Origin: Gallionellaceae bacterium | GTDB lineage: Bacteria; Pseudomonadota; Gammaproteobacteria; Burkholderiales; Gallionellaceae | DNA: 64,000 nt | NCBI GenBank assembly: GCA_019753125.1 | Contig: JAIELH010000001.1 | Location: forward strand, 1-64,000 | Direction: 5' to 3' | Shown here: in pieces, positions 1 through 64,000 of the stretch | Layout: every line of letters starts with the position of its first letter | Numbering within the stretch: position 1 is the first letter of the stretch | Position numbers and translations under genes: made by a program | Notes under the pieces: model-generated | The model's database searches: none | What the model was told of the DNA's origin: nothing | The model's input: only the letters and a program-made list of their open reading frames with translations

Positions 1-233
1 CCGGTGTTGCGAGCCGCTTGTTGTGAATGACACAACCGCGCGTCTCGCGCCTTGGCCTGCGCCCAAAGCGACCCCAGCGTAAGCCCGTGTTATTCATTTA
101 CGAGCCCTTGCCGGATTCAAAAAGGCGCGAATTGTAACACCGTTGAGCAATCGGCTTCGCAAGGAAAACCAATTAAGGAAAGCTACTCGCCCATAGAGGA
201 AAGCTGGCGAAACAATTGGCTCAACCAACCGAA
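1..233. other. Intergenic region, no gene recognised
   Basis: The ORF track offers a 61-residue plus-strand frame here, but it is low in complexity, has no recognisable domain and no convincing ribosome binding site. I see no tRNA, terminator or repeat. The stretch probably carries the promoter of a gene lying outside the left edge of the window. Confidence 0.5.
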
Positions 234-1931
234 TTAACTGGCCTTATAACCCATCCGGAACCCACCCCAATGCCTGCCCTGAATCATGATCGGCACGGAG
301 ATGTCGTGCATGATTTCACCGGTATCGCGCTTGTAGGTCTGGATCAGCATCTTCTTCGTATGGCTGCCGCAACGCAAACCGGTGCGGTCACTGAACAGCC
401 GTTTGGTGCGGCTGTTCGCCAGGTCAGTTTCAAAATCCCCAGTAAGCGGCTTGGAGAATTTCTGATTGTGCGTGGGAATGTATCCGTTCGAATCAATGGC
501 CGCCGCAAACACAACCGAGGGGTTTTCCTGCAAAACTTTTTCCTGAATATCGGGAAGCACCCGGTCTGTAAACTTATCGAAACGGGTGCTGTATTTTGCC
601 GGATTGGTATTTGGTATCGGCTGATGTTTGCGATCAAACAAATCGTCGATAGCAATCTGACCCGAATGCACCGCCTGCTCGAAGACTTGCCCGATGCGAT
701 CCGCCGCACTTTGGGCCACCTTGAACAGCCGGTTATGCACCGTATCGAGATCCAGTTCCGCGAGCGATTCATACATCCCCTCGCCCAAATCGGAAAGAAC
801 CATGGTCTGTTCCGACACGCCTTTCATCTCACTGTCGATATCCAGTAATTCCTTGTGTATCGTGGCAATGTGCGTTGAAATCTGTTCGACTTGCTGATGG
901 TTGTCCTCGGCGCCTTTTGCAATCGCAAGCACCTGCCCTTCCAGCGCAGAAGTATGTTGCAATATCCCATCGAGCTGAGCTCCAACCTCGCCGATACTGT
1001 TGACGCCACGCTCGACTTCTTGCGCAAAGGAAGTCATCGTATTGGCGGCCGCAATCGTTTCATCCCCGATTTCGGTGACCACCCCTCCAATCTGGCCGGT
1101 AGCCGCCGAAGTCTTTTCGGCCAGCTTGCGAACCTCATCCGCCACAACGGCGAATCCGCGCCCCTGCTCGCCTGCGCGCGCCGCCTCAATCGCGGCATTC
1201 AGCGCCAGCAAATTGATTTGCTTGGCAATCGTATCGATGACCTGCGTGATTTCCTGAATCCGCTTGGAGCTTTCGGTCAAGCGGGATACTTGCCCGGAAG
1301 TTTCCTGCGTGCGCGCACTCATCATGCGCAGGTCGTTTATGGCTTGCTGCAGCGCGACCCTACCCTGCGAACTGTTTTCTTTGGTTTGAACCGCAAATTG
1401 CGCGGCATTGGTGGCGTTTTCTGAAGATTGGCGTGTGGTTGCCAATATCGACTGGGCGGCGCTGGCGATTTCTTCGGATTGCCTGGTCGCGAGATTGGTG
1501 TTTTTTCTCAACTGATCGACCCGATGGGACGTTGCCGCCAGCGAAAGCGTGCTCTGCTCAATGGTGTCGGAGACAGTTCTGGTGACATCGATGTATTTAC
1601 GTCCGGCTTTTCCGGAAACACTGCCGATCAGCGCGCCAATCAACGGGTGCTTCAGCCATTTATCACCCTGATGATCAGTTGCTGCCCGCTTCAATTGACC
1701 CACTAGATGCAGATAGCAAATCGAAATGGCAATAAATGAACTCAGAATAACGAGTGTAAAAATGACTGGTACACTTAATGTCGCAAGAACCATGAGCGCG
1801 GCTCCTGTCACAATACAATTCACCACCAGGGCAAGTACCAGAGGTATTCCAAGCGCAAGGATATTTTTCTTCAAAATATTTCTCCAAATTGCCAAGCCAT
1901 CTGATATTAGCTTGGATATTAAGCGCCGCAC
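234..1931 (-). CDS. Methyl-accepting chemotaxis protein with C-terminal sensor-like domain
   Basis: Chemoreceptor that would signal to a CheA/CheW array. Two hydrophobic segments lie close together near residues 24-75, leaving almost no periplasmic loop. A long coiled-coil signalling region follows, with the conserved hairpin tip '[20 protein letters not shown]' around residues 240-260. After the signalling domain about 150 residues form a separate globular region ending '[20 protein letters not shown]', typical of cytoplasmic C-terminal Cache/PAS-like sensors on some betaproteobacterial receptors. The first in-frame start is a GTG at 1931. A TTG further in, preceded by GGAGA and giving '[11 protein letters not shown]', is an equally plausible start. 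The ligand cannot be inferred. Confidence 0.9.
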
Positions 1932-1946
1932 AAGCGCAACCCCAAT

Positions 1947-3035
1947 TCATGCTTGAGAATACTTCTCCAATGGCTTGGTGCGCCGCCAACATGCCCAAGC
2001 ATCGCCGCGCGTCAGCGATACACGACGGCCGCCATCTCCGCCCAGGATATCTGTCTGCAACTGCGCGATCCTTCCCGAGCGCAACGCTTGCCACAACGGT
2101 TGCGCATAGCCTGTTTCAAACCCCTGCAAAGCATCGCGCCAGGCGGCCAGATCGCCGCGCTGCAACGCCGCACGCAAACCGCTCCAGACCAGCAACTGCC
2201 TGCCATCAGAAGAAAATTCCCTCTCCCTCTGGGAGAGGGCTAGGGTGAGGGAGCCATTCCATTGCTCCGGCCACCCGGCAAACGGAATACCCGCAGCCGC
2301 AGCAAACATCTCGGCCAACACCTCATCCGAACTGGCACAGTCATAAGCTTTTTGCGGCAGCAAATTTTCTGTACAACCTCCCCCCCACAACCACACGCTG
2401 TTGACCGGCAGCTCGCCACGCGCCTCGCGGGCTTCATTCACCGGATGCGCAAACAACAGCATCTGGATCTCGTTGAACGACTGATGCCAGCGCATCGCCT
2501 CACCGCCCTTGGGCAGCAGGCCATGCACGTTGCGCCCGGCAACCTGCGACAGCGGCACAGTTTCAATGTTCGGTACCCTGTCGAGCTTCAGATACCAGCG
2601 TTGCGGGTGGGGCGCAAAAAATTCCATGCCCTGCCCGGCAAAGTGAAGGTTCAAACTGGCGCACATTTGCGCGGCCTCATCCGCGCTGATTGCCACATCC
2701 GGCAACAACACCAATTGCTCGCGCTGCAAACGCAAATGCACCGGGTCGGCACGCAGCCAGCAACCCTCCCCAAGCCCATCAAAGGCGGCAGAAATAGGCG
2801 CAATCGGCACGCTTGTTTGGCATGGCACGCCAAATAGTTCGCACAGCAAATTCTCCAGCGAGCCTCCCTCCCCCGTTCGTGCTGACCCTTCGACTGAGCT
2901 CAGGACTAAAGGCTTTGTCGAAGCACCGCGCGCCAGCATCTTTTCCAGCGCTGGCAAATGCAAATCCGCACACACCTCGGAAACAATATCTTTCGGCAGG
3001 AATAAATCGGTGATGACCAGATGGACGTTTTTCAT
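1947..3035 (-). CDS. RpfE/COG4255-like protein of unknown function
   Basis: The protein begins 'MKNVHLVITDLFLPKD', which I chose over the longer ORF start because it matches the usual N-terminus of this family. It resembles betaproteobacterial proteins variously labelled RpfE-like regulatory protein or archaeal-type phosphoglycerate mutase. No catalytic motif was verified and the function is unknown. Two stretches do not look like native protein: 'LVLSSVEGSARTGEGG' near residue 40 and 'LTLALSQREREF' near residue 265. Both are translations of dispersed palindromic DNA repeats inserted in frame. The gene is divergent from the WYL regulator at 3260. Confidence 0.65.
   Translation of the reverse strand: MKNVHLVITDLFLPKDIVSEVCADLHLPALEKMLARGASTKPLVLSSVEGSARTGEGGSLENLLCELFGVPCQTSVPIAPISAAFDGLGEGCWLRADPVHLRLQREQLVLLPDVAISADEAAQMCASLNLHFAGQGMEFFAPHPQRWYLKLDRVPNIETVPLSQVAGRNVHGLLPKGGEAMRWHQSFNEIQMLLFAHPVNEAREARGELPVNSVWLWGGGCTENLLPQKAYDCASSDEVLAEMFAAAAGIPFAGWPEQWNGSLTLALSQREREFSSDGRQLLVWSGLRAALQRGDLAAWRDALQGFETGYAQPLWQALRSGRIAQLQTDILGGDGGRRVSLTRGDAWACWRRTKPLEKYSQA
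2217..2254. repeat. Dispersed palindromic repeat inserted in a coding region
   Basis: The core forms a perfect hairpin, CCCTCTCCC-tct-GGGAGAGGG, at 2219-2239, followed by 'CTAGGGTGAGGGAG'. This sequence type is widespread in many bacterial genomes as an intergenic repeat. Here it is read through in frame as 'LTLALSQREREF'. Confidence 0.75.
2872..2926. repeat. Dispersed palindromic repeat inserted in a coding region
   Basis: It contains the arms CTTCGAC (2888-2894) and GTCGAAG (2917-2923) around 'TGAGCTCAGGACTAAAGG', a well-known repeat type of proteobacterial genomes. It is translated in frame as 'LVLSSVEGSARTGEG' within the RpfE-like gene. Confidence 0.75.
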
Positions 3036-3259
3036 GGCGGCGAGTTTAGCATTTGCGGAAACAGATGAATCACCAAACCAGATGCAGGCAGTGGCAGCGC
3101 CATTGTTCAAGTATTGTCGGCGCGCTCAAAAGGCGTATCCTCGCGTCTTGCTTTCCGAGAAGGAAAAACCCAGTGGGCGGCAAAGCCGTCGGGGCAATTA
3201 TGGTGTCTTGCTTGCCGGGGCTGACACAGCGGAAAATCAGCATGGGGGATTGAAAAATC

Positions 3260-4234
3260 ATGGATCGCTTGCAACGTATCTATAAGCTACATCAGGCAGT
3301 TTCTTCACGCCGCCACCCCGTATCCTGCCAGACATTGCAAAACGAGCTCGAATGCTCCCGCGCCACGGTCAACCGCATCATTCAAGAGATGCGCCTGTAT
3401 TTCAACGCACCGATTGAATACGATCGATCACGCAACGGCTACCACTATACGCTGACCGATGGGCAAACATTCGAACTCCCCGGACTCTGGTTCAGCGAAA
3501 CCGAACTCTATGCGCTGCTGACCACCCAGCAACTGCTCGCACACGTTCAACCCGGCCTGCTCGATACACAACTCAAACCCGTCAAAGAACGCATCGAAAA
3601 AATCCTCGCGACCAGACACTTGGGCAGCGAAGAAATCTCCAAACGAGTGCGCATCCTGCGCATGACCGGACGCAATGTCGCGCTGGAATGCTTCCAGACC
3701 GTAGCGGGCGCGCTGCTGCAACGAAACAGCCTGCACATCTGCTACCACGGGCGCGGCAACGACCAAACCAGCCAGCGCGAAATCTCCCCGCAACGGCTCA
3801 TCCACTACCGCGACAACTGGTATCTGGACGCGTACTGCCATACCCGCAACGCCCTGCGCAGCTTCGCCGTCGAACGCATCATCGCAGCCAAGGTATTGCC
3901 ACAGCGCTGCCGCGACGTGCCGGAAAAACAGCTTGATGCACATTACACGAGTTCCTACGGCATCTTCGCGGGCGAACCCAAACACACTGCCGTGCTGCAC
4001 TTCACCCCCGAACGCGCGCGTTGGGTGGCGGATGAACACTGGCATCCGCAACAACAAAGCCTGTTGCTTGCGGATGGCAGCTATGAATTGCGCATCCCTT
4101 ACTCCGACCCGCGCGAATTGATTATGGACATTCTCAAACATGGCGCGGAAGTAGAGATCATCGCGCCAGAGACGTTGCGGCAGGAAGTATTGGAACACTT
4201 GCGTAAAGCTACTGCAAAATACACGTATACGTAG
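3260..4234 (+). CDS. WYL-domain transcriptional regulator (HTH + WYL)
   Basis: A 324-residue YafY-type regulator. Residues 1-60 form a winged helix-turn-helix ('CSRATVNRIIQEMRL'). The central region holds the WYL domain with 'RDNWYLDAYCHTRNALRSF' near 190-210, where the WYL-type signature and arginines are thought to bind ligand or nucleic acid. The C-terminal part matches a WCX-type domain. WYL regulators commonly sit beside CRISPR-Cas and other defence loci, and this one lies about 1.2 kb upstream of cas3 on the same strand, separated by a SEC-C gene. It may control the cas operon; that is an inference from position only. Confidence 0.85.
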   Translation: MDRLQRIYKLHQAVSSRRHPVSCQTLQNELECSRATVNRIIQEMRLYFNAPIEYDRSRNGYHYTLTDGQTFELPGLWFSETELYALLTTQQLLAHVQPGLLDTQLKPVKERIEKILATRHLGSEEISKRVRILRMTGRNVALECFQTVAGALLQRNSLHICYHGRGNDQTSQREISPQRLIHYRDNWYLDAYCHTRNALRSFAVERIIAAKVLPQRCRDVPEKQLDAHYTSSYGIFAGEPKHTAVLHFTPERARWVADEHWHPQQQSLLLADGSYELRIPYSDPRELIMDILKHGAEVEIIAPETLRQEVLEHLRKATAKYTYT

Positions 4235-4241
4235 ATACGTA

Positions 4242-4323
4242 GGTTGGGTTAGCGGTTTCACTGCGTAACCCAACATCATTAAAAAAGGCTGTTGGGCTAC
4301 GCAGTGAAACCGCTAACCCAACC
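4242..4323. repeat. Large inverted repeat (34-bp arms) downstream of the WYL gene
   Basis: The arms 4242-4275 and 4290-4323 are reverse complements over 34 bases with one mismatch, separated by 14 bases ('TCATTAAAAAAGGC'). Each arm also contains a smaller palindrome (TTGGGTTA...TAACCCAA), so a branched or cruciform fold is possible. The motif resembles the 'GGTTAGCG...CGTAACCC' repeat seen in many genomes. It starts eight bases after the WYL stop codon and could end that transcript or be a REP-like element. Confidence 0.85.
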
Positions 4324-4356
4324 CACATGACTCACCACAAAGAAACAGGAAGCAAT

Positions 4357-5331
4357 ATGAACGCCTCTATTGAATTACCAACCTACCCCGAAGAATTCCT
4401 CGCCGAGCTCAGCCCATCCAAACTCACCGACATCCTCATCGAAGACCAGGACCGCGTCCCGCGCAACGTCATAGACGCATGTGTCCGATGCGGTGACATG
4501 ATGACGGAATATTTACGCCAACTGCACGAGGACGATTTTCTGTGGCAAGACTATGAAGATGATCCAGAAGAAATCGCCGGTGGCAAATGGTGGCTGCGCC
4601 TCCATGCGGCCATGATTCTCGGTTTGATCCCGAGCGAACAGGCAGGCCTATTGCTGGTAGAACTCATGCGCCGCATGTCACAGGAAGATGACGATAACCT
4701 GCAAGACTGGCTATCAGGCTACTGGCCCGCATTATTCGTTAACAAGCCGGACACCGTACTGTCTTCCCTACGCGCTCTCTGCGAAGACAGGGACATGGAC
4801 TGGTACATACGCGCCAATGCCATTGAACCGATAATCAAGACCGCCGCCAGGCAAGGTGCAAATGCGCTCGAACAAACACAGGCATGGCTGGTGGGTACCG
4901 TGGGCGACGAAAGTGAGGACTGGGAATTTCGGCTTTCGGCATGCAGCACCCTGCTGGACTATCCGCGCAGCGAATATCGACCCTTGCTGGAGAGCATGGC
5001 GGACAGGCAAAGTGGCTGGGGCAAACATTTCGACAGAGACAACATACAGCAAGCCTATTCGAATCCGACAAATAAACCGGAGCATTTCGCAAATCCGTGG
5101 AAATTTTACGAACCGGAAGCCATCACCAAACGCCAGATACGCTGGCGGGAAGAAAACGAAAAAGAAAAGCAGCGCATCCTGAACGGAGATGCGGCCTATC
5201 CGAACGATCCTTACGACCCGTACTATGACAACGAACCCTACGTCCGCCCCGAACCCAAAGTCGGTCGCAACGACCCCTGCCCGTGCGGCAGCGGAAAAAA
5301 ATACAAAAAATGTTGTTTGGCAAAAGAGTGA
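4357..5331 (+). CDS. DUF1186-like protein with C-terminal SEC-C zinc motif
   Basis: A 324-residue soluble protein. The start at 4357 is chosen over 4327 because AGGAAG precedes it at good spacing. Most of the chain is helical and HEAT-repeat-like, as in DUF1186 proteins. The end, '[19 protein letters not shown]', is a complete SEC-C motif that binds zinc as at the SecA C-terminus. It sits between the WYL regulator and cas3, but no link to CRISPR function is established. Its role is unknown. Confidence 0.8.
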
Positions 5332-5344
5332 ATGACAGGCTCAG

Positions 5345-5367
5345 ATTTTGAGACACCCATGGGTATA
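5345..5367. repeat. Short dispersed motif upstream of cas3
   Basis: 'ATTTTGAGACACCCATGGG' recurs with few changes at 27373-27395 ('ATTTTGAGACTCCTATGTG'), upstream of the HD-GYP gene. Both copies are intergenic. The function is unknown; it may be a repeat-family fragment. Confidence 0.45.
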
Positions 5368-5402
5368 CACTTCCCGGCAACCTAAAAAACCAAGAATCAA
5401 AA

Positions 5403-8060
5403 ATGCCAAACATGCCAGCGCAACAAGGGGATACGATTTTCAAATACTGGGGCAAGGCCGACGATAAATATCCGGCTGAACCAAAGTGGCATCCGCTTGC
5501 CTATCACAGTCTAGATGTGGCAGCCGTTGCAGCAACTTGGTGGGATGCCAGCCCTACCATTCAACGCACCATCCTTTCAGCTTTCGGTTGTACGCCATTA
5601 CAGCAAAACCAATTGCGCGCTTGGATTCTACTTTTCACGGCCTTGCATGACCTTGGGAAATTCGATGTGCGATTCCAGCTAAAGGCACCGGATGCACTTG
5701 CCGCAGCATGGCGACCACTTGGCGAGGAAGACCACGGAATACAACCGCAAGAAATAACAAAATTCGATCATGGCTGGGCGGGCATGGCTTGGGCAAATCA
5801 GGAGTATCGGTCATGGCTGGAAGAACATGGCGATGTTGACCGCGAGATGTGGGAAAGGTGGAAACCTTGGCTTGCTGCCGTGACTGGGCATCATGGGGAT
5901 TTTTACGAAGCGACGAAAATTCATGCACCGGAGGCTGATGCCGCAATCGTCGCTCAAGACAGCGCTGCGCGCCACGCATTTGTGTCCGCACTGTCCGATA
6001 TTTTCCTCGCGCCCGCAGGGCTTGGCATCCATAACTTGCCCCCATTTACTTCGCCGAGCGCGCAATCATTGCTAGCTGGCTTCTGCTCCGTGTGCGACTG
6101 GATAGGCTCCAACACCGATGTGTTCGCATACCAAACGCCTGACACTGCATTAGCCGATTACTTTGCCGCGAGTGTGACTAAAGTCCAAGCTGGCGATGCG
6201 CTGCATCGCTTCGGCCTACTTTCAAAAGCGGCAAGCTACAAAGGTTTAAGCGCTTTGCTTGACTCTAAAGAATCTCCACGCGGTGTTCAGGTTCGAGTGG
6301 ATAGCTTGCCAACCGCGCCCGGCTTGACACTGATCGAAGCGCCGACAGGCAGCGGCAAAACCGAAGCAGCACTGGCTTACGCTTGGCGGTTACTGGATCA
6401 AGGCACTGCTGACTCAATCGTATTTGCTCTGCCAACACAAGCCACGGCCAACGCCATGCTTGTTCGTGCCGAGGAATTTGCGGTAAAAGTGTTTGGCGAT
6501 GCCAATGTGGTGCTCGCCCACGGCAAGCGTGACTTCAATGAGTCATTCCAGCGGCTGGTTGAATGCGGGCAACGGAAAACTTCACAAGGCAAAGAAGAAG
6601 CATCCGTCCAATGTGCTGCCTGGCTTGCAAACAGCCGCAAGCGTGTGTTTCTCGGTCAGATAGGTGTCTGCACCGTGGATCAGGTATTGCTGTCCGTGTT
6701 ACCTGTCAGGCACAAATTTGTGCGTGGTTTTGGTTTGAATAAATCCATACTCATTGTGGATGAAGTTCATGCTTACGACGCCTACATGCATGGCCTGCTC
6801 GGTGAAGTGTTGCGCCGACAGAAAGCCATCGGAGGCAGCGCTATTTTGTTGTCAGCTACGTTACCCGCCGGTGTGCGCGCCAAGCTGCTGGCCGCATGGG
6901 AATCCAACGGGGTGAATGATGCACCGTATCCTGCGCTGTGGCGCGCCACACAAGGTGCAGCGTCATGCATTACCGTACCCGACGAACATCGACCGGATCA
7001 GCGTGAGGTGATGACCGAATGCCTCAAACTCCCCGACGCATTTCCGAATGAAGAGGTGATTGGACGCATCATCGCCGCTGCCGAATCCGGCGCACGGGTG
7101 GCGGTAGTGATGAATTTGGTGGACGATGCCCAGCGGCTTGCCCGCTTGCTACGCCACGAAATCACAAACCGCACAATCACAATTGATGTGGACGTGTTCC
7201 ATGCGCGCTACCACTTCATAGACAGACAAGCAAAGGAAAAAGCCACGATTGCTTATTATGGCCGCAATGCCGCGCGCGATAAGGGGCGCATCATCGTTGC
7301 CACGCAAGTGATTGAGCAAAGCCTCGATCTGGATTTCGACTGGATGCTCACGCAAATCTGCCCGGTAGACTTGCTGTTCCAGCGACTGGGTCGCTTGCAT
7401 CGCCACCAACGCGAACATCGCCCCGCCGGATTCGAATTGCCCCGTTGCACGGTGCTGTCAGTAGAAGACGAAAACTATGGGCTACACAAACTCATTTATG
7501 GCAACACCCGCGTACTGTGGCGCACCGAGCTACTGCTTGCTGGCGCGGACAGGATTGTTTTTCCGGAGGCTTATAGGGATTGGATTGAGAGCGTCTATTC
7601 CGAACTTCCTTGGGATGATGAATCCGAAGATATCTACGGCGCTTATCGCGGATGGAAGCTAGTGCAGGAAATGCGAGAGACTGATGCCCTACAGCTCACT
7701 ACCATGACCGCCAGCCAGTTCCGCGATGAGGACGATAGAGTAGCCGCCCTGACTCGTGACGGTGAAATTAGCTTGACGGTTTTGCCTATTCAAACCGATG
7801 GTCGCCTGTTAAATGGACAAGTGTTAAGCGCATTAAACGAGCGTGATCTCGCGGAAACGCTTAACCTGCACGCTGTGCCTGCACCCGCCAGTTGGAAGAG
7901 CCGATTATTAAATTTCCGCCTTGAGAATGAAGGTGTTCTGGCGGGCTATCGACAAATGGAAATGAGCACTGACGGGCATGGAGGCTGGTCGGCAATGGAT
8001 GGGAAGTTTCGCTATTCGGAAGATTTCGGATTGGAGAGGGTTAACGATGAACCTGCTTAA
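5403..8060 (+). CDS. cas3: Cas3 HD nuclease-helicase (type I-E)
   Basis: Effector nuclease-helicase recruited by Cascade to unwind and degrade target DNA. The HD nuclease domain comes first, with H35, 'LHDLGKFD' at 81-88 and 'GHHGDF' near 165. The SF2 helicase has Walker A 'APTGSGKTEAAL' around 313, the DEVH box 'VDEVHAYDAY' around 452, 'LSATLP' around 484 and motif VI 'QRLGRLHRH' around 660. At 885 residues it matches full-length type I-E Cas3 with fused HD and helicase domains and no visible defect. The Shine-Dalgarno is weak; a second ATG three codons in is an alternative start. The stop overlaps the start of cse1 by 14 bases, so the two are co-translated. Confidence 0.96.
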   Translation: MPNMPAQQGDTIFKYWGKADDKYPAEPKWHPLAYHSLDVAAVAATWWDASPTIQRTILSAFGCTPLQQNQLRAWILLFTALHDLGKFDVRFQLKAPDALAAAWRPLGEEDHGIQPQEITKFDHGWAGMAWANQEYRSWLEEHGDVDREMWERWKPWLAAVTGHHGDFYEATKIHAPEADAAIVAQDSAARHAFVSALSDIFLAPAGLGIHNLPPFTSPSAQSLLAGFCSVCDWIGSNTDVFAYQTPDTALADYFAASVTKVQAGDALHRFGLLSKAASYKGLSALLDSKESPRGVQVRVDSLPTAPGLTLIEAPTGSGKTEAALAYAWRLLDQGTADSIVFALPTQATANAMLVRAEEFAVKVFGDANVVLAHGKRDFNESFQRLVECGQRKTSQGKEEASVQCAAWLANSRKRVFLGQIGVCTVDQVLLSVLPVRHKFVRGFGLNKSILIVDEVHAYDAYMHGLLGEVLRRQKAIGGSAILLSATLPAGVRAKLLAAWESNGVNDAPYPALWRATQGAASCITVPDEHRPDQREVMTECLKLPDAFPNEEVIGRIIAAAESGARVAVVMNLVDDAQRLARLLRHEITNRTITIDVDVFHARYHFIDRQAKEKATIAYYGRNAARDKGRIIVATQVIEQSLDLDFDWMLTQICPVDLLFQRLGRLHRHQREHRPAGFELPRCTVLSVEDENYGLHKLIYGNTRVLWRTELLLAGADRIVFPEAYRDWIESVYSELPWDDESEDIYGAYRGWKLVQEMRETDALQLTTMTASQFRDEDDRVAALTRDGEISLTVLPIQTDGRLLNGQVLSALNERDLAETLNLHAVPAPASWKSRLLNFRLENEGVLAGYRQMEMSTDGHGGWSAMDGKFRYSEDFGLERVNDEPA

Positions 8061-9639
8061 AGCCCCATGGATTCCTGTACGCGCCGATGGTGGCGCAGGA
8101 GCCTTTTGCCTGCTGACTTATCAGCAACTTTTGTGTGAGCCGGGCAACTGGCAAGTGAGCTTGCCGCGAGACGATCTTGAGTTGGCCTGCGTGCAATTGT
8201 TGGTGTGCATGACTCAGGTGATGTTCATGCCGGAGGGTGACCCGTCGAGTGATCCGAATGGCAACAAGGCGTTGCGAGCGAGAATTACCAAGCCGCTGTC
8301 GTCGGACGAATTCGATAAAGGCATTGCGCCTTGTAATCGCAAGGGAGAGGAATGGTTCGACCTCGATCACCCAACCCAACCGTTCATGCAGTCACGAAAA
8401 GTTACTGGCAAGCTGACATCAGTTCAAAAACTCTTGCCCGGTCTGCCGGAGAAAACGAGCACTGCCCCCGGCGCTCACTGCTTTTTTAACGAGGTAACAG
8501 AAGCCAGGCACATCAGTGGCGCAGTGGCGGCGATTGCGCTGTTCAACCAAGCAACCAACTGCCCAAGTTTCGGTGGCGGCTTCAAAGGCAGCTTACGTGG
8601 CGGCGCACCGATTACCACGTTGGTATTTGGCAACGGCTTACGTGAAATAGTTTGGCGCAATGTGCTTACACGTCCACGTATAGAACAACGTCAAATCAAA
8701 ATGCTGGGTTTCGATAGGGATCAACCGACTTGGGTCAAACCTATTCAGGAAGCTACGATCAATTGGAACGAGATCGGCTTAGTGCGAGGGTTATTCTGGC
8801 AACCTGCGCGAGTAGAGTTGGTGAAATCCAAAATGGTTGCTCCCTGCGACGTGCTTGGTGGCGAGGCCGTGCCGGTATACACCGGCTTTCGCTGTGAAAA
8901 ATTCAGCTTTACCGTGAAAGGCGTTTGGCCTCATCCACATGGAGCCATGACAAAATCACTAAAAAAGGGTGACCCAAAGAAAGGTGAGCCTGAAAAGAAG
9001 CTGGAAGAAAAATTTGCCAGCTTTACCACTACTGCTCCGGCATGGACGCAGTTATCCGAGTTTGTTATACCAAGAAGCATAAACGACGAGAATGCAAAAG
9101 AAGGTTCGGTTCCTGCTGGGCCGATTACCCAAGCCAATGAACTCGCTGATGGGCCGTTGCATTTGCTGGTTGGTGGCTATCGTACCAAGCAAGCATCGGT
9201 GCTGGAGCGTCGCCACGATATGATCAGCCTTGCCCACGGTTGGCAGGATGATAAAGGCCGACTACCAAAGCTGGTCGAGATTGGCAAAGAGGCTGTAGAT
9301 TTATTGAAGGCAAGACTTAGAGATGCATCTAAGGGCTATAAAAATAAAAAGAAAAATATCAAGCTAAAAGGCATCGGTGCAGCCATCCATGAAACCGCCG
9401 AGAAGATGTTTTACGCACAAACAGAAAGTTTGATTCGCGAGACGTTTTCAAAAAAAGACACATTCAGTCAATGGGCAGACGCAAGAAGATCGTTTGCAAT
9501 AAAGATGGCCGAACTCTGCGAAGATATTTTCGAGAAACTCACTGACCCTTATGCGATGAAACCGGAGTTGATCCCAGCCATCGCTTGGGCGCGGCGTAGC
9601 CTGAACACAGACCTTAAAAAATTGAAGGAGGGAGCATGA
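8047..9639 (+). CDS. casA: Cse1 (CasA, Cas8e), Cascade large subunit
   Basis: Large subunit of the type I-E Cascade complex, which recognises the PAM and recruits Cas3. The start at 8047 gives the family N-terminus 'MNLLKAPWIPV', and the longer ORF start at 7978 is an upstream shadow. Length is 530 residues against about 500 in E. coli. A basic, low-complexity stretch ('KSLKKGDPKKGEPEKKLEEK') near residue 300 is probably a surface loop. The gene overlaps cas3 upstream and cse2 downstream, consistent with one translation-coupled operon. Confidence 0.93.
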   Translation: MNLLKAPWIPVRADGGAGAFCLLTYQQLLCEPGNWQVSLPRDDLELACVQLLVCMTQVMFMPEGDPSSDPNGNKALRARITKPLSSDEFDKGIAPCNRKGEEWFDLDHPTQPFMQSRKVTGKLTSVQKLLPGLPEKTSTAPGAHCFFNEVTEARHISGAVAAIALFNQATNCPSFGGGFKGSLRGGAPITTLVFGNGLREIVWRNVLTRPRIEQRQIKMLGFDRDQPTWVKPIQEATINWNEIGLVRGLFWQPARVELVKSKMVAPCDVLGGEAVPVYTGFRCEKFSFTVKGVWPHPHGAMTKSLKKGDPKKGEPEKKLEEKFASFTTTAPAWTQLSEFVIPRSINDENAKEGSVPAGPITQANELADGPLHLLVGGYRTKQASVLERRHDMISLAHGWQDDKGRLPKLVEIGKEAVDLLKARLRDASKGYKNKKKNIKLKGIGAAIHETAEKMFYAQTESLIRETFSKKDTFSQWADARRSFAIKMAELCEDIFEKLTDPYAMKPELIPAIAWARRSLNTDLKKLKEGA

Positions 9640-10094
9640 GTGCCGAACTGCCAGACTTTGTCACGTTGAAAATGCGTTACGACAACGAAAGTTTTCCAAC
9701 AGGCGCGCGTGCCGAGCTGCGCCGTGTCGCTGAACCTGAAGATGTTGCACTCACGCCCGCGCTCTACCGGCTGTTCCCCGGACAAAAACCGGATGACCGC
9801 CACTGGCGATTGGCTTTCTTGTTGCCATGCTGCAAGCACGCGGCCAAGGCCAAGTCACTTGGTGCGCAACTAGCCGAAGCCAAAGTCGCGGAAGCGCGTG
9901 TCTTGCAAGTGGCGCGCTCTCATGCGCCGCTGGATATGGTGCAGTTGCGACGGCTTCTAACACATATAGAGCCTACCGTGGATTGGTCGGAGTTTGGCCG
10001 CATGATCTGGTTCTGGAAACCTGAAGACAAACGGAAGTTTGTTGAAGAATTTTATATTGCCCGCTTTAACCCCGCTAAAGGAGATAAAAAATGA
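9636..10094 (+). CDS. casB: Cse2 (CasB), Cascade small subunit
   Basis: A 152-residue helical small subunit that forms the Cascade belly with Cse1 and stabilises the R-loop. It is identified by size, helical composition, the arginine-rich centre and its place between cse1 and cas7e. The start overlaps the cse1 stop by four bases (ATGA), and its own stop overlaps cas7e in the same way. Confidence 0.9.
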   Translation: MSAELPDFVTLKMRYDNESFPTGARAELRRVAEPEDVALTPALYRLFPGQKPDDRHWRLAFLLPCCKHAAKAKSLGAQLAEAKVAEARVLQVARSHAPLDMVQLRRLLTHIEPTVDWSEFGRMIWFWKPEDKRKFVEEFYIARFNPAKGDKK

Positions 10095-11374
10095 CTGCCA
10101 AGAATTTCATCAACTTCCATGTGTTGATTTCCCATAGCCCGTCATGCTTGAACCGTGACGACATGAACATGCAGAAAACAGCCGTATTCGGCGGTGTCAA
10201 CCGGGTACGAATTTCCAGCCAGTCACTGAAACATTCGATGCGGAAGAGCAGCTACTATGAAAGCCATTTCGGTTCAGCATCCATACGCACCCGCGAACTT
10301 GAGAAACTGATCCCATTGTTCGTCGAGGAGTTGCGCGATGAGTTCGATCCTGATTTGATCGCAAAAACAATGGAATTGTTCGTTAGAGCCAAGGTCGCAG
10401 ATGACGAATCCGAAGACGCAGATGAACAAGAAGATAACGCCAGTGGTAATGACGAAAAGAGCAAGAAGCTTGCGGTTGCCCCCTGGACACTTGAAGAAAT
10501 TAAAGTCCTCTGCGGCATCGTCAATGAAGTTTCCCTGACCGATGAAGAGATAAGCAAGGCCAGGGAAAAAGCTGCAAAGCAGAAAGAGCCTAAGGGAAAA
10601 GGTAAGAAAAAGAAGTCCGAGCAGGAGTTCATCGACGAGGCATTAACAAAAAAACGGGTCGATGCTGTTAAGAAGAAAATTGACTCCGTGCGCAAGGCGA
10701 TGGCCTCTGCACTGGACATTGTCTTGTCGGGGCGTATGGCGACCTCTGGGCTAATGACTACAGTTGACGGCGCACTCGCAGTAGCCCATGCCATCACCAC
10801 GCACGCGGTTGAGCCGCAAGATGTGGACTGGTTCACCGCCGTGGATGATTTGACAATAGACGCGGGCGAAACCGGAGCGGGTCATTTGGATACCCAGCAA
10901 TTTTCCTCCGGCGTGTTTTATCGCTATGCCAGTCTGAACCTGAAACAGTTGCAAGTGAATCTGGGGTTGCTCGAAAACATCAAGGCGACAGAAACTGCCG
11001 AATCGCGCCAGCGCGCATTGGACATCGCCCGGCATGTATTCCATCTACTCGCTACTGTTGTGCCATCGGCAAAACAGCAATCCTTTGCTGCGCACAATTT
11101 GGCGGACTTTGCCATTACCAGCTTTTCCGACCAGCCAATTTCGCTTGCCAATGCCTTCGAGCAGCCGGTGAAGCGCGATTACAAAGAGGCGGGATTCCTA
11201 AAACCGTCCATCAACTCGTTGTCTGATTATTGGGCGCGCATCCACCGCGCTTATGGCTTGGACGAGCAGGTATGTGCCTTCGCGGTGGAAGATGGCATCA
11301 AGCTGGGCGATAAGCCCGCGCTGGATTCGCTTAAAGCGATGGAAGATTGGATTATTAACGGTGGGAAAGCATAA
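10091..11374 (+). CDS. casC: Cas7e (Cse4/CasC), Cascade backbone, with charged insertion
   Basis: Backbone subunit that polymerises along crRNA. The N-terminus 'FINFHVLISHSPSCLNRDD' and 'GGVNRVRISSQSLKHSMR' are typical of Cas7e, as is 'SSGVFYRYASLNL' in the middle. The protein is 427 residues, longer than the roughly 360 of E. coli CasC. The extra length lies around residues 95-205, where an acidic run ('DDESEDADEQEDNASGNDEK') is followed by a lysine-rich run ('KEPKGKGKKKKSEQ'). The core family motifs on both sides are intact. Confidence 0.93.
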   Translation: MTAKNFINFHVLISHSPSCLNRDDMNMQKTAVFGGVNRVRISSQSLKHSMRKSSYYESHFGSASIRTRELEKLIPLFVEELRDEFDPDLIAKTMELFVRAKVADDESEDADEQEDNASGNDEKSKKLAVAPWTLEEIKVLCGIVNEVSLTDEEISKAREKAAKQKEPKGKGKKKKSEQEFIDEALTKKRVDAVKKKIDSVRKAMASALDIVLSGRMATSGLMTTVDGALAVAHAITTHAVEPQDVDWFTAVDDLTIDAGETGAGHLDTQQFSSGVFYRYASLNLKQLQVNLGLLENIKATETAESRQRALDIARHVFHLLATVVPSAKQQSFAAHNLADFAITSFSDQPISLANAFEQPVKRDYKEAGFLKPSINSLSDYWARIHRAYGLDEQVCAFAVEDGIKLGDKPALDSLKAMEDWIINGGKA

Positions 11375-11384
11375 GGAGTCTGCC

Positions 11385-12065
11385 ATGCCGCGCTATCTCA
11401 TCTTACGGCTGGATGGCCCCATGCAGGCATGGGGTACCCATACCTTTGAGGATTTCCGTCCCTCCAATCTATTCCCCACGCGCAGCGGTTTGCTGGGCTT
11501 GCTTGGAGCTTGTCTGGGCATAGACCGGCTTGACCACACGGGGCTGGAACAGCTTGCCGCCAGTGTCGAATTTACCGTTCGTGCAGATCGGGCAGTGCTG
11601 CGTCAAGATGCTGGGAAACCCATGCTGAAAGCCGCTGTAAAGCTCCCTGATTTTCACACTGTGCTTGCTGCCCGCAAGGTAGATGGCTCGGCCAATAAAA
11701 ATCCCGTGGTGTCACGGCGTGAATATTTGTTCGATGCTGCCTTTACCGTAGCGATTGGTGCAAAACCGGCAGCACCCATCATGCTGGAAACGGTTGCCGA
11801 GGCGCTACGTCGCCCATGTTATACGCCTGTGCTCGGGCGGCGCTCCTGCCCTATCACCCGGCCTTTGCTGGAAGGCTCGCCAGTTGAAGCAAGCGATGCC
11901 AAGGCTGCACTGGCAAGCGCGTTGCCCGTTGGCGGTTTGATTTATGCCGAAGGTGATCTGGAATCTGCGCAGCCCTTGCGCATTCGTGATGTACCCATGC
12001 ATGGGCGCAACCGTCAGTTTGGCACTCGCCAGGTGTACGTGCATAAGGAGGCACCATGTTCCTGA
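11385..12065 (+). CDS. casD: Cas5e (CasD), Cascade 5'-handle subunit
   Basis: A 226-residue RAMP protein that caps the 5' handle of crRNA in Cascade. The start at 11385 follows AAGGAG and gives the canonical 'MPRYLILRLDGPMQAWGTH'; the ORF-track start at 11253 lies inside cas7e. The RAMP glycine region and the C-terminal 'RDVPMHGRNRQFGTRQVY' agree with the family. The 3' end overlaps cas6e by ten bases. Confidence 0.93.
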   Translation: MPRYLILRLDGPMQAWGTHTFEDFRPSNLFPTRSGLLGLLGACLGIDRLDHTGLEQLAASVEFTVRADRAVLRQDAGKPMLKAAVKLPDFHTVLAARKVDGSANKNPVVSRREYLFDAAFTVAIGAKPAAPIMLETVAEALRRPCYTPVLGRRSCPITRPLLEGSPVEASDAKAALASALPVGGLIYAEGDLESAQPLRIRDVPMHGRNRQFGTRQVYVHKEAPCS

Positions 12066-12679
12066 GTCGCGTCGAAATCCCGTGGGAGTTTTCCCGCAAC
12101 CCTTATGAACTGCACCGTCAACTCTGGAGGCTGTTTCCCGGTGAGGAAAAAGAAACCCGTAGCAACAGCGAAGAGTCGCGCCAAGGTTTTCTGTTTCGTA
12201 TCGAGGACAACCCGACGGGTCGCCCGGCACGTTTGCTGGTGCAATCGCGGCGCGCGCCAGAATCCGCATCTGGGGTGGTGTTGGTTGGTACGCGCGAAAT
12301 TCAACCTCAACCTGTTGCAGGTCAGCGGCTGTCCTTTCTTCTTACGGCCAATCCGGTCAAGACCATCGCCGATGCGCAACGCGATGCCAAGCCGGGTAAA
12401 AAATCTGAGAAATGCCGTGTGCCGTTAATCAAGGAAGAAGAACAGCGCGAATGGATTTCGCGCAAGCTCGCCGATGCGGGCAAAATTGAAGCAGCCAATG
12501 TATTGCCACACGCGCCTATTTATTTTCGCAAGGGTAATCGAGGCGGCAAACTGGCAACCGTTACCTTTGATGGCGTGTTGCGTGTAAGTGATCCAGCACG
12601 GATGACTGAGCTGCTGGTCAATGGAGTTGGCCCCGCTAAAGGTTTCGGCTGCGGCCTGCTCTTGGTGCGCCGCCTTTAA
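12056..12679 (+). CDS. casE: Cas6e (CasE), crRNA-processing endoribonuclease
   Basis: Processes the CRISPR transcript at the base of the repeat hairpin and stays bound to the 3' handle. Seen here: N-terminal 'LSRVEIPWEFSRNPYELHRQ' with the histidine typical of the catalytic region, and the C-terminal glycine-rich loop 'GVGPAKGFGCGLLLVRRL'. Length 207 residues is normal. It is the last Cascade gene. A toxin-antitoxin pair separates it from cas1, where cas1 would normally follow directly. Confidence 0.93.
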   Translation: MFLSRVEIPWEFSRNPYELHRQLWRLFPGEEKETRSNSEESRQGFLFRIEDNPTGRPARLLVQSRRAPESASGVVLVGTREIQPQPVAGQRLSFLLTANPVKTIADAQRDAKPGKKSEKCRVPLIKEEEQREWISRKLADAGKIEAANVLPHAPIYFRKGNRGGKLATVTFDGVLRVSDPARMTELLVNGVGPAKGFGCGLLLVRRL

Positions 12680-12682
12680 ATA

Positions 12683-12706
12683 TTGTGCTATCATTTGATG
12701 GCACAA
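12683..12706 (+). promoter_or_regulatory. Palindromic operator upstream of the toxin-antitoxin pair
   Basis: A 24-base near-perfect palindrome, TTGTGCTATCAT/TTGATGGCACAA (10 of 12 positions pair), sits between the cas6e stop and the antitoxin start. Antitoxins of this kind usually repress their own promoter through such a site. A weak -35-like TTGTGC lies within it. Assignment as an operator is an inference. Confidence 0.6.
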
Positions 12707-12728
12707 TTTACTGAAAGGCAGGCAAGCT

Positions 12729-13052
12729 ATGGACGCTTTTACTATCCGCGACTTACGCGAACGCACCGGCGAGTTGATACGCGATGCCGAGGCAGGCAAG
12801 CTTTCCATTGTCACCAAGCATGGGCAGCCGGTATTTGTGGCGGTGCCGTTTGATGAAACCTTGCTTAAAGAGGGCGTGGGGGTTGCGCTGGCAGTGAAGC
12901 TTTTTGATGATGAGGTAATCAGCCTCGGCAAGGCGGCAAAGCTTGCGGGGATGCCACAAGGCGAATTCATTGACCATCTCGGTGCGCTGAAAATTCCGGT
13001 TGTGCGTTACGGCAAGGAGGAATTACAGCAGGAGCTAGCGGCCTTTGAATAA
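12729..13052 (+). CDS. Phd/UPF0175 composite antitoxin in the cas operon
   Basis: A 107-residue protein made of two antitoxin-type parts. Residues 1-45 ('TIRDLRERTGELIRDAEAGK' and 'VTKHGQPVFVAVPFDE') match the Phd/YefM DNA-binding fold. Residues 50-100 ('ISLGKAAKLAGMPQGEFIDH') match UPF0175. It overlaps the PIN-type toxin gene by eight bases. A 24-bp palindrome upstream suggests autoregulation. It lies inside the cas operon between cas6e and cas1, on the same strand. An AAAGGCAGG ribosome site precedes the ATG. Confidence 0.85.
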   Translation: MDAFTIRDLRERTGELIRDAEAGKLSIVTKHGQPVFVAVPFDETLLKEGVGVALAVKLFDDEVISLGKAAKLAGMPQGEFIDHLGALKIPVVRYGKEELQQELAAFE

Positions 13053-13527
13053 GCTCGTCATTGCGGATGCTGGGCCGTTGATCGCGTTTGCCCGCCTTCA
13101 TCAGATTAGCCTGTTGCCGCAGATTTTTGGGCGCGTACTGGTGACGGACATCGTGTTTGCTGAGTGTGCCGGGAGACCGGATTTTCCTGAGAGTGCGCTT
13201 ATCCATGAGGCGGTAACCAGGAAGCAATTGGAGTTGTGTACCGCGCCGGACTTTTCCGCATTCGCGCAAAAAATTGATGCCGGCGAGGCAAGCGCGATTG
13301 CGGTGGCGATTGATTGCGGGTGCGGTGTACTTATGGACGATAAAGCTGGACGCAGGATGGCGATGAATGCCGGTGTACCGGTGATCGGTACGGTGGGTGT
13401 GCTGGTGCTGGCGAAACGCAAAGCTTTAGTTCCGCTGGTGATGCCTCTGCTGGAGGCGCTTGCAACATCCGGTTATTTCCTGAGCGAAGAAATCATAGCC
13501 GCCGCATTAGCTGCATCTGGCGAATAG
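13045..13527 (+). CDS. DUF3368 PIN-domain toxin in the cas operon
   Basis: A 160-residue PIN-fold protein of the DUF3368 family, the usual partner of UPF0175 antitoxins and a presumed ribonuclease. Acidic residues expected for metal binding are present: D8 ('IADAGPLIAFA'), E40 ('VTDIVFAECAGR'), E81 ('DAGEASAIAVA') and D98/D99 ('VLMDDKAGRRMA'). The stop codon lies only two bases before the cas1 start, so cas1 translation is probably coupled to this gene. Confidence 0.85.
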   Translation: MNKLVIADAGPLIAFARLHQISLLPQIFGRVLVTDIVFAECAGRPDFPESALIHEAVTRKQLELCTAPDFSAFAQKIDAGEASAIAVAIDCGCGVLMDDKAGRRMAMNAGVPVIGTVGVLVLAKRKALVPLVMPLLEALATSGYFLSEEIIAAALAASGE

Positions 13528-13529
13528 CA

Positions 13530-14727
<1,198 letters not shown>

Positions 14728-14854
14728 AAAATAGCTGAATATTTTCAAACGAGAAGCAAAATGCAATAGTATTTTGCAACTGGATTCCAGCGAATGAAGT
14801 GGTGAAATTCAAAGTATCAAAAAATCGCTGCAAATTCAGCGAGAAGGAAGAAGT
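14728..14854 (+). promoter_or_regulatory. CRISPR leader
   Basis: An AT-rich stretch of about 127 bases between the cas2 stop and the first repeat, the expected place for the array promoter and the Cas1-Cas2 integration signals. 'TATCAAAAAATCG' at 14815 is close to an IHF consensus but deviates in its last three positions. A small palindrome (CGCTG...CAGCG) lies just before the first repeat. Confidence 0.75.
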
Positions 14855-15249
14855 GTGTTCCCCACGCACGTGGGGATGAACCGGCGATACCCTCGCAGTG
14901 ATGCCAGATTTATGAGTGTTCCCCACGCACGTGGGGATGAACCGAACGGATGGGAACCATGGGTTGTCTGCCCAATGTGTTCCCCACGCACGTGGGGATG
15001 AACCGGTGGAGGCATGTGCATCGGGATTTCATGCATGGTGTTCCCCACGCACGTGGGGATGAACCGTGACAAGCGCGGAACTGATGCCATTCAGGTGTGT
15101 GTTCCCCACGCACGTGGGGATGAACCGTTGCTTTGCTGATGCTGAAGTGCTTAAAGGCAGTGTTCCCCACGCACGTGGGGATGAACCGCCTCACTTCGCC
15201 AGGTTGAAGACCAAGCGACAGTGTTCCCCACGCACGTGGGGATGAACCG
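14855..15249 (+). CRISPR. Type I-E CRISPR array, 7 repeats and 6 spacers
   Basis: Seven identical 29-base repeats start at 14855, 14916, 14977, 15038, 15099, 15160 and 15221; all six spacers are exactly 32 bases. The repeat contains the stem CCCCAC-gcac-GTGGGG and ends in ATGAACCG, closely resembling E. coli I-E repeats. Even the leader-distal repeat is perfect. The leader lies on the cas2 side, so the spacer at 14884-14915 should be the newest. I saw no spacer matching another place in this window. Confidence 0.98.
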
Positions 15250-15275
15250 CAGCCTGCCCATGCACTGCCGCACAC

Positions 15276-15304
15276 AAAAAAAACCCCGCCGATCAGGGTG
15301 GGGT
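15276..15304 (-). terminator. Rho-independent terminator after actP
   Basis: On the minus strand an ACCCCACC...GGCGGGGT stem of eight pairs (one G-U) with a short loop is followed by eight T. It ends the actP operon and lies only 27 bases past the last CRISPR repeat. Confidence 0.8.
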
Positions 15305-15323
15305 CGCAGGCTATCCGTGCACG

Positions 15324-17411
15324 TCAATGCGCGGTTGCAGCCTCGGCATTGATGCCGGTATTCTGGCGCACATAAAGTTCATCCCACATATCTTCCGCAC
15401 GTTTATCGCGGGTGAACAAGGAACCCAGAATCACCATCAGGAAGCCCAGCGGGATCGAGATCAAGCCGGGGTTTTTCAACAGGAAGAACGGTTTTTCGAG
15501 GCCCATGATGCTGGCGGTTTGCCCCTCGAATTTCTTCAGGTCATCCTCGGCCTTGGCTTTGGCTTTTTCGGTTGCCGCGATGTCTTTCTTCACCTTGGCG
15601 ATATCGTCCTGCGCCTTCTTCAGCGCGGTCGGGTCGGACGCTGCCGCAGCAAGCGACGCCTCCAGCGGTTGCAACTTCTCGCTCAGCTTCGCCAGTTTTT
15701 CGGCAACACCCGGTTTGGCGGGTTTTTCCGGTGAAGCCGCTTTGGCCGGTTGCGATGCGACGCAACCTTGCAGCGCAAACAGTTCACACACGAAGCTGGA
15801 CGCCGGTTTGGCGGGTTGCGCCTCCCTGGCGGCTTGCGCCGGTTCGCCATCCAGCACCTTCTTGGCCGACGCGATCACCGCCTTCGGATAAGTCATGTTG
15901 GGCGAGACCATCACCAGCCCGATGGCGGTCAGCGTGCCGACCACCATGCCGGCAATGATGCCGGTGGTGTTGCATTTTTTCCAGTACAGCGTCAGGAACA
16001 CGGCAGGCAGGTTGCTCGATGCGGCCACCGCAAAGGCCAACGCAACCAAGTGCGCGACGTTTTGCCCCTTGGCCAAAATGCCGACAGTGATCGCGATCAT
16101 GCCGACAATGCCGGAAGCGACGCGCGCGGCAATCACCTGCTCCTTGGGTGTGGCATGGTCGCCACGAATCACGCCGACGTAGATGTCATGCGCCATCGCC
16201 GAAGCGGCCGCCAGCACCAGCCCGGCCACTACCGCAACGATCGTGGCGAAAGCGACCGCCGCCACGAAGGCCAGCATGAAGTTACCCATCAGCGAATTCT
16301 CGCCGCCGCCCAGATATTGCGCCAGCAACGGCCCGGCCATGTTGCCGCCGGCGTCGACCGAGGCGATCTTGGCCGAACCGACCAGCATCGCCGCGCCGGT
16401 GCCGAGGAACAGCGTCAGCACGTAGAAACCGCCGATGATGCCCATCGCCCAGATGACCGAGGTGCGCGCCGCTTGCGCGGTCGGTACGGTGAAGAAACGC
16501 ATCAGGATGTGCGGCATGCCTGCCGTGCCGAGCACCAGCGCCATGCCAAGCGATATCTGGTCGATCGGGTTTTTCAGGAACAGGCCCGGTTCAAGGAAGC
16601 GCTGGCCGAGCTCTTCCTTGCTCATGCCTGTCGCGGCGTCGCCCAGCAGCTTGGCGACTTGCGCCACCACCTTTTCGTCGCCCACCACGGCTTGCAGGTA
16701 AGCTGGCAGACTGAATCCGTATGGCAACCACACCATAATCACCAGGATGATGGACGCGGTCACCAGCAATACTGCCTTGATGATCTGCACCCAGGTCGTC
16801 GCCTTCATGCCGCCGAACACCACGTAGGCCAGCATCAGAATGCCTACCCCGATCACCGAGATTTCGTAGTCGATACCGATCAGCGTCTTGATCAGCACGC
16901 CGCCGCCGACCATCTGCGCGGTCAGGTAGAACGTGGAAACCGTGATCGTGGAGAGGGCTGCAACTACCTTGGTTTTTTTCGGGTCGTTGCGGAATGCTAG
17001 GATGTCGCCCATCGTATATTTGCCGATGTTGCGGCACGGCTCGGCGATCACCAGCAGCACGGTGATGTACGCCACCAGCCAGCCCACCGAATACATGAAA
17101 CCGTCGTAGCCGTAGAGCGAGATCAGCCCGGCGATGCCGAGGAAAGATGCGGCGGACAGATAGTCGCCCGCGATCGCCCAACCGTTCTGGATGCCGCTGA
17201 CCGAACGGCCCGCCGCATAGAACTCCGAGGTGGTATGTGTCGTGCGTGCCGCCCAGAACGTGACCGCCATTGTGATCGCGATGATCACGCCGAACACCAG
17301 GAAAGTCATCCACTTGAACTCGTCGGCGACCGCACCGCTGCCGGCGAGAGCCGCGCCGCTGCAACACAACGCAACGGCAGAGAGAATCCATTTGCTTGGC
17401 ATCGAGTTCAT
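15324..17411 (-). CDS. actP: ActP-type sodium/acetate symporter with long C-terminal insertion
   Basis: Sodium:solute symporter (SSF family) with an N-terminal signal-like segment and about 13 membrane spans. 'FYAAGRSVSGIQNGWAIAGD' is the classic SSF/ActP signature. The start at 17411 follows AGGAG and lies one base after the DUF485 stop. The protein is 695 residues against about 550 for E. coli ActP. The difference is an Ala/Lys/Pro-rich, probably coiled-coil stretch around residues 510-640 ('AEKLAKLSEKLQPLEASLAA', 'DDIAKVKKDIAATEKAKAKA') placed between the last two membrane spans. Acetate is the likely substrate by family; this is not proven. Confidence 0.88.
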   Translation of the reverse strand: MNSMPSKWILSAVALCCSGAALAGSGAVADEFKWMTFLVFGVIIAITMAVTFWAARTTHTTSEFYAAGRSVSGIQNGWAIAGDYLSAASFLGIAGLISLYGYDGFMYSVGWLVAYITVLLVIAEPCRNIGKYTMGDILAFRNDPKKTKVVAALSTITVSTFYLTAQMVGGGVLIKTLIGIDYEISVIGVGILMLAYVVFGGMKATTWVQIIKAVLLVTASIILVIMVWLPYGFSLPAYLQAVVGDEKVVAQVAKLLGDAATGMSKEELGQRFLEPGLFLKNPIDQISLGMALVLGTAGMPHILMRFFTVPTAQAARTSVIWAMGIIGGFYVLTLFLGTGAAMLVGSAKIASVDAGGNMAGPLLAQYLGGGENSLMGNFMLAFVAAVAFATIVAVVAGLVLAAASAMAHDIYVGVIRGDHATPKEQVIAARVASGIVGMIAITVGILAKGQNVAHLVALAFAVAASSNLPAVFLTLYWKKCNTTGIIAGMVVGTLTAIGLVMVSPNMTYPKAVIASAKKVLDGEPAQAAREAQPAKPASSFVCELFALQGCVASQPAKAASPEKPAKPGVAEKLAKLSEKLQPLEASLAAAASDPTALKKAQDDIAKVKKDIAATEKAKAKAEDDLKKFEGQTASIMGLEKPFFLLKNPGLISIPLGFLMVILGSLFTRDKRAEDMWDELYVRQNTGINAEAATAH

Positions 17412-17412
17412 T

Positions 17413-17733
17413 TCAGGCTCCTGTCTTTTGCGTATCGTTGATGATCTCTTGCGCCATCGCGTCGAATTCGGCATTGGCCTTTCTCGAATACACGAAAGCA
17501 ATCGCCCAAGCCACGACGAATTCGGACAACGCGAACAGGATGCCGAAGTTGATCACGCCCCACATCTTGGTCTTGAACAACTCCTGGTAATACGCCGCGC
17601 CGATCGGCAGCATGAAGTAATAGATGACGGAGAAAACCATCAGACCCCACAGGAACACCGTTTTCTTGCGATACAGGTTTTGAAATTTGGGGTTGGCTTC
17701 GATCACCGCCCAATTGATATTCGGATTAGACAT
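17413..17733 (-). CDS. DUF485 membrane protein (YjcH-like), partner of ActP
   Basis: A 106-residue protein with two transmembrane helices, of the DUF485 family that nearly always precedes an SSF symporter gene (E. coli yjcH-actP). The stop is one base before the actP start, so the pair is co-translated. Its precise role is unknown. Confidence 0.88.
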   Translation of the reverse strand: MSNPNINWAVIEANPKFQNLYRKKTVFLWGLMVFSVIYYFMLPIGAAYYQELFKTKMWGVINFGILFALSEFVVAWAIAFVYSRKANAEFDAMAQEIINDTQKTGA

Positions 17734-17870
17734 GTCAGCTCCTTGAAGACCATCAACAAGTTAATCAACAAACCAGAGGCAGATATTACCAATGCAGCGT
17801 GAGCAAGGTTACGTTAAGCCGCGTTGCAATGCAATATGGGAAAAGACCGCCCATCCATAAAAGAGCAACG

Positions 17871-18578
17871 TCAGTCGGCGCCGCTTACCCAGCGTTGTGC
17901 TTTTTCCAGATCACGCAGCCCGGCGAAATCGCTAATGTTCTTGTTGTGCGCCTGTGCGAGCGCAACCTGGAACAGCTGGGCCGTGACCAATGCGTCCGCC
18001 AGCGCGTTGTGGCGTGCATCGTTCTGGATGCCGAAGTGCGTGATCCAGTCGTCCAGTGAGCGATACCTTGCCGCCAGAGCGGGATTGAGCGCAGGCATCA
18101 CATAGGCCATATCCAGCCAGGGATGCGTGAAAAAAATACCGAGATACCGGCGCAGCGCGCGCTGGATCATCGTCTGGTCGAAGGTGACATGAAAGGCGAT
18201 CAGCGGGTCTTTGCCCAGATAATCGAGAAAGGCCAGCAGCGCATCGGAGGCAGGCTCGCCGCCAGCCTGCGCGGCGCTACCGATGCCATGCAGCAAGATG
18301 TTCTCCTTGTTGCTGGACGCCGGCTGTTGCAGCACGACGTAAAAACTATCCCCCAACACAATCTGCCCATGCACGACAGCCACCGCACCGATCGAAATCA
18401 GGCGATCTTCCATCAGATTCAGCCCGCTGGTTTCCACGTCCACCACGACATAACGCGCACCGCTGAACGGTATGCTCAGCACCGCACGTGACAAGCCTTT
18501 CCAGGCATCCAACCGTTGCCGTTGTGGTGCGGTCAGCTCCGACCGTTTCTCCAGCCAGCGCGCCAACCAGCTCATCAC
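17871..18578 (-). CDS. DnaQ-like 3'-5' exonuclease
   Basis: A 235-residue DEDDh exonuclease similar to the DNA polymerase III epsilon domain. Motifs: Exo I 'VVVDVETSGLN', Exo II 'AFHVTFDQTMIQ' and Exo III 'HNALADALVTAQLF'. It overlaps the upstream CBS/nucleotidyltransferase gene by four bases. The pairing of such an exonuclease with a cNMP/CBS/NTase protein next to actP recurs in proteobacteria. It is a stand-alone protein rather than the replicative proofreader. Confidence 0.87.
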   Translation of the reverse strand: MMSWLARWLEKRSELTAPQRQRLDAWKGLSRAVLSIPFSGARYVVVDVETSGLNLMEDRLISIGAVAVVHGQIVLGDSFYVVLQQPASSNKENILLHGIGSAAQAGGEPASDALLAFLDYLGKDPLIAFHVTFDQTMIQRALRRYLGIFFTHPWLDMAYVMPALNPALAARYRSLDDWITHFGIQNDARHNALADALVTAQLFQVALAQAHNKNISDFAGLRDLEKAQRWVSGAD

Positions 18579-20476
18579 AGGTGATACTCCACAGCCAGCC
18601 GCGCTTGCAGTTTACGCGCCTGGCGGAAGGCTTCTTTCAGGATGCGCCGATCCAGTTCATTCAAGCGTTCCGGATCGATCCGGTTGTCCAGCACATCGTC
18701 GCTCAGACCCTGTGCCTTTGCCTCGTCGTGGTGACGCATGCGCAACACCTGAATAAACAGATAAGCGTCGATCCAGGCGTCGATCTCGGACGGGTGAATA
18801 TTCAACCTGGCGGCACTTGCCCGCAGGCGCTGGACCGTGCTGGTATGCGTCACACCCGCCGCCAGGCTGAAGATGCGCGCCGCATCGACGAACGGCGTAA
18901 TGCCGTTGAGCTTGAGATCGAGCTTGCGCTCCTTGCCGACGACAAAATCGCGCACCACGCCGAGAGGCGGGCGGATGCTCATCGCGTTCTCCGCCATCTG
19001 GCGCAGGAAACGGGTATTGCCGCTGGCGGCTCTTGCCAGCCACAACCGCAATTCTTCGGCGAGCGCGTACGCGCCATACAGCGGGCGAAAATCGAAAAAT
19101 ATCGACGCATGCAACAACGCTTCCGGTGTGCCGTTGGTGATCCAGTTTGAAAAAATCCGTTTCCATTCATCCAGCGACAAACACCATTGCGGGTTCGACG
19201 CCATCACATTGCCACGGCACAACGGAAAACCGCACAACGCCAGTGCATCGTTGATGCGTTTGGCGACCGGAGCCAATTGCTCGCGCACCTGCTCGACCGT
19301 CATGCCTTCCGGCACGCTAAAGATCAGCGCATTGTCCTGATCGGTGTTCAGCGTCTGCTCGAAGCGCCCTTCCGAGCCCAGCGCCATCCAGCACAAGCTG
19401 TCGGCCAACGGGGTCGCACCAAGACCGCACGCCGCGCATTCCAGTTCGACCACACGCGCCGTCAGCAAATCGTTGAGCGTCGAAATGAACTGGGTCAACT
19501 GCTCTGCCGCCACCCCCTGCGCCATCATGTTGTGCGCCATGCTGCGGATATCGGTTGCAGCCTGTTGTAACTCTTCGAGGCGCTGCGCGTGGCGTATCGA
19601 CGAACCGATCTGACGCAACCCCACCCGCTGCAACGCGAACAGGTCTTTCTCAGACACCAGCCCGGTCAGCCGCCCGTTTTCGACGACCAGCACATGACGC
19701 AACCCATGCTTGGCCATGACCAGCGCAGCCTCGTAAGCCAACGCCTGAGGAGACAGCAACGTAAGGTTCGTCGTCATCACGCCGATCACCGGCTGCGCCA
19801 GATCGATCTGCGGCAATGCGATGCGTTCCAGCACATCGGGCAGCGTCAGAATGCCAAGCGGCCGCCCCGCCTCATCGACCGCCACCATCGACCCGATGCG
19901 TGATTCATGCATGCGCTGCAACACTTCACGTACGCTGGTTTGCGGCGAGCAAGTGATCGGTGCACGGCGGATGATCGCGGACAATGGGCTGTTCAACGAT
20001 TGCTGCCCGGCGCTCGATTGCGCGTATTGCGTCTGAATGACCTGTTTGGAATGCTCGAGCAGATTGGCGATGCGGCGCGTGCAGAAATCCCTGAACGGCG
20101 CGCTGAGCCCGAGCAGCGTATGAAAATCCGCAGCCGGCAATTCGTAACAGAACGTGTCCTTGCCCGCCCGATATAAACTGGCCACCGGACGATGCGCCAG
20201 CAACGCGCCCAGCGGGAAGCATTCGCCTTCGGCCAGCTCAAGCCAGGCATCCGCATCGGAAGCATCGGCAACACTCTGCTCACCATGCACCATGCCCTGC
20301 TTGATCACTATAAAATGCTCGGCAATACCTTGTTCCGGAGAAACAATCACCTCCCCTTTGGCATAGTAGGCAAGCCGCATACGCTCCAGCATCCATAACA
20401 GATGGGGCTGTTCCATCCGGTCGAATGGCGCATGGGCGGCAAAGAAAACCAACTGGGAAGGATGAATGGCGCTCAT
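18575..20476 (-). CDS. cNMP-binding/CBS/DUF294 nucleotidyltransferase protein
   Basis: A 633-residue predicted signalling protein. Residues 20-140 form a cyclic-nucleotide-binding-like barrel, 170-300 two CBS domains ('VLQRMHESRIGSMVAVDEAG', 'HGLRHVLVVENGRLTGLVSE'), and 330-480 a DUF294 nucleotidyltransferase with 'ALGSEGRFEQTLNTDQDNAL', including the G-S and D-x-D pattern. A substrate-binding helical domain completes the chain. Proteins of this type accompany acetate-uptake genes and may regulate by nucleotidylation of an unknown target. Confidence 0.87.
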   Translation of the reverse strand: MSAIHPSQLVFFAAHAPFDRMEQPHLLWMLERMRLAYYAKGEVIVSPEQGIAEHFIVIKQGMVHGEQSVADASDADAWLELAEGECFPLGALLAHRPVASLYRAGKDTFCYELPAADFHTLLGLSAPFRDFCTRRIANLLEHSKQVIQTQYAQSSAGQQSLNSPLSAIIRRAPITCSPQTSVREVLQRMHESRIGSMVAVDEAGRPLGILTLPDVLERIALPQIDLAQPVIGVMTTNLTLLSPQALAYEAALVMAKHGLRHVLVVENGRLTGLVSEKDLFALQRVGLRQIGSSIRHAQRLEELQQAATDIRSMAHNMMAQGVAAEQLTQFISTLNDLLTARVVELECAACGLGATPLADSLCWMALGSEGRFEQTLNTDQDNALIFSVPEGMTVEQVREQLAPVAKRINDALALCGFPLCRGNVMASNPQWCLSLDEWKRIFSNWITNGTPEALLHASIFFDFRPLYGAYALAEELRLWLARAASGNTRFLRQMAENAMSIRPPLGVVRDFVVGKERKLDLKLNGITPFVDAARIFSLAAGVTHTSTVQRLRASAARLNIHPSEIDAWIDAYLFIQVLRMRHHDEAKAQGLSDDVLDNRIDPERLNELDRRILKEAFRQARKLQARLAVEYHL

Positions 20477-20554
20477 GGCAGATTACCCATCAGACATGCG
20501 ATGGCGCATTATAGCCTCATGCCAAGTCTGACTACCGACTGCAATCCTTATGGA

Positions 20555-22201
20555 TCAATCGCTCTTGCCGGGCTGCCCGAGGCCAGCTAACAGGCAGGCT
20601 ATCACATACTTCAGCTCACAGCTTTTCTTCATTTGCTGCATCGCCAGATCATCCCGATGCAGGCGCTTCAATGCAAACCCCTTGCCATAATACGAATACG
20701 CATCATCCGGCTTCAACTCGATAGCCGCATCGAATTCGGCAAGCGCTTCCTGATAGCGACCGGTATTCAGGTAAGCTGTACCCAGCGCGTAATGAGCCGG
20801 CGCCAGTTGCGGGCTCAACGCGACCACCCGTTGAAAATCGGCGATGGCATCGTCCCATTTTTGCAGCGCCGCTTCGGCCTGCGCACGGTTATAGAATATC
20901 CGGTCGGCGCCTGGCGTACGTTCGCCCGGCAACAGCAACGCGGCATCGTTCCACAGGCGGTAATTGTCGGCAAATACCCACAGGCGATTAGCCGACAACG
21001 GCACCAGCAGCAATGCTATCAATCCCAACGCCAACAACGTCTTTTTTCCCGGATACTTTGCCAGCAACAACGGCATCAACAACATCATGCCCGGCATCCA
21101 CAGGTAACTGCGATACAACACAAACGGTTCCTGTACCCGTATCGAGGAAAATTCCAGCATAAACTGCAGCCACGGATACAGCAGCGCGAAGCCGGCCAGC
21201 CCTGCTACGCCGCCGCGCAGCAACAGCCTGAACGCCACAAGGCCATATAGAACAAAGCCCGCCGCTCCCAGCCAGCCCTGCCATGCGGCAAGCGACGGGA
21301 TGAAAGGTTCGCGCATATCCACCGACATCCACGCCGGGTTAGGCACAATCCATAACCACAAATACTTGAAGAACAGCCCGGCCTGCGTCAACACGCTCAA
21401 CCCGTGCAGCGACGGCGCACTCTCGACAATACCCTGCTGCTCGAACAACGCGGCAGACATCGCCTCGTAGGGCGTGCCAAACACTCCCTTGGCACGCAGC
21501 ACGACCAGAATGCCGATAGCGGCGAATGCGCCCCATACCGCCCACAGCGCCGTGCGTGACGCCTGATTTTTGTCGCGCAACAAGATGGTCATTGCGGCCA
21601 GCACGGCCGGCATCAGCACGCTGTGCTCCTTGGAAAAACAGGCCAGGAAATAGGCAGCAACTGCCAGCGCCAGCCAGCGTTTCTGCCCGGTCAGCAAACC
21701 GCGCAGATAGGCCAGATGCAGCAGCAACGCGAACAGCGTCGCCATCAGGATGCTGCGCTGGATCACATAGCCGACCGCATAGACCGCTACCGGATGAATG
21801 GCGAACACCAGCGCGCCGAACCATGCGCCCCAAATGGCAACCGGGGATTCGTTATTTTCTGAAAGCACCACGCCAGCCAGTTGGCGCAGCAGATAGAACA
21901 GCAGGATGACATTGGCCGCATGCAGCAGCATGTTGCCCAAATGGAAAAAATGCGGCACCACATCGCTGAAGATGGCTGCCGTCCAGCCCAGGCTGGCATA
22001 GGGTAGCCAGCGCAGGTTAAGGTGAAACGGCGTGTATGCGTAACCATCTGGCACATCGCCGGAGAAAAAATTCAGGTCGTCGAACACGAACGTGCTACCG
22101 AGAAACGGCAGATAGACCATACACACCGCCGCAAACAGCGACAATATCCAGCCACGGTCGCGCAGGCGAAAATAGCCCAGCAACATTGTACGAAAAGACA
22201 T
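20555..22201 (-). CDS. Polytopic membrane protein with C-terminal TPR repeats (possible pilin glycosyltransferase)
   Basis: About 548 residues. The N-terminal two thirds hold roughly ten hydrophobic spans with 'FVFDDLNFF' in the first loop. The last 120 residues carry about three TPR repeats ('AHYALGTAYLNTGRYQEALA' and neighbours). This layout matches TMTC-like and other C-family glycosyltransferases, in which an acidic motif in the first loop is catalytic. The start at 22201 is set by AGGA six bases upstream. The gene lies directly after the pilin terminator on the same strand, which suggests a role in pilin modification. That role is inference. Confidence 0.7.
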   Translation of the reverse strand: MSFRTMLLGYFRLRDRGWILSLFAAVCMVYLPFLGSTFVFDDLNFFSGDVPDGYAYTPFHLNLRWLPYASLGWTAAIFSDVVPHFFHLGNMLLHAANVILLFYLLRQLAGVVLSENNESPVAIWGAWFGALVFAIHPVAVYAVGYVIQRSILMATLFALLLHLAYLRGLLTGQKRWLALAVAAYFLACFSKEHSVLMPAVLAAMTILLRDKNQASRTALWAVWGAFAAIGILVVLRAKGVFGTPYEAMSAALFEQQGIVESAPSLHGLSVLTQAGLFFKYLWLWIVPNPAWMSVDMREPFIPSLAAWQGWLGAAGFVLYGLVAFRLLLRGGVAGLAGFALLYPWLQFMLEFSSIRVQEPFVLYRSYLWMPGMMLLMPLLLAKYPGKKTLLALGLIALLLVPLSANRLWVFADNYRLWNDAALLLPGERTPGADRIFYNRAQAEAALQKWDDAIADFQRVVALSPQLAPAHYALGTAYLNTGRYQEALAEFDAAIELKPDDAYSYYGKGFALKRLHRDDLAMQQMKKSCELKYVIACLLAGLGQPGKSD

Positions 22202-22210
22202 ATTCATTCC

Positions 22211-22243
22211 TGCAAAAAACAAACCCCTCCGAAGAGGGGTTTG
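22211..22243 (-). terminator. Terminator after the pilin gene
   Basis: A perfect ten-base-pair stem, CAAACCCCTC-ttcg-GAGGGGTTTG on the minus strand, with a UUCG tetraloop and a T-rich run (GTTTTTTG). It lies between the pilin stop and the TPR gene, so the latter probably receives only read-through transcription. Confidence 0.9.
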
Positions 22244-22262
22244 CGTAAAGAACAGATGCTGA

Positions 22263-22748
22263 TTAGCAACCGAAATATTTGATCGCTAGTGGATCTGTAA
22301 TGGTCTTGGCTGTACATGTCCATGTTATAGCCGTTCCGCCCCCTGTAGCTGTGAGTGTAAAAGTCAAGCCGTCTATTCCTGACGTCCTGATTTTTGTGGG
22401 TGTTATTACCAAGGTCGCAGTAGTCGCCGTGCCAGTTACCGCCACAGAAGTAACCTCAGGCGGGAGGTTGGGTGTGTTAACTAGCCCGATTGAGTTAAAC
22501 AGCCCACCAGCCGCAGATGCCGCTACAGTAGTATTAGCCGTTTCAGTTCCAACCGGGAAGGAGCCATTTTCTTGATAATACGACGCCAAAGCCAGCTTGA
22601 TCGGGTCAAGAGTGGATTGCACTTTGGACAGCTTGGCCTTGACCACATAGTCCTGATACGCAGGAATCGCGACCGCAGCCAGAATGCCGATGATCGCGAC
22701 GACGATCATCAATTCGATCAGCGTAAAGCCTTTTTGTATTTGTTTCAT
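22263..22748 (-). CDS. pilA: Type IV major pilin (PilA/PilE-like)
   Basis: A 161-residue prepilin. The leader 'MKQIQKG' is followed by '[20 protein letters not shown]', with the prepilin peptidase site after G7 and the conserved Glu at mature position 5. The C-terminal region is rich in Thr and Ala, with cysteines near the end ('TCTAKT' and final 'FGC') that can form the D-loop disulphide. AAGGAG precedes the ATG, a consensus sigma-54 promoter lies upstream, and a strong terminator follows, so it is probably a highly expressed monocistron. Confidence 0.95.
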
Positions 22749-22803
22749 GATGGAGCTCCTTTTAGGAATTGAATGTTACACACCGGGTGTGCGCTTGTTA
22801 TGC

Positions 22804-22819
22804 AGCAATAGCCGTGCCA
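22804..22819 (-). promoter_or_regulatory. Sigma-54 (-24/-12) promoter of the pilin gene
   Basis: On the minus strand TGGCAC-GGCTA-TTGCT matches the RpoN consensus TGGCAC-N5-TTGCW exactly. The ATG lies about 55 bases downstream. It implies RpoN with a PilR-type activator, as known for pilA genes elsewhere. Confidence 0.88.
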
Positions 22820-22830
22820 TGTTTCAGAGA

Positions 22831-22857
22831 GCAGAAGACAGAGGACAGAAGACAGAC
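22831..22857. repeat. Dispersed 'AGAAGACAGA' repeat, copy 1
   Basis: 'GCAGAAGACAGAGGACAGAA' and following bases. Related copies lie inside the HD-GYP gene (26284-26309) and before the FHA-cyclase junction (45882-45920). It is intergenic here, upstream of the pilin promoter. Confidence 0.65.
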
Positions 22858-22950
22858 GATTTGTCGCGGTTTGCGCCGCGTATTTTTATTGCTTGATCGC
22901 TCTGATGCAGTGCATGGGAACAACGAAACTGCCCATCCGATATCCAGAAC

Positions 22951-22983
22951 TCGTCAGCGAGGTGACAGTTTTCGGCAGTTGCA
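22951..22983. repeat. 33-base direct repeat, copy 1 (left border of the TA cluster)
   Basis: 'TCGTCAGCGAGGTGACAGTT' and on. It matches 24638-24670 at 28 of 33 positions; all differences are transitions. The two copies bracket two toxin-antitoxin pairs. Confidence 0.65.
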
Positions 22984-23021
22984 TTGCTGGTTATCAACGT
23001 CGCGCACAACGATGCCCATAA

Positions 23022-23309
23022 TCAAATGTGTGCGGTTTTGACGTGCAGCGACACACCCAGCGCACGCAGCACTTTCAGCAGCGTGTCGTAGCGCGGCTTC
23101 GCACCGGGGGCAAGGGCTTTATACAGGCTTTCACGTCCAAGCCCGGTATCCTTGGCGAGTTGAGTCATGCCACGGGCGCGTGCCACATCCTTGACGGCGA
23201 CAAGGAACATGTCGGGGTTTTCGTCTTCAAGCGCGGCAGTGAGATAAGCGGCAATCGTTTCTTCATTGTCGAGATAATCGGCTGCATCAAAGGGGGTAAA
23301 TTTAGTCAT
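23022..23309 (-). CDS. Antitoxin, HigA-type HTH (addiction module antidote)
   Basis: A 95-residue helix-turn-helix antitoxin of the 'putative addiction module antidote' family: 'ARARGMTQLAKDTGLGRESLYKAL' is the HTH and 'TLLKVLRALGVSLHV' the conserved end. It lies three bases downstream of its toxin gene, the toxin-first order typical of HigBA-like modules. It should bind the toxin and repress the operon. Confidence 0.88.
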   Translation of the reverse strand: MTKFTPFDAADYLDNEETIAAYLTAALEDENPDMFLVAVKDVARARGMTQLAKDTGLGRESLYKALAPGAKPRYDTLLKVLRALGVSLHVKTAHI

Positions 23310-23312
23310 GGT

Positions 23313-23612
23313 TCACTCCTTGGGTAAAGTGCGCGCCATTTCCTTGGCACGCTTAACATCACGCTTCTGGGTAGATTTATCACCGCCCAGCAACAGAAAA
23401 TAGACCACCTCTCCGCGACGGGTGAAATAGGCACGGTAGCCGGGGCCGTAGTGAATCCGCAGCTCGGAAACGCCTTCGCCTACCGGTTCACAATCACCAA
23501 AATTCCCGGCTTCGGCACTACGAATGCGCTTGGTAATAAGTGCCTTGCCGACCTGATCTTTCAGTTCAACCAGCCAGTTATTAAATTCTTCCGATTTCAG
23601 AAACGTATTCAT
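23313..23612 (-). CDS. Toxin, RelE/HigB-like (addiction module killer protein)
   Basis: A 99-residue RelE-superfamily protein, probable ribosome-dependent mRNA interferase. 'SELRIHYGPGYRAYFTRRGE' and 'VVYFLLLGGDKSTQKRDVKRA' are the family signature. The start at 23612 is chosen because the ORF-track start at 23672 runs through the operator. It is paired with the HTH antitoxin downstream. Confidence 0.88.
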   Translation of the reverse strand: MNTFLKSEEFNNWLVELKDQVGKALITKRIRSAEAGNFGDCEPVGEGVSELRIHYGPGYRAYFTRRGEVVYFLLLGGDKSTQKRDVKRAKEMARTLPKE

Positions 23613-23621
23613 ATTTTGTAT

Positions 23622-23639
23622 TGTATCCGAATAGATACA
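23622..23639 (-). promoter_or_regulatory. Palindromic operator of the higBA-like module
   Basis: TGTATC-cgaata-GATACA, a six-base inverted repeat ten bases before the toxin start, in an AT-rich region with promoter-like character. It is a probable antitoxin binding site. Confidence 0.55.
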
Positions 23640-23687
23640 GTTGTCAAGCGATTTACAAATCAAAAACTGCAATGCCTAACGAATAGC

Positions 23688-23740
23688 GTTTATCTGTCGC
23701 CTTCCCCCAAGCCTATTCAACCCCCCAGCGACAGATAAAC
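23688..23740. repeat. 13-bp perfect inverted repeat with 27-base loop
   Basis: GTTTATCTGTCGC (23688-23700) and GCGACAGATAAAC (23728-23740) are exact reverse complements. It lies between the divergent higBA-like and relBE-like modules and may be a bidirectional control site or a remnant of an inserted element. Confidence 0.65.
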
Positions 23741-23907
23741 CTCCACCCACCAGGCTTGCCCAATAAACGATTCAGATTGTGACTCGCTTCACGATCACAA
23801 TCTTACTCATTAGCCTACCAATCGGACATCCAATGGATACCTATTGACAGTTCATTAAATACCTTATATATTATGCGCCATTATTTAATCATTGAAGGAA
23901 AGCTGCC

Positions 23908-24150
23908 ATGACCAAAGAAGTGCAAATGTCGATCAAGATGGAAGCCGAGTTGCGCGACGAATTCATGGCGGCTGCGGCCTCCATGCACAGGCCTGCCGCA
24001 CAAATTGTACGCGACTTGATGCGTGGTTTTCTGGCACGCCAGGAAATACCCAACGCCACAACAATCGCAGCCATGCAGGCCGTTGACAAGGGCGAGGACT
24101 TGTATCGCGCAAAGGATGCCGACGACCTTCTCAAGCAACTCGGCATATGA
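23908..24150 (+). CDS. Antitoxin, RelB/DinJ-like ribbon-helix-helix
   Basis: An 80-residue antitoxin. The N-terminal 'VQMSIKMEAELRDEFMAAAA' has the beta-strand/helix pattern of RHH proteins and the C-terminal half would wrap the toxin. GAAGGAAAGC precedes the ATG. It overlaps the toxin gene by four bases (ATGA). Confidence 0.85.
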   Translation: MTKEVQMSIKMEAELRDEFMAAAASMHRPAAQIVRDLMRGFLARQEIPNATTIAAMQAVDKGEDLYRAKDADDLLKQLGI

Positions 24151-24419
24151 AAGAGCCTATTTACTCGGGCATATTTAAGCGAGATGTAAAGCGTGCCGAA
24201 AAACGCGGCAAAGACATGTCCGCACTTCGCACTGTTTTGCGCCTGCTGTTAGCGGGCGAGATCATTCCCGCCACTTACAAAGACCATCCGCTGAAAGGCA
24301 ACTGGAAGCATTACCGGGATTTGCATATCGAGCCGGACTGGCTGCTCATCTACAAGACGGACGATGCAAATGTGTGGCTGGTGCGAACGGGAACACACGC
24401 CGATATTTTCGGGACTTGA
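24147..24419 (+). CDS. Toxin, YafQ/RelE family
   Basis: A 90-residue YafQ-type mRNA interferase. 'FKRDVKRAEKRGKDMSALR' and 'HPLKGNWKHYRDLHIEPDWL' are diagnostic, as are 'LIYKTDD' and the end 'LVRTGTHADIFG' with the catalytic-type histidine. It is coupled to the RelB-like antitoxin by an ATGA overlap. Confidence 0.9.
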   Translation: MKEPIYSGIFKRDVKRAEKRGKDMSALRTVLRLLLAGEIIPATYKDHPLKGNWKHYRDLHIEPDWLLIYKTDDANVWLVRTGTHADIFGT

Positions 24420-24637
24420 TGCGTATTCATTTTTGCAGAGAGGGTGAAAAACATGAAGCGCAACGCCACTTCCAAGCATTTTTTAATGCTGAACATGGCG
24501 GCAACCTTGGCTTCCGCACCCGATACGGCAGTGCAGGATGCCTGCAATCCCGGCACCCATACAAATCACATGTATTACCTCACAGCTCGGACGCAGAGCG
24601 TAGGGAGCAATGAAGCCGGCCAATCAGCATCAATATT

Positions 24638-24670
24638 TCGTCAGCAAAGCGACAATTTTCGGCAGTTACA
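24638..24670. repeat. 33-base direct repeat, copy 2
   Basis: Matches 22951-22983 at 28 of 33 positions. It lies in the stretch 24420-24728 between the YafQ toxin and the ParD-like antitoxin. Otherwise that stretch holds only a weak 75-codon frame from 24453 with a possible Shine-Dalgarno but no recognisable family. Confidence 0.6.
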
Positions 24671-24728
24671 CTTATAGGATTTCATCGTGCTATTATCGCC
24701 AGCGCACCAATCACTTTATGGAGATATC

Positions 24729-24965
24729 ATGCCTGATACCGCTGTTCTAACCGTCCGCCTGAGCCGCGAGATCAAGGAATCTCTTGAAAGGATTGCCGAG
24801 GACGCTCATCGTTCAAAGTCTTTTGTGGCATCTGTTGCGGTCGAGTCCTACGTCAAGCGGCAAATCTGGTGGCGTGAAAAAATTGATGCCGCACGTCAAT
24901 CAGACCTGGTGCCGGAAGATGAAATGGATGCCTTTTTTGCAGCCCGGAGCGACGTGGCGCCGTGA
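24729..24965 (+). CDS. Antitoxin, CopG/ParD-like ribbon-helix-helix
   Basis: A 78-residue RHH protein: 'LTVRLSREIKESLERIAEDA' and 'RSKSFVASVAVESYVKRQ'. The start at 24729 follows GGAG, giving 'MPDTAVLTVRLS'; the track start at 24687 lacks a ribosome site. It overlaps the ParE-like toxin gene by four bases (GTGA region). Confidence 0.87.
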   Translation: MPDTAVLTVRLSREIKESLERIAEDAHRSKSFVASVAVESYVKRQIWWREKIDAARQSDLVPEDEMDAFFAARSDVAP

Positions 24966-25252
24966 AAGTCCGCTGGCGCAAAAACGCCCAATTGGATTTG
25001 GTCGAGATTGACGCCCATATCCGGCAAGAAAACCCGCACGCCGCCAATCGTGTCGTCTCCGCCATCCGCCAAGAAACCGTACAGCTTATCCAAACCCCTC
25101 TGGTAGGCAGGCCGGGGCGTGTTGAAAACACCCGCGAACTGGTTATGACCAAGCTCCCTTTCATTGTCGCCTATCAGATCATGCCTTCCTCTATCGAAAT
25201 TCTTGCCGTGATCCATACTGCCCGGCTGTGGCCGGAAAACTTCCCGGAATGA
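24962..25252 (+). CDS. Toxin, ParE/RelE family
   Basis: A 96-residue ParE-like protein, a predicted inhibitor of gyrase or translation. Signature elements: 'VRWRKNAQLDLVEIDAHIRQ', 'LVGRPGRVENTRELVM' and 'FIVAYQIMPSSIEILAVIHTAR'. The start is GTG at 24962. It is convergent with, and directly abuts, a truncated nucleotidyltransferase gene on the minus strand. Confidence 0.88.
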   Translation: MKVRWRKNAQLDLVEIDAHIRQENPHAANRVVSAIRQETVQLIQTPLVGRPGRVENTRELVMTKLPFIVAYQIMPSSIEILAVIHTARLWPENFPE

Positions 25253-25261
25253 CAGGGGCTT

Positions 25262-25490
25262 TAGCCTGTTCAATATCTTTCAGCAAAGATTCAGATTCCC
25301 GGCCAATATACTTCTGCTTCGTCTCGCCGCCAATCTTGGTCTGGTAGTACCAGTACACCGCCCCTTTAATGCTTTTTGAAACGAAAGAACCGCCACCCAA
25401 TACCGCATGCTGGCTCTCAATTGTTTTCTGGAGCAGATCAGCGTAAAGCGACAAGCAGTTATCAGGAAGTCTTTTGATCATTATCGGCAT
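25262..25490 (-). pseudogene. 5' fragment of a nucleotidyltransferase-like gene
   Basis: The first ~76 codons ('MIKRLPDNCLSLYADLLQKT', 'YWYYQTKIGGETKQKYIGRE') resemble the N-terminus of GSU2403-type nucleotidyltransferase-fold proteins, which are several hundred residues long. The frame then runs into the antisense of the ParE toxin gene ending at 25252 and stops. This is best read as a gene cut off when the toxin-antitoxin cassette arrived, or by deletion. Confidence 0.6.
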
Positions 25491-25511
25491 TTGTGTGCTT
25501 ACGGCATCGAA

Positions 25512-25542
25512 TTATACGCCAAAAACAAAATAAGGCGTATAA
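25512..25542. repeat. Inverted repeat TTATACGCC...GGCGTATAA
   Basis: A nine-base perfect inverted repeat with a 13-base A-rich loop just upstream of the truncated nucleotidyltransferase gene. It may be the operator of the former gene. Confidence 0.5.
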
Positions 25543-25646
25543 CCGCGTTATTGGCTTTCGAACCGGCTCACTGCAAATGGCGGGATTTATTGAGCCGCGA
25601 GTTCAAGTTTGAAGTGCAACGCCTAGCTTAAAGAATACCTGACGCA

Positions 25647-27248
25647 TCACGATACGCCCGGATTCACGCCCGGAATATTGCTCAAATCCACATCGTCGAC
25701 CCGTTCCGTCGTAAGGTACTGCCTAGCGTAATCAAGGTAAACTTTTTCACGGATGAATACATCGAATAAATCAGGGTCGATATGTCCGCCCAGTTTGAGT
25801 TTGCCGAGAATATCGAGCGATTCGGCCAGGGTTTTTCCCGGCTTGTAGGGGCGGTCCTTGGCGGTAAGGGCTTCAAAAATATCTGCGATGCCCATCACTC
25901 TGGCCTGCACCGACATTTGCTCGCGGGTAAGATGGTTCGGGTAGCCTTTGCCGTCCATGCGCTCGTGGTGTCCGCCCGCATACTCCGGCACATTCTTGAG
26001 ATGCTTGGGCCAAGGCAGGGATTCCAGCATCTTGATGGTGACGACAATATGATGGTTGATGATCTCGCGCTCGGCAGCGGTCAATGTGCCCGCACGGATG
26101 TTGAGATTTTCGACCTCGTCATCGGAAAGAAAATTGTGCATTTCCCCGTCGGCATCACGCCATTGCCAGGCGGCAATCTGGCGCACGCGCTGCTGATCTT
26201 CGTCGGTCATCGCTTCGCCGCCGATATTGCAACGGCGCAGAAACTCGCGGTCTTCGTCTAACTGGCGGATACGCGCCTCGTATTCTGTCTTCTGTCTTCT
26301 GTCCTCCGCCTTCAGATGTGCGATCTCGGCGTCACGTTTGAGCACCTCGAAGCGGGTGTCGAGCAACTGGATGCGGTCGAACAAGGTTTGCAGTTTGGTT
26401 GCCTTATCCACCACATGCACCGGTGTGGTGATCTTGCCGCAATCATGCAGCATACCGGCAATTTTCAGCTCCCCAAGATCCCTGTCGGTCATGAAAAAAT
26501 CCTTGAGCGGCCCTTGCGTGGTGCGGTTAACCGCTTCGGCCAGCATCATCGTCAATGCCGGCACGCGCGCGCAGTGTCCGCCGGTATAAGGGGATTTATC
26601 GTCAATTGCGGTATTGATCATCTGGATCAAGGCTTCGAACAATTCTTCCAGTTGCTTGATGAGCCGCCGGTTGGTCAGCGCGATAGCCGCTTGCGAGGCC
26701 AGCGATTCCAGCAATTGCTGGTCGTCTTTCGAAAATGACACGATTGCGCCGGTCTCGCGATCCTGCGCGTTGATGAGTTGCAACACGCCGATGACCTCGT
26801 CTTCGTGATTGCGCATCGGCACGGCAAGAAACGATTGGGAGCGGTAGCCGGTTCTGGCGTCGAACTTTTTTGTTCCTGAAAAATCGTAGCCTTTTGCGGC
26901 ATAGGCGTCGGGTATGTTGACCGTTTCGCCGCTCAATGCCGAGTGGCTCACCACCATTGCATGGTTTGGCTTCCCGTTTTCATAAAGATTGACGGGAGGG
27001 AAAGTGATCGGCATCCCGCTGGTGCCGCCCATTGCAATATTCAGGGAGTCATTGCGCAAAATCTCGAAACGCAGCACCTGTTGCTCCGGCTCGAGCAGGT
27101 AAAGCGTGCCGGCATCGGCATGGGTGATGCGCTTCGCCGCTTCCAGGATCGTCTCCAGCAAACTGTTGATATCCCGCTGTTTGGACAAGGCAATGCCGAT
27201 CTCATTGAGTTCCTTGAGGCGGTGCAGCGGATTGTCAGTGGAGTCCAT
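25647..27248 (-). CDS. GAF / HD-GYP cyclic-di-GMP phosphodiesterase
   Basis: A 533-residue soluble protein. An N-terminal GAF domain (about residues 15-195, 'GTLYLLEPEQQVLRFEIL') precedes an HD-GYP domain with 'GGHCARVPALTMML', 'GMLHDCGKITTP' and the full 'HHERMDGKGYPNHL' motif, so the domain should hydrolyse c-di-GMP. Around residues 315-325 the segment 'AEDRRQKTE' is the translation of a dispersed DNA repeat inside a coiled-coil linker. No transmembrane segment is seen. The signal sensed by GAF is unknown. Confidence 0.92.
   Translation of the reverse strand: MDSTDNPLHRLKELNEIGIALSKQRDINSLLETILEAAKRITHADAGTLYLLEPEQQVLRFEILRNDSLNIAMGGTSGMPITFPPVNLYENGKPNHAMVVSHSALSGETVNIPDAYAAKGYDFSGTKKFDARTGYRSQSFLAVPMRNHEDEVIGVLQLINAQDRETGAIVSFSKDDQQLLESLASQAAIALTNRRLIKQLEELFEALIQMINTAIDDKSPYTGGHCARVPALTMMLAEAVNRTTQGPLKDFFMTDRDLGELKIAGMLHDCGKITTPVHVVDKATKLQTLFDRIQLLDTRFEVLKRDAEIAHLKAEDRRQKTEYEARIRQLDEDREFLRRCNIGGEAMTDEDQQRVRQIAAWQWRDADGEMHNFLSDDEVENLNIRAGTLTAAEREIINHHIVVTIKMLESLPWPKHLKNVPEYAGGHHERMDGKGYPNHLTREQMSVQARVMGIADIFEALTAKDRPYKPGKTLAESLDILGKLKLGGHIDPDLFDVFIREKVYLDYARQYLTTERVDDVDLSNIPGVNPGVS
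26284..26309. repeat. Dispersed 'CTGTCTTCTGTCTTCTGTCC' repeat, copy 2 (intragenic)
   Basis: Reverse complement of the copy at 22831; read in frame as 'EDRRQKTE' in the HD-GYP protein. Confidence 0.65.
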
Positions 27249-27372
27249 AGAAAAATCCTAACCCGGACAAGCCGGAGCAAAACAGGAAGCCATCACCCTG
27301 AAAACATTGTGCAGGGTTTTCTGGCCCGCATAGCACGGAAACGGCCTGTGCTTGCATTTTGGCGAGTCCTGA

Positions 27373-27395
27373 ATTTTGAGACTCCTATGTGTAAA
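27373..27395. repeat. Short dispersed motif, second copy
   Basis: 'ATTTTGAGACTCCTATGTG', closely related to 5345-5367 upstream of cas3. It lies in the intergenic space between the HD-GYP gene and the ferredoxin terminator. Confidence 0.45.
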
Positions 27396-27403
27396 TAAAG
27401 CAC

Positions 27404-27434
27404 AAAAGCCGCGCAAAGCAACTGCGCGGCTTTT
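27404..27434 (-). terminator. Terminator after the ferredoxin gene
   Basis: A 12-base-pair stem, AAAAGCCGCGCA...TGCGCGGCTTTT, with a seven-base loop; the T-rich ends make it usable on both strands. It follows the ferredoxin stop on the minus strand. Confidence 0.85.
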
Positions 27435-27452
27435 TATTGAGCGCAGCGCAGT

Positions 27453-27725
<273 letters not shown>

Positions 27726-27730
27726 TCAGG

Positions 27731-28706
<976 letters not shown>

Positions 28707-28732
28707 TTCACCGCCGATTATCCTGACCTTGT

Positions 28733-30082
28733 TTATTTCACCGCCTCGTTCTTGTCTGCAGAAGCTGCTGGCGCACCGACAATCACCGTCGCCATTGCCT
28801 GCGGGTTGATGTGGCGCGCAAACGCATCGCGAATCTGTGCGACGCTCACCTGTTCGACCTTGCGCGTGAAATCATCCAGATAAGTAAGCGGCAGGTTATA
28901 GAACCCGATAACGCTCAGGTAATCGACGATCTTGCGGTTGCTGTCGATGCGTAGCGGAAAACCGCCGACGATGTTCTGCCTGGCGGCCAGCAGCTCTTTT
29001 TCGCTCGGCCCCTTGGCGATGAACTCTGCCAGCGTGTTGCGCACCAGTTGCAATGCTTCATCGGCCTGTTCTTTCTTGGTTTGCAGGCCGATCTGGAACG
29101 CACCCGGCTGCTTGAGCGGGATGAAGTAGCTGTACACGCTGTAGGCCAGACCGCGTTTCTCGCGCACCTCGTTCATCAGGCGCGACACGAAGCCGCCACC
29201 GCCAAGAATATGGTTGCCGACATAGAGCGGAAAATAATCCGGATCGCTGCGCGACATGCCCGGAGCGCCGATCAGAATATGGCTCTGGCTGGCCGGATGG
29301 GCGATACGTTGCTCGTTTGCCGCAATTTGCATTACGACATCGGGCAACGCGGCAGGCGCAGCGCCAGAAGGCAGTTGCGCGGTCAATTTCTGCGCAATCG
29401 CTTCGGCATCGGCACGCGACACGTCGCCCATGATCGCAACCACTGCTCCGCTGGCCTGATAGTGCGTACGGTAAAAGTCACCTATATCCCGCACGTTGAT
29501 CTTTTCGACGCTGGCGACCTCGCCGGAGGGTCGCAACGCATAAGGATGCGCCCCATATACCGCCTTCTGGAAGGCCTTGTCGGCAATGCTTTCCGGTTTG
29601 GTTTCGGCTTCTTTCAACGCGGCAATCACACGGGCTTTTTCGCGCGCCAGAATCGCTTCGGAGAACACCGGTTGTTGCAGTACGCGCGCCATGATACCCA
29701 GCGCCTTGTCGCGCACTTCCGCATTGCTCAAGGTGCGCAATGACTTGCTGGAACGATCCTGATCGAAACTGCCGCCGAATATTGCGCCGATGTCCGCCAT
29801 GCCGCGCGCAATGTCATCCTCGCTCAACCCTTCCGCTCCCAGATCCAGCAGATGGTGAGCCAGCCCCGCCACGCCTGCCTTGTCTGCAACATCAAAACTG
29901 CTGCCGGCCGGAACGCTTACCGCCACGTCCAGCATCGGGATGTTGTGGTCTTCGACAAACAGCACCCGCGCACCGCTGGCGCTCTGCCAGGACTGGATGT
30001 TGGGCGTGGCGGAAGCGGTAGTTGCAACGCAGAACAAGGCCGCAGCCAAAGCAAATCTGGTGAATGCAAAGTTAGTGAGCAT
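28733..30082 (-). CDS. M16-family peptidase homologue, non-catalytic subunit
   Basis: A 449-residue exported pitrilysin-family protein with signal peptide 'MLTNFAFTRFALAAALF...ASA'. In the place of the HxxEH zinc motif it has 'AHHLLDLGAEG', so it is probably inactive. 'RGLAYSVYSYF' supplies the Arg/Tyr pair typical of the non-catalytic partner in two-chain M16 enzymes. AAGGAG precedes the chosen ATG. It overlaps the active-subunit gene by 11 bases. Confidence 0.9.
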   Translation of the reverse strand: MLTNFAFTRFALAAALFCVATTASATPNIQSWQSASGARVLFVEDHNIPMLDVAVSVPAGSSFDVADKAGVAGLAHHLLDLGAEGLSEDDIARGMADIGAIFGGSFDQDRSSKSLRTLSNAEVRDKALGIMARVLQQPVFSEAILAREKARVIAALKEAETKPESIADKAFQKAVYGAHPYALRPSGEVASVEKINVRDIGDFYRTHYQASGAVVAIMGDVSRADAEAIAQKLTAQLPSGAAPAALPDVVMQIAANEQRIAHPASQSHILIGAPGMSRSDPDYFPLYVGNHILGGGGFVSRLMNEVREKRGLAYSVYSYFIPLKQPGAFQIGLQTKKEQADEALQLVRNTLAEFIAKGPSEKELLAARQNIVGGFPLRIDSNRKIVDYLSVIGFYNLPLTYLDDFTRKVEQVSVAQIRDAFARHINPQAMATVIVGAPAASADKNEAVK

Positions 30083-31436
30083 GGTGCGCTCCTTCTGTTT
30101 TTTGCCTGGGTTTTCCCGAGAGAGGCTGCGGGTCGAGCACCGCAACCGTCAGATTGTCGTCCTGCAGAAATTCCCTGGCGACTTGCTGCACCTGTTCCGC
30201 AGTCACGGCCTGAAGTTTTTCCAGCATCACCGGAATCGCGCGATGCGCCAACCCGATGCTCTCCATCTGCCCGATCTGCATCGCCTGATAGAACAACGAA
30301 TCGCGTTTATATACCTCGCCAGCCATCACCTGCGTCTTGACGCGCTTCAACTCTTCGTCGCTTATGCCATCCTTCACCAGCAGAGCGATCTCCTCGCGCA
30401 ACGCGGCTTCGACATCGGCCACCGATTTGCCTTCGCTGGGCGTCGCCTCGAGAGTGAACAAGCCCGGGCCGCGCGAGGTCGGCTCATAACCGGCGCCTGC
30501 TCCACTGGCGATCTGTTGCTCGCGCACCAGATGCTTGTTGAGGCGCGCCGACTCATTGCCATCCAGCACCCCGGCCAGAATCTCCAGCGCGTAGGGCTTC
30601 CAGTCCTGTTCCGGATTGCGCAGCGTGGGCGCGTGATAGCTCATCACCAGATGCGGCAATTCGGCGGGCGCCTTCACCACCATGCGCTTGATGCCTGTCT
30701 GCCCGGGTTCGGTGAAATTGCGCCGTGCCGGGAATACGCGCTTCGGAATGGCGCCGTAATAGCGTTGCGCGAGTGCGAACACCTCATCCGCTTTCACGTC
30801 GCCGCCGATGACCAGTGTGGCATTGTTGGGCGCATACCAGCGGTCATACCACGCTTTCGCGTCGCCGACCGTGAGCGCTTCCAGATCGCTCATCCAGCCG
30901 ATCACCGGATGCTGGTAAGGATGCTGCTGATAGATCGTCGCCATCATTTTTTCCTGCACCAGCGCGTGCGCCGAGTCCTCGGTGCGCAAACGGCGCTCCT
31001 CCATGACCACCTTGATTTCCTTGGCAAAATCGGCGGCGGTCAGATTCAAGTTGCGCATCCGGTCCGATTCCAGCTCCATCGCCAGCGGCAATTTGGATTT
31101 GTGCAGTTGCTGGAAATAAGCGGTGTAGTCGTAGCTGGTAAACGCGTTCTCGCGCCCGCCTGCCGCCGCGATGCGCTTGGAGAACTCACCCGCCGGCACG
31201 GTTTTTGTGCCTTTGAACATCAAGTGTTCCAGCACATGCGCGATGCCGGTCACGCCGGTGCGTTCGTCCATGCTGCCGGTCTTGTACCAGATTTGCTGCA
31301 CTACCACCGGCGCGCGGTGGTCTTCCTTGACAATGACCTTCAGGCCATTACCCAGCGTCTTCTCGAACACCTCCGCTTGTGCGGCAGCCTGCGCGCCTCC
31401 CAGCAGCAACGCGATGCAAAACAAATAACTTCTCAT
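30072..31436 (-). CDS. M16-family zinc peptidase, catalytic subunit
   Basis: A 454-residue exported zinc protease. Signal peptide 'MRSYLFCIALLLGGAQAAAQA' sets the start at 31436; the track ORF is far too long upstream. 'GIAHVLEHLMFKGT' is the inverted zinc motif HxxEH and 'ELESDRMRNL' about 75 residues later provides the third ligand. With the next gene it forms the common heterodimeric periplasmic M16 pair. It is divergent from ftsY, so the 31437-31517 gap must hold both promoters. Confidence 0.93.
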   Translation of the reverse strand: MRSYLFCIALLLGGAQAAAQAEVFEKTLGNGLKVIVKEDHRAPVVVQQIWYKTGSMDERTGVTGIAHVLEHLMFKGTKTVPAGEFSKRIAAAGGRENAFTSYDYTAYFQQLHKSKLPLAMELESDRMRNLNLTAADFAKEIKVVMEERRLRTEDSAHALVQEKMMATIYQQHPYQHPVIGWMSDLEALTVGDAKAWYDRWYAPNNATLVIGGDVKADEVFALAQRYYGAIPKRVFPARRNFTEPGQTGIKRMVVKAPAELPHLVMSYHAPTLRNPEQDWKPYALEILAGVLDGNESARLNKHLVREQQIASGAGAGYEPTSRGPGLFTLEATPSEGKSVADVEAALREEIALLVKDGISDEELKRVKTQVMAGEVYKRDSLFYQAMQIGQMESIGLAHRAIPVMLEKLQAVTAEQVQQVAREFLQDDNLTVAVLDPQPLSGKPRQKTEGAHHAH

Positions 31437-31517
31437 GTTCCTAGCCCTTGAGGATGTAAACAGCATAAAATGCGCGCGCATTATGCCCCATTTTCCCGTA
31501 TTTCGAATGCCCCCGGA

Positions 31518-32513
31518 ATGTTTAGCTTTCTGAAAAAAAATTCTCCCGAACCATCGGATGCCAAGCCCGGCAGCGGTTGGGTCGCGCGCCTCAAATCCAG
31601 CCTGACGCGCACCGGCAGCCAACTGACCGACCTGTTCACTCGCGGCGGAAAGATCGACGACGATCTTTATGAAGAACTGGAAACCATCCTGATCACCGCC
31701 GATGTCGGCATGGATGCAACCAGCGCGCTGCTCGCCGACCTGCGCCACCGCGTCAAGGAGCAACGTCTGACCGAAGCGGTGCAACTCAAGGAAGCGCTCG
31801 CGCAATGCCTGCTCAAACTGCTCAAGCCGCTGGCACAACCGCTGCAAGCCGACGCACATAAACCGTTCGTTATCATGTTGTGCGGCGTGAACGGCGCCGG
31901 CAAGACCACGTCGATCGGCAAGCTGGCAAAGCACCTGCAATCCCAAGGCTTATCGGTGCTGCTTGCGGCTGGCGACACGTTCCGCGCCGCCGCGCGCGAA
32001 CAACTGATGACTTGGGGGGAGCGCAACAACGTGACGGTGATCGCGCAGCAGAGCGGCGATGCCGCCGCAGTGATCTACGATGCGGTGCAGGCCGCACAGG
32101 CGCGCAACATCGATGTCGTGCTGGCCGACACCGCCGGGCGGCTGACCACTCAGGCGCATCTGATGGAAGAAATCAAGAAGGTCAAGCGCGTCATCGCCAA
32201 GGCGATGCCCCCAACTTCTACATCTCCAGGAGCTCCGCACGAAGTGCTGCTGGTGCTGGACGCCAACACCGGGCAGAACGCGCTCTCGCAGGTCAAGGCA
32301 TTCGACGAGGCTCTCGGCGTCACCGGCCTGATTCTGACCAAACTGGACGGCACGGCAAAAGGCGGCGTCATCGCTGCGATCGCCCATTCCCACCATCACC
32401 GGGCGCACCCGATCCCGGTGCGCTTTATCGGCGTGGGTGAAGGGCTGGATGATCTGCGCCCGTTTGTTGCAGAGGATTTTGTCGCAGCGCTGCTGGGGTT
32501 GGACGAGCAGTAG
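31518..32513 (+). CDS. ftsY: Signal recognition particle receptor FtsY
   Basis: GTPase that docks SRP-ribosome complexes at the membrane. A short N-terminal acidic/basic region precedes the NG domain: '[17 protein letters not shown]' (G1), '[20 protein letters not shown]' (G3), '[11 protein letters not shown]' (G4/G5). The start at 31518 gives 'MFSFLKKN'. 331 residues is short because the acidic A domain is reduced. ftsE/ftsX, usually the next genes, lie more than 6 kb downstream, beyond an accessory island. Confidence 0.95.
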
Positions 32514-32660
32514 TAAAGATTACTGCGACGCTGACCCCGTATCACTTCACGTATCACTCCATATCACCCTTGGGATTGTTGCGAGCAAAGTGAGCCATGT
32601 CACGTGTAAAAACTATTGTAATGCCGACCCTATATCACTTGTAAAGGCTATTGTGAGTCC
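32512..32660. repeat. Imperfect direct repeats downstream of ftsY
   Basis: 'GTAAAGATTACTGCGACGCT' (32512 on) and 'GTAAAAACTATTGTAATGCC' (32605 on) start a ~35-base imperfect direct repeat, both ending in TATCACTT; a third partial copy, 'GTAAAGGCTATTGTGAG', begins at 32640. They sit precisely at the ftsY-side border of the accessory island. Confidence 0.5.
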
Positions 32661-32672
32661 CATTTAGATTCC

Positions 32673-34037
32673 CTAGAACAAGCTACCAGCTTCTTTGGAA
32701 ATTTTAGCTTTGCCTTTTGTAGATTTCGAAGTGCGGCTCTTTGATTTAGGTCCAGAGTCGCGGCTTTCCAAATAGCCCAGTTGAGCGCCAAGCTTCAGTA
32801 TCTTTTCAGCCTCTCCTAGCAACTTTTCCACATGACTACGTGGCACCAAATCAACAGAATCAAGTCCGCCTTTTCCTTCCATTCGTGCAGCAAAAGGTAC
32901 TTGCGCCAACACACCATTACCAAGATCAATTACTACAAAGCTCCCATCGGCAACGCGGCGTAGCGCTGCTACTTCGCGCGCCCTATGCATTACATGAAGC
33001 TCACAATAATCAACATTTACCTTGAGAATGGCATCAGAAATGGAAGTCTCGACAGCATCAATAAACTTCCGAAAAACAGGGGCGAAATTTTTCGCAAAAT
33101 CCCCACCTCCTTCATGCGCTGACAAATACCCGTACCATACAAATACTCCTGGGAAGTTCTGAGCCAATGGGCTCAATACATGAAAATACGCCCCACTTCC
33201 AGGCAATATTCGATTAGCCAGCGCCGCCACAAAAATTGACTTTTCAATTACAGGGGCATCCAACTTTTGTATTATTTGGACACACTTATCGAATCCCCTC
33301 AATCTATTCTCAAGCGCCCCATCGAACTCTATGAGATAGGGCTGAATATTGGGTAAACGTTGTTTTACTTGTTGGATAATTCCATCCGTTGGATTGTCCG
33401 CCCCCAACACATCAATCAACCGGCTCTCTGATTGGGAGCTCACCAATCTTGTTGCATGATCAATCAAACCGATACAACCAAAAATCTCGCTTTCTAACTC
33501 AACGGAATCCTCATTTCCCAATATCCTTCGCGCATCACGCCACCGCCTCCACACATCTTCCAAGAGAAGGCCATCTGACCTAAAGTTTAATTGCGCGTAG
33601 CAATATGCAAATGTTCTTGACAGCCGACCATAAGAAATCCACTCACTAGAAAGGCTTCCATTAAGGCGAGTAATGAGCTCTCCAACGGCGATCCCGAACA
33701 AAGCCCCAACACTCACAGAGGAAGTCTTTTCTTTATTCACCTGATTACCACTGAGTAATTCTGATTTAATCTTCAGTTGCACAAAAGAACTGACAGGCAA
33801 AGCCCATGGGCGCAACGTACATATGAGAGCGCAAAGATCCTCCATATCCGCATCGCTACCCGATATAACTAGTCGCGCCCGCCCCTGCGCAGAGGGATTC
33901 CATTCGACATCCAGTTCGCCATCTTGGCCAAGCATTTCAACAAGCCCGCAAATATCAGCCTCATCCCCCTTCATTAGCAATGTAACGGCCAGTTGCAGCG
34001 CCTGCTCAACATTCAGCTTATATTTATACATATTCAT
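32673..34037 (-). CDS. Unrecognised protein, third gene of kinase/SF1 NTPase operon
   Basis: About 454 residues; I recognise no family. The chain is predicted mainly helical, with no signal peptide and no convincing membrane span. A hydrophobic/Gly-rich stretch 'SVSVGALFGIAVGELITRLN' lies near residue 110, and the C-terminus ends in a Ser/Lys-rich tail ('SKSRTSKSTKGKAKISKEAG') that could contact nucleic acid or be phosphorylated. The start is uncertain: TTG 34043, ATG 34037 and ATG 34031 are all in frame right after the helicase stop, so translation is coupled. The region is visibly AT-richer than ftsY and ftsEX. Confidence 0.7.
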   Translation of the reverse strand: MNMYKYKLNVEQALQLAVTLLMKGDEADICGLVEMLGQDGELDVEWNPSAQGRARLVISGSDADMEDLCALICTLRPWALPVSSFVQLKIKSELLSGNQVNKEKTSSVSVGALFGIAVGELITRLNGSLSSEWISYGRLSRTFAYCYAQLNFRSDGLLLEDVWRRWRDARRILGNEDSVELESEIFGCIGLIDHATRLVSSQSESRLIDVLGADNPTDGIIQQVKQRLPNIQPYLIEFDGALENRLRGFDKCVQIIQKLDAPVIEKSIFVAALANRILPGSGAYFHVLSPLAQNFPGVFVWYGYLSAHEGGGDFAKNFAPVFRKFIDAVETSISDAILKVNVDYCELHVMHRAREVAALRRVADGSFVVIDLGNGVLAQVPFAARMEGKGGLDSVDLVPRSHVEKLLGEAEKILKLGAQLGYLESRDSGPKSKSRTSKSTKGKAKISKEAGSLF

Positions 34038-34043
34038 CACCAA

Positions 34044-35210
34044 TCAATTGAAAAGGCTACCTAATGTAACCTCTTTGACTTCGTCATCAGCCTTCTGTAT
34101 TGCATCTGACAGATAAGCAGGAACTCGCCCCACCCAATATAACCGCAGAGAAGTTTTCGCCCTGGTTACTGCCGTAAACGCCAATCGTTTTTGGTTCTTC
34201 CGGCCAACAGGCCCGACACTTTCACAGGCTCCCATGTGAACCGCTCTAAACTCCAAACCTTTTGCAGAATGAATAGTTGAAGCGATAACTCTTGTTCCAT
34301 CACTCCAAACGTCATCATCATCCTTTACTCGATACAAAGTCCTGGAAATATCCCCCTGCGACCTCGCCTGACGGCAAAACTCATCAACTTCGTCATTCTT
34401 GGGGAATAAGACCCCAATCAGTTCATCTGGGTAAGCTCTAAGCTGAACTACAATCTCTTCAATAATTTTTTCTACCTGCTTAGAGAAATCCGCACAGACC
34501 TCTTTCTTTACCGACGATGGCATTCTGCTCTCATCGTAATTTGCCATTGCATATGTGTTAGGCATATCTGCTGTGTTAGCAAAAATCGCATCTGCAACCA
34601 AACAGATTTTTTTACCATTCCTAAAGTGTCTTGGCAGCGTCACCTTCTTAGCAACCAGCCCCTCAAATACCTGTATAGCCCCGCCCTCTTGATAAATGCG
34701 CTGATTCTCGTCTCCCGCACCAATAATCACGGCTGATAGCCGAAATAGAACTTTAATCTCTGCTGCCGTGTAATCTTGAATTTCGTCAATCAACAAAACA
34801 TCAAACCGCCCTTCTAGCCCTGGAGATTTATCCAATAAATTTCCAGCCGCGCTTGCCAATCGGTTCCTATACTGAATAAACTTTTCTCCTTCTATGTGAG
34901 GAAGCGATTCATCGTTATCCGCCAGCAACTCCCCAAAAAGATGAACTGCAGTTACTACCTCTTCCGGGTTGATTTTGTATTGAATACCACCGCGCTGGAC
35001 GAAATTTCTCAACGTGGCCGTAAAAGTAACAAAACGTATTCTGCTCTTCCCCTTAGCCCGGAGATATTTTGAGCGCAGTAATAGCACATTTGTTTTCCCG
35101 CTACCTGGCGAGCCTACTATTAGATATGACTCATCAATCGGGATGGCTGTAACAGCATCTTTTTGCTCGCCCTTTAGATCATCCTCGCCAACCCACCAGC
35201 TACCGTCCAT
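34044..35210 (-). CDS. Compact SF1 (UvrD/Rep-like) helicase or NTPase
   Basis: A 388-residue P-loop protein with the UvrD-type motif set: Walker A 'IVGSPGSGKT' (31-40), Walker B 'LLIDEIQDYT' (139-148), motif III 'GDENQRIY' (166-173), motif IV-like 'LPRHFRNGK' (192-200), motif V 'STIHSAKGLEF' (311-321) and motif VI 'AFTAVTRAK' (344-352). It is roughly half the size of UvrD, so the 1B/2B accessory domains are small or absent. It lies two bases after the kinase stop. Such trimmed SF1 proteins occur in defence and signalling contexts; unwinding activity is not assured. Confidence 0.87.
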   Translation of the reverse strand: MDGSWWVGEDDLKGEQKDAVTAIPIDESYLIVGSPGSGKTNVLLLRSKYLRAKGKSRIRFVTFTATLRNFVQRGGIQYKINPEEVVTAVHLFGELLADNDESLPHIEGEKFIQYRNRLASAAGNLLDKSPGLEGRFDVLLIDEIQDYTAAEIKVLFRLSAVIIGAGDENQRIYQEGGAIQVFEGLVAKKVTLPRHFRNGKKICLVADAIFANTADMPNTYAMANYDESRMPSSVKKEVCADFSKQVEKIIEEIVVQLRAYPDELIGVLFPKNDEVDEFCRQARSQGDISRTLYRVKDDDDVWSDGTRVIASTIHSAKGLEFRAVHMGACESVGPVGRKNQKRLAFTAVTRAKTSLRLYWVGRVPAYLSDAIQKADDEVKEVTLGSLFN

Positions 35211-35212
35211 AA

Positions 35213-36511
35213 TTACCCCGCTGAAGAAATCTCATGGGAATAAGATTCTATCCACCTATCCAGAATATCGCAGACCAGTTGCTCTGCTTTATTCATTAGC
35301 CAACGCTCACTTAACTGCCCCTGCTCTGTTTGAACAATATCTCCCAGTTCTATCCGCAAAGAGATTTCTGAGCTATCTATAAATTCACGCCGTATATTGA
35401 ACACCAACACCCCCATCGGGTTGACATCTTCAGCCTTCCGTTTCAACTCGCAGCGAATTGATACTTCAAAGGCAGAAATATCCTTATTCGGCGGAGGGAT
35501 TTGTGCATATGGAAATAATGATTCATCTCGCACAATTCTCGTAATTGCCTCGCAAACATGATCCGTCGCGTTGAAGAAATATTGAGCATCAATCTTCTTC
35601 TCCTGAATGTTACCGCCACTTTCACGCTTGGCTTGCTGCTCGGATACATACGCCAGCCTACGGCCAATCGCTTTAACCCTATCATCTACCACAACCTTAG
35701 CCTGTCCAAAAAAATCATTCCAAGACACATTCTTTACGCGATGACGTGGGTCTTTCGCCAAGCAGGAGTCAGCTAAAGCAGCCCAATAGTCCATTTGCTT
35801 GTCAACTACAATATCAGGAGTTACAAACTCTACTGCCTTATAAAGAGCCGCTTTGGGCTTACTGTGTTCTTCAAACAAGGGTTTTTTCATAAGCATATCG
35901 TGCAATACCCCGCCTATTTGATAAAACGTGATTGCACGATGACCATCCAAATCTCTTTTTTCTTTCCGAAGCAAAAATTCAGGCGGCGCATATCTTAGTG
36001 TTCCCACAAAGCGCCCCTCTGAAACATCTTGGCTTGGTTCTATTGGTTGCATTACACCGAGATCAAGTAGCTTTAGTAATTTGAAATCTTCTGAAACATG
36101 GATATTTGCAGGTTTGATGTCGCGATGGACAACGCCAAGCTCTTCCAAGTCTTTTGCTGCCTTTGCAAGCTGTCCAATAAGACTTGGAATTGCCTCATCA
36201 GGTAATTGACCTATCGATTTTTCCAGTGATGGCCAGGGCAAATACTCCATAACCAAAAAATATGTTTCTTCCTCATCATCATAGCCACCGTCAAAAATCT
36301 TTATTAAATTTTCAATCTTATGGTCACGCAGTTCGAGCTGCCTGCTAATCCGCGTTGTTTCTCCTCCGCCAAACTCTTCAAGCGCAGCTTTATCGAAAAT
36401 TTTAAGGGCAAATTTTCCGCCATCTCTCGTAGCTTCGTAGACAGTTGCAGACCCTCCCTTTCCAAGAGGGGTCTGTTCTGAATATTCATATTCTCTAAAC
36501 TTTCTTTTCAT
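35213..36511 (-). CDS. Hanks-type Ser/Thr protein kinase with unknown C-terminal domain
   Basis: A 432-residue cytoplasmic kinase. The Gly loop 'LGKGGSATVYEA' (16-27), catalytic Lys37 ('FALKIF'), 'VVHRDIKPANI' (HRD at 129-131), DLG at 150-152 in place of DFG, and 'GTLRYAPPEF' in the activation segment are all present, so the enzyme should be active. Residues ~285-432 form a separate domain that I do not recognise, without transmembrane helix or PASTA repeats. GGAGG precedes the ATG. It is the first gene of a three-gene operon with an SF1 NTPase and an unknown protein. Confidence 0.9.
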   Translation of the reverse strand: MKRKFREYEYSEQTPLGKGGSATVYEATRDGGKFALKIFDKAALEEFGGGETTRISRQLELRDHKIENLIKIFDGGYDDEEETYFLVMEYLPWPSLEKSIGQLPDEAIPSLIGQLAKAAKDLEELGVVHRDIKPANIHVSEDFKLLKLLDLGVMQPIEPSQDVSEGRFVGTLRYAPPEFLLRKEKRDLDGHRAITFYQIGGVLHDMLMKKPLFEEHSKPKAALYKAVEFVTPDIVVDKQMDYWAALADSCLAKDPRHRVKNVSWNDFFGQAKVVVDDRVKAIGRRLAYVSEQQAKRESGGNIQEKKIDAQYFFNATDHVCEAITRIVRDESLFPYAQIPPPNKDISAFEVSIRCELKRKAEDVNPMGVLVFNIRREFIDSSEISLRIELGDIVQTEQGQLSERWLMNKAEQLVCDILDRWIESYSHEISSAG

Positions 36512-36553
36512 GCATCCTCCATCCTTGCGGACACCAGCAATGTAAAACGGAGT

Positions 36554-36569
36554 CAGGCCACGGTTTCTT
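36554..36569. repeat. 'CAGGCCACGGTTTCTT' motif, copy 1
   Basis: Sixteen bases repeated exactly at 37351-37366. Similar 'GGGGACAGGCCACGGTTTC' sequences occur around REP-associated Y1 transposase elements in other genomes (recalled, not searched). No transposase gene is present here. Confidence 0.5.
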
Positions 36570-36625
36570 GATTATTCCGCAGCGTGAACAATCAAGAGCG
36601 ATTGGTGTCAGCATCGCAATTGTCT

Positions 36626-36976
36626 TCATTCATGCACTACCAGCGCTTCGCGGGTGATCTCAACAAACGTGGCGGATGCGAAGGTTGCTTCGATCCCGTT
36701 CAAATTGGCGCGGAGAATTTTTTCCAGTTCCTTGTTGGAAATGTTGCCGGTTGAGATCAGCAACAGCGGCGGTTCGCCGGTGACCAGAAAGGACTGTACA
36801 AAATCTGCATCCTTGCTGATGACGATGCGCCCTTCCTGCATGGCGCGTGCGATGAGTTCGCTATCCTGGGTGTGGTTCTTTTTGGGAAGGTCGAGGGTGT
36901 GCAGCGCATCGTGCCCCGCCTCTTTCAGCCAACTGGCGAAGCGCCGGGGAAGTTGCGCATCGACCAGGAATTTCAT
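36626..36976 (-). CDS. DUF5615 PIN-like toxin
   Basis: A 116-residue PIN-like protein: 'MKFLVDAQLPRRFASWLKEA' at the start, 'LPKKNHTQDSELIARAMQEG' and 'VISKDADFVQSFLVTGEPPL', the DUF5615 pattern with acidic residues D6, D43-E45 and D61-D63. It overlaps the DUF433 gene by four bases (ATGA). Together they make a VapBC-like type II toxin-antitoxin pair, with this as the presumed ribonuclease. Confidence 0.85.
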   Translation of the reverse strand: MKFLVDAQLPRRFASWLKEAGHDALHTLDLPKKNHTQDSELIARAMQEGRIVISKDADFVQSFLVTGEPPLLLISTGNISNKELEKILRANLNGIEATFASATFVEITREALVVHE

Positions 36977-37197
36977 GCGGCCAGACGTTCGAGCCGTTTT
37001 ACGTGCGTCATTCGCGCGGCATAGGAAAGCGCGGCCAATATGTCTTCACGCTCGAGGTCTTCGTAGTCTTGCAGAATTTCATCTGTGGTCATGCCGCTGG
37101 CCAGCCATTCCAGCACGTTCTCGACGGGATAACGCAGACCGCGTATGCAGGGCTTGCCGTGGCATACGGCGGGATCGATGGTGATGCGGTCGCTCAT
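36973..37197 (-). CDS. DUF433 antitoxin
   Basis: A 74-residue helix-turn-helix protein: 'ITIDPAVCHGKPCIRGLRYP' is the hallmark of DUF433, followed by 'LEWLASGMTTDEILQDYEDL'. The start at 37197 follows GGAGG; the track start at 37221 lies upstream of that site. It precedes and overlaps the DUF5615 toxin gene. Confidence 0.87.
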   Translation of the reverse strand: MSDRITIDPAVCHGKPCIRGLRYPVENVLEWLASGMTTDEILQDYEDLEREDILAALSYAARMTHVKRLERLAA

Positions 37198-37271
37198 TTT
37201 TCCTCCTGCTCGAAAATTCATGGGGGAATCTTACACCAGCTTGCATTCATTGTGGCCGGACGCTCCCCTCC

Positions 37272-37332
37272 CCGTCAATAGACCAAAATGCATGGTTTCC
37301 CCAGCCCATGCATTTCAACATGGCGCGAACAA
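37272..37332. repeat. 61-base dispersed repeat, copy 1
   Basis: Begins 'CCGTCAATAGACC' and ends 'GAACAA'; 43 of 61 positions match 38539-38599 without a gap. It contains the inner palindrome ATGCATGG...CCCATGCAT. The gap 37198-37374 holds only this and the 'CAGGCCACGG' motif. Confidence 0.6.
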
Positions 37333-37374
37333 TTGAATAACAATTGGGGACAGGCCACGGTTTCTTTGTAGTCA

Positions 37375-37577
37375 TCATTTGATCCCACCCCCTAACCAAG
37401 CATCCGAAGTCAGCGGCTTCTTCAGCGTCGGCAGTGTCTCTTCCAGCCAAGCCAGCGCGAGCTTTTTTTCTTGCGCCACAGCGATTCGCCCAGCACCTTC
37501 TTCATCATCTGTATCGAGGCGCTGCTCCTGACAATGTTGTTCCAGAATTCGGGGAGGGTGGTGACGGGGAATTTCAT
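37375..37577 (-). pseudogene. Small gene after fic, interrupted by a frameshift
   Basis: An ATG overlapping the fic stop (ATGA) opens a frame 'MKFPVTTLPEFWNNIVRSSA...LGESLWRKKK'. At a run of seven A (minus strand, near 37463-37472) the sense-like continuation shifts to another frame, 'LALAWLEETLPTLKKPLTSD'. Joined, they would give a protein of about 66 residues. I do not recognise the family. It could be a real indel, a sequencing error, or slippage at the A-run. Confidence 0.5.
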
Positions 37578-38215
37578 TTTGCGGGCTCCGCTTTTTGCAA
37601 ACCTCGCAGGACGATCTGTTGCAATTTGCTGCTGTCGGCACGTTGCACGCACTGGATGGAAGCCTCGATGTAGGCGTTCAGGCCGGAAGGGCCTTCGGCA
37701 AGCGCCGCGCTGTAATCGATGGGTTCGTAGCCGTTGTATACGGCGATGAGATCGAAGAACAGGCGGGTGATGCGCCCGTTGAGTTCGTAAAACGGATGCA
37801 GTGCGATCAGCTCGGACTGGTAATGGGAGAGACGTTCGGCAAATTTTTCCGTCGTCCAGCCTGCAGCCTGTTTCAGGTATTGTTCTTGTTCCAGTTCGCG
37901 GAAGATGCGGCGGGCTTCCTGTTCAAGGTGGGCAGCGCGGCAGAACAGGGAGCCGCCCTTGCTCATGTCCACGGTGCGGTACCGGCCTGCCCATTCGTAT
38001 ATGGTTTCATAGGTGTCGCGGTGCAACGCTTTGAAATAGTCCCCGTCGAAGCGGACGGAGGAGTCGAGTTCGGTGATGAAGCGGGTGTAGGCTTGTTGCA
38101 GCAGGGTTGCTTCTACTTCGTGCAACAGATCCGGCGATTCTATTCCCAGACGGTTTCTGGGAATGTCGGTGCCGGTGAGGTAAATCTCACTTTCGGTGAA
38201 CTGATACTTGGACAC
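37574..38215 (-). CDS. Fic-domain protein (putative AMP-transferase toxin)
   Basis: A 213-residue class I Fic protein. The active-site loop is 'HPFYELNGRITRLFFD', matching HPFx(D/E)(G/A)NGRxxR except that Leu replaces the small Gly/Ala. The catalytic His, Asn and both Arg are kept. 'YETIYEWAGRYRTVDMSKGG' is the usual flap region. It overlaps the small antitoxin gene upstream by 29 bases. Such proteins transfer AMP to targets such as gyrase; the target here is unknown. Confidence 0.9.
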   Translation of the reverse strand: MSKYQFTESEIYLTGTDIPRNRLGIESPDLLHEVEATLLQQAYTRFITELDSSVRFDGDYFKALHRDTYETIYEWAGRYRTVDMSKGGSLFCRAAHLEQEARRIFRELEQEQYLKQAAGWTTEKFAERLSHYQSELIALHPFYELNGRITRLFFDLIAVYNGYEPIDYSAALAEGPSGLNAYIEASIQCVQRADSSKLQQIVLRGLQKAEPAK

Positions 38216-38345
38216 GGTGCTGTTCCATCAGGGCTTGAGCCTGCTTTTTGACTGCGGTGGATTGCACGGGTTTGCAACCCTCGATCCGCATCGAGGTCTG
38301 AACAGCTTGGGCGATTTTCCGGTTCAGGCTGGTGCTGACTTGCAT
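38187..38345 (-). CDS. VbhA-like Fic antitoxin
   Basis: A 52-residue protein, too short for many gene finders. 'QTSMRIEGCKPV' contains the inhibitory [S/T]xxxE[G/N] helix that blocks ATP binding by class I Fic toxins. The start at 38345 follows GGGAG seven bases upstream; the track's 38372 start has no such site. It overlaps fic, giving a complete FicTA module. Confidence 0.85.
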   Translation of the reverse strand: MQVSTSLNRKIAQAVQTSMRIEGCKPVQSTAVKKQAQALMEQHRVQVSVHRK

Positions 38346-38538
38346 CGTTTTTCTCCCAAAATAACCCGCCATTCCGGCGAGTTTTGTTGCCGCAGATTAT
38401 ATCAAATTATGCCGTGTTACGGCCTGTTCCGTCACTTCACCCCCGCCACCTAGCCAACGCGAAACGTGGGGCAGCATCACAATATCTCCCGCGTTTTATG
38501 CCATCTGCCAATACGCAATGTTCCAATTGCAGGCATAT

Positions 38539-38599
38539 CCGTCAATAGACCGAAATATATAGATATTCCGGCCTATGCATTCTCTAATGCCCGGAACAA
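38539..38599. repeat. 61-base dispersed repeat, copy 2
   Basis: Ungapped relative of 37272-37332. It lies in the 38346-38740 gap before ftsE, which otherwise holds no gene I can support; that gap is the right border of the accessory island and must contain the ftsEX promoter. Confidence 0.6.
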
Positions 38600-38740
38600 C
38601 CAACTCCGCCTCCAGATACGAAGACGGGCACAATAAATTGCTTTCTCTGCAGCGAGCCGCTAGCATCCGCAGAAGCAACGATCATGAAAAATCACCTCCA
38701 CATTGATGAAGCACAGCATGGTTATGGTGTTACCCGCAAA

Positions 38741-39436
38741 ATGATCTCCTTCAATCAGGTCCACAAACGCTACCCCAGCGGCTATGAGGCATTGAAGAAT
38801 GTCTCGTTCGACATCGCCGAAGGCGAGATGGTGTTTCTCACCGGACACTCCGGCGCGGGCAAGAGCACCTTGCTCAAGCTGATTGCCGCGATCGAGCGCC
38901 CGAATTCCGGCAGTGTGCTGGTGAACAACCAGAATGTCGGCGCGCTCAAAAGCGGCGCGTTGCCTTACCTGCGCCGCAACCTCGGCATTGTCTTCCAGGA
39001 TCACAAGTTGCTGTTTGACCGTAACGTATTCGACAACGTGCTGTTGCCGCTGCAAATTTGCGGCTTCGATCATCGCGAGAGCAGCAAGCGCGTGCGCGCC
39101 GCGCTGGACAAGGTCAACCTGCTCAAACGGGAAAAAGCCAACCCCATCGCGCTGTCCGGCGGCGAGCAGCAGCGCTTGTGCATCGCCCGCGCAATCGTGA
39201 ACCGCCCTTCCATCCTGCTTGCCGACGAGCCGACCGGGAACCTGGATGCCGAATATGCGCAAGAGATCATGGCGATATTCAAATCCTTTCATCAGGTCGG
39301 CGTCACACTATTGATCTCGACACACGACGAAAGCATCTTGCAAGACAGCGGGGTACGAATTCTCACTCTCAGGCACGGAGAGTTGCAACACAACCCGTCT
39401 TCCAATACATCAGCAAGCTCAGGGCAGCAGGCATGA
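38741..39436 (+). CDS. ftsE: Cell-division ABC transporter ATPase FtsE
   Basis: ATP-binding partner of FtsX, which links cytokinesis to cell-wall hydrolase activation. Walker A 'LTGHSGAGKSTLLKL', signature 'LSGGEQQRLCIARAIV', Walker B 'ILLADEPTGNLD' and 'ISTHD' switch His are intact. The start at 38741 ('MISFNQVHKRYPSGYEAL') fits the family at 231 residues; the 38684 start is unsupported. It overlaps ftsX by four bases. Confidence 0.95.
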   Translation: MISFNQVHKRYPSGYEALKNVSFDIAEGEMVFLTGHSGAGKSTLLKLIAAIERPNSGSVLVNNQNVGALKSGALPYLRRNLGIVFQDHKLLFDRNVFDNVLLPLQICGFDHRESSKRVRAALDKVNLLKREKANPIALSGGEQQRLCIARAIVNRPSILLADEPTGNLDAEYAQEIMAIFKSFHQVGVTLLISTHDESILQDSGVRILTLRHGELQHNPSSNTSASSGQQA

Positions 39437-40341
39437 GACATGTGTTTACTCAACACTTCGGCATACTGCGCAGAGTCTGGCAGCGCATGTTCGCATCGAA
39501 GCTGGCAGGATTCTTCAACATCCTGGTCATCGGCATCGCCATCAGCCTGCCGTCCGGCATGTATGCGCTACTGCAGAATGCGCAGAGTCTGGCCGCACAA
39601 TTCTCCGGCACACCGCAAATCAGCCTGTTTTTGAGCCTGGATACAAAAGCTGAAGAGGTTGACCGGGTGCGCAAACGGCTCGCGCAACATCCCGATATCG
39701 CACGCGTTGAATTTGTCGCCCGCACGAAAGCGCTGGAAAAACTCAAGCAGAACACCAGCCTTGATGACGTTGTTGACAGCCTGAACCAGAACCCATTGCC
39801 GGATGCGTTTATCGTTTATCCCAAACAGGGTGAAGCCGAATCGCTGGATGCGCTACGCAATGACCTGGCAAAGCTGGAAAAAGTGGAACATGCGCAGCTC
39901 GACTCGGATTGGGCGCATAAGCTCAATGCGTTGCTTAAATTCGGTCGCTTCGCAGTAGCGATACTCGCCAGCCTGCTCAGCCTCGCGCTGATTACCATCA
40001 CTTTCAACACCATCCGCCTGCAAATCCTCACCCGGCACGATGAAATTGAGGTCGCCAAACTGATCGGTGCGACCAACAGTTTCATTCGCCGCCCTTTCTT
40101 GTATTTCGGCGCGCTGCAAGGGCTGCTGGGCGGCATCGCGGCCTGGTTCATCGTCACCGCCGAATTGCTGCTGCTCAACCGCCCCCTCGGCTCATTATCC
40201 GAACTCTATGCCAGCCAGTTTGTATTGCACACGCTACCGATCGGCGACAGCCTGTCGCTACTGCTGCTCTCAACCTATCTCGGCTGGCTGGGCGCATGGC
40301 TGTCGGTAGCGCAACACTTGTCGAAAATCGAACCGCGTTAG
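39433..40341 (+). CDS. ftsX: Cell-division ABC transporter permease FtsX
   Basis: A 302-residue permease with the expected topology: cytoplasmic N-terminus, one span near residue 25, a large periplasmic domain ('FLSLDTKAEEVDRVRKRLAQ...'), then three spans. 'EIEVAKLIGATNSFIRRPFL' is the conserved coupling segment. The start overlaps the ftsE stop (ATGA). The gene is convergent with the gspE-like gene 34 bases away, with no obvious hairpin between them. Confidence 0.95.
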   Translation: MRHVFTQHFGILRRVWQRMFASKLAGFFNILVIGIAISLPSGMYALLQNAQSLAAQFSGTPQISLFLSLDTKAEEVDRVRKRLAQHPDIARVEFVARTKALEKLKQNTSLDDVVDSLNQNPLPDAFIVYPKQGEAESLDALRNDLAKLEKVEHAQLDSDWAHKLNALLKFGRFAVAILASLLSLALITITFNTIRLQILTRHDEIEVAKLIGATNSFIRRPFLYFGALQGLLGGIAAWFIVTAELLLLNRPLGSLSELYASQFVLHTLPIGDSLSLLLLSTYLGWLGAWLSVAQHLSKIEPR

Positions 40342-40375
40342 CTTTTTATCAGCCACGCCCCTTGATACATTGAAA

Positions 40376-42778
40376 TCACTTGATACAAACCGCACGTATC
40401 TGGTGCATATCGGTAATGCCTTGCAGCACTTTCTCCATGCCGTCCTGTTTCAAGGTGTGCATGCCGTCCTCAAGACAGATCGCCAACAGCTCGGCAACCC
40501 GCGCATGTTCCTGAATGGCTTTTTTGACCGCATCGGTTCCGATCAACAATTCGTGCAAGCCGACTCGTCCGCGATAACCGGTACCAGAACACTTCTCACA
40601 GCCGACCGGTTCATACAACGTGAATTGTCCCTTGTCATCGGCAAACAGCTTGACCCATTCGGCATATAGCGCCTTGGTTGCGGCGGTCGGGTCTTTCTTC
40701 CAGGTCGTGGTATTCATCAACTCGCCGCTGTATTCGGCGAGCATCGACTTTATTTCATCAGGAGTCGCTATATGTGGCTTCTTGCAGTCGCCGCACAGGC
40801 GTTTTCCCAAACGTTGCGCCAGGATGCCCAGCAACGCATCGGCAAAGTTGAATGGATCCATGCCCATATCCAGCAGGCGGTTGATCGATTCCGGCGCGCT
40901 GTTGGTGTGCAAGGTGGCAAACACCAGATGGCCGGTCAGCGATGCTTCGATACCAATCGACACGGTCTCCTTGTCGCGCATTTCGCCGACCATGATCACG
41001 TCCGGGTCGGCACGCAGGAAAGCACGCATGACGGTGGCAAAATCCAGCCCTGCCTTCTTGTTGATCTGCACCTGGCGCAAACCCTTCTGGGTAATTTCCA
41101 CCGGGTCTTCGGCGGTCCAGATTTTGGTATCCGGCGTATTGATGAATTTGAGGATGGAATGTAGCGTAGTGGTTTTACCTGAACCGGTTGGGCCGCATAC
41201 GAAAAATAGTCCATATGGCTTGCTGACCGTAGCCCTGATCAGTTCATTATTGCGGGCCGAAAAACCCATCTTCTCCAACGGCAGCGGTTCGCCGGAAGCA
41301 AGGATACGCATCACCACATCTTCGACGCCACCCTGTGACGGGATAGTCGCGACGCGCAACTCGATATCCAGGGGACCATATTTCTTGAATTTGATCTTGC
41401 CGTCCTGCGGCTTGCGCTTCTCGGAAATATCCAGATCGCACATGATCTTGAGGCGCGTCACCAGTGCGTTGCGGTAGGTGGCGGGCACTTCGATATAATT
41501 AATCAGCGAACCGTCCTTGCGCACGCGAATCTGGGTCTTGGCTTTGCCCACCCCGGGTTCAATATGAATATCGGAAGCGCCCATCCGGTAGCTGTCCACG
41601 ATAATCTTGTTCACCAGCTTGACCAGCTCGTTATCGGCTGCCGCACTGACTTCATCCTGGCTGACGCCGGCGCTCTCCTCTTCGTCTCCGCCGAGACTGG
41701 ACAGCAAATCGTCCATTGACGATTCATCACCGGCAAGAATGCCGCCAGCCTCGCCTCCTCCCCCTCCACCGTAGAACAAATCCAGCGTCTGGTTAAACTC
41801 ACGCTGCGAGCAAACCTTATAAACCAGCCGATTCCTGGGAAAGATATTGTTGACAACTCGCGAGGCCTGTATCCGCTCCGGATCGGTAGTCAGAATCAGA
41901 AGTCCCTCTTGCGATTCCTCTATCGGTATCCAGTGGCCGCTTTCAACATATTCGCGTTTCAAATTTTTCAGCAAATCAGGCGGTTTAATGCGGTCAGCCT
42001 TATACGGTTCATAAGGAACCCCGAAGAAAGTTGACAGCGCCTTACCCAAGGCTGGAATGCTGACCTGAAACTCGTCAATCAGCACTTCTTCGATATCGAT
42101 CCCCTTGCGCCGCGCAGTGCGGGCAGCCAGTTCAAATTCGGCAGCGGACAACACGGCATCGGCAACCAGATAATCATACTTGGTTTTAACGACGCTGCTT
42201 TGCTGCCGCTGGCGCAAAGCCACCGCCATGCTCTGTGCCAGCTCCTGCACTCCTTCTTCGACCATCGTCGAGAAGGAAATGCCAGACTTGTTATTTATAA
42301 CTTGAATGATGCCGACAAGATCGCCGTTGGCGGCGTCCAGAATCGGCGCGACCAGCATTTGCTTGGTGCGATAGCCGGTACGCTTATCGACTTCCTGCAA
42401 AAAACGCAGATGCGAGCTGTAGATTGCCAGCTCCTGCTCGTCGTAAACATCTTTGATGTTGAGCATTTTTTTGTGCACCGCCGCATAGCCGGCAACACTG
42501 TGCTCAGCGATAGGCAGCTTGAGATCCTTGAAGGAATTCAATCCTGTCTTGACTTTGGAAACAAGCGACGCCTTGTCTTCGCCCACCACATAAACGGTCA
42601 ACCGGTCCGCATTGAACAACACGCAGATATCCTTGCTGACATCCAGCATGATTTCGTCAATGTTGCTGGTGGCATGTATCTTGTTGATAACGTGATTGAG
42701 GTTTTTGGTGAATTCGAGTTTGATGCCTATTTCACCGGCATTGCTTGCTGAACTTTTGTCCGCCATTACTGTGCTCAT
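40376..42778 (-). CDS. GspE/PilB-type secretion ATPase with N-terminal GAF domain
   Basis: An 800-residue ATPase for type II secretion or type IV pilus assembly. Domains in order: GAF (about 20-195), an MshEN/GspE_N-like domain (~215-340), a Gly/acidic linker ('GGGGGGEAGGILAGDESSMD'), and the ATPase core with Walker A 'GPTGSGKTTTLHSIL', 'GEMRDKETVSIG' and 'TLHTNSAPESINRLL'. The tetracysteine 'CGDC...CEKC' zinc subdomain is present. A GAF sensor on such an ATPase is unusual. It is the last gene of a six-gene operon that makes and removes a cyclic nucleotide, a possible GAF ligand. Confidence 0.9.
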   Translation of the reverse strand: MSTVMADKSSASNAGEIGIKLEFTKNLNHVINKIHATSNIDEIMLDVSKDICVLFNADRLTVYVVGEDKASLVSKVKTGLNSFKDLKLPIAEHSVAGYAAVHKKMLNIKDVYDEQELAIYSSHLRFLQEVDKRTGYRTKQMLVAPILDAANGDLVGIIQVINNKSGISFSTMVEEGVQELAQSMAVALRQRQQSSVVKTKYDYLVADAVLSAAEFELAARTARRKGIDIEEVLIDEFQVSIPALGKALSTFFGVPYEPYKADRIKPPDLLKNLKREYVESGHWIPIEESQEGLLILTTDPERIQASRVVNNIFPRNRLVYKVCSQREFNQTLDLFYGGGGGGEAGGILAGDESSMDDLLSSLGGDEEESAGVSQDEVSAAADNELVKLVNKIIVDSYRMGASDIHIEPGVGKAKTQIRVRKDGSLINYIEVPATYRNALVTRLKIMCDLDISEKRKPQDGKIKFKKYGPLDIELRVATIPSQGGVEDVVMRILASGEPLPLEKMGFSARNNELIRATVSKPYGLFFVCGPTGSGKTTTLHSILKFINTPDTKIWTAEDPVEITQKGLRQVQINKKAGLDFATVMRAFLRADPDVIMVGEMRDKETVSIGIEASLTGHLVFATLHTNSAPESINRLLDMGMDPFNFADALLGILAQRLGKRLCGDCKKPHIATPDEIKSMLAEYSGELMNTTTWKKDPTAATKALYAEWVKLFADDKGQFTLYEPVGCEKCSGTGYRGRVGLHELLIGTDAVKKAIQEHARVAELLAICLEDGMHTLKQDGMEKVLQGITDMHQIRAVCIK

Positions 42779-42792
42779 TGCCACTCCCATCC

Positions 42793-43557
42793 TTAAAACT
42801 CAATCACCTGGTTGTTCAGCAACATCTTGGGACGCACACCATGAACACCATCTTCAATCTGCCGCATGGTCAACTCCAATTCACCCGGCTTGAGATGGGT
42901 TATGAACACCTCTGCCTTGCGCCGCAGTTTATCCAGCTCCTCGGCCAACAAATTGGGACAAAGATGCTTGGAAAGAACAGCCAACTCTCTTTCAGCATTT
43001 GAAAATGCCGTTTCAATAATAAGGTAACGCAAATTCTCAATCTTGTTGATTACCTCCCACGACGCATCGGTGGTGGTGGTGTCCCCGCTGAACACCAGGC
43101 TCGCCGCGCCGCTGTCCAGGTGATAGCCGACAGCAGGCACTCCATGATTGGCCGGTATCGGGGTTATCTTGCGCCCGTTCAACACCACCGTTTCACCCAA
43201 TTCCATCGGTTGGTAACGCATGGAAGGATGCTGAGGGTCAGGGATCACACAAAAATCCGGCCAAATTTTCCAATTAAAAATATGCTGTTTAAGAATGTCC
43301 AGCGTTTCCCCGGTAGCATAAATGGTCAATGGCCGATCACGCATGAGCCATACGCTATCTACCATGAACGGAATGCACGCAATATGATCGAGATGCGCAT
43401 GCGTGACGAAGACATGATCGATCATGCTGAGCTCGGTGAGGCTAAGCTCGCCGACGCCTGTACCCGCATCAACCAACACATCGTGATCAAGCAGAAACGA
43501 GGTAGTGCGCAAATTGCCGCCTATCCCGCCGCTACACCCCAAAACTCTGAGCTTCAT
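42793..43557 (-). CDS. Metallo-beta-lactamase-fold hydrolase, probable cyclic-nucleotide phosphodiesterase
   Basis: A 254-residue MBL-fold enzyme. 'VTHAHLDHIACIPF' is the HxHxDH metal site; further ligands lie in 'ANHGVPAVGYHL', 'VFSGDTTTTDASW' and 'FITHLKP'. The pattern 'FLLDHDVLVDAGTG...THAHLDH' is that of class II 3',5'-cyclic nucleotide phosphodiesterases. The start at 43557 ('MKLRVLGCSGG') is preferred to the long track ORF. It lies directly after an adenylate-cyclase gene, which supports cAMP as substrate (inference). Confidence 0.82.
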   Translation of the reverse strand: MKLRVLGCSGGIGGNLRTTSFLLDHDVLVDAGTGVGELSLTELSMIDHVFVTHAHLDHIACIPFMVDSVWLMRDRPLTIYATGETLDILKQHIFNWKIWPDFCVIPDPQHPSMRYQPMELGETVVLNGRKITPIPANHGVPAVGYHLDSGAASLVFSGDTTTTDASWEVINKIENLRYLIIETAFSNAERELAVLSKHLCPNLLAEELDKLRRKAEVFITHLKPGELELTMRQIEDGVHGVRPKMLLNNQVIEF

Positions 43558-43612
43558 CGTCCTGTCGCCTTTATCCTGTGCAGAAAGCAATGCCGTTTGC
43601 CATTGTATTGGA

Positions 43613-45838
43613 TTATTTTGTCTGGAACACGAACACCCCCCCCCAATCGGCGGCTGGCGGATTCTTGCGGAAATAGGCAACGCGCTCCGCATAGATACGG
43701 TACAGCGCAATGTCCGGTGACATGCGCTGCAAATTCATCAGTTGCAACTCTGCCTGATCCCAGTCCTGTTTTTTGTACAGGCGGCGCACCTCATGAAACA
43801 ACTTGATTTCATCCTGCATTGCCTTATCCACTTCGCCAACCAGCCCAATCGGTTCATAAATTGCGATGGGCTTATCCTTGCCCTTTACACGCACATGGTC
43901 AAGTTCGCGATAAACAAAATCCGTGACTGCGTTCCGGGTGTTTTCACCGACAACAACACCTACGCCATATTGTTTTGTGATGCCTTCCAGACGGGAAGCC
44001 AGGTTCACCTCGTCACCCATCACCGTGTAGGCGACACGCACTTCCGAACCCATGTTACCGACACTGACGCGCCCGGTATTGATCCCCACACCGATATGTA
44101 TTTCCGGCCAGCCGCGTTCCTTGAAGTGCGGCTGCAAGGCTTTCAAAGTCTGCTGCATCTCGATACCTGCGAGTATCGCGTTGCGTGCATGCGCCGCATC
44201 CGGCAGGGGCGCTCCCCAGAACGCCATGATGCAGTCGCCCATGTACTTGTCTATCGTGCCGCGATGTTTGTAAACAACACGCGACAAGGGCGTCAGGAAC
44301 TCGTTCATCAGCAACGTCAATTCTTTCGGCTCCAGCCCCTCCGAGATAGAGGTAAAACCGCGCACATCGGAAAACAGGATGGTCATCTCGCGGCTTTCAC
44401 CTTCCATGGACACGCTTTCCGGATGCTCCGCCATTTCTTCTACCAGTTCGCTCGGAACATACTGGCCAAATAATCCGGTAATCTGGCGTTTGGTGCGCGA
44501 TTCGACAAAGTAGCCGTAAGACATGTTCAGCGCAAACAACAGGGCGATCATCACCAAACTGTTTGCTACCGGCATCAACAGATTGCCATAGTGCCAAATA
44601 GCCAGGCTCAACCCCTGCGTGACCGCAAGTAAAAACACCGAGACCAGCATTCCTCTGGTTGCGCCCAACCCCGGCAATAAAAAACTCAAGCCAATGCCGG
44701 TCAGCAACAGCCAAACCACCTCGGCGCCCAGCATATAGGCAGGGTACTCTTTCAAATTCTGGTCAAGGATGCCGGATATCATGTTGGCGTGCACCTCCAC
44801 TCCCGGGTAAACCTCGGACACCGGGGTAGGCCTCATATCCAGCAGCCCCGGCGCGGTCGTTCCTACCAGCACGATCTTGCCCTTGAGCTGATCAACTTCG
44901 ACACGGTCATGCAGCACATCCGCAGCCGAAACATAACGGTAACTTCCTTGCCTGCCACGATAGGGCACAAAAGCAGCCACATCGCTATCCACAGGGATTT
45001 TCAACTTGCCGGCGGCCGTATCCAGTTGCAGCCACTCCAGCCCCGCATACCCGCCGGCATTTTCTCCAGCAAAACCGGGCAATATTTTGGGTTGGCCGAG
45101 CAGGGCGCGCACCATTGCCAACGACAGCGATTCGTAATAGGCGCCCTTATATTCCGCCAGCATCGGCACCCGGCGTACTACGCCATCGACATCCACCATC
45201 GGGTTGAAGTGCCCGGCTGATGCAGCGGATTTTTGCAACTCCGGCAGATTGGCGCCATAGCCATTCCATGATGTGAATGTTATCGGGCGGCCCTTGAACG
45301 AACCCGCCGGGAAAGCAGGTTCGGGAAGCGCTCCAGAAACGTTATTGCCTTTCTGGTTGGCCGTCAGGTAATAACCCAACACCACATTGCGATCCTTGAT
45401 CTTGCTGGCGAACAGATTGTCATATTCAAGTTGCGGCTGGATCTGCGCCAATGTCGCCTGGAATTGGGCATCGCCCTTGAGCTGGTGTTGTCCGATTTTT
45501 TGTAATACCTTGAGTCCCGAACTCTCGTCTTTTTCGGCGAACACGATATCGAAACCAACCACCGCAATGCCGTACTTGTCGAACAGCTTATCCATCAGCA
45601 GCGCAAGCCGATCACGGCTCCACGGCCAGCGGCCTTCTTCCTTGAGGCTTTTCTCGTCTATATCGATTATGGCAATGCGGTCATCCACGGTGCGCGGCAT
45701 GGTCAACCGCAAGCAATAATCGTACAGAGTGTAAGATAGCCTTTCGAAGATGCCCAGCTTGTAGAAATTGGCTGCGCTGCCTGCGAAAATCAAGACTATC
45801 AGCAGCCCCAGCCCGATCAGGGTCGCGTGTTTCTTCAC
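43613..45838 (-). CDS. CHASE2-domain class III adenylate cyclase
   Basis: A 741-residue membrane cyclase. After an N-terminal span, a CHASE2 extracytoplasmic sensor fills about residues 30-360 ('DDRIAIIDIDEKSLKEEGRW' is its usual start), three spans follow, then the catalytic domain with 'ILFSDVRGFTSISEG' and 'DKYMGDCIMAFWGAP' (two metal Asp) and 'VAYTVMGDEVNLASRLEG'. Lys in DKYMGD with Thr in AYTVMGD is the adenine-selecting pair, so cAMP is the likely product. GTG at 45838 follows AAGGGG and is preferred to the TTG at 45859. Confidence 0.92.
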   Translation of the reverse strand: MKKHATLIGLGLLIVLIFAGSAANFYKLGIFERLSYTLYDYCLRLTMPRTVDDRIAIIDIDEKSLKEEGRWPWSRDRLALLMDKLFDKYGIAVVGFDIVFAEKDESSGLKVLQKIGQHQLKGDAQFQATLAQIQPQLEYDNLFASKIKDRNVVLGYYLTANQKGNNVSGALPEPAFPAGSFKGRPITFTSWNGYGANLPELQKSAASAGHFNPMVDVDGVVRRVPMLAEYKGAYYESLSLAMVRALLGQPKILPGFAGENAGGYAGLEWLQLDTAAGKLKIPVDSDVAAFVPYRGRQGSYRYVSAADVLHDRVEVDQLKGKIVLVGTTAPGLLDMRPTPVSEVYPGVEVHANMISGILDQNLKEYPAYMLGAEVVWLLLTGIGLSFLLPGLGATRGMLVSVFLLAVTQGLSLAIWHYGNLLMPVANSLVMIALLFALNMSYGYFVESRTKRQITGLFGQYVPSELVEEMAEHPESVSMEGESREMTILFSDVRGFTSISEGLEPKELTLLMNEFLTPLSRVVYKHRGTIDKYMGDCIMAFWGAPLPDAAHARNAILAGIEMQQTLKALQPHFKERGWPEIHIGVGINTGRVSVGNMGSEVRVAYTVMGDEVNLASRLEGITKQYGVGVVVGENTRNAVTDFVYRELDHVRVKGKDKPIAIYEPIGLVGEVDKAMQDEIKLFHEVRRLYKKQDWDQAELQLMNLQRMSPDIALYRIYAERVAYFRKNPPAADWGGVFVFQTK

Positions 45839-45881
45839 ACTACACCCCTTGGCGGGCAACCAATAACAGATGACACAAATC

Positions 45882-45920
45882 AGTCTTCTGTCTTCCGCCT
45901 TCTGTCTTCCGTCTTTCGCC
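45882..45920. repeat. Dispersed 'AGAAGACAGA' repeat, copy 3
   Basis: 'AGTCTTCTGTCTTCCGCCTT' and following bases, related to 22831-22857 and 26284-26309. It fills most of the gap between the FHA gene and the cyclase gene. Confidence 0.6.
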
Positions 45921-45925
45921 CACCG

Positions 45926-46732
45926 TTACTCCTTGAAATAAAACTCCATTTTGATGCCAGCCAATTCAATGACATCATGATCATTCAATTGGTACGGCTG
46001 ATCGCCCAGCGTCTGGCCGTTCACCATCGGGTGATGCACTCCTTCGACATGGGTAATGAAGAAACCATGCGGGCGACGGGTCAGCACAGCAACCTGTACG
46101 CCTGGCTTTCCCAATGTTGTGAGATTTTTCACCAATTCGAGTTCTTTGCCGGCATTGGGCCCAGTCAATATCTGCACCGCTGCGATATGCTGCGCCGCGG
46201 CCGGAGCAACGGCTGGCGCGGCAGCCGCTGTTGGCTGTGCGGCTGGTTGAGTGGCTGGCTGATGCGCGCCAAATTTACCAGTTTCCTCTGCCAGTTCTTC
46301 TGCCACCTTGGCATTCAAATTGGTTTGTGTTTTTGAAAATCCACTGACCTCGGCAGGCTTATCCATACTCTGAGCGGCCTGCCTGGGCGGTACACGTAGC
46401 ACCATGGTTTTTTCGAAATCGGCCGCATTGGTCTGGCTGACCTGGTCATTAATGTATTTCAGCTTGTACTTGCCGATTTCGATCAAATCGTTATTTTGCA
46501 GAAAATGTTTTTTGACCGGCGTCCCATTGACCTCCAGCCCATTGGTGCTGTCCAGGTCTTCGAGAAACGAGTCATGCAGGATAGTGACGACCGCTGCATG
46601 CTCGCCGCTTATCGCCAGATTATCGATAACAATATCGTTATGCGCCTTGCGGCCGATGGTGATACGCTCCTTGCTCAACGGATATTCCTTGATCACCACT
46701 CCATCCATGCTGAGTATCAATTTTGCAGCCAT
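45926..46732 (-). CDS. FHA-domain protein (two FHA domains)
   Basis: A 268-residue phosphothreonine-binding adaptor. The N-terminal FHA (about 20-90) has 'RITIGRKAHNDIVIDNLAIS' and 'EHAAVV', with the GR, S and H signature residues and 'DSTNGLEVNG'. An Ala/Pro/Gln-rich linker ('PATQPAAQPTAAAAPAVAPA') leads to a second, degenerate FHA at 195-265 ('GFFITHVEGVHHPMVNGQTL'). It lies between a PP2C phosphatase gene and a cyclase gene, so it probably reads out phosphorylation by the CHASE2 kinase upstream. Confidence 0.9.
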   Translation of the reverse strand: MAAKLILSMDGVVIKEYPLSKERITIGRKAHNDIVIDNLAISGEHAAVVTILHDSFLEDLDSTNGLEVNGTPVKKHFLQNNDLIEIGKYKLKYINDQVSQTNAADFEKTMVLRVPPRQAAQSMDKPAEVSGFSKTQTNLNAKVAEELAEETGKFGAHQPATQPAAQPTAAAAPAVAPAAAQHIAAVQILTGPNAGKELELVKNLTTLGKPGVQVAVLTRRPHGFFITHVEGVHHPMVNGQTLGDQPYQLNDHDVIELAGIKMEFYFKE

Positions 46733-46768
46733 AGTCGCGCCCCTCCAATACCAAATTTCTTAAGTCAG

Positions 46769-47659
46769 TTATTTTTTGAGCCAGTCGAGTAATTTTGTTA
46801 ACCAGCCACGCGGCACAGCAAACTCACCCTTTACCTTTACCAGTATCACCGAAACATTGTCGCGACCGCCATTGTCGTTTGCCATCTGGATCAATTGTTC
46901 TGCGGCAAGCGGCAAATTGCCCTGCATCGCATAAAGTGCGCTCTGAATATCCTCGTCTTCCACCATATCGTTCAGCCCATCCGAGCACAGCAGGTAAATA
47001 TCGCCCGGCAGCACATCATGCACATGGATTTCCGGTGTTGTTTCGGCTTCAATCCCGACCGCGCGCGTTACCAGATTCTTGTTTTTGGACAGACGCGCAT
47101 CTTCAACACTGATCATTCCGCTATCGATCTGCTCCTGCAACAACGAATGATCACGGGTAATCGTTTCCAGCTTCTCGCCACGCAACCGGTACATGCGCGA
47201 ATCGCCAATATGTCCAACCACAACGCGATTATCATAAAACAGCGCAGCAACAATAGTCGTGCCCATCCCGGCATATTGCGGCTGGCTCTGCGCAGCCTGA
47301 AAAATCGAGGAGTTTGCCTTCTGGATGTTGTCGCGCAGCAACAACACGCCCAATTCATCACCGGCAACCGCCCGGTGCTTTTTTTTCCCCAAAAAGGCCG
47401 GGTCTGTTTCTTCCCCTTTTCCAGGGCAAAGGCATACATAGTCTGTCGGGTTGGCATTCCGCAGGCTTTGTGTGATTTCCGTTATAACCACCGAAGCGGC
47501 GATGCCGCTTGCCACTTCACCGGCGTTGTAACCGCCCATGCCGTCTGCCAGGACGACCAGGCCACAATTTTGCTCATATGCGACACTATCCTCGTTGTGC
47601 GAACGCACCATACCTGGATCGGTCTGGCTGACTATCTCAAGCGCATCACTTATTTTCAT
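46769..47659 (-). CDS. PP2C-family Ser/Thr phosphatase
   Basis: A 296-residue PPM phosphatase. Metal-binding motifs 'SHNEDSV', 'VLADGMGGYNAGEVA', 'LLCSDGLNDMV' and 'GGRDNVSVILV' are intact. Around residues 70-105 there is a non-conserved loop with two Cys and a Lys-rich run ('CLCPGKGEETDPAFLGKKKH'). The C-terminus ends 'WLTKLLDWLKK'. It is expected to reverse the action of the neighbouring kinase; the two genes are 31 bases apart on the same strand. Confidence 0.93.
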   Translation of the reverse strand: MKISDALEIVSQTDPGMVRSHNEDSVAYEQNCGLVVLADGMGGYNAGEVASGIAASVVITEITQSLRNANPTDYVCLCPGKGEETDPAFLGKKKHRAVAGDELGVLLLRDNIQKANSSIFQAAQSQPQYAGMGTTIVAALFYDNRVVVGHIGDSRMYRLRGEKLETITRDHSLLQEQIDSGMISVEDARLSKNKNLVTRAVGIEAETTPEIHVHDVLPGDIYLLCSDGLNDMVEDEDIQSALYAMQGNLPLAAEQLIQMANDNGGRDNVSVILVKVKGEFAVPRGWLTKLLDWLKK

Positions 47660-47690
47660 AATCTACCCCTGCAAACTGGCTGCGCAAGAG

Positions 47691-50258
47691 TTACCGTTTA
47701 GCGGCAACATTATTTGGCGTGCTCATTGCGAGTGCCGCACATTGGCGCAATGCTTCGGCCATCTCCGCACCATTGGCATAACGATCCGCCTCCAGCTTGG
47801 CCAATGACTTGTTAATGATTGCCACCAAGCACGGTGGCAAATCAGGCCTGACACTTAAAATATCGGTATGCGGCTCATTGGCGATACGATACATCAATTG
47901 CGCCATCGAATCCCCCTCGAATGGGAGCTTACCACAAGCCAGTTGGTACAAACTCACCCCCAGCGAGAACAAATCCGAACTGCCGCCGATCTTCTTGCCC
48001 GCCAGTTGCTCGGGCGACATATAGGATGGCGTTCCCAACACCATGCCGGTTTTTGTCTTGCTCGAATCGGTAATGCGCGCAATGCCAAAGTCGGTCACCT
48101 TCGGCGTATCTGTATCAGGGTCATACATGATATTGGCCGGTTTGATGTCGCGATGTACGACATTCTGCTTGTGCGCATAATCCAGCGCGTCGGCGACGCG
48201 GGCAACGATGCTCAGCACCTTGGGCAGGGGCAGCAGATTGCCCGGCTTGGTATAAGGCACCATATCCTTGCCTTTGAGAAACTCCATCGCGATGTATGCC
48301 AGATCGTGCTCCTCGCCCGCATCGTAAATCGACACAATGTTCGGATGATTCAGGCGCCCGGCCGTTTCGGCCTCGCGGAAGAAGCGTTCTTTGACATCCT
48401 GCAACTCATCCGCCTCAAACTCCTGAGACAATGCCATGGTCTTGATCGCCACGACGCGGCCGATCTTCGGATCCTTGCCGTAATACACCACGCCCATTGC
48501 ACCCTTGCCCAGCTCCTTCTCGATCTCGTAGCGGCCCAGCATCGGTTTGGATACGCCGGCCTTGCCCAGTTGCATCGTGCTGGTATTGGTGCGCCCGCCC
48601 CCGCCGCCCAGAATCACGGTTTCCGACATCTCGCGCGCCTGAGTCAAGCGTTGCGCCAGATCGCGGAACTTGGGATTGAATTCGGCCATGTACTTGAATA
48701 CCGACTCGGCCTTGTTGAACTGCCGCTTGCGCTCGAAGTCCAGCCCCAAGTTGTACAACACCTCCATCAGGCTGTCGTCGATCGGCACCTTGCGGAACTT
48801 GTCAAACGCGATGTCCAGCTGCCCCTGCCCCTGGAACGCCAGCCCCAGCATACGATTGCTCTCGGCGGATTCGGCATCGGATTTTTGCTTGCCCTTTTCC
48901 GTCATCAGGAAACGCTTGGTGGTCAGCAACAAATGCCCAACCAGCAACAATGCGGCAGGCAGCATCAACTGCAACCACATCGCCTGCGTCGTCATCAACA
49001 CAAAGTGTGCCGCCAGCAGCACCACGAACAATACACCGGTGACTGCCGCCCCGATCGCGGCATTCAGGCGCGGCAGCAACAAAACCAGATACAGCGTAAT
49101 CAGCAGAAATACGCCCAGTCTGGCCATTGGAGCCCAGCCTGGCGAGGCGAAAAAATCGCCTTTCAGGATGCTGGATACCGAATGCGCCAAGGTCAGCACC
49201 GGAGCCATGCCCGCCGAGATGGGTGTCACTTGCAATGTGCCCACGCCGGCTGCCGATGCACCGATCAACACAATTTTGTCACGGTACTTGTCCGCCGGAA
49301 TTTTGCCGGTAAATACATCATAGAAAGAATCCACCGGAAAAGCCGCATGCCCATCCTTGCCCTTGTAGAAATAGGTATGCATCTGCAAGGCCGGATCGGT
49401 GGCGATTCTCTGATTACCCAGTTGCACCCCCTCACCCAGATTGACGTGAATATCATGGGGTTGAAGATTGAGGCTCCTGGCTGCAATCATCAATGACAAT
49501 GAGGGGTAATATTGGTCGTAATAACCAACCACCAGCGGTTCGGTGCGTATCGCGCCATCCACGTCTGGAAAACTGTTCAGGTGGCCAATCGCCAATGCCT
49601 TGTTGCCCAACAACGGGATCGGCGCTAACACGCTCCGCGTCAATAGCGGCAACGTATCGATGCCGCCGGAGGCTTTCACATTCGCCAGATTATTGCGCAG
49701 CACATAATCCGGCAAAGCCTGATCCGGCTTACCCTGCGGCTCGCCCAACTCGAAAAACATCGCCAGCAACGTATTGTTCGACTTGGATATGCTGTCGCTC
49801 AGTTTCTGGTCGTTATCCAGATTTTGCGCCGCTTCGAGCAGCATGGTATTAATTTGCGCCAAATCGGCCTGATAAGCGGGGTCTTGAGTGTCTTTCAGTG
49901 TGGAATTACCGAGCAGCCCGGCAATCTTGTAGATATAACCCAGTCCGGCATCGGCCTGCGGCTCAAAGAAAAAAGCGGTGTGGCCAACTACTTTTGCACG
50001 GCCCGTCGCCAGAATATCGATCATCCTGGCATGTATCTCGCGCGGCCACGGCCAGCGCCCCAGATTGGCGATACTCTGTTCGTCGATCGTGATTACCGCA
50101 ATCTTGTCGCTCGGCGTGCGCGATGAAGCCAGCACACCCAGGTCGTAAGCCTTGCGCTCCAGGCTTTGCATCAGATCGCTGTTCGCCCCCGCAACAAATG
50201 CCAACGCGACCACCAGCCCGACAAACCAGTCTTTACGCCAGAACGACCACTTGTTCAT
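47691..50258 (-). CDS. CHASE2-domain transmembrane Ser/Thr kinase
   Basis: An 855-residue receptor kinase. N-terminal span, CHASE2 sensor to about residue 350, three spans (to ~450), a TPR-like segment ('YNLGLDFERKRQFNKAESVF'), then a C-terminal kinase at ~575-840 with 'ELGKGAMGVVYYGKDPKIG', 'VVAIKTM', 'VVHRDIKPANIMYD', DFG in 'KVTDFGIARI' and 'GTPSYMSPEQLAG'. All catalytic residues are present. It is the first gene of the signalling operon and shares its sensor type with the cyclase, so both may read the same envelope signal. Confidence 0.93.
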   Translation of the reverse strand: MNKWSFWRKDWFVGLVVALAFVAGANSDLMQSLERKAYDLGVLASSRTPSDKIAVITIDEQSIANLGRWPWPREIHARMIDILATGRAKVVGHTAFFFEPQADAGLGYIYKIAGLLGNSTLKDTQDPAYQADLAQINTMLLEAAQNLDNDQKLSDSISKSNNTLLAMFFELGEPQGKPDQALPDYVLRNNLANVKASGGIDTLPLLTRSVLAPIPLLGNKALAIGHLNSFPDVDGAIRTEPLVVGYYDQYYPSLSLMIAARSLNLQPHDIHVNLGEGVQLGNQRIATDPALQMHTYFYKGKDGHAAFPVDSFYDVFTGKIPADKYRDKIVLIGASAAGVGTLQVTPISAGMAPVLTLAHSVSSILKGDFFASPGWAPMARLGVFLLITLYLVLLLPRLNAAIGAAVTGVLFVVLLAAHFVLMTTQAMWLQLMLPAALLLVGHLLLTTKRFLMTEKGKQKSDAESAESNRMLGLAFQGQGQLDIAFDKFRKVPIDDSLMEVLYNLGLDFERKRQFNKAESVFKYMAEFNPKFRDLAQRLTQAREMSETVILGGGGGRTNTSTMQLGKAGVSKPMLGRYEIEKELGKGAMGVVYYGKDPKIGRVVAIKTMALSQEFEADELQDVKERFFREAETAGRLNHPNIVSIYDAGEEHDLAYIAMEFLKGKDMVPYTKPGNLLPLPKVLSIVARVADALDYAHKQNVVHRDIKPANIMYDPDTDTPKVTDFGIARITDSSKTKTGMVLGTPSYMSPEQLAGKKIGGSSDLFSLGVSLYQLACGKLPFEGDSMAQLMYRIANEPHTDILSVRPDLPPCLVAIINKSLAKLEADRYANGAEMAEALRQCAALAMSTPNNVAAKR

Positions 50259-50384
50259 GCCACCCCCAATTGACTGATCAACGCCCCCAGAACCATTCTT
50301 GGCAGGTTAGCTGCTGGAAATGAATAGCGCCCGGTGAATCTTAAAGTATTTCACAGCAATTCACCACAACCCTGTTGATTTACA

Positions 50385-50570
50385 GGGCACTTCTAAAAAT
50401 TCAGAGTTCGCCCAAATGCAAGGCGTGGAAAAAATTTCGCCGCGCCGCATATGTTTAATATGTAAGTAAGAAAACGAAGTTTCAGTGCAGGGTAACCTTT
50501 AGGTTGGCCGGAACTAAATTTTTTACACAACGCAGCAGTTGGGATGAAATGTGGATTTTTAGAAATGCCC
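50385..50570. mobile_element. MITE-like element with terminal inverted repeats and TACA duplication
   Basis: The ends GGGCACTTCTAAAAAT and ATTTTTAGAAATGCCC are inverted repeats with one mismatch over 16 bases (two over 18, counting inner CA/TG). The 186-bp unit is flanked on both sides by TACA (50381-50384 and 50571-50574), a likely four-base target-site duplication. No coding capacity is visible, so it would need a transposase in trans. It lies upstream of the CHASE2 kinase gene and downstream of the Usp gene. Confidence 0.8.
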
Positions 50571-50617
50571 TACAGAAAATTGTCCAGTGCGGCGCTTCTG
50601 AAGTGTGCGGTGTTTCG

Positions 50618-51043
50618 CTATTTGACCAACAACACCGGACGGCTGGTCAAGTGCAACATCTTGCGCACCACCGAGCCCAGCAGCAAAGTTTGCAAACCGC
50701 CCTGCCCCTGTCTGCCCATGACGATCTGATCGACGGCCTGCTCATCGGCATACTGCGCGATTGCTTCCGCCGGAGTGCCGACGCTGATGTGATAGTGGTA
50801 GGGCAGCGCAGCGGCATCCAGCATTGCGCGCGCCGCCTGCAAAGCGTTCATGCCCTGCTCGCGGTAATAGTCATTGATCGTATCCTGATTGATGAACAGC
50901 TTGACGTTGCCAGCCGCCACATTCCATTGCACATTCAACAGCAACAGTTGTGGCATTTCTTTCAATATCGCAATATTTTTTATGACGTAATCGACGGCAC
51001 GTAGCGCGTTGTCAGAACCATCCACCGGAACCAGTATCTTCAT
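50618..51043 (-). CDS. Universal stress protein (UspA family)
   Basis: A 141-residue UspA-fold protein: N-terminal 'KILVPVDGSDNALRAVDYVI' and C-terminal ATP-binding motif 'GRQGQGGLQTLLLGSVVRKM' of the G-2x-G-9x-G(S/T) type, so it should bind ATP. GAGGG precedes the start. It lies 13 bases after the terC gene and is probably co-transcribed with it. Confidence 0.92.
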   Translation of the reverse strand: MKILVPVDGSDNALRAVDYVIKNIAILKEMPQLLLLNVQWNVAAGNVKLFINQDTINDYYREQGMNALQAARAMLDAAALPYHYHISVGTPAEAIAQYADEQAVDQIVMGRQGQGGLQTLLLGSVVRKMLHLTSRPVLLVK

Positions 51044-51056
51044 CGCCATACCCTCG

Positions 51057-51785
51057 CTATTTATCTTCCGCACCAGCGGATATTTTCTCATCCACCAGAT
51101 CGACCGCCCTGATAGCCACGGCGTTGCGCATCGCCAGCCATCCGCCGATCCCCAGCACCAGTAACGCACATAACACCGGAATCAGCCAATGCAAATAATG
51201 CCGTGTTTCAAGCAGATTTACGAACAACGCCTCGCCAACCAGCATTTCGCCTGCAACATAACCGAGCAGCACGCCACCGGCATAAATGATGAACGGAAAG
51301 CGATCGATCAATTTCAGCACTAATTGGCTGCTCCAGACAATCAACGGAATGCTGATCAGCAGGCCGAACACCAGCAACGCCACATTGCCCTTGGCCGCTG
51401 CCGCCACGCCCAGCACGTTATCCAGGCTCATCACAAAATCCGCGATGATGATGGTCTTGACCGCGCCAAACAACCTCGTATCCGCCTTGATATCGCTTGC
51501 GCTGTGCTCATCTTCGGGCATCATCAGCTTGATGCCGATCCAGATCAGCAGCAGCGCGCCGACCAGCTTGAGATAAGGCAGCGACAGCAAGCCGACGGCA
51601 AAGAAAGTCAACGCAATGCGCAGGCCGATCGCACCGCCGACACCGAACAGGATGCCCTTGTTGCGCTGTGCCTCCGGCAGGTTGCGGCACGCCAGCGCGA
51701 TCACCACCGCATTGTCGCCCGACAATAGCAGATCGATCACGATGATCTTGAACACGTCCATCCAGAACTGAGCAGAGCTCAACAT
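51057..51785 (-). CDS. TerC/YjbE-family integral membrane protein
   Basis: A 242-residue protein with about seven membrane spans. 'VIDLLLSGDNAVVIALACRN' and 'IIADFVMSLDNVLGVAAAAK' are the paired acidic membrane motifs of TerC proteins, several of which export manganese or other metals. ATG 51785 or GTG 51794 may start it; neither has a strong ribosome site. Substrate is not determinable here. No yybP-type riboswitch was recognised in the short upstream gap. Confidence 0.88.
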   Translation of the reverse strand: MLSSAQFWMDVFKIIVIDLLLSGDNAVVIALACRNLPEAQRNKGILFGVGGAIGLRIALTFFAVGLLSLPYLKLVGALLLIWIGIKLMMPEDEHSASDIKADTRLFGAVKTIIIADFVMSLDNVLGVAAAAKGNVALLVFGLLISIPLIVWSSQLVLKLIDRFPFIIYAGGVLLGYVAGEMLVGEALFVNLLETRHYLHWLIPVLCALLVLGIGGWLAMRNAVAIRAVDLVDEKISAGAEDK

Positions 51786-51848
51786 TTCCAGCACAGAATT
51801 TCTTTCAAGATTGGATAATGAAAAATATCCTCACAGTTCAGCATCCAT

Positions 51849-52826
51849 TCAAATGGCAACACCCTTTTCATCAAACAACCCCTCGAACAGGATCGAACTG
51901 AGGTAGCGTTCGCCGGAATCGGGCAAAATAACGACAATGGTCTTGCCCGCATTTTCCGGGCGTTTGGCTTGGCGTATCGCAGCAGCAACCGCAGCACCGC
52001 AGGAAATGCCGGACAGGATACCCTCTTCCTGCGCCAGCCGGCGTGCATACAATATCGCATCTTCGTTGGTTACCTGCTCAATCTCATCCACCAGCGACAG
52101 ATCAAGCGTATCCGGCACAAAACCCGCACCTAGTCCCTGAATCTTGTGCGGCGCTGGTTTCAGTGGCTCTCCGGCACGTTTCTGGGTCAGCACCGGGCTG
52201 GCCGACGGCTCGACGGCAACCGAGGTAATCTTCTTGCCCATGGTGTGCTTGATATAGCGCGATACGCCGGTAATCGTTCCACCGGTGCCGACTCCCGAAA
52301 CAAAAACATCTACCTTCCCATCGGTATCGTTCCAGATTTCCGGGCCGGTGGTTTGTTCATGGATGGCCGGATTGGCCGGGTTTTTGAACTGCTGCAGCAA
52401 TACATAACAATCCGGCGCAGAGGCGGCAATCTCCTCAGCCTTGGCTATGGCGCCACTCATTCCCTTGGCGCCTTCAGTCAACACAAGGTGGGCGCCAAAA
52501 GCGGCCAGCAACTTGCGGCGTTCGATGCTCATCGTTTCAGGCATCGTGAGGGTGAGCGGAATTCCGCGTGCAGCGGCCACAAATGCCAGCGCAATGCCGG
52601 TATTACCGCTGGTCGGCTCGACAAGCCTCTTGCCCGGGCCGAGCAACCCACGCCGCTCCGCATCGGCAATCATCGCTGCACCGATGCGGCACTTGACCGA
52701 GTAAGCGGGATTGCGGCCTTCGATCTTCGCCAAAATGGTCGCCGGCGCACCGTCGGTAATGTGGTTAAGGCGCACCAGCGGTGTACGGCCTATGGATTGT
52801 GAATTGTCTGCGAACCAGTTAGCCAT
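51849..52826 (-). CDS. cysK: Cysteine synthase A
   Basis: PLP enzyme making cysteine from O-acetylserine and sulfide. Residues around the PLP lysine '[15 protein letters not shown]', the substrate loop '[20 protein letters not shown]', the phosphate-binding '[14 protein letters not shown]' and '[17 protein letters not shown]' identify CysK. Normally the first reads 'NPxxSVKDR'; Cys replaces Asp here. Length 325 is typical. It precedes the terminator of the ribosomal alpha operon only by position and has its own start signal GGGGG. Confidence 0.92.
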
Positions 52827-52855
52827 ATGCTCCCCCTTAATGATTTTAGAAATGC

Positions 52856-52881
52856 AAAAAGCCGGAGTAATCCGGCTTTTT
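52856..52881 (-). terminator. Terminator of the ribosomal alpha operon
   Basis: AAAAA-GCCGGA-gtaa-TCCGGC-TTTTT, a perfect six-pair stem with T runs on both strands, located 26 bases after the rplQ stop and upstream of cysK. Confidence 0.92.
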
Positions 52882-52906
52882 GTTTAACGTTGGCACAGCG
52901 CCACTT

Positions 52907-53293
52907 TTATTCGGCATCAACTGCAACAGCTTCTGCAGGGCGATCCATCAGTTCAATCAGTGCCATCGGTGCGTTGTCACCCTGACGAAAACCGAACTTG
53001 AGGATACGCAGGTAACCGCCATTGCGTGCCGCATAACGTGGGCCGAGTTCGTCAAATAATTTGACGACCATTTCACGATCACGCAAACGCGCAAATGCCA
53101 GACGACGGTTAGCCAGACTCGGGTTTTTACCCAGTGTCAGGATAGGTTCCGCGACACGGCGCAATTCCTTGGCCTTGGGCAAAGTGGTCTTGATGACTTC
53201 ATGGCGCAACAACGAAACAGTCATATTACGGAACATTGCCAAGCGATGGCTGCTGGTGCGATTGAGTTTTCTTAAACCTAAACGGTGACGCAT
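52907..53293 (-). CDS. rplQ: Ribosomal protein L17
   Basis: 128 residues beginning '[20 protein letters not shown]', the invariant L17 start; '[20 protein letters not shown]' follows. It is the last gene of the alpha operon, after rpoA, and is followed by the terminator. The C-terminal tail '[12 protein letters not shown]' is slightly extended. Confidence 0.97.
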
Positions 53294-53332
53294 GATTTGC
53301 CTCTCTTAAACTTCCTAAAATGCGCTGTCTGC

Positions 53333-54301
53333 TCAAGCTGCGGCGACAGGCCAGTTTTCCAGCTTCATCCCCAGCGACAAATTGTGCTCGGCAAGAACCT
53401 GCTTGATTTCGTTCAGTGACTTGCGGCCCAAGTTCGGGGTGCGCAACAGATCGTTTTCGGTGTGCTGGATCAGATCGCCGATGTAATGGATGCTTTGTGC
53501 CTTGAGGCAGTTGGAAGAACGTGGCGTCAACTCCAGATCATCCACCGGGCGCAACAAGATTGGATCAACCTTGGGCGCTTGCACTTTCTCAACGACAGGC
53601 TCGGTGCCTTCCAGTGCGGCAAACACCGAAAACTGATCCACCAGAATACGCGCCGCATTGCGGATTGCCTGCTCAGGATCAATCGCGCCATTGGTTTCGA
53701 TATGCATCACCAGTTTGTCGAGGTCCGTGCGCTGCTCCACACGTGCGCTCTCCACGGCATAGCTGACGCGGCTGACCGGGCTGAACGATGCATCCAGCGC
53801 AATATGGCCGACCGACCGAGTCTCATTCGGAACAGCTCGCGAAATTGCCGACATATAACCGCGCCCCTGTTCGACCTTGATCTGCATGTCCAGCTTGCCG
53901 CCGACTGTCAGATGTGCAATCACGTGATCAGGATTCAGCACCTCCACATCGGCATTGCCGCTGATGTCGGCGGCAGTCACCACACCAGGGCCATCCTTCT
54001 TGATAGCCAGCACAACTTCCTGTGCATTATGCAAACGCAGCACCACACCCTTCAGATTCAGCAGAATGTCGACAACATCTTCCTGCACGCCGTCGATCGT
54101 CGCATACTCATGCAGTACGCCCGCCATCTTCACTTCGGTCGGTGCGGCGCCGTGCATCGAAGACAGCATGATACGGCGCAAGGCATTGCCCAATGTGTGG
54201 CCGTAGCCGCGCTCGAAAGGCTCCATCACCACCTTGGCCTGGGTGGCAGAAATCTTTTGCACATCAATAATGCGGGGCTTTAAAAATTCATTCTTAGGCA
54301 T
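53333..54301 (-). CDS. rpoA: RNA polymerase alpha subunit
   Basis: 322 residues. The N-terminal dimerisation domain includes '[20 protein letters not shown]', and the C-terminal domain has '[20 protein letters not shown]' and '[20 protein letters not shown]', which contact UP elements and activators. It lies between rpsD and rplQ as in other proteobacteria. Confidence 0.98.
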
Positions 54302-54318
54302 ATGCTACTCCACGTGGA

Positions 54319-54948
54319 TTACTTGGAATACAACTCAACCACGAGATGCTCGTTGATGGTTGCTGGCAATTCGGCACGCTGTGGCTTGGCCTTGTACGTT
54401 CCCTTGAATCCCTTGGTGTCCATTTCGATCCATTCCGGAAAGCCGCGCTGTTCGGCCGCGGCAAGTGCAGCCTTGATACGCAACTGTGCCTTGGATTTCT
54501 CGGCCACTTCAACCACGTCGCCCGGGCGCACTTGATAGGATGGGATGTTCACGCGGCGACCATTCACCAGCAAGCCGTTATGGCGCACCACCTGGCGCGC
54601 TTCGGCACGCGATGCGCCAAAACCCATGCGGTAGCTGACATTATCCAAGCGCGATTCGAGTATCTGCAACAAGCTTTCGCCGGTGATACCGCGCTGGCTT
54701 TCGGCCTGCTTGTATGTCAGGCGGAACTGGCGCTCCAGCACGCCGTAGATACGACGCACCTTCTGTTTTTCACGCAACTGGCCGCCGTATTCAGACAGGC
54801 GGGTATTCTTCTTTTGACCATGCTGCCCGGGCGGGTAAGCTCTGCGCTCGACAGCACACTTGTCTGTAAAGCACTTTTCGCCTTTCAGAAACAGTTTCTC
54901 GCCTTCGCGACGGCACTGGCGGCATTTTGCATCAAGATTTCTAGCCAA
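54319..54948 (-). CDS. rpsD: Ribosomal protein S4
   Basis: 209 residues with '[20 protein letters not shown]' and the S4 RNA-binding domain '[20 protein letters not shown]'. The four-Cys zinc form is reduced to a few cysteines ('CRQC', 'CFTDKCAVE'). It assembles early on 16S rRNA and in many bacteria represses the alpha operon. Confidence 0.97.
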
Positions 54949-54978
54949 GATTGGCTCTCCCCAAAAATTTAGACAGAA

Positions 54979-55368
54979 TTAAATACGACGCTTTTTAGGC
55001 GGACGGCAGCCGTTATGCGGCACCGGCGTAATATCGGAAATGCTGGTGATCTTAAAACCAGCAGCGTTCAAAGCACGCACTGCGGACTCGCGGCCTGGGC
55101 CAGGTCCCTTGATACGCACTTCAAGATTCTTCACCCCACATTCCTGGGCGGATTTACCAACCACCTCGGCAGCAACCTGTGCAGCGAACGGCGTACTCTT
55201 ACGCGAACCTTTAAATCCTTGCGCACCGCTGGTTGACCAAGCCAGAGTATTTCCCTGGCGATCTGTGATGGTAATAATTGTATTGTTAAAAGAGGCATGA
55301 ACGTGAGCCACTCCTTCAGCAACGTTCTTCTTAACTTTCTTGCGCACTTTCGTGCTTGGCTTAGCCAT
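54979..55368 (-). CDS. rpsK: Ribosomal protein S11
   Basis: 129 residues: '[20 protein letters not shown]' and '[20 protein letters not shown]' identify S11; the C-terminus '[16 protein letters not shown]' is invariant. Platform protein of the 30S subunit, between rpsM and rpsD. Confidence 0.97.
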
Positions 55369-55397
55369 AATTATTCCTCTAACGCGTTATAGCAAAC

Positions 55398-55763
55398 TTA
55401 TTTCTTGGCGCCGGCAATCGCCTTGCGCGGCCCTTTGCGAGTACGCGCATTGGTGCGAGTACGCTGGCCACGGCATGGCAAACCGCGACGATGACGCACG
55501 CCGCGATAACAACCCAGATCCATCAGGCGTTTGATGTTCATCGTTGTTTCACGACGCAAATCACCTTCCACCGTGAATTTGGCGACTTGCTCACGCAGTT
55601 TTTCCACTTCTGCGTCAGTCAGGTCCTTCATCTTGGTGGCGGAATTTACGCCCGCTAACGCACAAATATTTTGCGAGCGCGTGCGTCCGATACCGTAAAT
55701 TGCGGTCAAGGCAATCACAGCGTGTTGGTGGTTGGGGATATTTACCCCTGCAATACGTGCCAT
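55398..55763 (-). CDS. rpsM: Ribosomal protein S13
   Basis: 121 residues from '[20 protein letters not shown]' to '[18 protein letters not shown]'. Head protein of the 30S subunit contacting the 50S and tRNA. First gene of the alpha operon proper, after rpmJ. Confidence 0.97.
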
Positions 55764-55822
55764 GCAGCTACCCTATCTTTTGAAAAGCGAAAATTATAAC
55801 ACTCAAGACTGATTTTATTCAA

Positions 55823-55936
55823 TCAACCCTGGCGTTGCTTGTGGCGTGGCTCTGTACAAATCACACGCACCACACGTTTACGAATAACAACTTTGCAGTT
55901 GCGGCAAATCTTCTTTACTGATGCTTGGACTCTCAT
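55823..55936 (-). CDS. rpmJ: Ribosomal protein L36
   Basis: A 37-codon gene absent from the ORF track. Translation gives '[20 protein letters not shown]' and ends '[11 protein letters not shown]', the C+ (zinc ribbon) form of L36 with three Cys and one His. GGAGAAG precedes the ATG. It sits between infA and rpsM. Confidence 0.95.
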
Positions 55937-55962
55937 TTGCTTCTCCTAAACTGGGGAATGGC

Positions 55963-56030
55963 GAGTGGTGAGTGGTGAGTATGGAAACCAGCTATCCCAC
56001 ACTTACTACTTACTACTTACTACTCCCTAC
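55963..56030. repeat. Short tandem repeats between rpmJ and infA
   Basis: 'GAGTGGTGAGTGGTGAGTA' and 'ACTTACTACTTACTACTTAC' are short tandem repeats (seven-base units) in the gap between two essential genes. They could be slippage-prone; no regulatory role is evident. Confidence 0.6.
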
Positions 56031-56034
56031 CCAA

Positions 56035-56253
56035 TTATTTGGCGCGGAAAACAATACGCGCCTTGCTCAAATCATATGGTGTCAACTCAACTGTCACCTT
56101 GTCGCCAGGCAGAATACGGATATAGTGCATACGCATCTTTCCTGAAATATGCCCCAACACCACATGGCCATTTTCCAGCTTGATTCGGAAGGTCGCATTC
56201 GGCAAGGATTCCTCGATCTCGCCTTGCATCTGAATCACATCTTCTTTAGCCAT
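56035..56253 (-). CDS. infA: Translation initiation factor IF-1
   Basis: 72 residues, OB-fold: '[20 protein letters not shown]', '[20 protein letters not shown]' and '[18 protein letters not shown]'. The start codon overlaps the secY stop by one base (TAATG), so it is translationally coupled. Confidence 0.97.
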
Positions 56254-57572
56254 TAATTTGTAAACCCGCCCTTGAAATTGGCTTTTTTCAGCAAGCTTTC
56301 ATACTGGTGCGTCATCAAATAAGACTGCACCTGCGCCATAAAATCCATCGTCACGACCACCAGAATCAACAGCGATGTACCGCCAAAGTAAAACGGTACG
56401 TTCCACTTCACCACCAAAAATTCCGGCAGCAGGCAAACCAGCGCAATGTACACCGCCCCAACCATGGTCAGGCGCAACATGATCTTTTCAACATAGCGCG
56501 CAGTCTGCTCACCCGGGCGAATCCCCGGCAAAAAGGCGCCGCTCTTCTTCAGGTTGTCTGCCGTTTCCTTCGGGCTGAATACCAGCGCCGTGTAGAAAAA
56601 ACAGAAAAATATAATCGCTGCCGCATACACCAACACATAAATCGGCTGCCCGGGAGACAGCATATCGCTGATATCTTTCAACCAATTCATGCCCGACCCG
56701 CTACCAAACCAACCCGCAATTGTCGCAGGAAACAGAATGATGCTGGAAGCAAAAATCGGCGGAATTACTCCGGCCATATTCAACTTCAACGGCAGATGCG
56801 AGCTTTGCCCGCCATAAACCTTGTTGCCAACCTGACGCTTGGCGTAATTCACCAGAATCTTGCGCTGCCCGCGCTCGACAAACACCACCAGCGCCGTCAC
56901 GGCAATCGAACCAAAGAACAACAGCAACACCAGCGGTATCGAAAAAGCCCCGGTTCGCGCAAGTTCCAACGTACTGCCAATCGCATGCGGCAAACCTGCG
57001 GCAATACCGGCAAAAATAATCAGGGAAATGCCATTACCCAACCCGCGCTCGGTAATCTGCTCTCCCAGCCACATCAAAAACATCGTTCCGGTCACCAGGG
57101 TAATCACCGATGTCATCTGGAACATCACCCCAGGATTAGGCACCAGCCCAGGCTGCGATTGCAACGCCACCGAGATACCAAACGACTGGAACAACGCCAA
57201 TGCCAACGTGCCATAGCGCGTGTACTGCGTTATCTTGCGGCGCCCTGCTTCGCCTTCTTTTTTCAATTGCTCAAGTTGCGGAACTGCTATCGCGGCCAAC
57301 TGCATAATGATGGACGCGGAAATATACGGCATGATACCCAACGCAAATATGGTGAAGCGCGATAACGCGCCGCCCGAGAACATGTTGAACATGCCCAAAA
57401 TGCCATTTTTCTGCGACTTGAACAAATCCGCCAATACTGCCGGGTCAATACCCGGCACCGGAATATGCGCACCCACACGAAACACCACCAACGCGCCCAA
57501 CAAAAACCAAAGGCGCTGACTCAAATCGCCGTACTTGCCTTTATTTGCAGCCTTGGCAGGCGCTGTACTCAC
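56253..57572 (-). CDS. secY: Preprotein translocase subunit SecY
   Basis: About 439 residues with ten membrane spans, the channel of the Sec translocon. '[20 protein letters not shown]' and '[20 protein letters not shown]' are characteristic. The GTG at 57572 gives '[17 protein letters not shown]'; the track start at 57629 reads through rplO. It lies 10 bases after rplO. Confidence 0.96.
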
Positions 57573-57582
57573 GTATCCGGCC

Positions 57583-58017
57583 TTACTCGGCGATGCTACC
57601 GCCAGCGGTTTCAATCGCTGCACGTGCACCCTTGGTTACCAACAATCCCTGCAACTTCACCGCGCGGGAAATTTCGCCGCACAGGATAACCTTCGCCGTC
57701 AAAACAGTTGCGGGAACTACGCCCGCCTGCTTCAGCGCCAACAGGTCAATGCTGTCAACCGGCATCTTTTGCAGATCGGACAAACGCACCTGCGCCGTGT
57801 CGTTACGTGTCATCGAAACAAAACCACGCTTCGGCAAACGGCGCTGCAACGGCATTTGGCCACCTTCAAAGCCCACCTTGTGAAAACCGCCAGAACGGGA
57901 TTTTTGCCCCTTGTGCCCACGGCCGGCTGTCTTGCCCAAACCTGAACCGATACCGCGGCCCACACGACGCTTGTTGCGTTTGGCTCCTGGTGCAGCTTGT
58001 ATATTATTGAGTTGCAT
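57583..58017 (-). CDS. rplO: Ribosomal protein L15
   Basis: 144 residues with the basic, Gly-rich N-terminus '[20 protein letters not shown]' and '[15 protein letters not shown]'. It is in the spc operon between rpmD and secY. Confidence 0.97.
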
Positions 58018-58020
58018 CTG

Positions 58021-58206
58021 TTATGCCTCGCACTTAACCATGTAAAACACTTTGTTGATCATGCCGCGCACACATGGAGTATCTTCCAGTTGCACGGTAT
58101 GGTTTATATGGCGCAAACCCAAACCGCGAATCGTGGCGCGGTGCGACTGTTTGGTGCCGATCAGGCTCCTGGTCTGCGTTACCTTGATTGTTTTTGTTTT
58201 GGTCAT
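58021..58206 (-). CDS. rpmD: Ribosomal protein L30
   Basis: 61 residues: '[20 protein letters not shown]' and '[20 protein letters not shown]'. Spacing to rpsE and rplO is three bases each, as usual in spc. Confidence 0.96.
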
Positions 58207-58209
58207 GTC

Positions 58210-58734
58210 TTACCCCAAGATTTCGTCAATGCTCTTGCCGCGTTTCGCGGCAATCTCGGATGGCGAATTCAATGCCTTCAAGCCGTTCAGCGTGGCGCGA
58301 ACCACATTGTAAGGATTGCTCGATCCGATACACTTGGCCAACACATCGCGCACTCCGACGGCTTCGAATACCGCGCGCATCGCGCCGCCGGCAATAATAC
58401 CGGTACCTTCGGAAGCGGGCTGCATCAACACTTTCGCCGCGCCATGTTTGCCGATCACGGTGTGGTGCAATGTGCCATTTTTCAGGCTTACCTTTGCCAG
58501 ATTGCGGCGCGCCTCGTCCATTGCCTTTTGTACGGCAACCGGAACTTCCTTGGATTTACCCTTGCCCATCGCAACACGGCCATCACCGTCACCCACCACG
58601 GTCAGGGCGGCAAAACCCATGATGCGGCCACCTTTAACGACTTTGGTGACACGGTTCACGGAGATCATTTTCTCGATCAGACCGTCATCGCGCTCTTCTT
58701 GTTGCTGCATTTTTCCTTGCGGCTTAGCCATCAT
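58210..58734 (-). CDS. rpsE: Ribosomal protein S5
   Basis: 174 residues: '[20 protein letters not shown]', '[20 protein letters not shown]' and '[17 protein letters not shown]' identify S5, involved in translational fidelity. Confidence 0.97.
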
Positions 58735-58744
58735 TCAACTCCAA

Positions 58745-59101
58745 TTAGAACTGCAAGCCATGTTCACGCGCAGCTTCAGCCAACGCCTTGACACGACCAT
58801 GATATTGGTTACCGGAACGGTCGAACGCCAGTTGCGTAATCCCGGCAGTCTTCGCTTTTTCCGCAATACGCTTGCCCACCACCGCTGCAGCCGCCTTGTT
58901 GCCGCCGTTTGCCAGCTCCTTGCGCACGTCCGCTTCGACGCTGGATGCGCTGGCCAACACCCTGGTGCCGCAAGCAGAAATCACTTGCGCATAAATATGC
59001 AAGTTAGTACGGTGAATCGCCAGACGTACGGTTTTTTTCTCAGCAATACGTGCACGGGTTTTACGTGCTCTGCGCTGACGGGATTCTTTCTTGTTCAACA
59101 T
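58745..59101 (-). CDS. rplR: Ribosomal protein L18
   Basis: 118 residues with the basic N-terminus '[20 protein letters not shown]', '[20 protein letters not shown]' and the end '[13 protein letters not shown]'. It binds 5S rRNA. Confidence 0.97.
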
Positions 59102-59112
59102 ATCCGCCTCAA

Positions 59113-59646
59113 TTATTTCTTCTTGGTTTCTTTCAGGATCACTACTTCATCGCTATAACGCACGCCTTTGCCCTTGTAGGGTTCAGGTTCACGGAAAGCG
59201 CGAATTTCGGCAGCAACCTGCCCAACCCGCTGCTTGTCCATGCCCTTCAGCACGATGTCGGTTTGCGTCGGCGTTTCAACCTTGATGCCGGCAGGCATCT
59301 TGTAAACGACCGGATGCGAATACCCCAGGGTCAGATTCAACGTATCGCCCGCAGCCTGTGCGCGATAACCCACGCCCACCAGCGTCAACTTACGCTCAAA
59401 ACCTTTGCTCACACCTTGCACCATATTGGCCAGCAAAGCGCGTATCGTGCCGGACATCGCATCAGCTTCGGTAGATTCGTTTTGCACTTTGCACAACAAG
59501 CTATCGCCTTCGCGCACCACACTCACACCACCCGACAAAACCTGTTTCAGCGTGCCCAACGGCCCTTTCACCGAAACCTCATTTGCAGCCAGCGCAACTT
59601 CAACGCCACTCGGCACAAGAACTGGATTTTTAGCAACTCTAGACAT
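59113..59646 (-). CDS. rplF: Ribosomal protein L6
   Basis: 177 residues beginning '[20 protein letters not shown]', with '[20 protein letters not shown]' and '[20 protein letters not shown]' near the end. Confidence 0.97.
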
Positions 59647-59658
59647 ATGCTTACCTCG

Positions 59659-60057
59659 CTACGCGACTACGCACAGCACTTCACCGCCAATACCATTGGC
59701 GCGCGCTTTGCGGTCGGTCATCAAGCCCTTGGAAGTGGAAACGATGGCAATACCAAGACCGTTCATCACCTTGGGAATATCTTCGGAGCCCTTGTAAATA
59801 CGCAATCCCGGACGGCTGATACGCTGTATTTTTTCGATCACCGGGCGACCGCTGTAGTACTTGAGGCTGATTTCCAGCGTGGCTTTGCCGCCCTCGCCCT
59901 TGATAACACTGAAGCCATCAACATAACCTTCGTCTTTAAGAACCTCGGCAATTGCCACCTTCAACTTGGAAGAAGGCATAACCACCGACGTTTTTTCCGC
60001 CATCTGCGCATTGCGAATGCGCGTCAACATGTCGGAGATTGGATCACTCATACTCAT
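59659..60057 (-). CDS. rpsH: Ribosomal protein S8
   Basis: 132 residues, '[20 protein letters not shown]' to '[18 protein letters not shown]'. AGGAG lies six bases before the first ATG, which favours the longer start. In E. coli S8 is the translational repressor of the spc operon. Confidence 0.97.
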
Positions 60058-60066
60058 ATAATTCTC

Positions 60067-60372
60067 CTACCAGCTGGCCTTGACGATACCGGGTATTTCA
60101 CCGCGCATCGCGAATTCACGCACCTTGATACGCCCCAAACCAAATTTTCTGAAAGTACCGCGCGGACGCCCGGTCAGCGCACAACGATTGCGCAAACGCA
60201 CCGGACTGGCGTTACGCGGCAATGCCTGCAATTTCAGACGCGCAGCAGCGCGCTCTTCTTCGCTGAGATTCACGTTGGAAGCTGCTGCCAGCAACTCTGC
60301 GCGCTTGGCCGCAAACTTCTTCACTGTGTCGCGGCGTTTCTGCTCACGGTTGATCAATGCCATCTTAGCCAT
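60067..60372 (-). CDS. rpsN: Ribosomal protein S14
   Basis: 101 residues, the long zinc-free form: '[20 protein letters not shown]' lacks the CxxC pairs of the short form. The end '[17 protein letters not shown]' is conserved. Confidence 0.97.
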
Positions 60373-60382
60373 TAGCGTTACC

Positions 60383-60922
60383 TCATTTCTTCAATGGTAG
60401 TTTGAATGCCAACAAAAGAGCCTTGGCTTCTTCATCAGTCTTCGCGGAAGTGGTAATGGTGATATTCATACCACGCAACGCATCAATCTTTTCATACTCG
60501 ATTTCCGGGAAAATGATCTGCTCTTTGACGCCCATGTTGTAGTTACCACGACCATCAAAAGACTTGCCGGAAATCCCGCGAAAATCCCGGATACGCGGAA
60601 TCGCAACAGAAATCAGGCGATCCAGAAATTCATACATGCGCTCTTTGCGCAATGTCACCTTGCAGCCGACCGGATAGCCTTCGCGAATCTTGAAGCCTGC
60701 AATGGATTTCTTTGACATCGTGACCACCGGCTTCTGGCCTGCAATCTTCTGCATATCGCCAACCGCAAACTCCATCACTTTCTTGTCGGCGACAGCCTCA
60801 CCAACACCCATATTCAGGGTGATTTTTTCGATGCGCGGCACTTCCATGACAGACTTATAGCCGAATTGCTTCATCAAGTCCTTGGTGACCTTATCTTTAT
60901 AAACCTCATACAAACGAGCCAT
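60383..60922 (-). CDS. rplE: Ribosomal protein L5
   Basis: 179 residues with '[20 protein letters not shown]', '[20 protein letters not shown]' and '[20 protein letters not shown]'. It binds 5S rRNA and forms the central protuberance. Confidence 0.97.
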
Positions 60923-60934
60923 GCTCTACACCCC

Positions 60935-61249
60935 TTAAGCGTCAATCATTTCGCCGCTGGACTTGAACACACGAGCCTTGCGTCCGTCTTCCAGCGTTTT
61001 AATACCGACCCGATCGCCCTTCTTGGCAGCCGCGTTATAGATCGCCACATTCGAAATATGAATGGGCAATTCCTTCTCCACAATCCCGCCGGTCAGGCCC
61101 TTTGCCGGATTGGGTTTTTGATGTTTCTTGACTTTATTGATGCCGCTCACCAGCAGGTAATCACCCAGCACGCTCAGCACATTGCCGCGACTGCCCTTGT
61201 CTTTACCTGTGATTACGATAACGTCATCGTTTTTCTTGATCTTGCGCAT
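60935..61249 (-). CDS. rplX: Ribosomal protein L24
   Basis: 104 residues with the KOW motif '[20 protein letters not shown]' and '[20 protein letters not shown]'. Assembly initiator of the 50S subunit. Confidence 0.97.
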
Positions 61250-61292
61250 GATTTTCCCTAACTCGATCTACCTGGACTCGACCTGTTTCCGC

Positions 61293-61661
61293 TTACAGCA
61301 CTTCGGGCGCCAGCGAAACGATCTTCATGAACTTCTCGGTGCGCAACTCGCGTGTCACCGGCCCAAAGATACGGGTACCGATCGGCTCCAGCTTGGCATT
61401 CAGCAACACCGCAGCATTGCCATCGAACTTGACCAGCGAACCATCCGAGCGGCGCACCCCCTTGGCAGTGCGAACCACCACGGCGTTGTATACCTCGCCC
61501 TTCTTTACACGACCGCGCGGAGCCGCATCCCTGATGCTGACCTTGATGACATCACCCACGGAAGCGTAACGACGCCTGGACCCACCCAACACCTTGATGC
61601 ACATCACAGAGCGAGCGCCAGTATTGTCAGCCACATCTAGAACAGACTGCATTTGTATCAT
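61293..61661 (-). CDS. rplN: Ribosomal protein L14
   Basis: 122 residues from '[20 protein letters not shown]' to '[11 protein letters not shown]'. It is the first gene of the spc operon; a strong sigma-70 promoter lies about 90 bases upstream. Confidence 0.97.
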
Positions 61662-61752
61662 TATTTAATCTCCAACTTTTTCCGCTAGCGGCGGCCAGTT
61701 TTGGAACCCGTTCGGGTTAGGTCGCCGCAAGCGGCGAGAAACGAAGCCGCGC

Positions 61753-61780
61753 ATTATATGCAAATCGTGAAGATATGCAA
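61753..61780 (-). promoter_or_regulatory. Sigma-70 promoter of the spc operon
   Basis: On the minus strand TTGCAT, 16 bases, then a perfect TATAAT, located between rpsQ and rplN exactly where the spc promoter lies in E. coli. The leader downstream is able to form hairpins (TCGCCGC...GCGGCGA). Confidence 0.8.
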
Positions 61781-61793
61781 GCAGAAATTACAA

Positions 61794-62075
61794 TTAAATT
61801 GCAGTGCCCTTTTCCAGCAATTTTGCAACACGCCAGCTCTTGGTTTTAGCCAGTGGGCGGCACTCTTCAATCATCACTGCATCGCCGACATGAAACTCAT
61901 TGGCTTCATCATGGGCATGATATTTCTTGGAAACGCGAATGATTTTGCCCAACAATGGGTGTTTCACTTTACGCTCAACCAAAACCGTTACAGTCTTGTC
62001 CATCTTGTCGCTTACAACAGTACCAGTCAGGGTGCGTTTCAGCTTTGACTCGCCTTTTGCTTTGATTTCGCTCAT
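61794..62075 (-). CDS. rpsQ: Ribosomal protein S17
   Basis: 93 residues: '[20 protein letters not shown]' and '[20 protein letters not shown]'. It overlaps rpmC by four bases (ATGA) and is the last gene of the S10 operon. Confidence 0.97.
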
Positions 62076-62266
62076 TTCCGGGCATCCTTCTCGTTCAATA
62101 CAGTTTTTACGCGAGCGATATCACGACGCACTTTGCGCAATTCACTGGTATTGGTCATTTGCTGCGTCGCCACTTGCATACGCAAGCCAAATTGCGCCTT
62201 GGTCAACGACAGCAACTCCTGCTGCAAATCTTCTGCAGGCTTAACCCTCAGTTCACTAGCTTTCAT
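62072..62266 (-). CDS. rpmC: Ribosomal protein L29
   Basis: 64 residues. The ATG at 62266 ('[20 protein letters not shown]') is preferred over the GTG at 62275, which would overlap rplP. Conserved end: '[20 protein letters not shown]'. Confidence 0.95.
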
Positions 62267-62267
62267 G

Positions 62268-62684
62268 TTATGCACCTACCTGTCTAACAACAAATGAGGT
62301 CGCGATTGGCAACTTGGCAGAAGCCAAACGGAAAGCCTCACGCGCCAATGTTTCATCCACGCCGTCCATTTCGTACAACATCTTGCCTGGCTGAATTTCG
62401 GCAACATAGAACTCCGGGTTGCCTTTACCATTACCCATGCGCACTTCAGCGGGCTTCTTGGAAATCGGCTTGTCCGGAAAGATACGGATCCAGATACGTC
62501 CACCGCGTTTGATATGACGGGTCATTGCGCGACGAGCAGCCTCGATCTGGCGCGCCGTCAAACGGCCGCGTGCCATCGCCTTGAGGCCAAACTCGCCGAA
62601 GCTGACCTTGTTGCCACGGGTGGCTATGCCGGTGTTGCGTCCCTTTTGTTCCTTGCGGTATTTTCTTCTAGCTGGCTGTAGCAT
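62268..62684 (-). CDS. rplP: Ribosomal protein L16
   Basis: 138 residues. The start at 62684 gives the canonical '[20 protein letters not shown]'; the longer track ORF runs back into rpsC, which it overlaps by 17 bases in the correct form. '[20 protein letters not shown]' is diagnostic. Confidence 0.96.
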
Positions 62685-63375
62685 GCTTTGCTCCCGACTT
62701 TCTTGCTTTCTTCTCCGGTTCAGCGGCAACTGGGGCAACGACTTCCTGCCCAATCTCGCCCTTGAACACCCAAACCTTTACGCCGATGATGCCGTAGGTT
62801 GTCTTCGCCTCTGAGGTGCCATAGTCGATATCGGCACGCAGCGTATGCAACGGCACACGCCCTTCGCGATACCACTCGGTACGGGCAATCTCGATGCCGT
62901 TCAGACGGCCCGCGCTCATGATCTTGATGCCCTGCGCCCCGAGGCGCATCGCATTTTGCATCGCACGCTTCATCGCACGGCGGAACATGATGCGCTTCTC
63001 CAGTTGCGCGGTAATGCTGTCTGCGATCAACTGGGCATCGACTTCCGGCTTGCGCACTTCTTCAATGGCCAGATCGACGGATTGCAGCCCCATGCGCTTG
63101 CGCAATTCGGCGCGCAATGCTTCGATGTCTTCGCCTTTTTTGCCGATCACCATGCCTGGGCGTGCGGTATAAATCGTCACCTTTGCATTCTTTGCCGGGC
63201 GCTCGATGACCACCTTGGACACACCTGCTGCCGCCAATTTCTTTTTCAGAAATGCGCGAACCTCGATATCCTTGAGCAACAAATCAGAAAAGTTTTTGGT
63301 GTTGGAAAACCACTTGGAATCCCAGTTTTTACGAACGCACAACCGGAAGCCGGTTGGATGAATTTTTTGTCCCAT
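62668..63375 (-). CDS. rpsC: Ribosomal protein S3
   Basis: 235 residues with '[20 protein letters not shown]' and the KH-domain GxxG in '[20 protein letters not shown]'. A C-terminal Ala/Lys-rich tail ('[14 protein letters not shown]') is common in this group. It overlaps rplP by 17 bases. Confidence 0.97.
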
Positions 63376-63378
63376 AAT

Positions 63379-63720
63379 TTACCCTTTGCTCCCGACGCGA
63401 ACCGTGATGTGGCAAGTTTGCTTTTCAATTTTATTGCCGCGACCCTTGGCACGCGCCATGAAACGTTTCAGCGATGCAGCCTTGTCAACGTAGATGGTTG
63501 TCACCTTCAGTTCATCGATATCCGCGCCATCATTGTGCTCGGCATTGGCAATCGCAGATTCAAGAGCCTTCTTGATGATACTGGCGCCCTTCTTCGGGCT
63601 GAATGTCAGGATATTAAGCGCTTGCGCAACCGGCAAACCGCGAATCTGATCGGCAACCAGACGGCCTTTTTGCGCGGAAAGATGAATGTTTTTTGCAACT
63701 GCAGTAGTCGTTGTCATCAT
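63379..63720 (-). CDS. rplV: Ribosomal protein L22
   Basis: 113 residues: '[20 protein letters not shown]' and '[20 protein letters not shown]'. Two consecutive ATG codons open the frame; the second (63717) is better spaced from the GGGGG ribosome site. L22 lines the exit tunnel. Confidence 0.96.
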
Positions 63721-63726
63721 GCCCCC

Positions 63727-64000
63727 TTATTTCTTGACCGCTGCTTTTTTGTCAGCAGCATGGCCCTTGAAAGTGCGTGTCAGCGAAAACTCGCCCAGCT
63801 TGTGGCCCACCATATTTTCGGAGACATACACCGGGATGTGCTGCTTGCCGTTGTGCACCGCGATCGTCAAACCGACAAACTCGGGCAACACCGTGGAACG
63901 GCGCGACCAGGTTTTCACCGGACGCTTATCATTGGTCACACGCACCGTCTCAATCTTCTTGAGCAGGTGAGCGTCAACAAACGGGCCTTTTTTAATTGAA
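63727..64000 (-). CDS. rpsS: Ribosomal protein S19, 5' end outside the window
   Basis: 90 codons are visible, from '[20 protein letters not shown]' to '[14 protein letters not shown]'. Only the first two or three codons (normally MAR or MTR) lie beyond the right edge. It is part of the S10 operon. Confidence 0.96.

Follow-up and report, generated by a model that had tools for sequence, protein, structure and literature searches.

Two non-autonomous mobile palindromes, belonging to the unrelated repeat families E and B, have very probably been inserted into length-tolerant loops of a conserved and functional phosphoglycerate-mutase-like gene of an iron-oxidising Gallionellaceae bacterium. The gene lies on the minus strand of the 64,000-nucleotide stretch of DNA that we analysed, termed the window (Table 1), and the genus of its source genome includes Gallionella and Candidatus Ferrigenium as the named members. 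Both segments are insertions relative to the orthologues, belong to families with multiple copies in the genus, keep the reading frame, occupy loop sites and reside in a gene under purifying selection. Loops of this gene and of many housekeeping genes moreover carry repeats that differ between the species of the genus. The original prediction of two unrelated palindromic repeats read in frame within one gene was borne out, and its range of 2217–2926 extends only over the stretch between the two elements and not over the whole gene.

Table 1 Positions of the host gene, its repeat-bearing loops and copies of the ~61-nt element.
Feature	Position	Strand	Basis or detail
Host gene, phosphoglycerate-mutase-like ('RpfE-like') protein	1947..3035	minus	open reading frame, 362 aa from ATG
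Site B loop, residues 260–278 (NGSLTLALSQREREFSSDG)	2202..2258	minus	orthologue alignment
B-type palindromic repeat CCCTCACCCTAGCCCTCTCCCAGAGGGAGAGGG, a CCCTCTCCC/GGGAGAGGG repeat	2219..2251	minus	arms 2219–2227 and 2231–2239
Site A loop, residues 38–58 (ASTKPLVLSSVEGSARTGEGG)	2862..2924	minus	orthologue alignment
E1 palindromic repeat, complete 51-nt unit	2873..2923	minus	matches unit common to Gallionella copies; arms CTTCGAC/GTCGAAG at 2888–2894 and 2917–2923
~61-nt element	L066:1944	plus	
~61-nt element	L065:1300	minus	
~61-nt element	L235:9388	minus	
~61-nt element	L246:6047	plus	

Starting from an alternative TTG at 3110, the host open reading frame encodes 387 aa. The AlphaFold model of the window protein reached a pLDDT of 88 and a pTM of 0.87, with 3idd, a Thermoplasma enzyme, and 2zkt as the nearest folds in the PDB; a search of the PDB by sequence yielded nothing useful, and Pfam has no family for the protein. 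The NCBIfam matches to apgM/PRK04200 were weak (E 2e-13, 50 bits compared to cut-offs of 320–446), placing the protein far below the curated equivalog cut-off and indicating a related fold only. We take cofactor-independent phosphoglycerate mutase (apgM) and the Xanthomonas RpfE to be its best fold and profile matches. With scores in this range the mutase function is putative, and based on profile and model 'RpfE-like' appears a reasonable and acceptable name.

Comparison of 68 full or near-full orthologues revealed short native loops at both sites in most of them, identifying the segments at sites A and B as insertions. Site B comprises 19 residues in the window gene compared to 5–7 in most orthologues (e.g. 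RDEENGG), and site A 21 residues compared to ~8 in insert-free orthologues (e.g. RSEILESV), corresponding to net gains of ~12 and ~13 residues, respectively, in agreement with the dozen or more stated at the outset. We also looked among the orthologues for the same residues encoded by unrelated codons, as would point to native segments, and did not find them. The loop length at the two sites ranges from a few to ~37 residues among the orthologues, and sister pairs of low silent divergence that differ by an insertion were observed at site C (L067/L084, dS 0.115), site B (L045/L122, dS 0.19) and site A (L052/L053, dS 0.24). Additional loops are lengthened in the host-gene orthologues L055, L065, L066, L067 and L084. 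A further repeat family of ~84 nt (GACACGTTACTGGCGAAGCCAGCCGATTGCGGGAGCAGCCGCC...), whose core is present in 13 of the 65 genus genomes, occupies two positions of the host gene in different species, being inserted in frame after GGGC in L065 and L067 and after GLGGG in L066.

For the E family, the E1 half-pattern gave 81 matches in 30 of the 65 genus genomes, compared to 2 for the control, and the complete copies have a common 51-nt layout (CCGTTCGTGCTGACC-CTTCGAC...GTCGAAG) that the window copy fits across its entire extent, together indicating a real repeat family; CTTCGAC by itself is not rare in the 64-kb window (11 matches, 6.65 expected). E1 has a shorter sister, the 24-nt unit E2 (CTTCGACAGGCTCAGGGCGAACGG), which was found in 52 of the 65 genus genomes, and as the two units differ in length by 27 nt, swapping them preserves the frame. 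Across the genus, E copies are located both inside and outside open reading frames. For the B family, the only two matches of CCCTCTCCC in the 64-kb window are the two repeat arms, with 0.15 expected and a count of 2 reached in one out of 100 shuffles, and the 21-nt B core has six matches with no mismatch and four with one mismatch in the source genome, the window copy included. Recurrence of both repeats within this genome, which the original prediction had raised, held for the B core, found at further loci, but not for the E1 half-pattern, for which there is no second match at ≤3 mismatches in the 88% complete assembly.

We analysed the distribution of the units at the two sites on gene trees. 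At site B, we observed B units in L035 (the window gene), L036, L045, L058 and L066, as well as in decayed form in L051–L053 and L063, and another repeat family at this site in L065. AU tests rejected a single clade of carriers, with p = 0.002 for L035/L036/L066, the carriers closest to the window, and p = 8e-6 for all five, and vertical inheritance of one insertion is therefore insufficient, leaving repeated insertion or short-tract exchange between species as possible sources of the patchy pattern. At site A, all 16 species of the window clade have a loop derived from E1 or E2, strongly decayed in some of them, and E units also occur beyond this clade in L046, L055, L047 and L062 and, decayed, in L068; different repeats sit at this site in L052 and L056. 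As every E unit here has the same orientation and the same frame, and as all 16 clade species are carriers, much of site A may descend from one old insertion. Extended to both sites, a single ancestral insertion each, with patchiness arising from short-tract exchange between co-occurring species instead of repeated insertion, is a possible but rather unlikely explanation. The flanking residues of E and B units are common to species apart on the tree, with those of the B carriers (QWN.SLTLAL..SQRERGF) appearing to fit short-tract exchange and repeated insertion equally well, and the AU test did not reject L046 and L055 as one clade with E1 (p = 0.19), whereas the filling of the same loops by different families (L065 at site B, L052 at site A) argues against it and nested insertions need several events regardless.

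We dropped the idea that the site-A unit evolves in concert or is refreshed, attributing its signal to a selection effect, since the third-position identity of 0.886 versus 0.685 for 11 rows picked for their consensus match became an ordinary 0.658 versus 0.673 for all 16 clade members. In one genome, an additional, incomplete host-gene copy (G108:C47:33354-33614, residues 49–135) has an E1-type repeat at its edge and is located 1.5 kb away from the complete gene.

Searching the source genome with the B-type core at ≤2 mismatches, counts being tied to this one pattern, yielded ~28 loci, ~20 of which are within an open reading frame of a recognisable family. For 13 loci the element is located between or inside Pfam matches, the genes comprising an ABC-F-type ATPase, ThiC, UvrD, glycine dehydrogenase subunit 2, a DinG-like helicase, DNA polymerase I, a TPS-domain protein, MoeA, a TrmA/RlmD-like methyltransferase, RecQ, RecJ, a P-type ATPase and an amine oxidase; elements before the first Pfam match, as in the phosphomannomutase L019, were left out of the 13 because the start codon may be set too early. 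Two repeat copies each are present in the further genes L007, L008, L024, L025, L026 and L030 of the same genome, and host-gene orthologues in relatives contain three or more repeat families, so that the capture of two repeats by one gene is, within this genus, not the unusual event it had been taken for.

The B repeat is used in both orientations and in several reading frames in these genes, which speaks against one peptide being selected for. For UvrD, B-type peptides follow RWLKLLAG in five out of 30 relatives, the source genome included, and are read in different frames (PSPQPSP, PLPNPLP), with other inserts at this position in two further relatives. Over the UvrD loci (L004, 40–2376, minus strand, and L202–L231), the loop after RWLKLLAG is of variable length and contains different in-frame palindromes per species. 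At the MoeA loop, two genomes have a B unit, one has B nested within B and two have a GATGRAAC-type unit nested within B, and these palindrome-in-palindrome insertions (L292–L296, L303) are all in frame. Judging from the genome sequences, in-frame palindromes in loops appear to be a genus-wide habit across many housekeeping genes. A functional role of the added peptides, co-opted and maintained by selection, is quite improbable: frame and family vary among the inserts that share a UvrD or MoeA loop, the insert of the host gene is absent in closely related species, and conservation of the site-A unit, taken over all 16 clade species, does not exceed that of the remaining gene, even if a single frame is kept by the site-A units of some 20 species, among them L068 with its decayed E1-like loop that is recognisable as protein.

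In the model of the insert-free orthologue L126, sites A and B form loops between conserved strands or helices, with site B lying between two strands. The model of the window protein retains the conserved secondary-structure elements, and both insert loops are its low-confidence parts, exhibiting pLDDT values of ~53 for site A, with residues 47–56 below 50, and ~60–68 for site B. The median pairwise dN/dS of the gene is 0.18 (core columns, 74 close pairs), it is present in 138 of the 150 family genomes, and its frame is open in nearly all orthologues. Based on these values and on the loop positions in both predicted models, the loops of variable length appear tolerant, as originally proposed, while the relaxed constraint proposed alongside is not supported for the gene as a whole, which is conserved and under purifying selection. 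It is thus very improbable that the host gene is decaying and that the insertions mark a pseudogene, as the low dN/dS largely refutes decay, and the same inserts occur in UvrD, PolA and ThiC, even if fragmentary orthologues or such with a stop codon were noted in G114, G027 and G136. Native coding sequence that is palindromic by chance has a negligible probability despite the preserved frame, being refuted by the recurrence of the same nucleotide sequences in genomes inside and outside genes, and most orthologues are devoid of the segments.

An additional element of ~61 nt (GATGGAACNACTAGCC...GGTTATC, also written GATGGAACNACTAGCCATTCNACTAGGC...GGTTATC), the GATGGAAC-type or GATGRAAC-type element, was matched 9 times in the source genome and 30 and 39 times, respectively, in two of the relatives. 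The inspected copies are often located within B-type (CCCTC-type) palindromes, including the one at site B of the L066 host gene, and the target of the element may be the hairpin loops of other repeats. More tentatively, with a confidence somewhat short of even, we suggest that in Gallionella stacked mobile palindromes, including this palindrome-inserting one, would keep lengthening the same loops in frame, that housekeeping proteins would form a running record of loop insertions, and that most copies of one family would survive in genes and not between them.

Returning to the insertion of mobile palindromes into tolerant loops, we envisage that the palindromes insert widely, moved by some enzyme, and that copies breaking the frame or the fold would be lost by selection. 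Copies that leave the host frame open without a stop codon and land in loops would persist, the added peptides probably being mostly neutral passengers. Three to five of the six frames are open in E1, E2 and B, raising the odds of persistence. A Y1_Tnp gene above the cut-off is present in 34 of 41 genus genomes; among 30 Y1_Tnp loci, we detected no clear E repeat nearby and a clear B repeat at one only (L280), near the locus end, and as no examined RAYT gene was convincingly flanked by E or B repeats, we rejected a RAYT as the mover. Most of the compared genomes are metagenome assemblies, and the gene calls are ORF-based, the lengthened proteins being predicted ones. A k-mer count over 426 kb of the source genome returned mainly CRISPR repeats, the palindromes being missed because they are too varied for exact 15-mers. 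In the sampled part of this genome there are repeats (GTGTTCCCCACGCACGTGGGGATGAACC) of the kind usual in type I-E CRISPR arrays, and a helicase-like open reading frame of the window (5403–8060, plus strand) reads as a Cas3 protein.

The best-known examples of protein-coding palindromes come from Rickettsia, and intragenic REPs have been described from a few other bacteria. The case described here is of this known kind, the intragenic REP or Rickettsia palindromic element (RPE). According to two reviews, RPEs are fused in frame in conserved genes (Ogata 2000, 2002, via PMC10969869, PMC2229807). The E and B repeats resemble RPEs as non-autonomous palindromes lying in frame in unrelated conserved genes and tolerated by the proteins: in-frame palindromes are present in protein genes that have none in relatives, and several unrelated host genes, ~20 in the source genome, contain the B-type repeat in frame. 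RPEs are rickettsial and ~105–150 nt in length (PMC10969869, PMC2229807), whereas the Gallionella units measure ~24–61 nt (24, 33, 51, 61) and represent several unrelated families, their host is a free-living betaproteobacterium, the same loops are reused across species and the units nest mutually. With neither the unit length nor the rickettsial host in common, the E and B repeats work like RPEs and are not members of them.

GTAG/CGTC-tagged REPs have been described within open reading frames, many of them of repair genes, UvrD/Rep helicase and DNA polymerase I among them, with some frames hit twice and recB of two Xanthomonas species carrying a REP at nearly the same position (Di Nocera 2013, PMC3733652), a likeness to the intragenic insertion and same-site recurrence observed here. 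These REPs are mostly extragenic (PMC3733652), whereas most of the examined Gallionella B copies are in open frames, as seen for the ~28 B-type loci of the source genome, most of which lie in long open reading frames. By inspection, the GTAG tag is absent from the E1, E2 and B consensus and CGTC is present only in some E variants, and the RAYT flanking characteristic of GTAG-REPs was convincing at none of the 30 Y1_Tnp loci. Our search of open-licence papers returned no report on Gallionella palindromes, on these families, on a majority of B copies within open reading frames or on the reuse of one loop by multiple families.

A free-living genus with many species, sister pairs of low divergence and loops that are repeatedly hit by different families constitutes a natural experiment addressing which loops of a protein tolerate random peptides and whether lengthening of proteins by mobile DNA can be harmless. 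Such inserts are to be expected in the gene annotation and in the protein trees of the Gallionella group.

Follow-up and report, generated by a model that had tools for sequence, protein, structure and literature searches.

The stretch of DNA analyzed here (the window) comprises 64,000 nucleotides of contig JAIELH010000001.1 from a Gallionellaceae bacterium. It contains three intact minus-strand genes, encoding a Hanks-type Ser/Thr protein kinase, a compact SF1 NTPase, and a third protein of a new family (together, the trio). We confirmed their coordinates and reading frames by reading the sequence directly (Table 1). The original prediction had described three tightly spaced, codirectional genes with a clean ribosome site at the first, and both features were borne out: the gap between the kinase and NTPase genes is 2 nt, and that between the NTPase gene and the third gene is 0 nt if the latter starts at TTG or 6 nt if it starts at ATG. 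A scan for promoters and terminators found no clear excess over shuffled sequences. It had also been claimed that the block is AT-richer than ftsY and sits in an island with toxin-antitoxin-like pairs. The GC content of the trio is 0.448, below that of the window (0.539) and of ftsY (0.616); only 1 of 301 sliding windows had a GC content as low. DUF433 and DUF5615 genes make up one such pair, and the Fic gene with an adjoining 61-aa open reading frame (ORF) makes up the other.

Table 1. Coordinates of the trio, its island, and the flanking genes within the window
Feature	Position	Strand	Details
Hanks-type Ser/Thr protein kinase, 432 aa	35213-36511	-	ATG start; Pfam Pkinase E 1.4e-28
Compact SF1 (UvrD/HelD/GajB-like) NTPase, 388 aa	34044-35210	-	Pfam UvrD-helicase and UvrD_C_2
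Third protein, 456 aa, new family	32673-34043	-	No Pfam, NCBIfam, or PADLOC family
Ribosome-binding region of kinase gene	36512-36526	-	GGAGG at 36516-36520, 4 nt before ATG
DUF5615 (PIN-like) toxin-type gene, island neighbor	36626-36976	-	Pfam E 3.6e-25
DUF433 antitoxin-type gene, island neighbor	36973-37221	-	Pfam E 5.3e-28
Fic-domain protein, island neighbor	37574-38215	-	Pfam Fic E 1.6e-13
6.2-kb insert (island) holding the trio, between ftsY and ftsE	32514-38739	.	ftsY-ftsE adjacency in relatives; DNA homology breaks
ftsY, left edge of insert	31470-32513	+	tblastn against relatives
ftsE	38740-39436	+	Homology to relatives from about 38740

The island interrupts a conserved gene pair. In 19 of the 22 same-genus genomes with ftsE, ftsY and ftsE adjoin, with a gap of -9 to 207 bp, and the DNA homology to relatives ends at about position 32507 and restarts at about 38740. 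Because the relatives' homology begins only there, the authentic ftsE start lies near 38740, and the ORF called from 38684 is lengthened by insert sequence.

The kinase motifs read from the sequence in the original prediction (K37, HRD, and DLG) are all intact, with HRD at residues 129 to 131, N136, and DLG at 150 to 152. Residues K37, H129-R130-D131, N136, D150, G152, and E178 are invariant across 28 family members, and the protein meets the criteria for a Hanks kinase (the VAIK Lys, HRD, the DFG-type Asp, and the APE-type Glu, E178). It consists of a kinase domain (residues ~1 to 267), linker helices, and a C-terminal alpha-beta-alpha domain (~302 to 431). Foldseek matched its AlphaFold (AF2) model (pLDDT 80, pTM 0.65) to kinases. 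In Pfam and profile searches it matched only kinase-type families, with no CSD or FHA match.

The NTPase had been described as a protein of half the usual length with intact UvrD-type motifs, and this description held. Family members are 371 to 426 aa long versus about 720 aa for UvrD, and they probably lack most of the accessory-domain sequence. The motifs are GSPGSGKTN (Walker A), DEIQDY, Q170, HFRNG, SAKGLEF, and TAVTRAK; the residues of Walker A, Walker B, the motif III Gln, and motifs IV to VI vary little or not at all among 30 members, meeting the criteria for SF1. Across the RecA-like cores, the family profile matches HelD, UvrD, PcrA, and GajB. The window NTPase is 34 to 40% identical, nearly always over the full length, to those of the 33 trio loci described below. 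The extreme C terminus is conserved as [LIVAM]F in 33/33 proteins (GSLFN in the window), and a beta-clamp motif sought in this tail was absent.

The third protein could not be placed in the original prediction, and neither could we place it: it belongs to no family in Pfam, NCBIfam, or PADLOC. The structure prediction that had been proposed gave a confident AF2 model (pLDDT 83.8, pTM 0.79), with a small N-terminal beta part, a mostly helical body, a beta hairpin (residues 369 to 383), a helix (402 to 421), and a basic disordered tail. Foldseek found no counterpart among solved structures (PDB; best E 0.19) or viral models (BFVD; best E 0.088), with low TM-scores. W168, W303, and E348 are invariant in 33 members. 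We recognized no nuclease, protease, or membrane element, and therefore no effector is visible. Weak Pfam or PADLOC matches of single third proteins (Tachystatin_B, IMPDH, Cas11, and MTase_II) were judged to be chance. The final 30 residues are rich in K/R in 33/33 members (27% versus 10% in the body). Sliding-clamp-type motifs of the form Q-x-[DE]-[LM]-[FY] occur in 9 of 34 tails, versus a shuffled mean of 0.12. The window's own tail ends in GSLF without the Gln, and thus clamp docking would not be universal.

The original prediction had named its own test, co-occurrence of the three genes in varied genomes near defense genes. Searching genome contigs directly with the window's third protein alone gave no match because the homologues are too divergent (10 to 22% identity), a problem solved by alignment of the NTPase. 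We found the trio in 33 genome contigs from five phyla, always in the same order and with genes overlapping or about 20 nt apart at most; order and spacing are conserved in all full-length loci. Co-occurrence was near absolute from either end. Among NTPase-seeded loci, the third gene was present in 33/33 and the kinase in 31 of the 32 that could be tested; at one locus (L029), a different P-loop ATPase occupies the position of the kinase next to the NTPase and third-protein genes. A search seeded with the third protein, in two draws of 399 genomes, found five genomes, all five with the complete trio. Two genomes, G478 and G825, appear to be those of loci L049 and L046 and are not independent loci. 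The prediction would have failed had the homologues been scattered or had the trio matched a named nondefense pathway; neither was seen in the databases and literature searched. Conservation across five phyla places the trio far beyond chance, and the reading that three unrelated genes merely became neighbors in an island, for which we found no support, is refuted by the conserved order and spacing and keeps next to no weight.

The distribution is patchy, with the trio in 2 of 399 genomes of the phylum, its own included, and the trees mix phyla. Both observations fit with transfer of the trio as a unit. Pairwise identities of the three proteins covary (rho 0.63 to 0.72; 0 of 1,000 permutations as high), most tightly for the NTPase with the third protein (rho 0.72). 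Several helicases were excluded from the family: loci L059 to L104 from the same scan are HelD/UvrD-type relatives, and NTPase-profile matches of about 120 bits in G316, G321, G257, and G430 come from open frames (612 to 664 aa) encoding other helicases. A tblastn search for the third protein in plasmids found none, and the NTPase gave only partial matches in phage records, to a Nitrincola phage helicase.

Plasmids of Cupriavidus and Rhizobium carry the trio, as do two prophage contigs, and it lies within Mu-like and P2-like prophage structural clusters; in G744 it adjoins a terminase-like gene. On the Rhizobium plasmid it adjoins Hachiman, with DarT and RelA/SpoT-type genes near. Among its neighbors are Gabija, Hachiman, and type I restriction, some loci occupy prophage cargo positions, and the nearest genes across loci include GajA, GajB, HamA, HamB, HsdR, an RtcR/CARF protein, and integrases. 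PADLOC families among the neighbors numbered 226 (best E 0), versus 18 (best E 1.1e-42) in a control with an equal number of genes. This control, the L059 to L104 loci, is imperfect, and its loci are from other taxa. Defense neighbors could be named for only a minority of loci. Thus, the trio is one conserved operon-like unit on prophages, plasmids, and defense-rich islands, with the catalytic motifs of kinase and NTPase preserved.

As the original prediction had supposed, no named system combines a kinase, an SF1 NTPase, and this third protein in PADLOC 2023, NCBIfam, Pfam, or the literature searched. Mokosh (MkoA-MkoB) also combines a kinase with an SF1 helicase. However, MkoA fuses the two, whereas they are separate genes in all trio loci. 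The PADLOC MkoA model aligns with kinase residues 7 to 212 only and is outside the best 25 matches of the NTPase, and no third protein matched an MkoB-type PLD nuclease domain in Pfam or PADLOC. Gabija (GajA-GajB; PMC10681800, PMC10822852) resembles the trio in having an SF1/UvrD-like NTPase subunit in a multiprotein defense system, and GajB ranks among the nearest matches of the trio NTPase, both by PADLOC profile and by solved structure. GajB is UvrD-like, about 500 aa long, and comprises two RecA-like subdomains plus two accessory ones (PMC10681800); solved GajB chains exceed the trio NTPase by about 100 residues, and the match of the NTPase to PADLOC GajB is split in pieces (1.9e-18), so that it does not fit the GajB type. 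Unlike the trio, Gabija has no kinase, and the third protein and its 32 homologues have no match in Pfam or PADLOC to GajA (an OLD-family ATPase/nuclease), AAA, or TOPRIM.

KKP (PfkA-PfkB-PfpC; PMC11341870) is likewise a three-gene module with Hanks kinase activity that is carried on P2-like or Mu-like prophages and mobile elements, and its defense through kinase toxicity has been shown (PMC11341870). However, the two kinases of KKP bear CSD and FHA domains and are accompanied by a phosphatase. The single trio kinase matches neither domain, no phosphatase is present, and its partners are an SF1 NTPase and a new protein; a profile search of the third-protein family for a PP2C-type phosphatase gave no match. 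The kinases PglW of BREX, PD-T4-6, and Mad6 of MADS are defense associated and have the same catalytic fold, but they share only generic kinase-domain similarity with the trio kinase, and the trio lacks a NERD domain. The trio kinase scored 28.3 bits against the BREX type 2 PglW model (NCBIfam cutoff, 990) and 39 bits against Mad6 (cutoff, 460), and its best score against PD-T4-6 models, 94 bits, was below the 100 bits for Pfam Pkinase; none of these criteria was met. PD-T4-6 is also a stand-alone single-gene kinase, whereas the trio kinase was within a trio at every locus where it was found. PADLOC C3a187 and C3a189 are NERD-UvrD fusions found with a kinase; the trio NTPase has no NERD match, and the C3a187 alignment is confined to the UvrD part. 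Hachiman (HamA-HamB), whose helicase senses genome damage or integrity (PMC12278908), and CapK-CapS, in which CapK is an ssDNA-activated kinase in immune loci (PMC13373217), are functional analogies and, with KKP, precedents for the proposal below. HamB is a helicase of the DEAD type and CapK is similar to anti-sigma-factor kinases; the trio proteins are related to neither.

We propose that the three genes make up a horizontally mobile system that has not been described before and is most likely directed against phages or other foreign DNA (probability about 0.6); its activity was not assayed, and the mechanism is inferred. We consider it likely that its function lies in defense or conflict between elements, a judgment that rests on context, with no activity data. 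Our proposed order of signaling, from NTPase and third protein to kinase, is a tentative inference. The NTPase and third protein would act as a complex monitoring DNA or replication intermediates, with the NTPase as the sensor motor and the third protein as a scaffold whose basic tail may touch nucleic acid. When a phage disturbed replication or DNA ends, the complex would release or activate the kinase, which would phosphorylate host or phage proteins and so stop growth and phage production, as in KKP.

The wiring could also be reversed within the same defense role, with the NTPase and third protein as an effector on foreign DNA and the kinase as the sensor or a safety switch; its phosphorylation of, for example, the third-protein tail would license them to act. 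The NTPase and third protein covary most tightly and stay paired in L029, where the presence of the other P-loop ATPase suggests that the kinase could be an exchangeable regulator rather than the output; the K/R-rich tails, some with clamp-type motifs, point the same way. However, only this single locus lacks the kinase, the third protein carries no motif typical of a nuclease or another effector, and the tail is not enriched in the Ser/Thr that a phosphorylation site argument would call for (14.6% versus 14.2%). The NTPase is also much shortened relative to UvrD, and its relative GajB shows no unwinding (PMC10681800). We regard this arrangement as possible but less likely.

Carriage on prophages is compatible with superinfection control or phage regulation as well. 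The trio might then be a kinase-based toxin-antitoxin or prophage-control module that serves a mobile element through stabilization or superinfection exclusion, with phage defense a side effect, as reported for KKP. Its Mu-like and P2-like prophages parallel the placement of KKP (PMC11341870), and in the window it stands beside toxin-antitoxin-type genes. Yet no member is a phosphatase or otherwise antitoxin-like, most loci are outside recognizable prophage structural clusters, and three proteins of enzyme size make the trio large for a simple toxin-antitoxin pair, all of which leaves us doubtful of this explanation. UvrD/HelD-like NTPases act in repair and transcription recycling and kinases regulate stress responses, so a phospho-regulated repair or stress-response module of the host, rather than defense, also has to be considered. 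Sporadic occurrence, transfer between phyla, plasmid and prophage carriage, and defense neighbors are unlike housekeeping genes, and we think this origin improbable.

Returning to a defense system, the clamp-type motifs in some third-protein tails suggest that the complex may dock on a DNA polymerase clamp. On this speculative extension, which we consider unlikely, kinase, minimal SF1 motor, and new-fold protein would be a surveillance complex at replication forks that turns their disturbance by phage into kinase signaling, a new immune mechanism. Kinases and SF1 NTPases both appear repeatedly in bacterial immunity, and the trio unites them with a protein family for which neither relatives nor a matching solved fold are known. 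Because it co-occurs strictly in five phyla and is carried on prophages and plasmids, it is a well-defined candidate that can be cloned. Confirmation of defense would make the trio a compact operon in which surveillance of DNA is coupled to Ser/Thr phosphorylation, and the third protein would then represent a new structural family.

The original prediction of three co-directional genes, encoding a kinase, a UvrD-type NTPase and an unplaced protein, is borne out by the window: all three are intact ORFs at the predicted coordinates, with gaps of 2 nt and 0 to 6 nt. The trio had also been called AT-richer than ftsY, and its GC content is 0.448 versus 0.616 for ftsY; in a sliding scan, only 1 of 301 stretches of trio size was equally low. 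The third protein does prove hard to place, as searches of Pfam, NCBIfam and PADLOC with a cutoff as loose as E = 1 gave no match.

Coordinates of the trio, of its flanking insert and of related features in other loci (L-numbers)
Feature	Location	Strand	Remarks
Protein kinase, 432 aa	window 35213-36511	minus	intact ORF; Pfam Pkinase, 1.4e-28
SF1 NTPase, 388 aa	window 34044-35210	minus	intact ORF; Pfam UvrD-helicase and UvrD_C_2
Third protein, 456 aa	window 32673-34043	minus	intact ORF; no family match
ftsY-ftsE junction, with insert	window 32507-38740 (both ends approximate)
61-nt repeat, two copies	window 37272-37332 and 38539-38599		70% identical; start CCGTCAATAGACC; upstream of the DUF433 gene and of ftsE
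Part of longest ftsE ORF within insert	window 38684-38740		homologous start at ~38740
NERD-UvrD helicase at junction	L135:6268-8085		typical of defence loci
OLD-like AAA ATPase at junction	L137:13718-14983		typical of defence loci
Third gene, Cupriavidus plasmid	L022:10149-11522		annotated as 10794-11522
P-loop ATPase, 522 aa, Acidobacteriaceae MAG	L029:8396-9964		precedes NTPase and third gene
Fourth small gene, 152-172 aa	L025:12472-12930; L026; L034:2677-3195; L038:12555-13067		directly after trio

Using tblastn against plasmids, we found full-length NTPase homologues (37 to 38% identity) on Cupriavidus and Rhizobium plasmids, each preceded by a kinase and followed by a protein of ~457 to 460 aa. 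Because the Cupriavidus third gene is annotated ~645 nt too short, the trio is hidden in the public annotation. Scanning genome contigs with the NTPase alignment gave 33 loci (L025 to L057) with full-length or nearly full-length matches. Conserved co-occurrence would support the original prediction of a three-gene system, and HMM searches of the ORFs found the third gene in 33/33 loci and the kinase in 31/32 testable loci (L034 is truncated by a contig end), across Pseudomonadota, Acidobacteriota, Planctomycetota, Thermodesulfobacteriota and Binatota. The order is invariably kinase-NTPase-third on a single strand, with overlaps or short gaps. A frameshift splits the kinase in L050; in L029 its position is taken by a P-loop ATPase of another kind (weakly matching AAA_16), possibly a variant of the system. 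The phyla are intermixed in the NTPase tree, where the window NTPase sits on a long branch nearest to Pseudomonas and a Holophaga MAG. Co-occurrence also holds from the third-protein side. In two draws of 399 genomes, one from the phylum and one from a single family within it (that of G478), the third-protein profile matched five genomes in all (the window's own, G478, G702, G744 and G825), each with a complete trio; two of these are already represented by NTPase-found loci (L049 and L046). In the phylum draw, the NTPase profile gave two strong matches, each part of a trio; its four weaker matches were to longer helicases. Between pairs of loci, sequence identities rise and fall together for the three proteins (rho 0.63, 0.68 and 0.72), with 0 of 1,000 permutations as high. 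The fourth small gene seen in four loci has no Pfam match; its L025 copy matches phrog_11975.

In 28 kinase family members, no change is seen at the catalytic Lys, HRD, Asn, Asp or APE-type Glu, which argues, on sequence grounds, that kinase activity is under selection. The window kinase lacks an N-terminal segment conserved in most members. Its AlphaFold model (pLDDT 80, pTM 0.65) ends in an alpha-beta-beta-beta-beta-alpha domain. In Foldseek, full-length AMPK alpha chains outrank isolated kinase domains, and KA1-autoinhibited MARK1 is also listed. Since the C-terminal domain was not superposed alone, a KA1-like autoinhibitory domain is just a lead. For the NTPase, the claim of intact UvrD-type motifs in a short protein applies family-wide: SF1 motif residues I to VI are kept, and the profile aligns over the RecA-like cores with HelD, UvrD, PcrA and GajB. 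At only 371 to 426 aa, the members seem to lack most accessory-domain sequence. All 33 members tested end in a hydrophobic-Phe motif, e.g., DLFG. The 33 third-protein members are only 11 to 22% identical to the window copy, and W168, W303 and E348 are invariant among them. The AlphaFold model is confident (pLDDT 83.8, pTM 0.79) and matched no PDB chain or viral model. The final 30 residues are Lys/Arg-rich in 33/33 tested (27% versus 10%). Nine of 34 tails carry Q-x-[DE]-[LM]-[FY], which resembles bacterial sliding-clamp-binding peptides, versus an average of 0.12 for shuffled tails; the window tail lacks the Gln. These NTPase and third-protein counts are less independent, the member sequences being related.

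Of the 22 same-genus genomes having ftsE, 19 have it next to ftsY (gaps of -9 to 207 bp), as do 7/7 genomes from other families of the order (gaps up to 533 bp). In the window, homology to relatives ends with ftsY and returns at the true ftsE start; thus, ~6.2 kb has been inserted, comprising the trio, a DUF433/DUF5615 pair, a Fic protein and small ORFs. Three same-genus genomes are exceptions to adjacency. For G019, no ftsY was found in the fetched stretch. G017 and G007 hold different inserts, carrying a NERD-UvrD helicase and an AAA_15/AAA_21 (OLD-like) ATPase, respectively. In both, the 3' end of ftsY is present a second time (over 35 and 64 codons, respectively), the pattern expected of elements integrating at a gene's 3' end. 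Within the genus, the junction thus looks like a hotspot for integration. All three exceptions share ~85 to 180 bp with the window immediately upstream of ftsE. Short fragments of the 61-nt repeat occur at two further sites of the genome. Because the longest ftsE ORF starts within the insert, the right end of the insert may drive ftsE expression.

Trios elsewhere are found on mobile elements. Two viral contigs carry a complete trio as cargo within prophage structural gene clusters, flanked by Mu-like portal/minor-head genes and a head protease (L145) or by P2-like head/tail genes and an endolysin (L146). By eye, the G744 trio follows a terminase-like gene. Several integrases and invertases (PHROGs) are further neighbors. 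Defense genes near homologous trios, also looked for on the strength of the original prediction, are present. On the Rhizobium conjugative plasmid the trio adjoins Hachiman (DUF1837 and a DEAD helicase); genes for DarT and RelA/SpoT are nearby. The 131 genes nearest trios matched 226 PADLOC families (E down to 0), including GajA, GajB, HamA, HamB, type I restriction and RtcR/CARF. A control set of 131 genes surrounding unrelated SF1 helicases matched 18 families (best E, 1.1e-42). This contrast is only qualitative, given the redundancy among PADLOC families and the origin of the control loci in other taxa.

The trio does not meet the defining features of Gabija, Mokosh, KKP, BREX PglW, PD-T4-6 or the PADLOC NERD-UvrD/kinase pair. 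As had been claimed, we found no named system with this trio, either in the literature, where subscription papers and preprints were scarcely covered, or in the 2023 PADLOC release, which has no match to the third protein. In Hachiman, a helicase detects genome damage and releases an effector (PMC12278908); KKP stops growth through a kinase toxicity that infection releases (PMC11341870). CapK is an ssDNA-activated kinase (PMC13373217), and GajB, a UvrD-like subunit, showed no detectable unwinding (PMC10681800). Because of these analogies, and without experimental data, we propose that the NTPase and third protein would survey DNA and that the kinase would be the output. The reverse wiring, in which the kinase gates an effector made of the NTPase and third protein, is nearly as likely and is slightly favored by L029, with its P-loop ATPase instead of a kinase. 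We rate the trio as a probable member of the kinase- and helicase-based mobile defense modules, with a third component that constitutes a new protein family.
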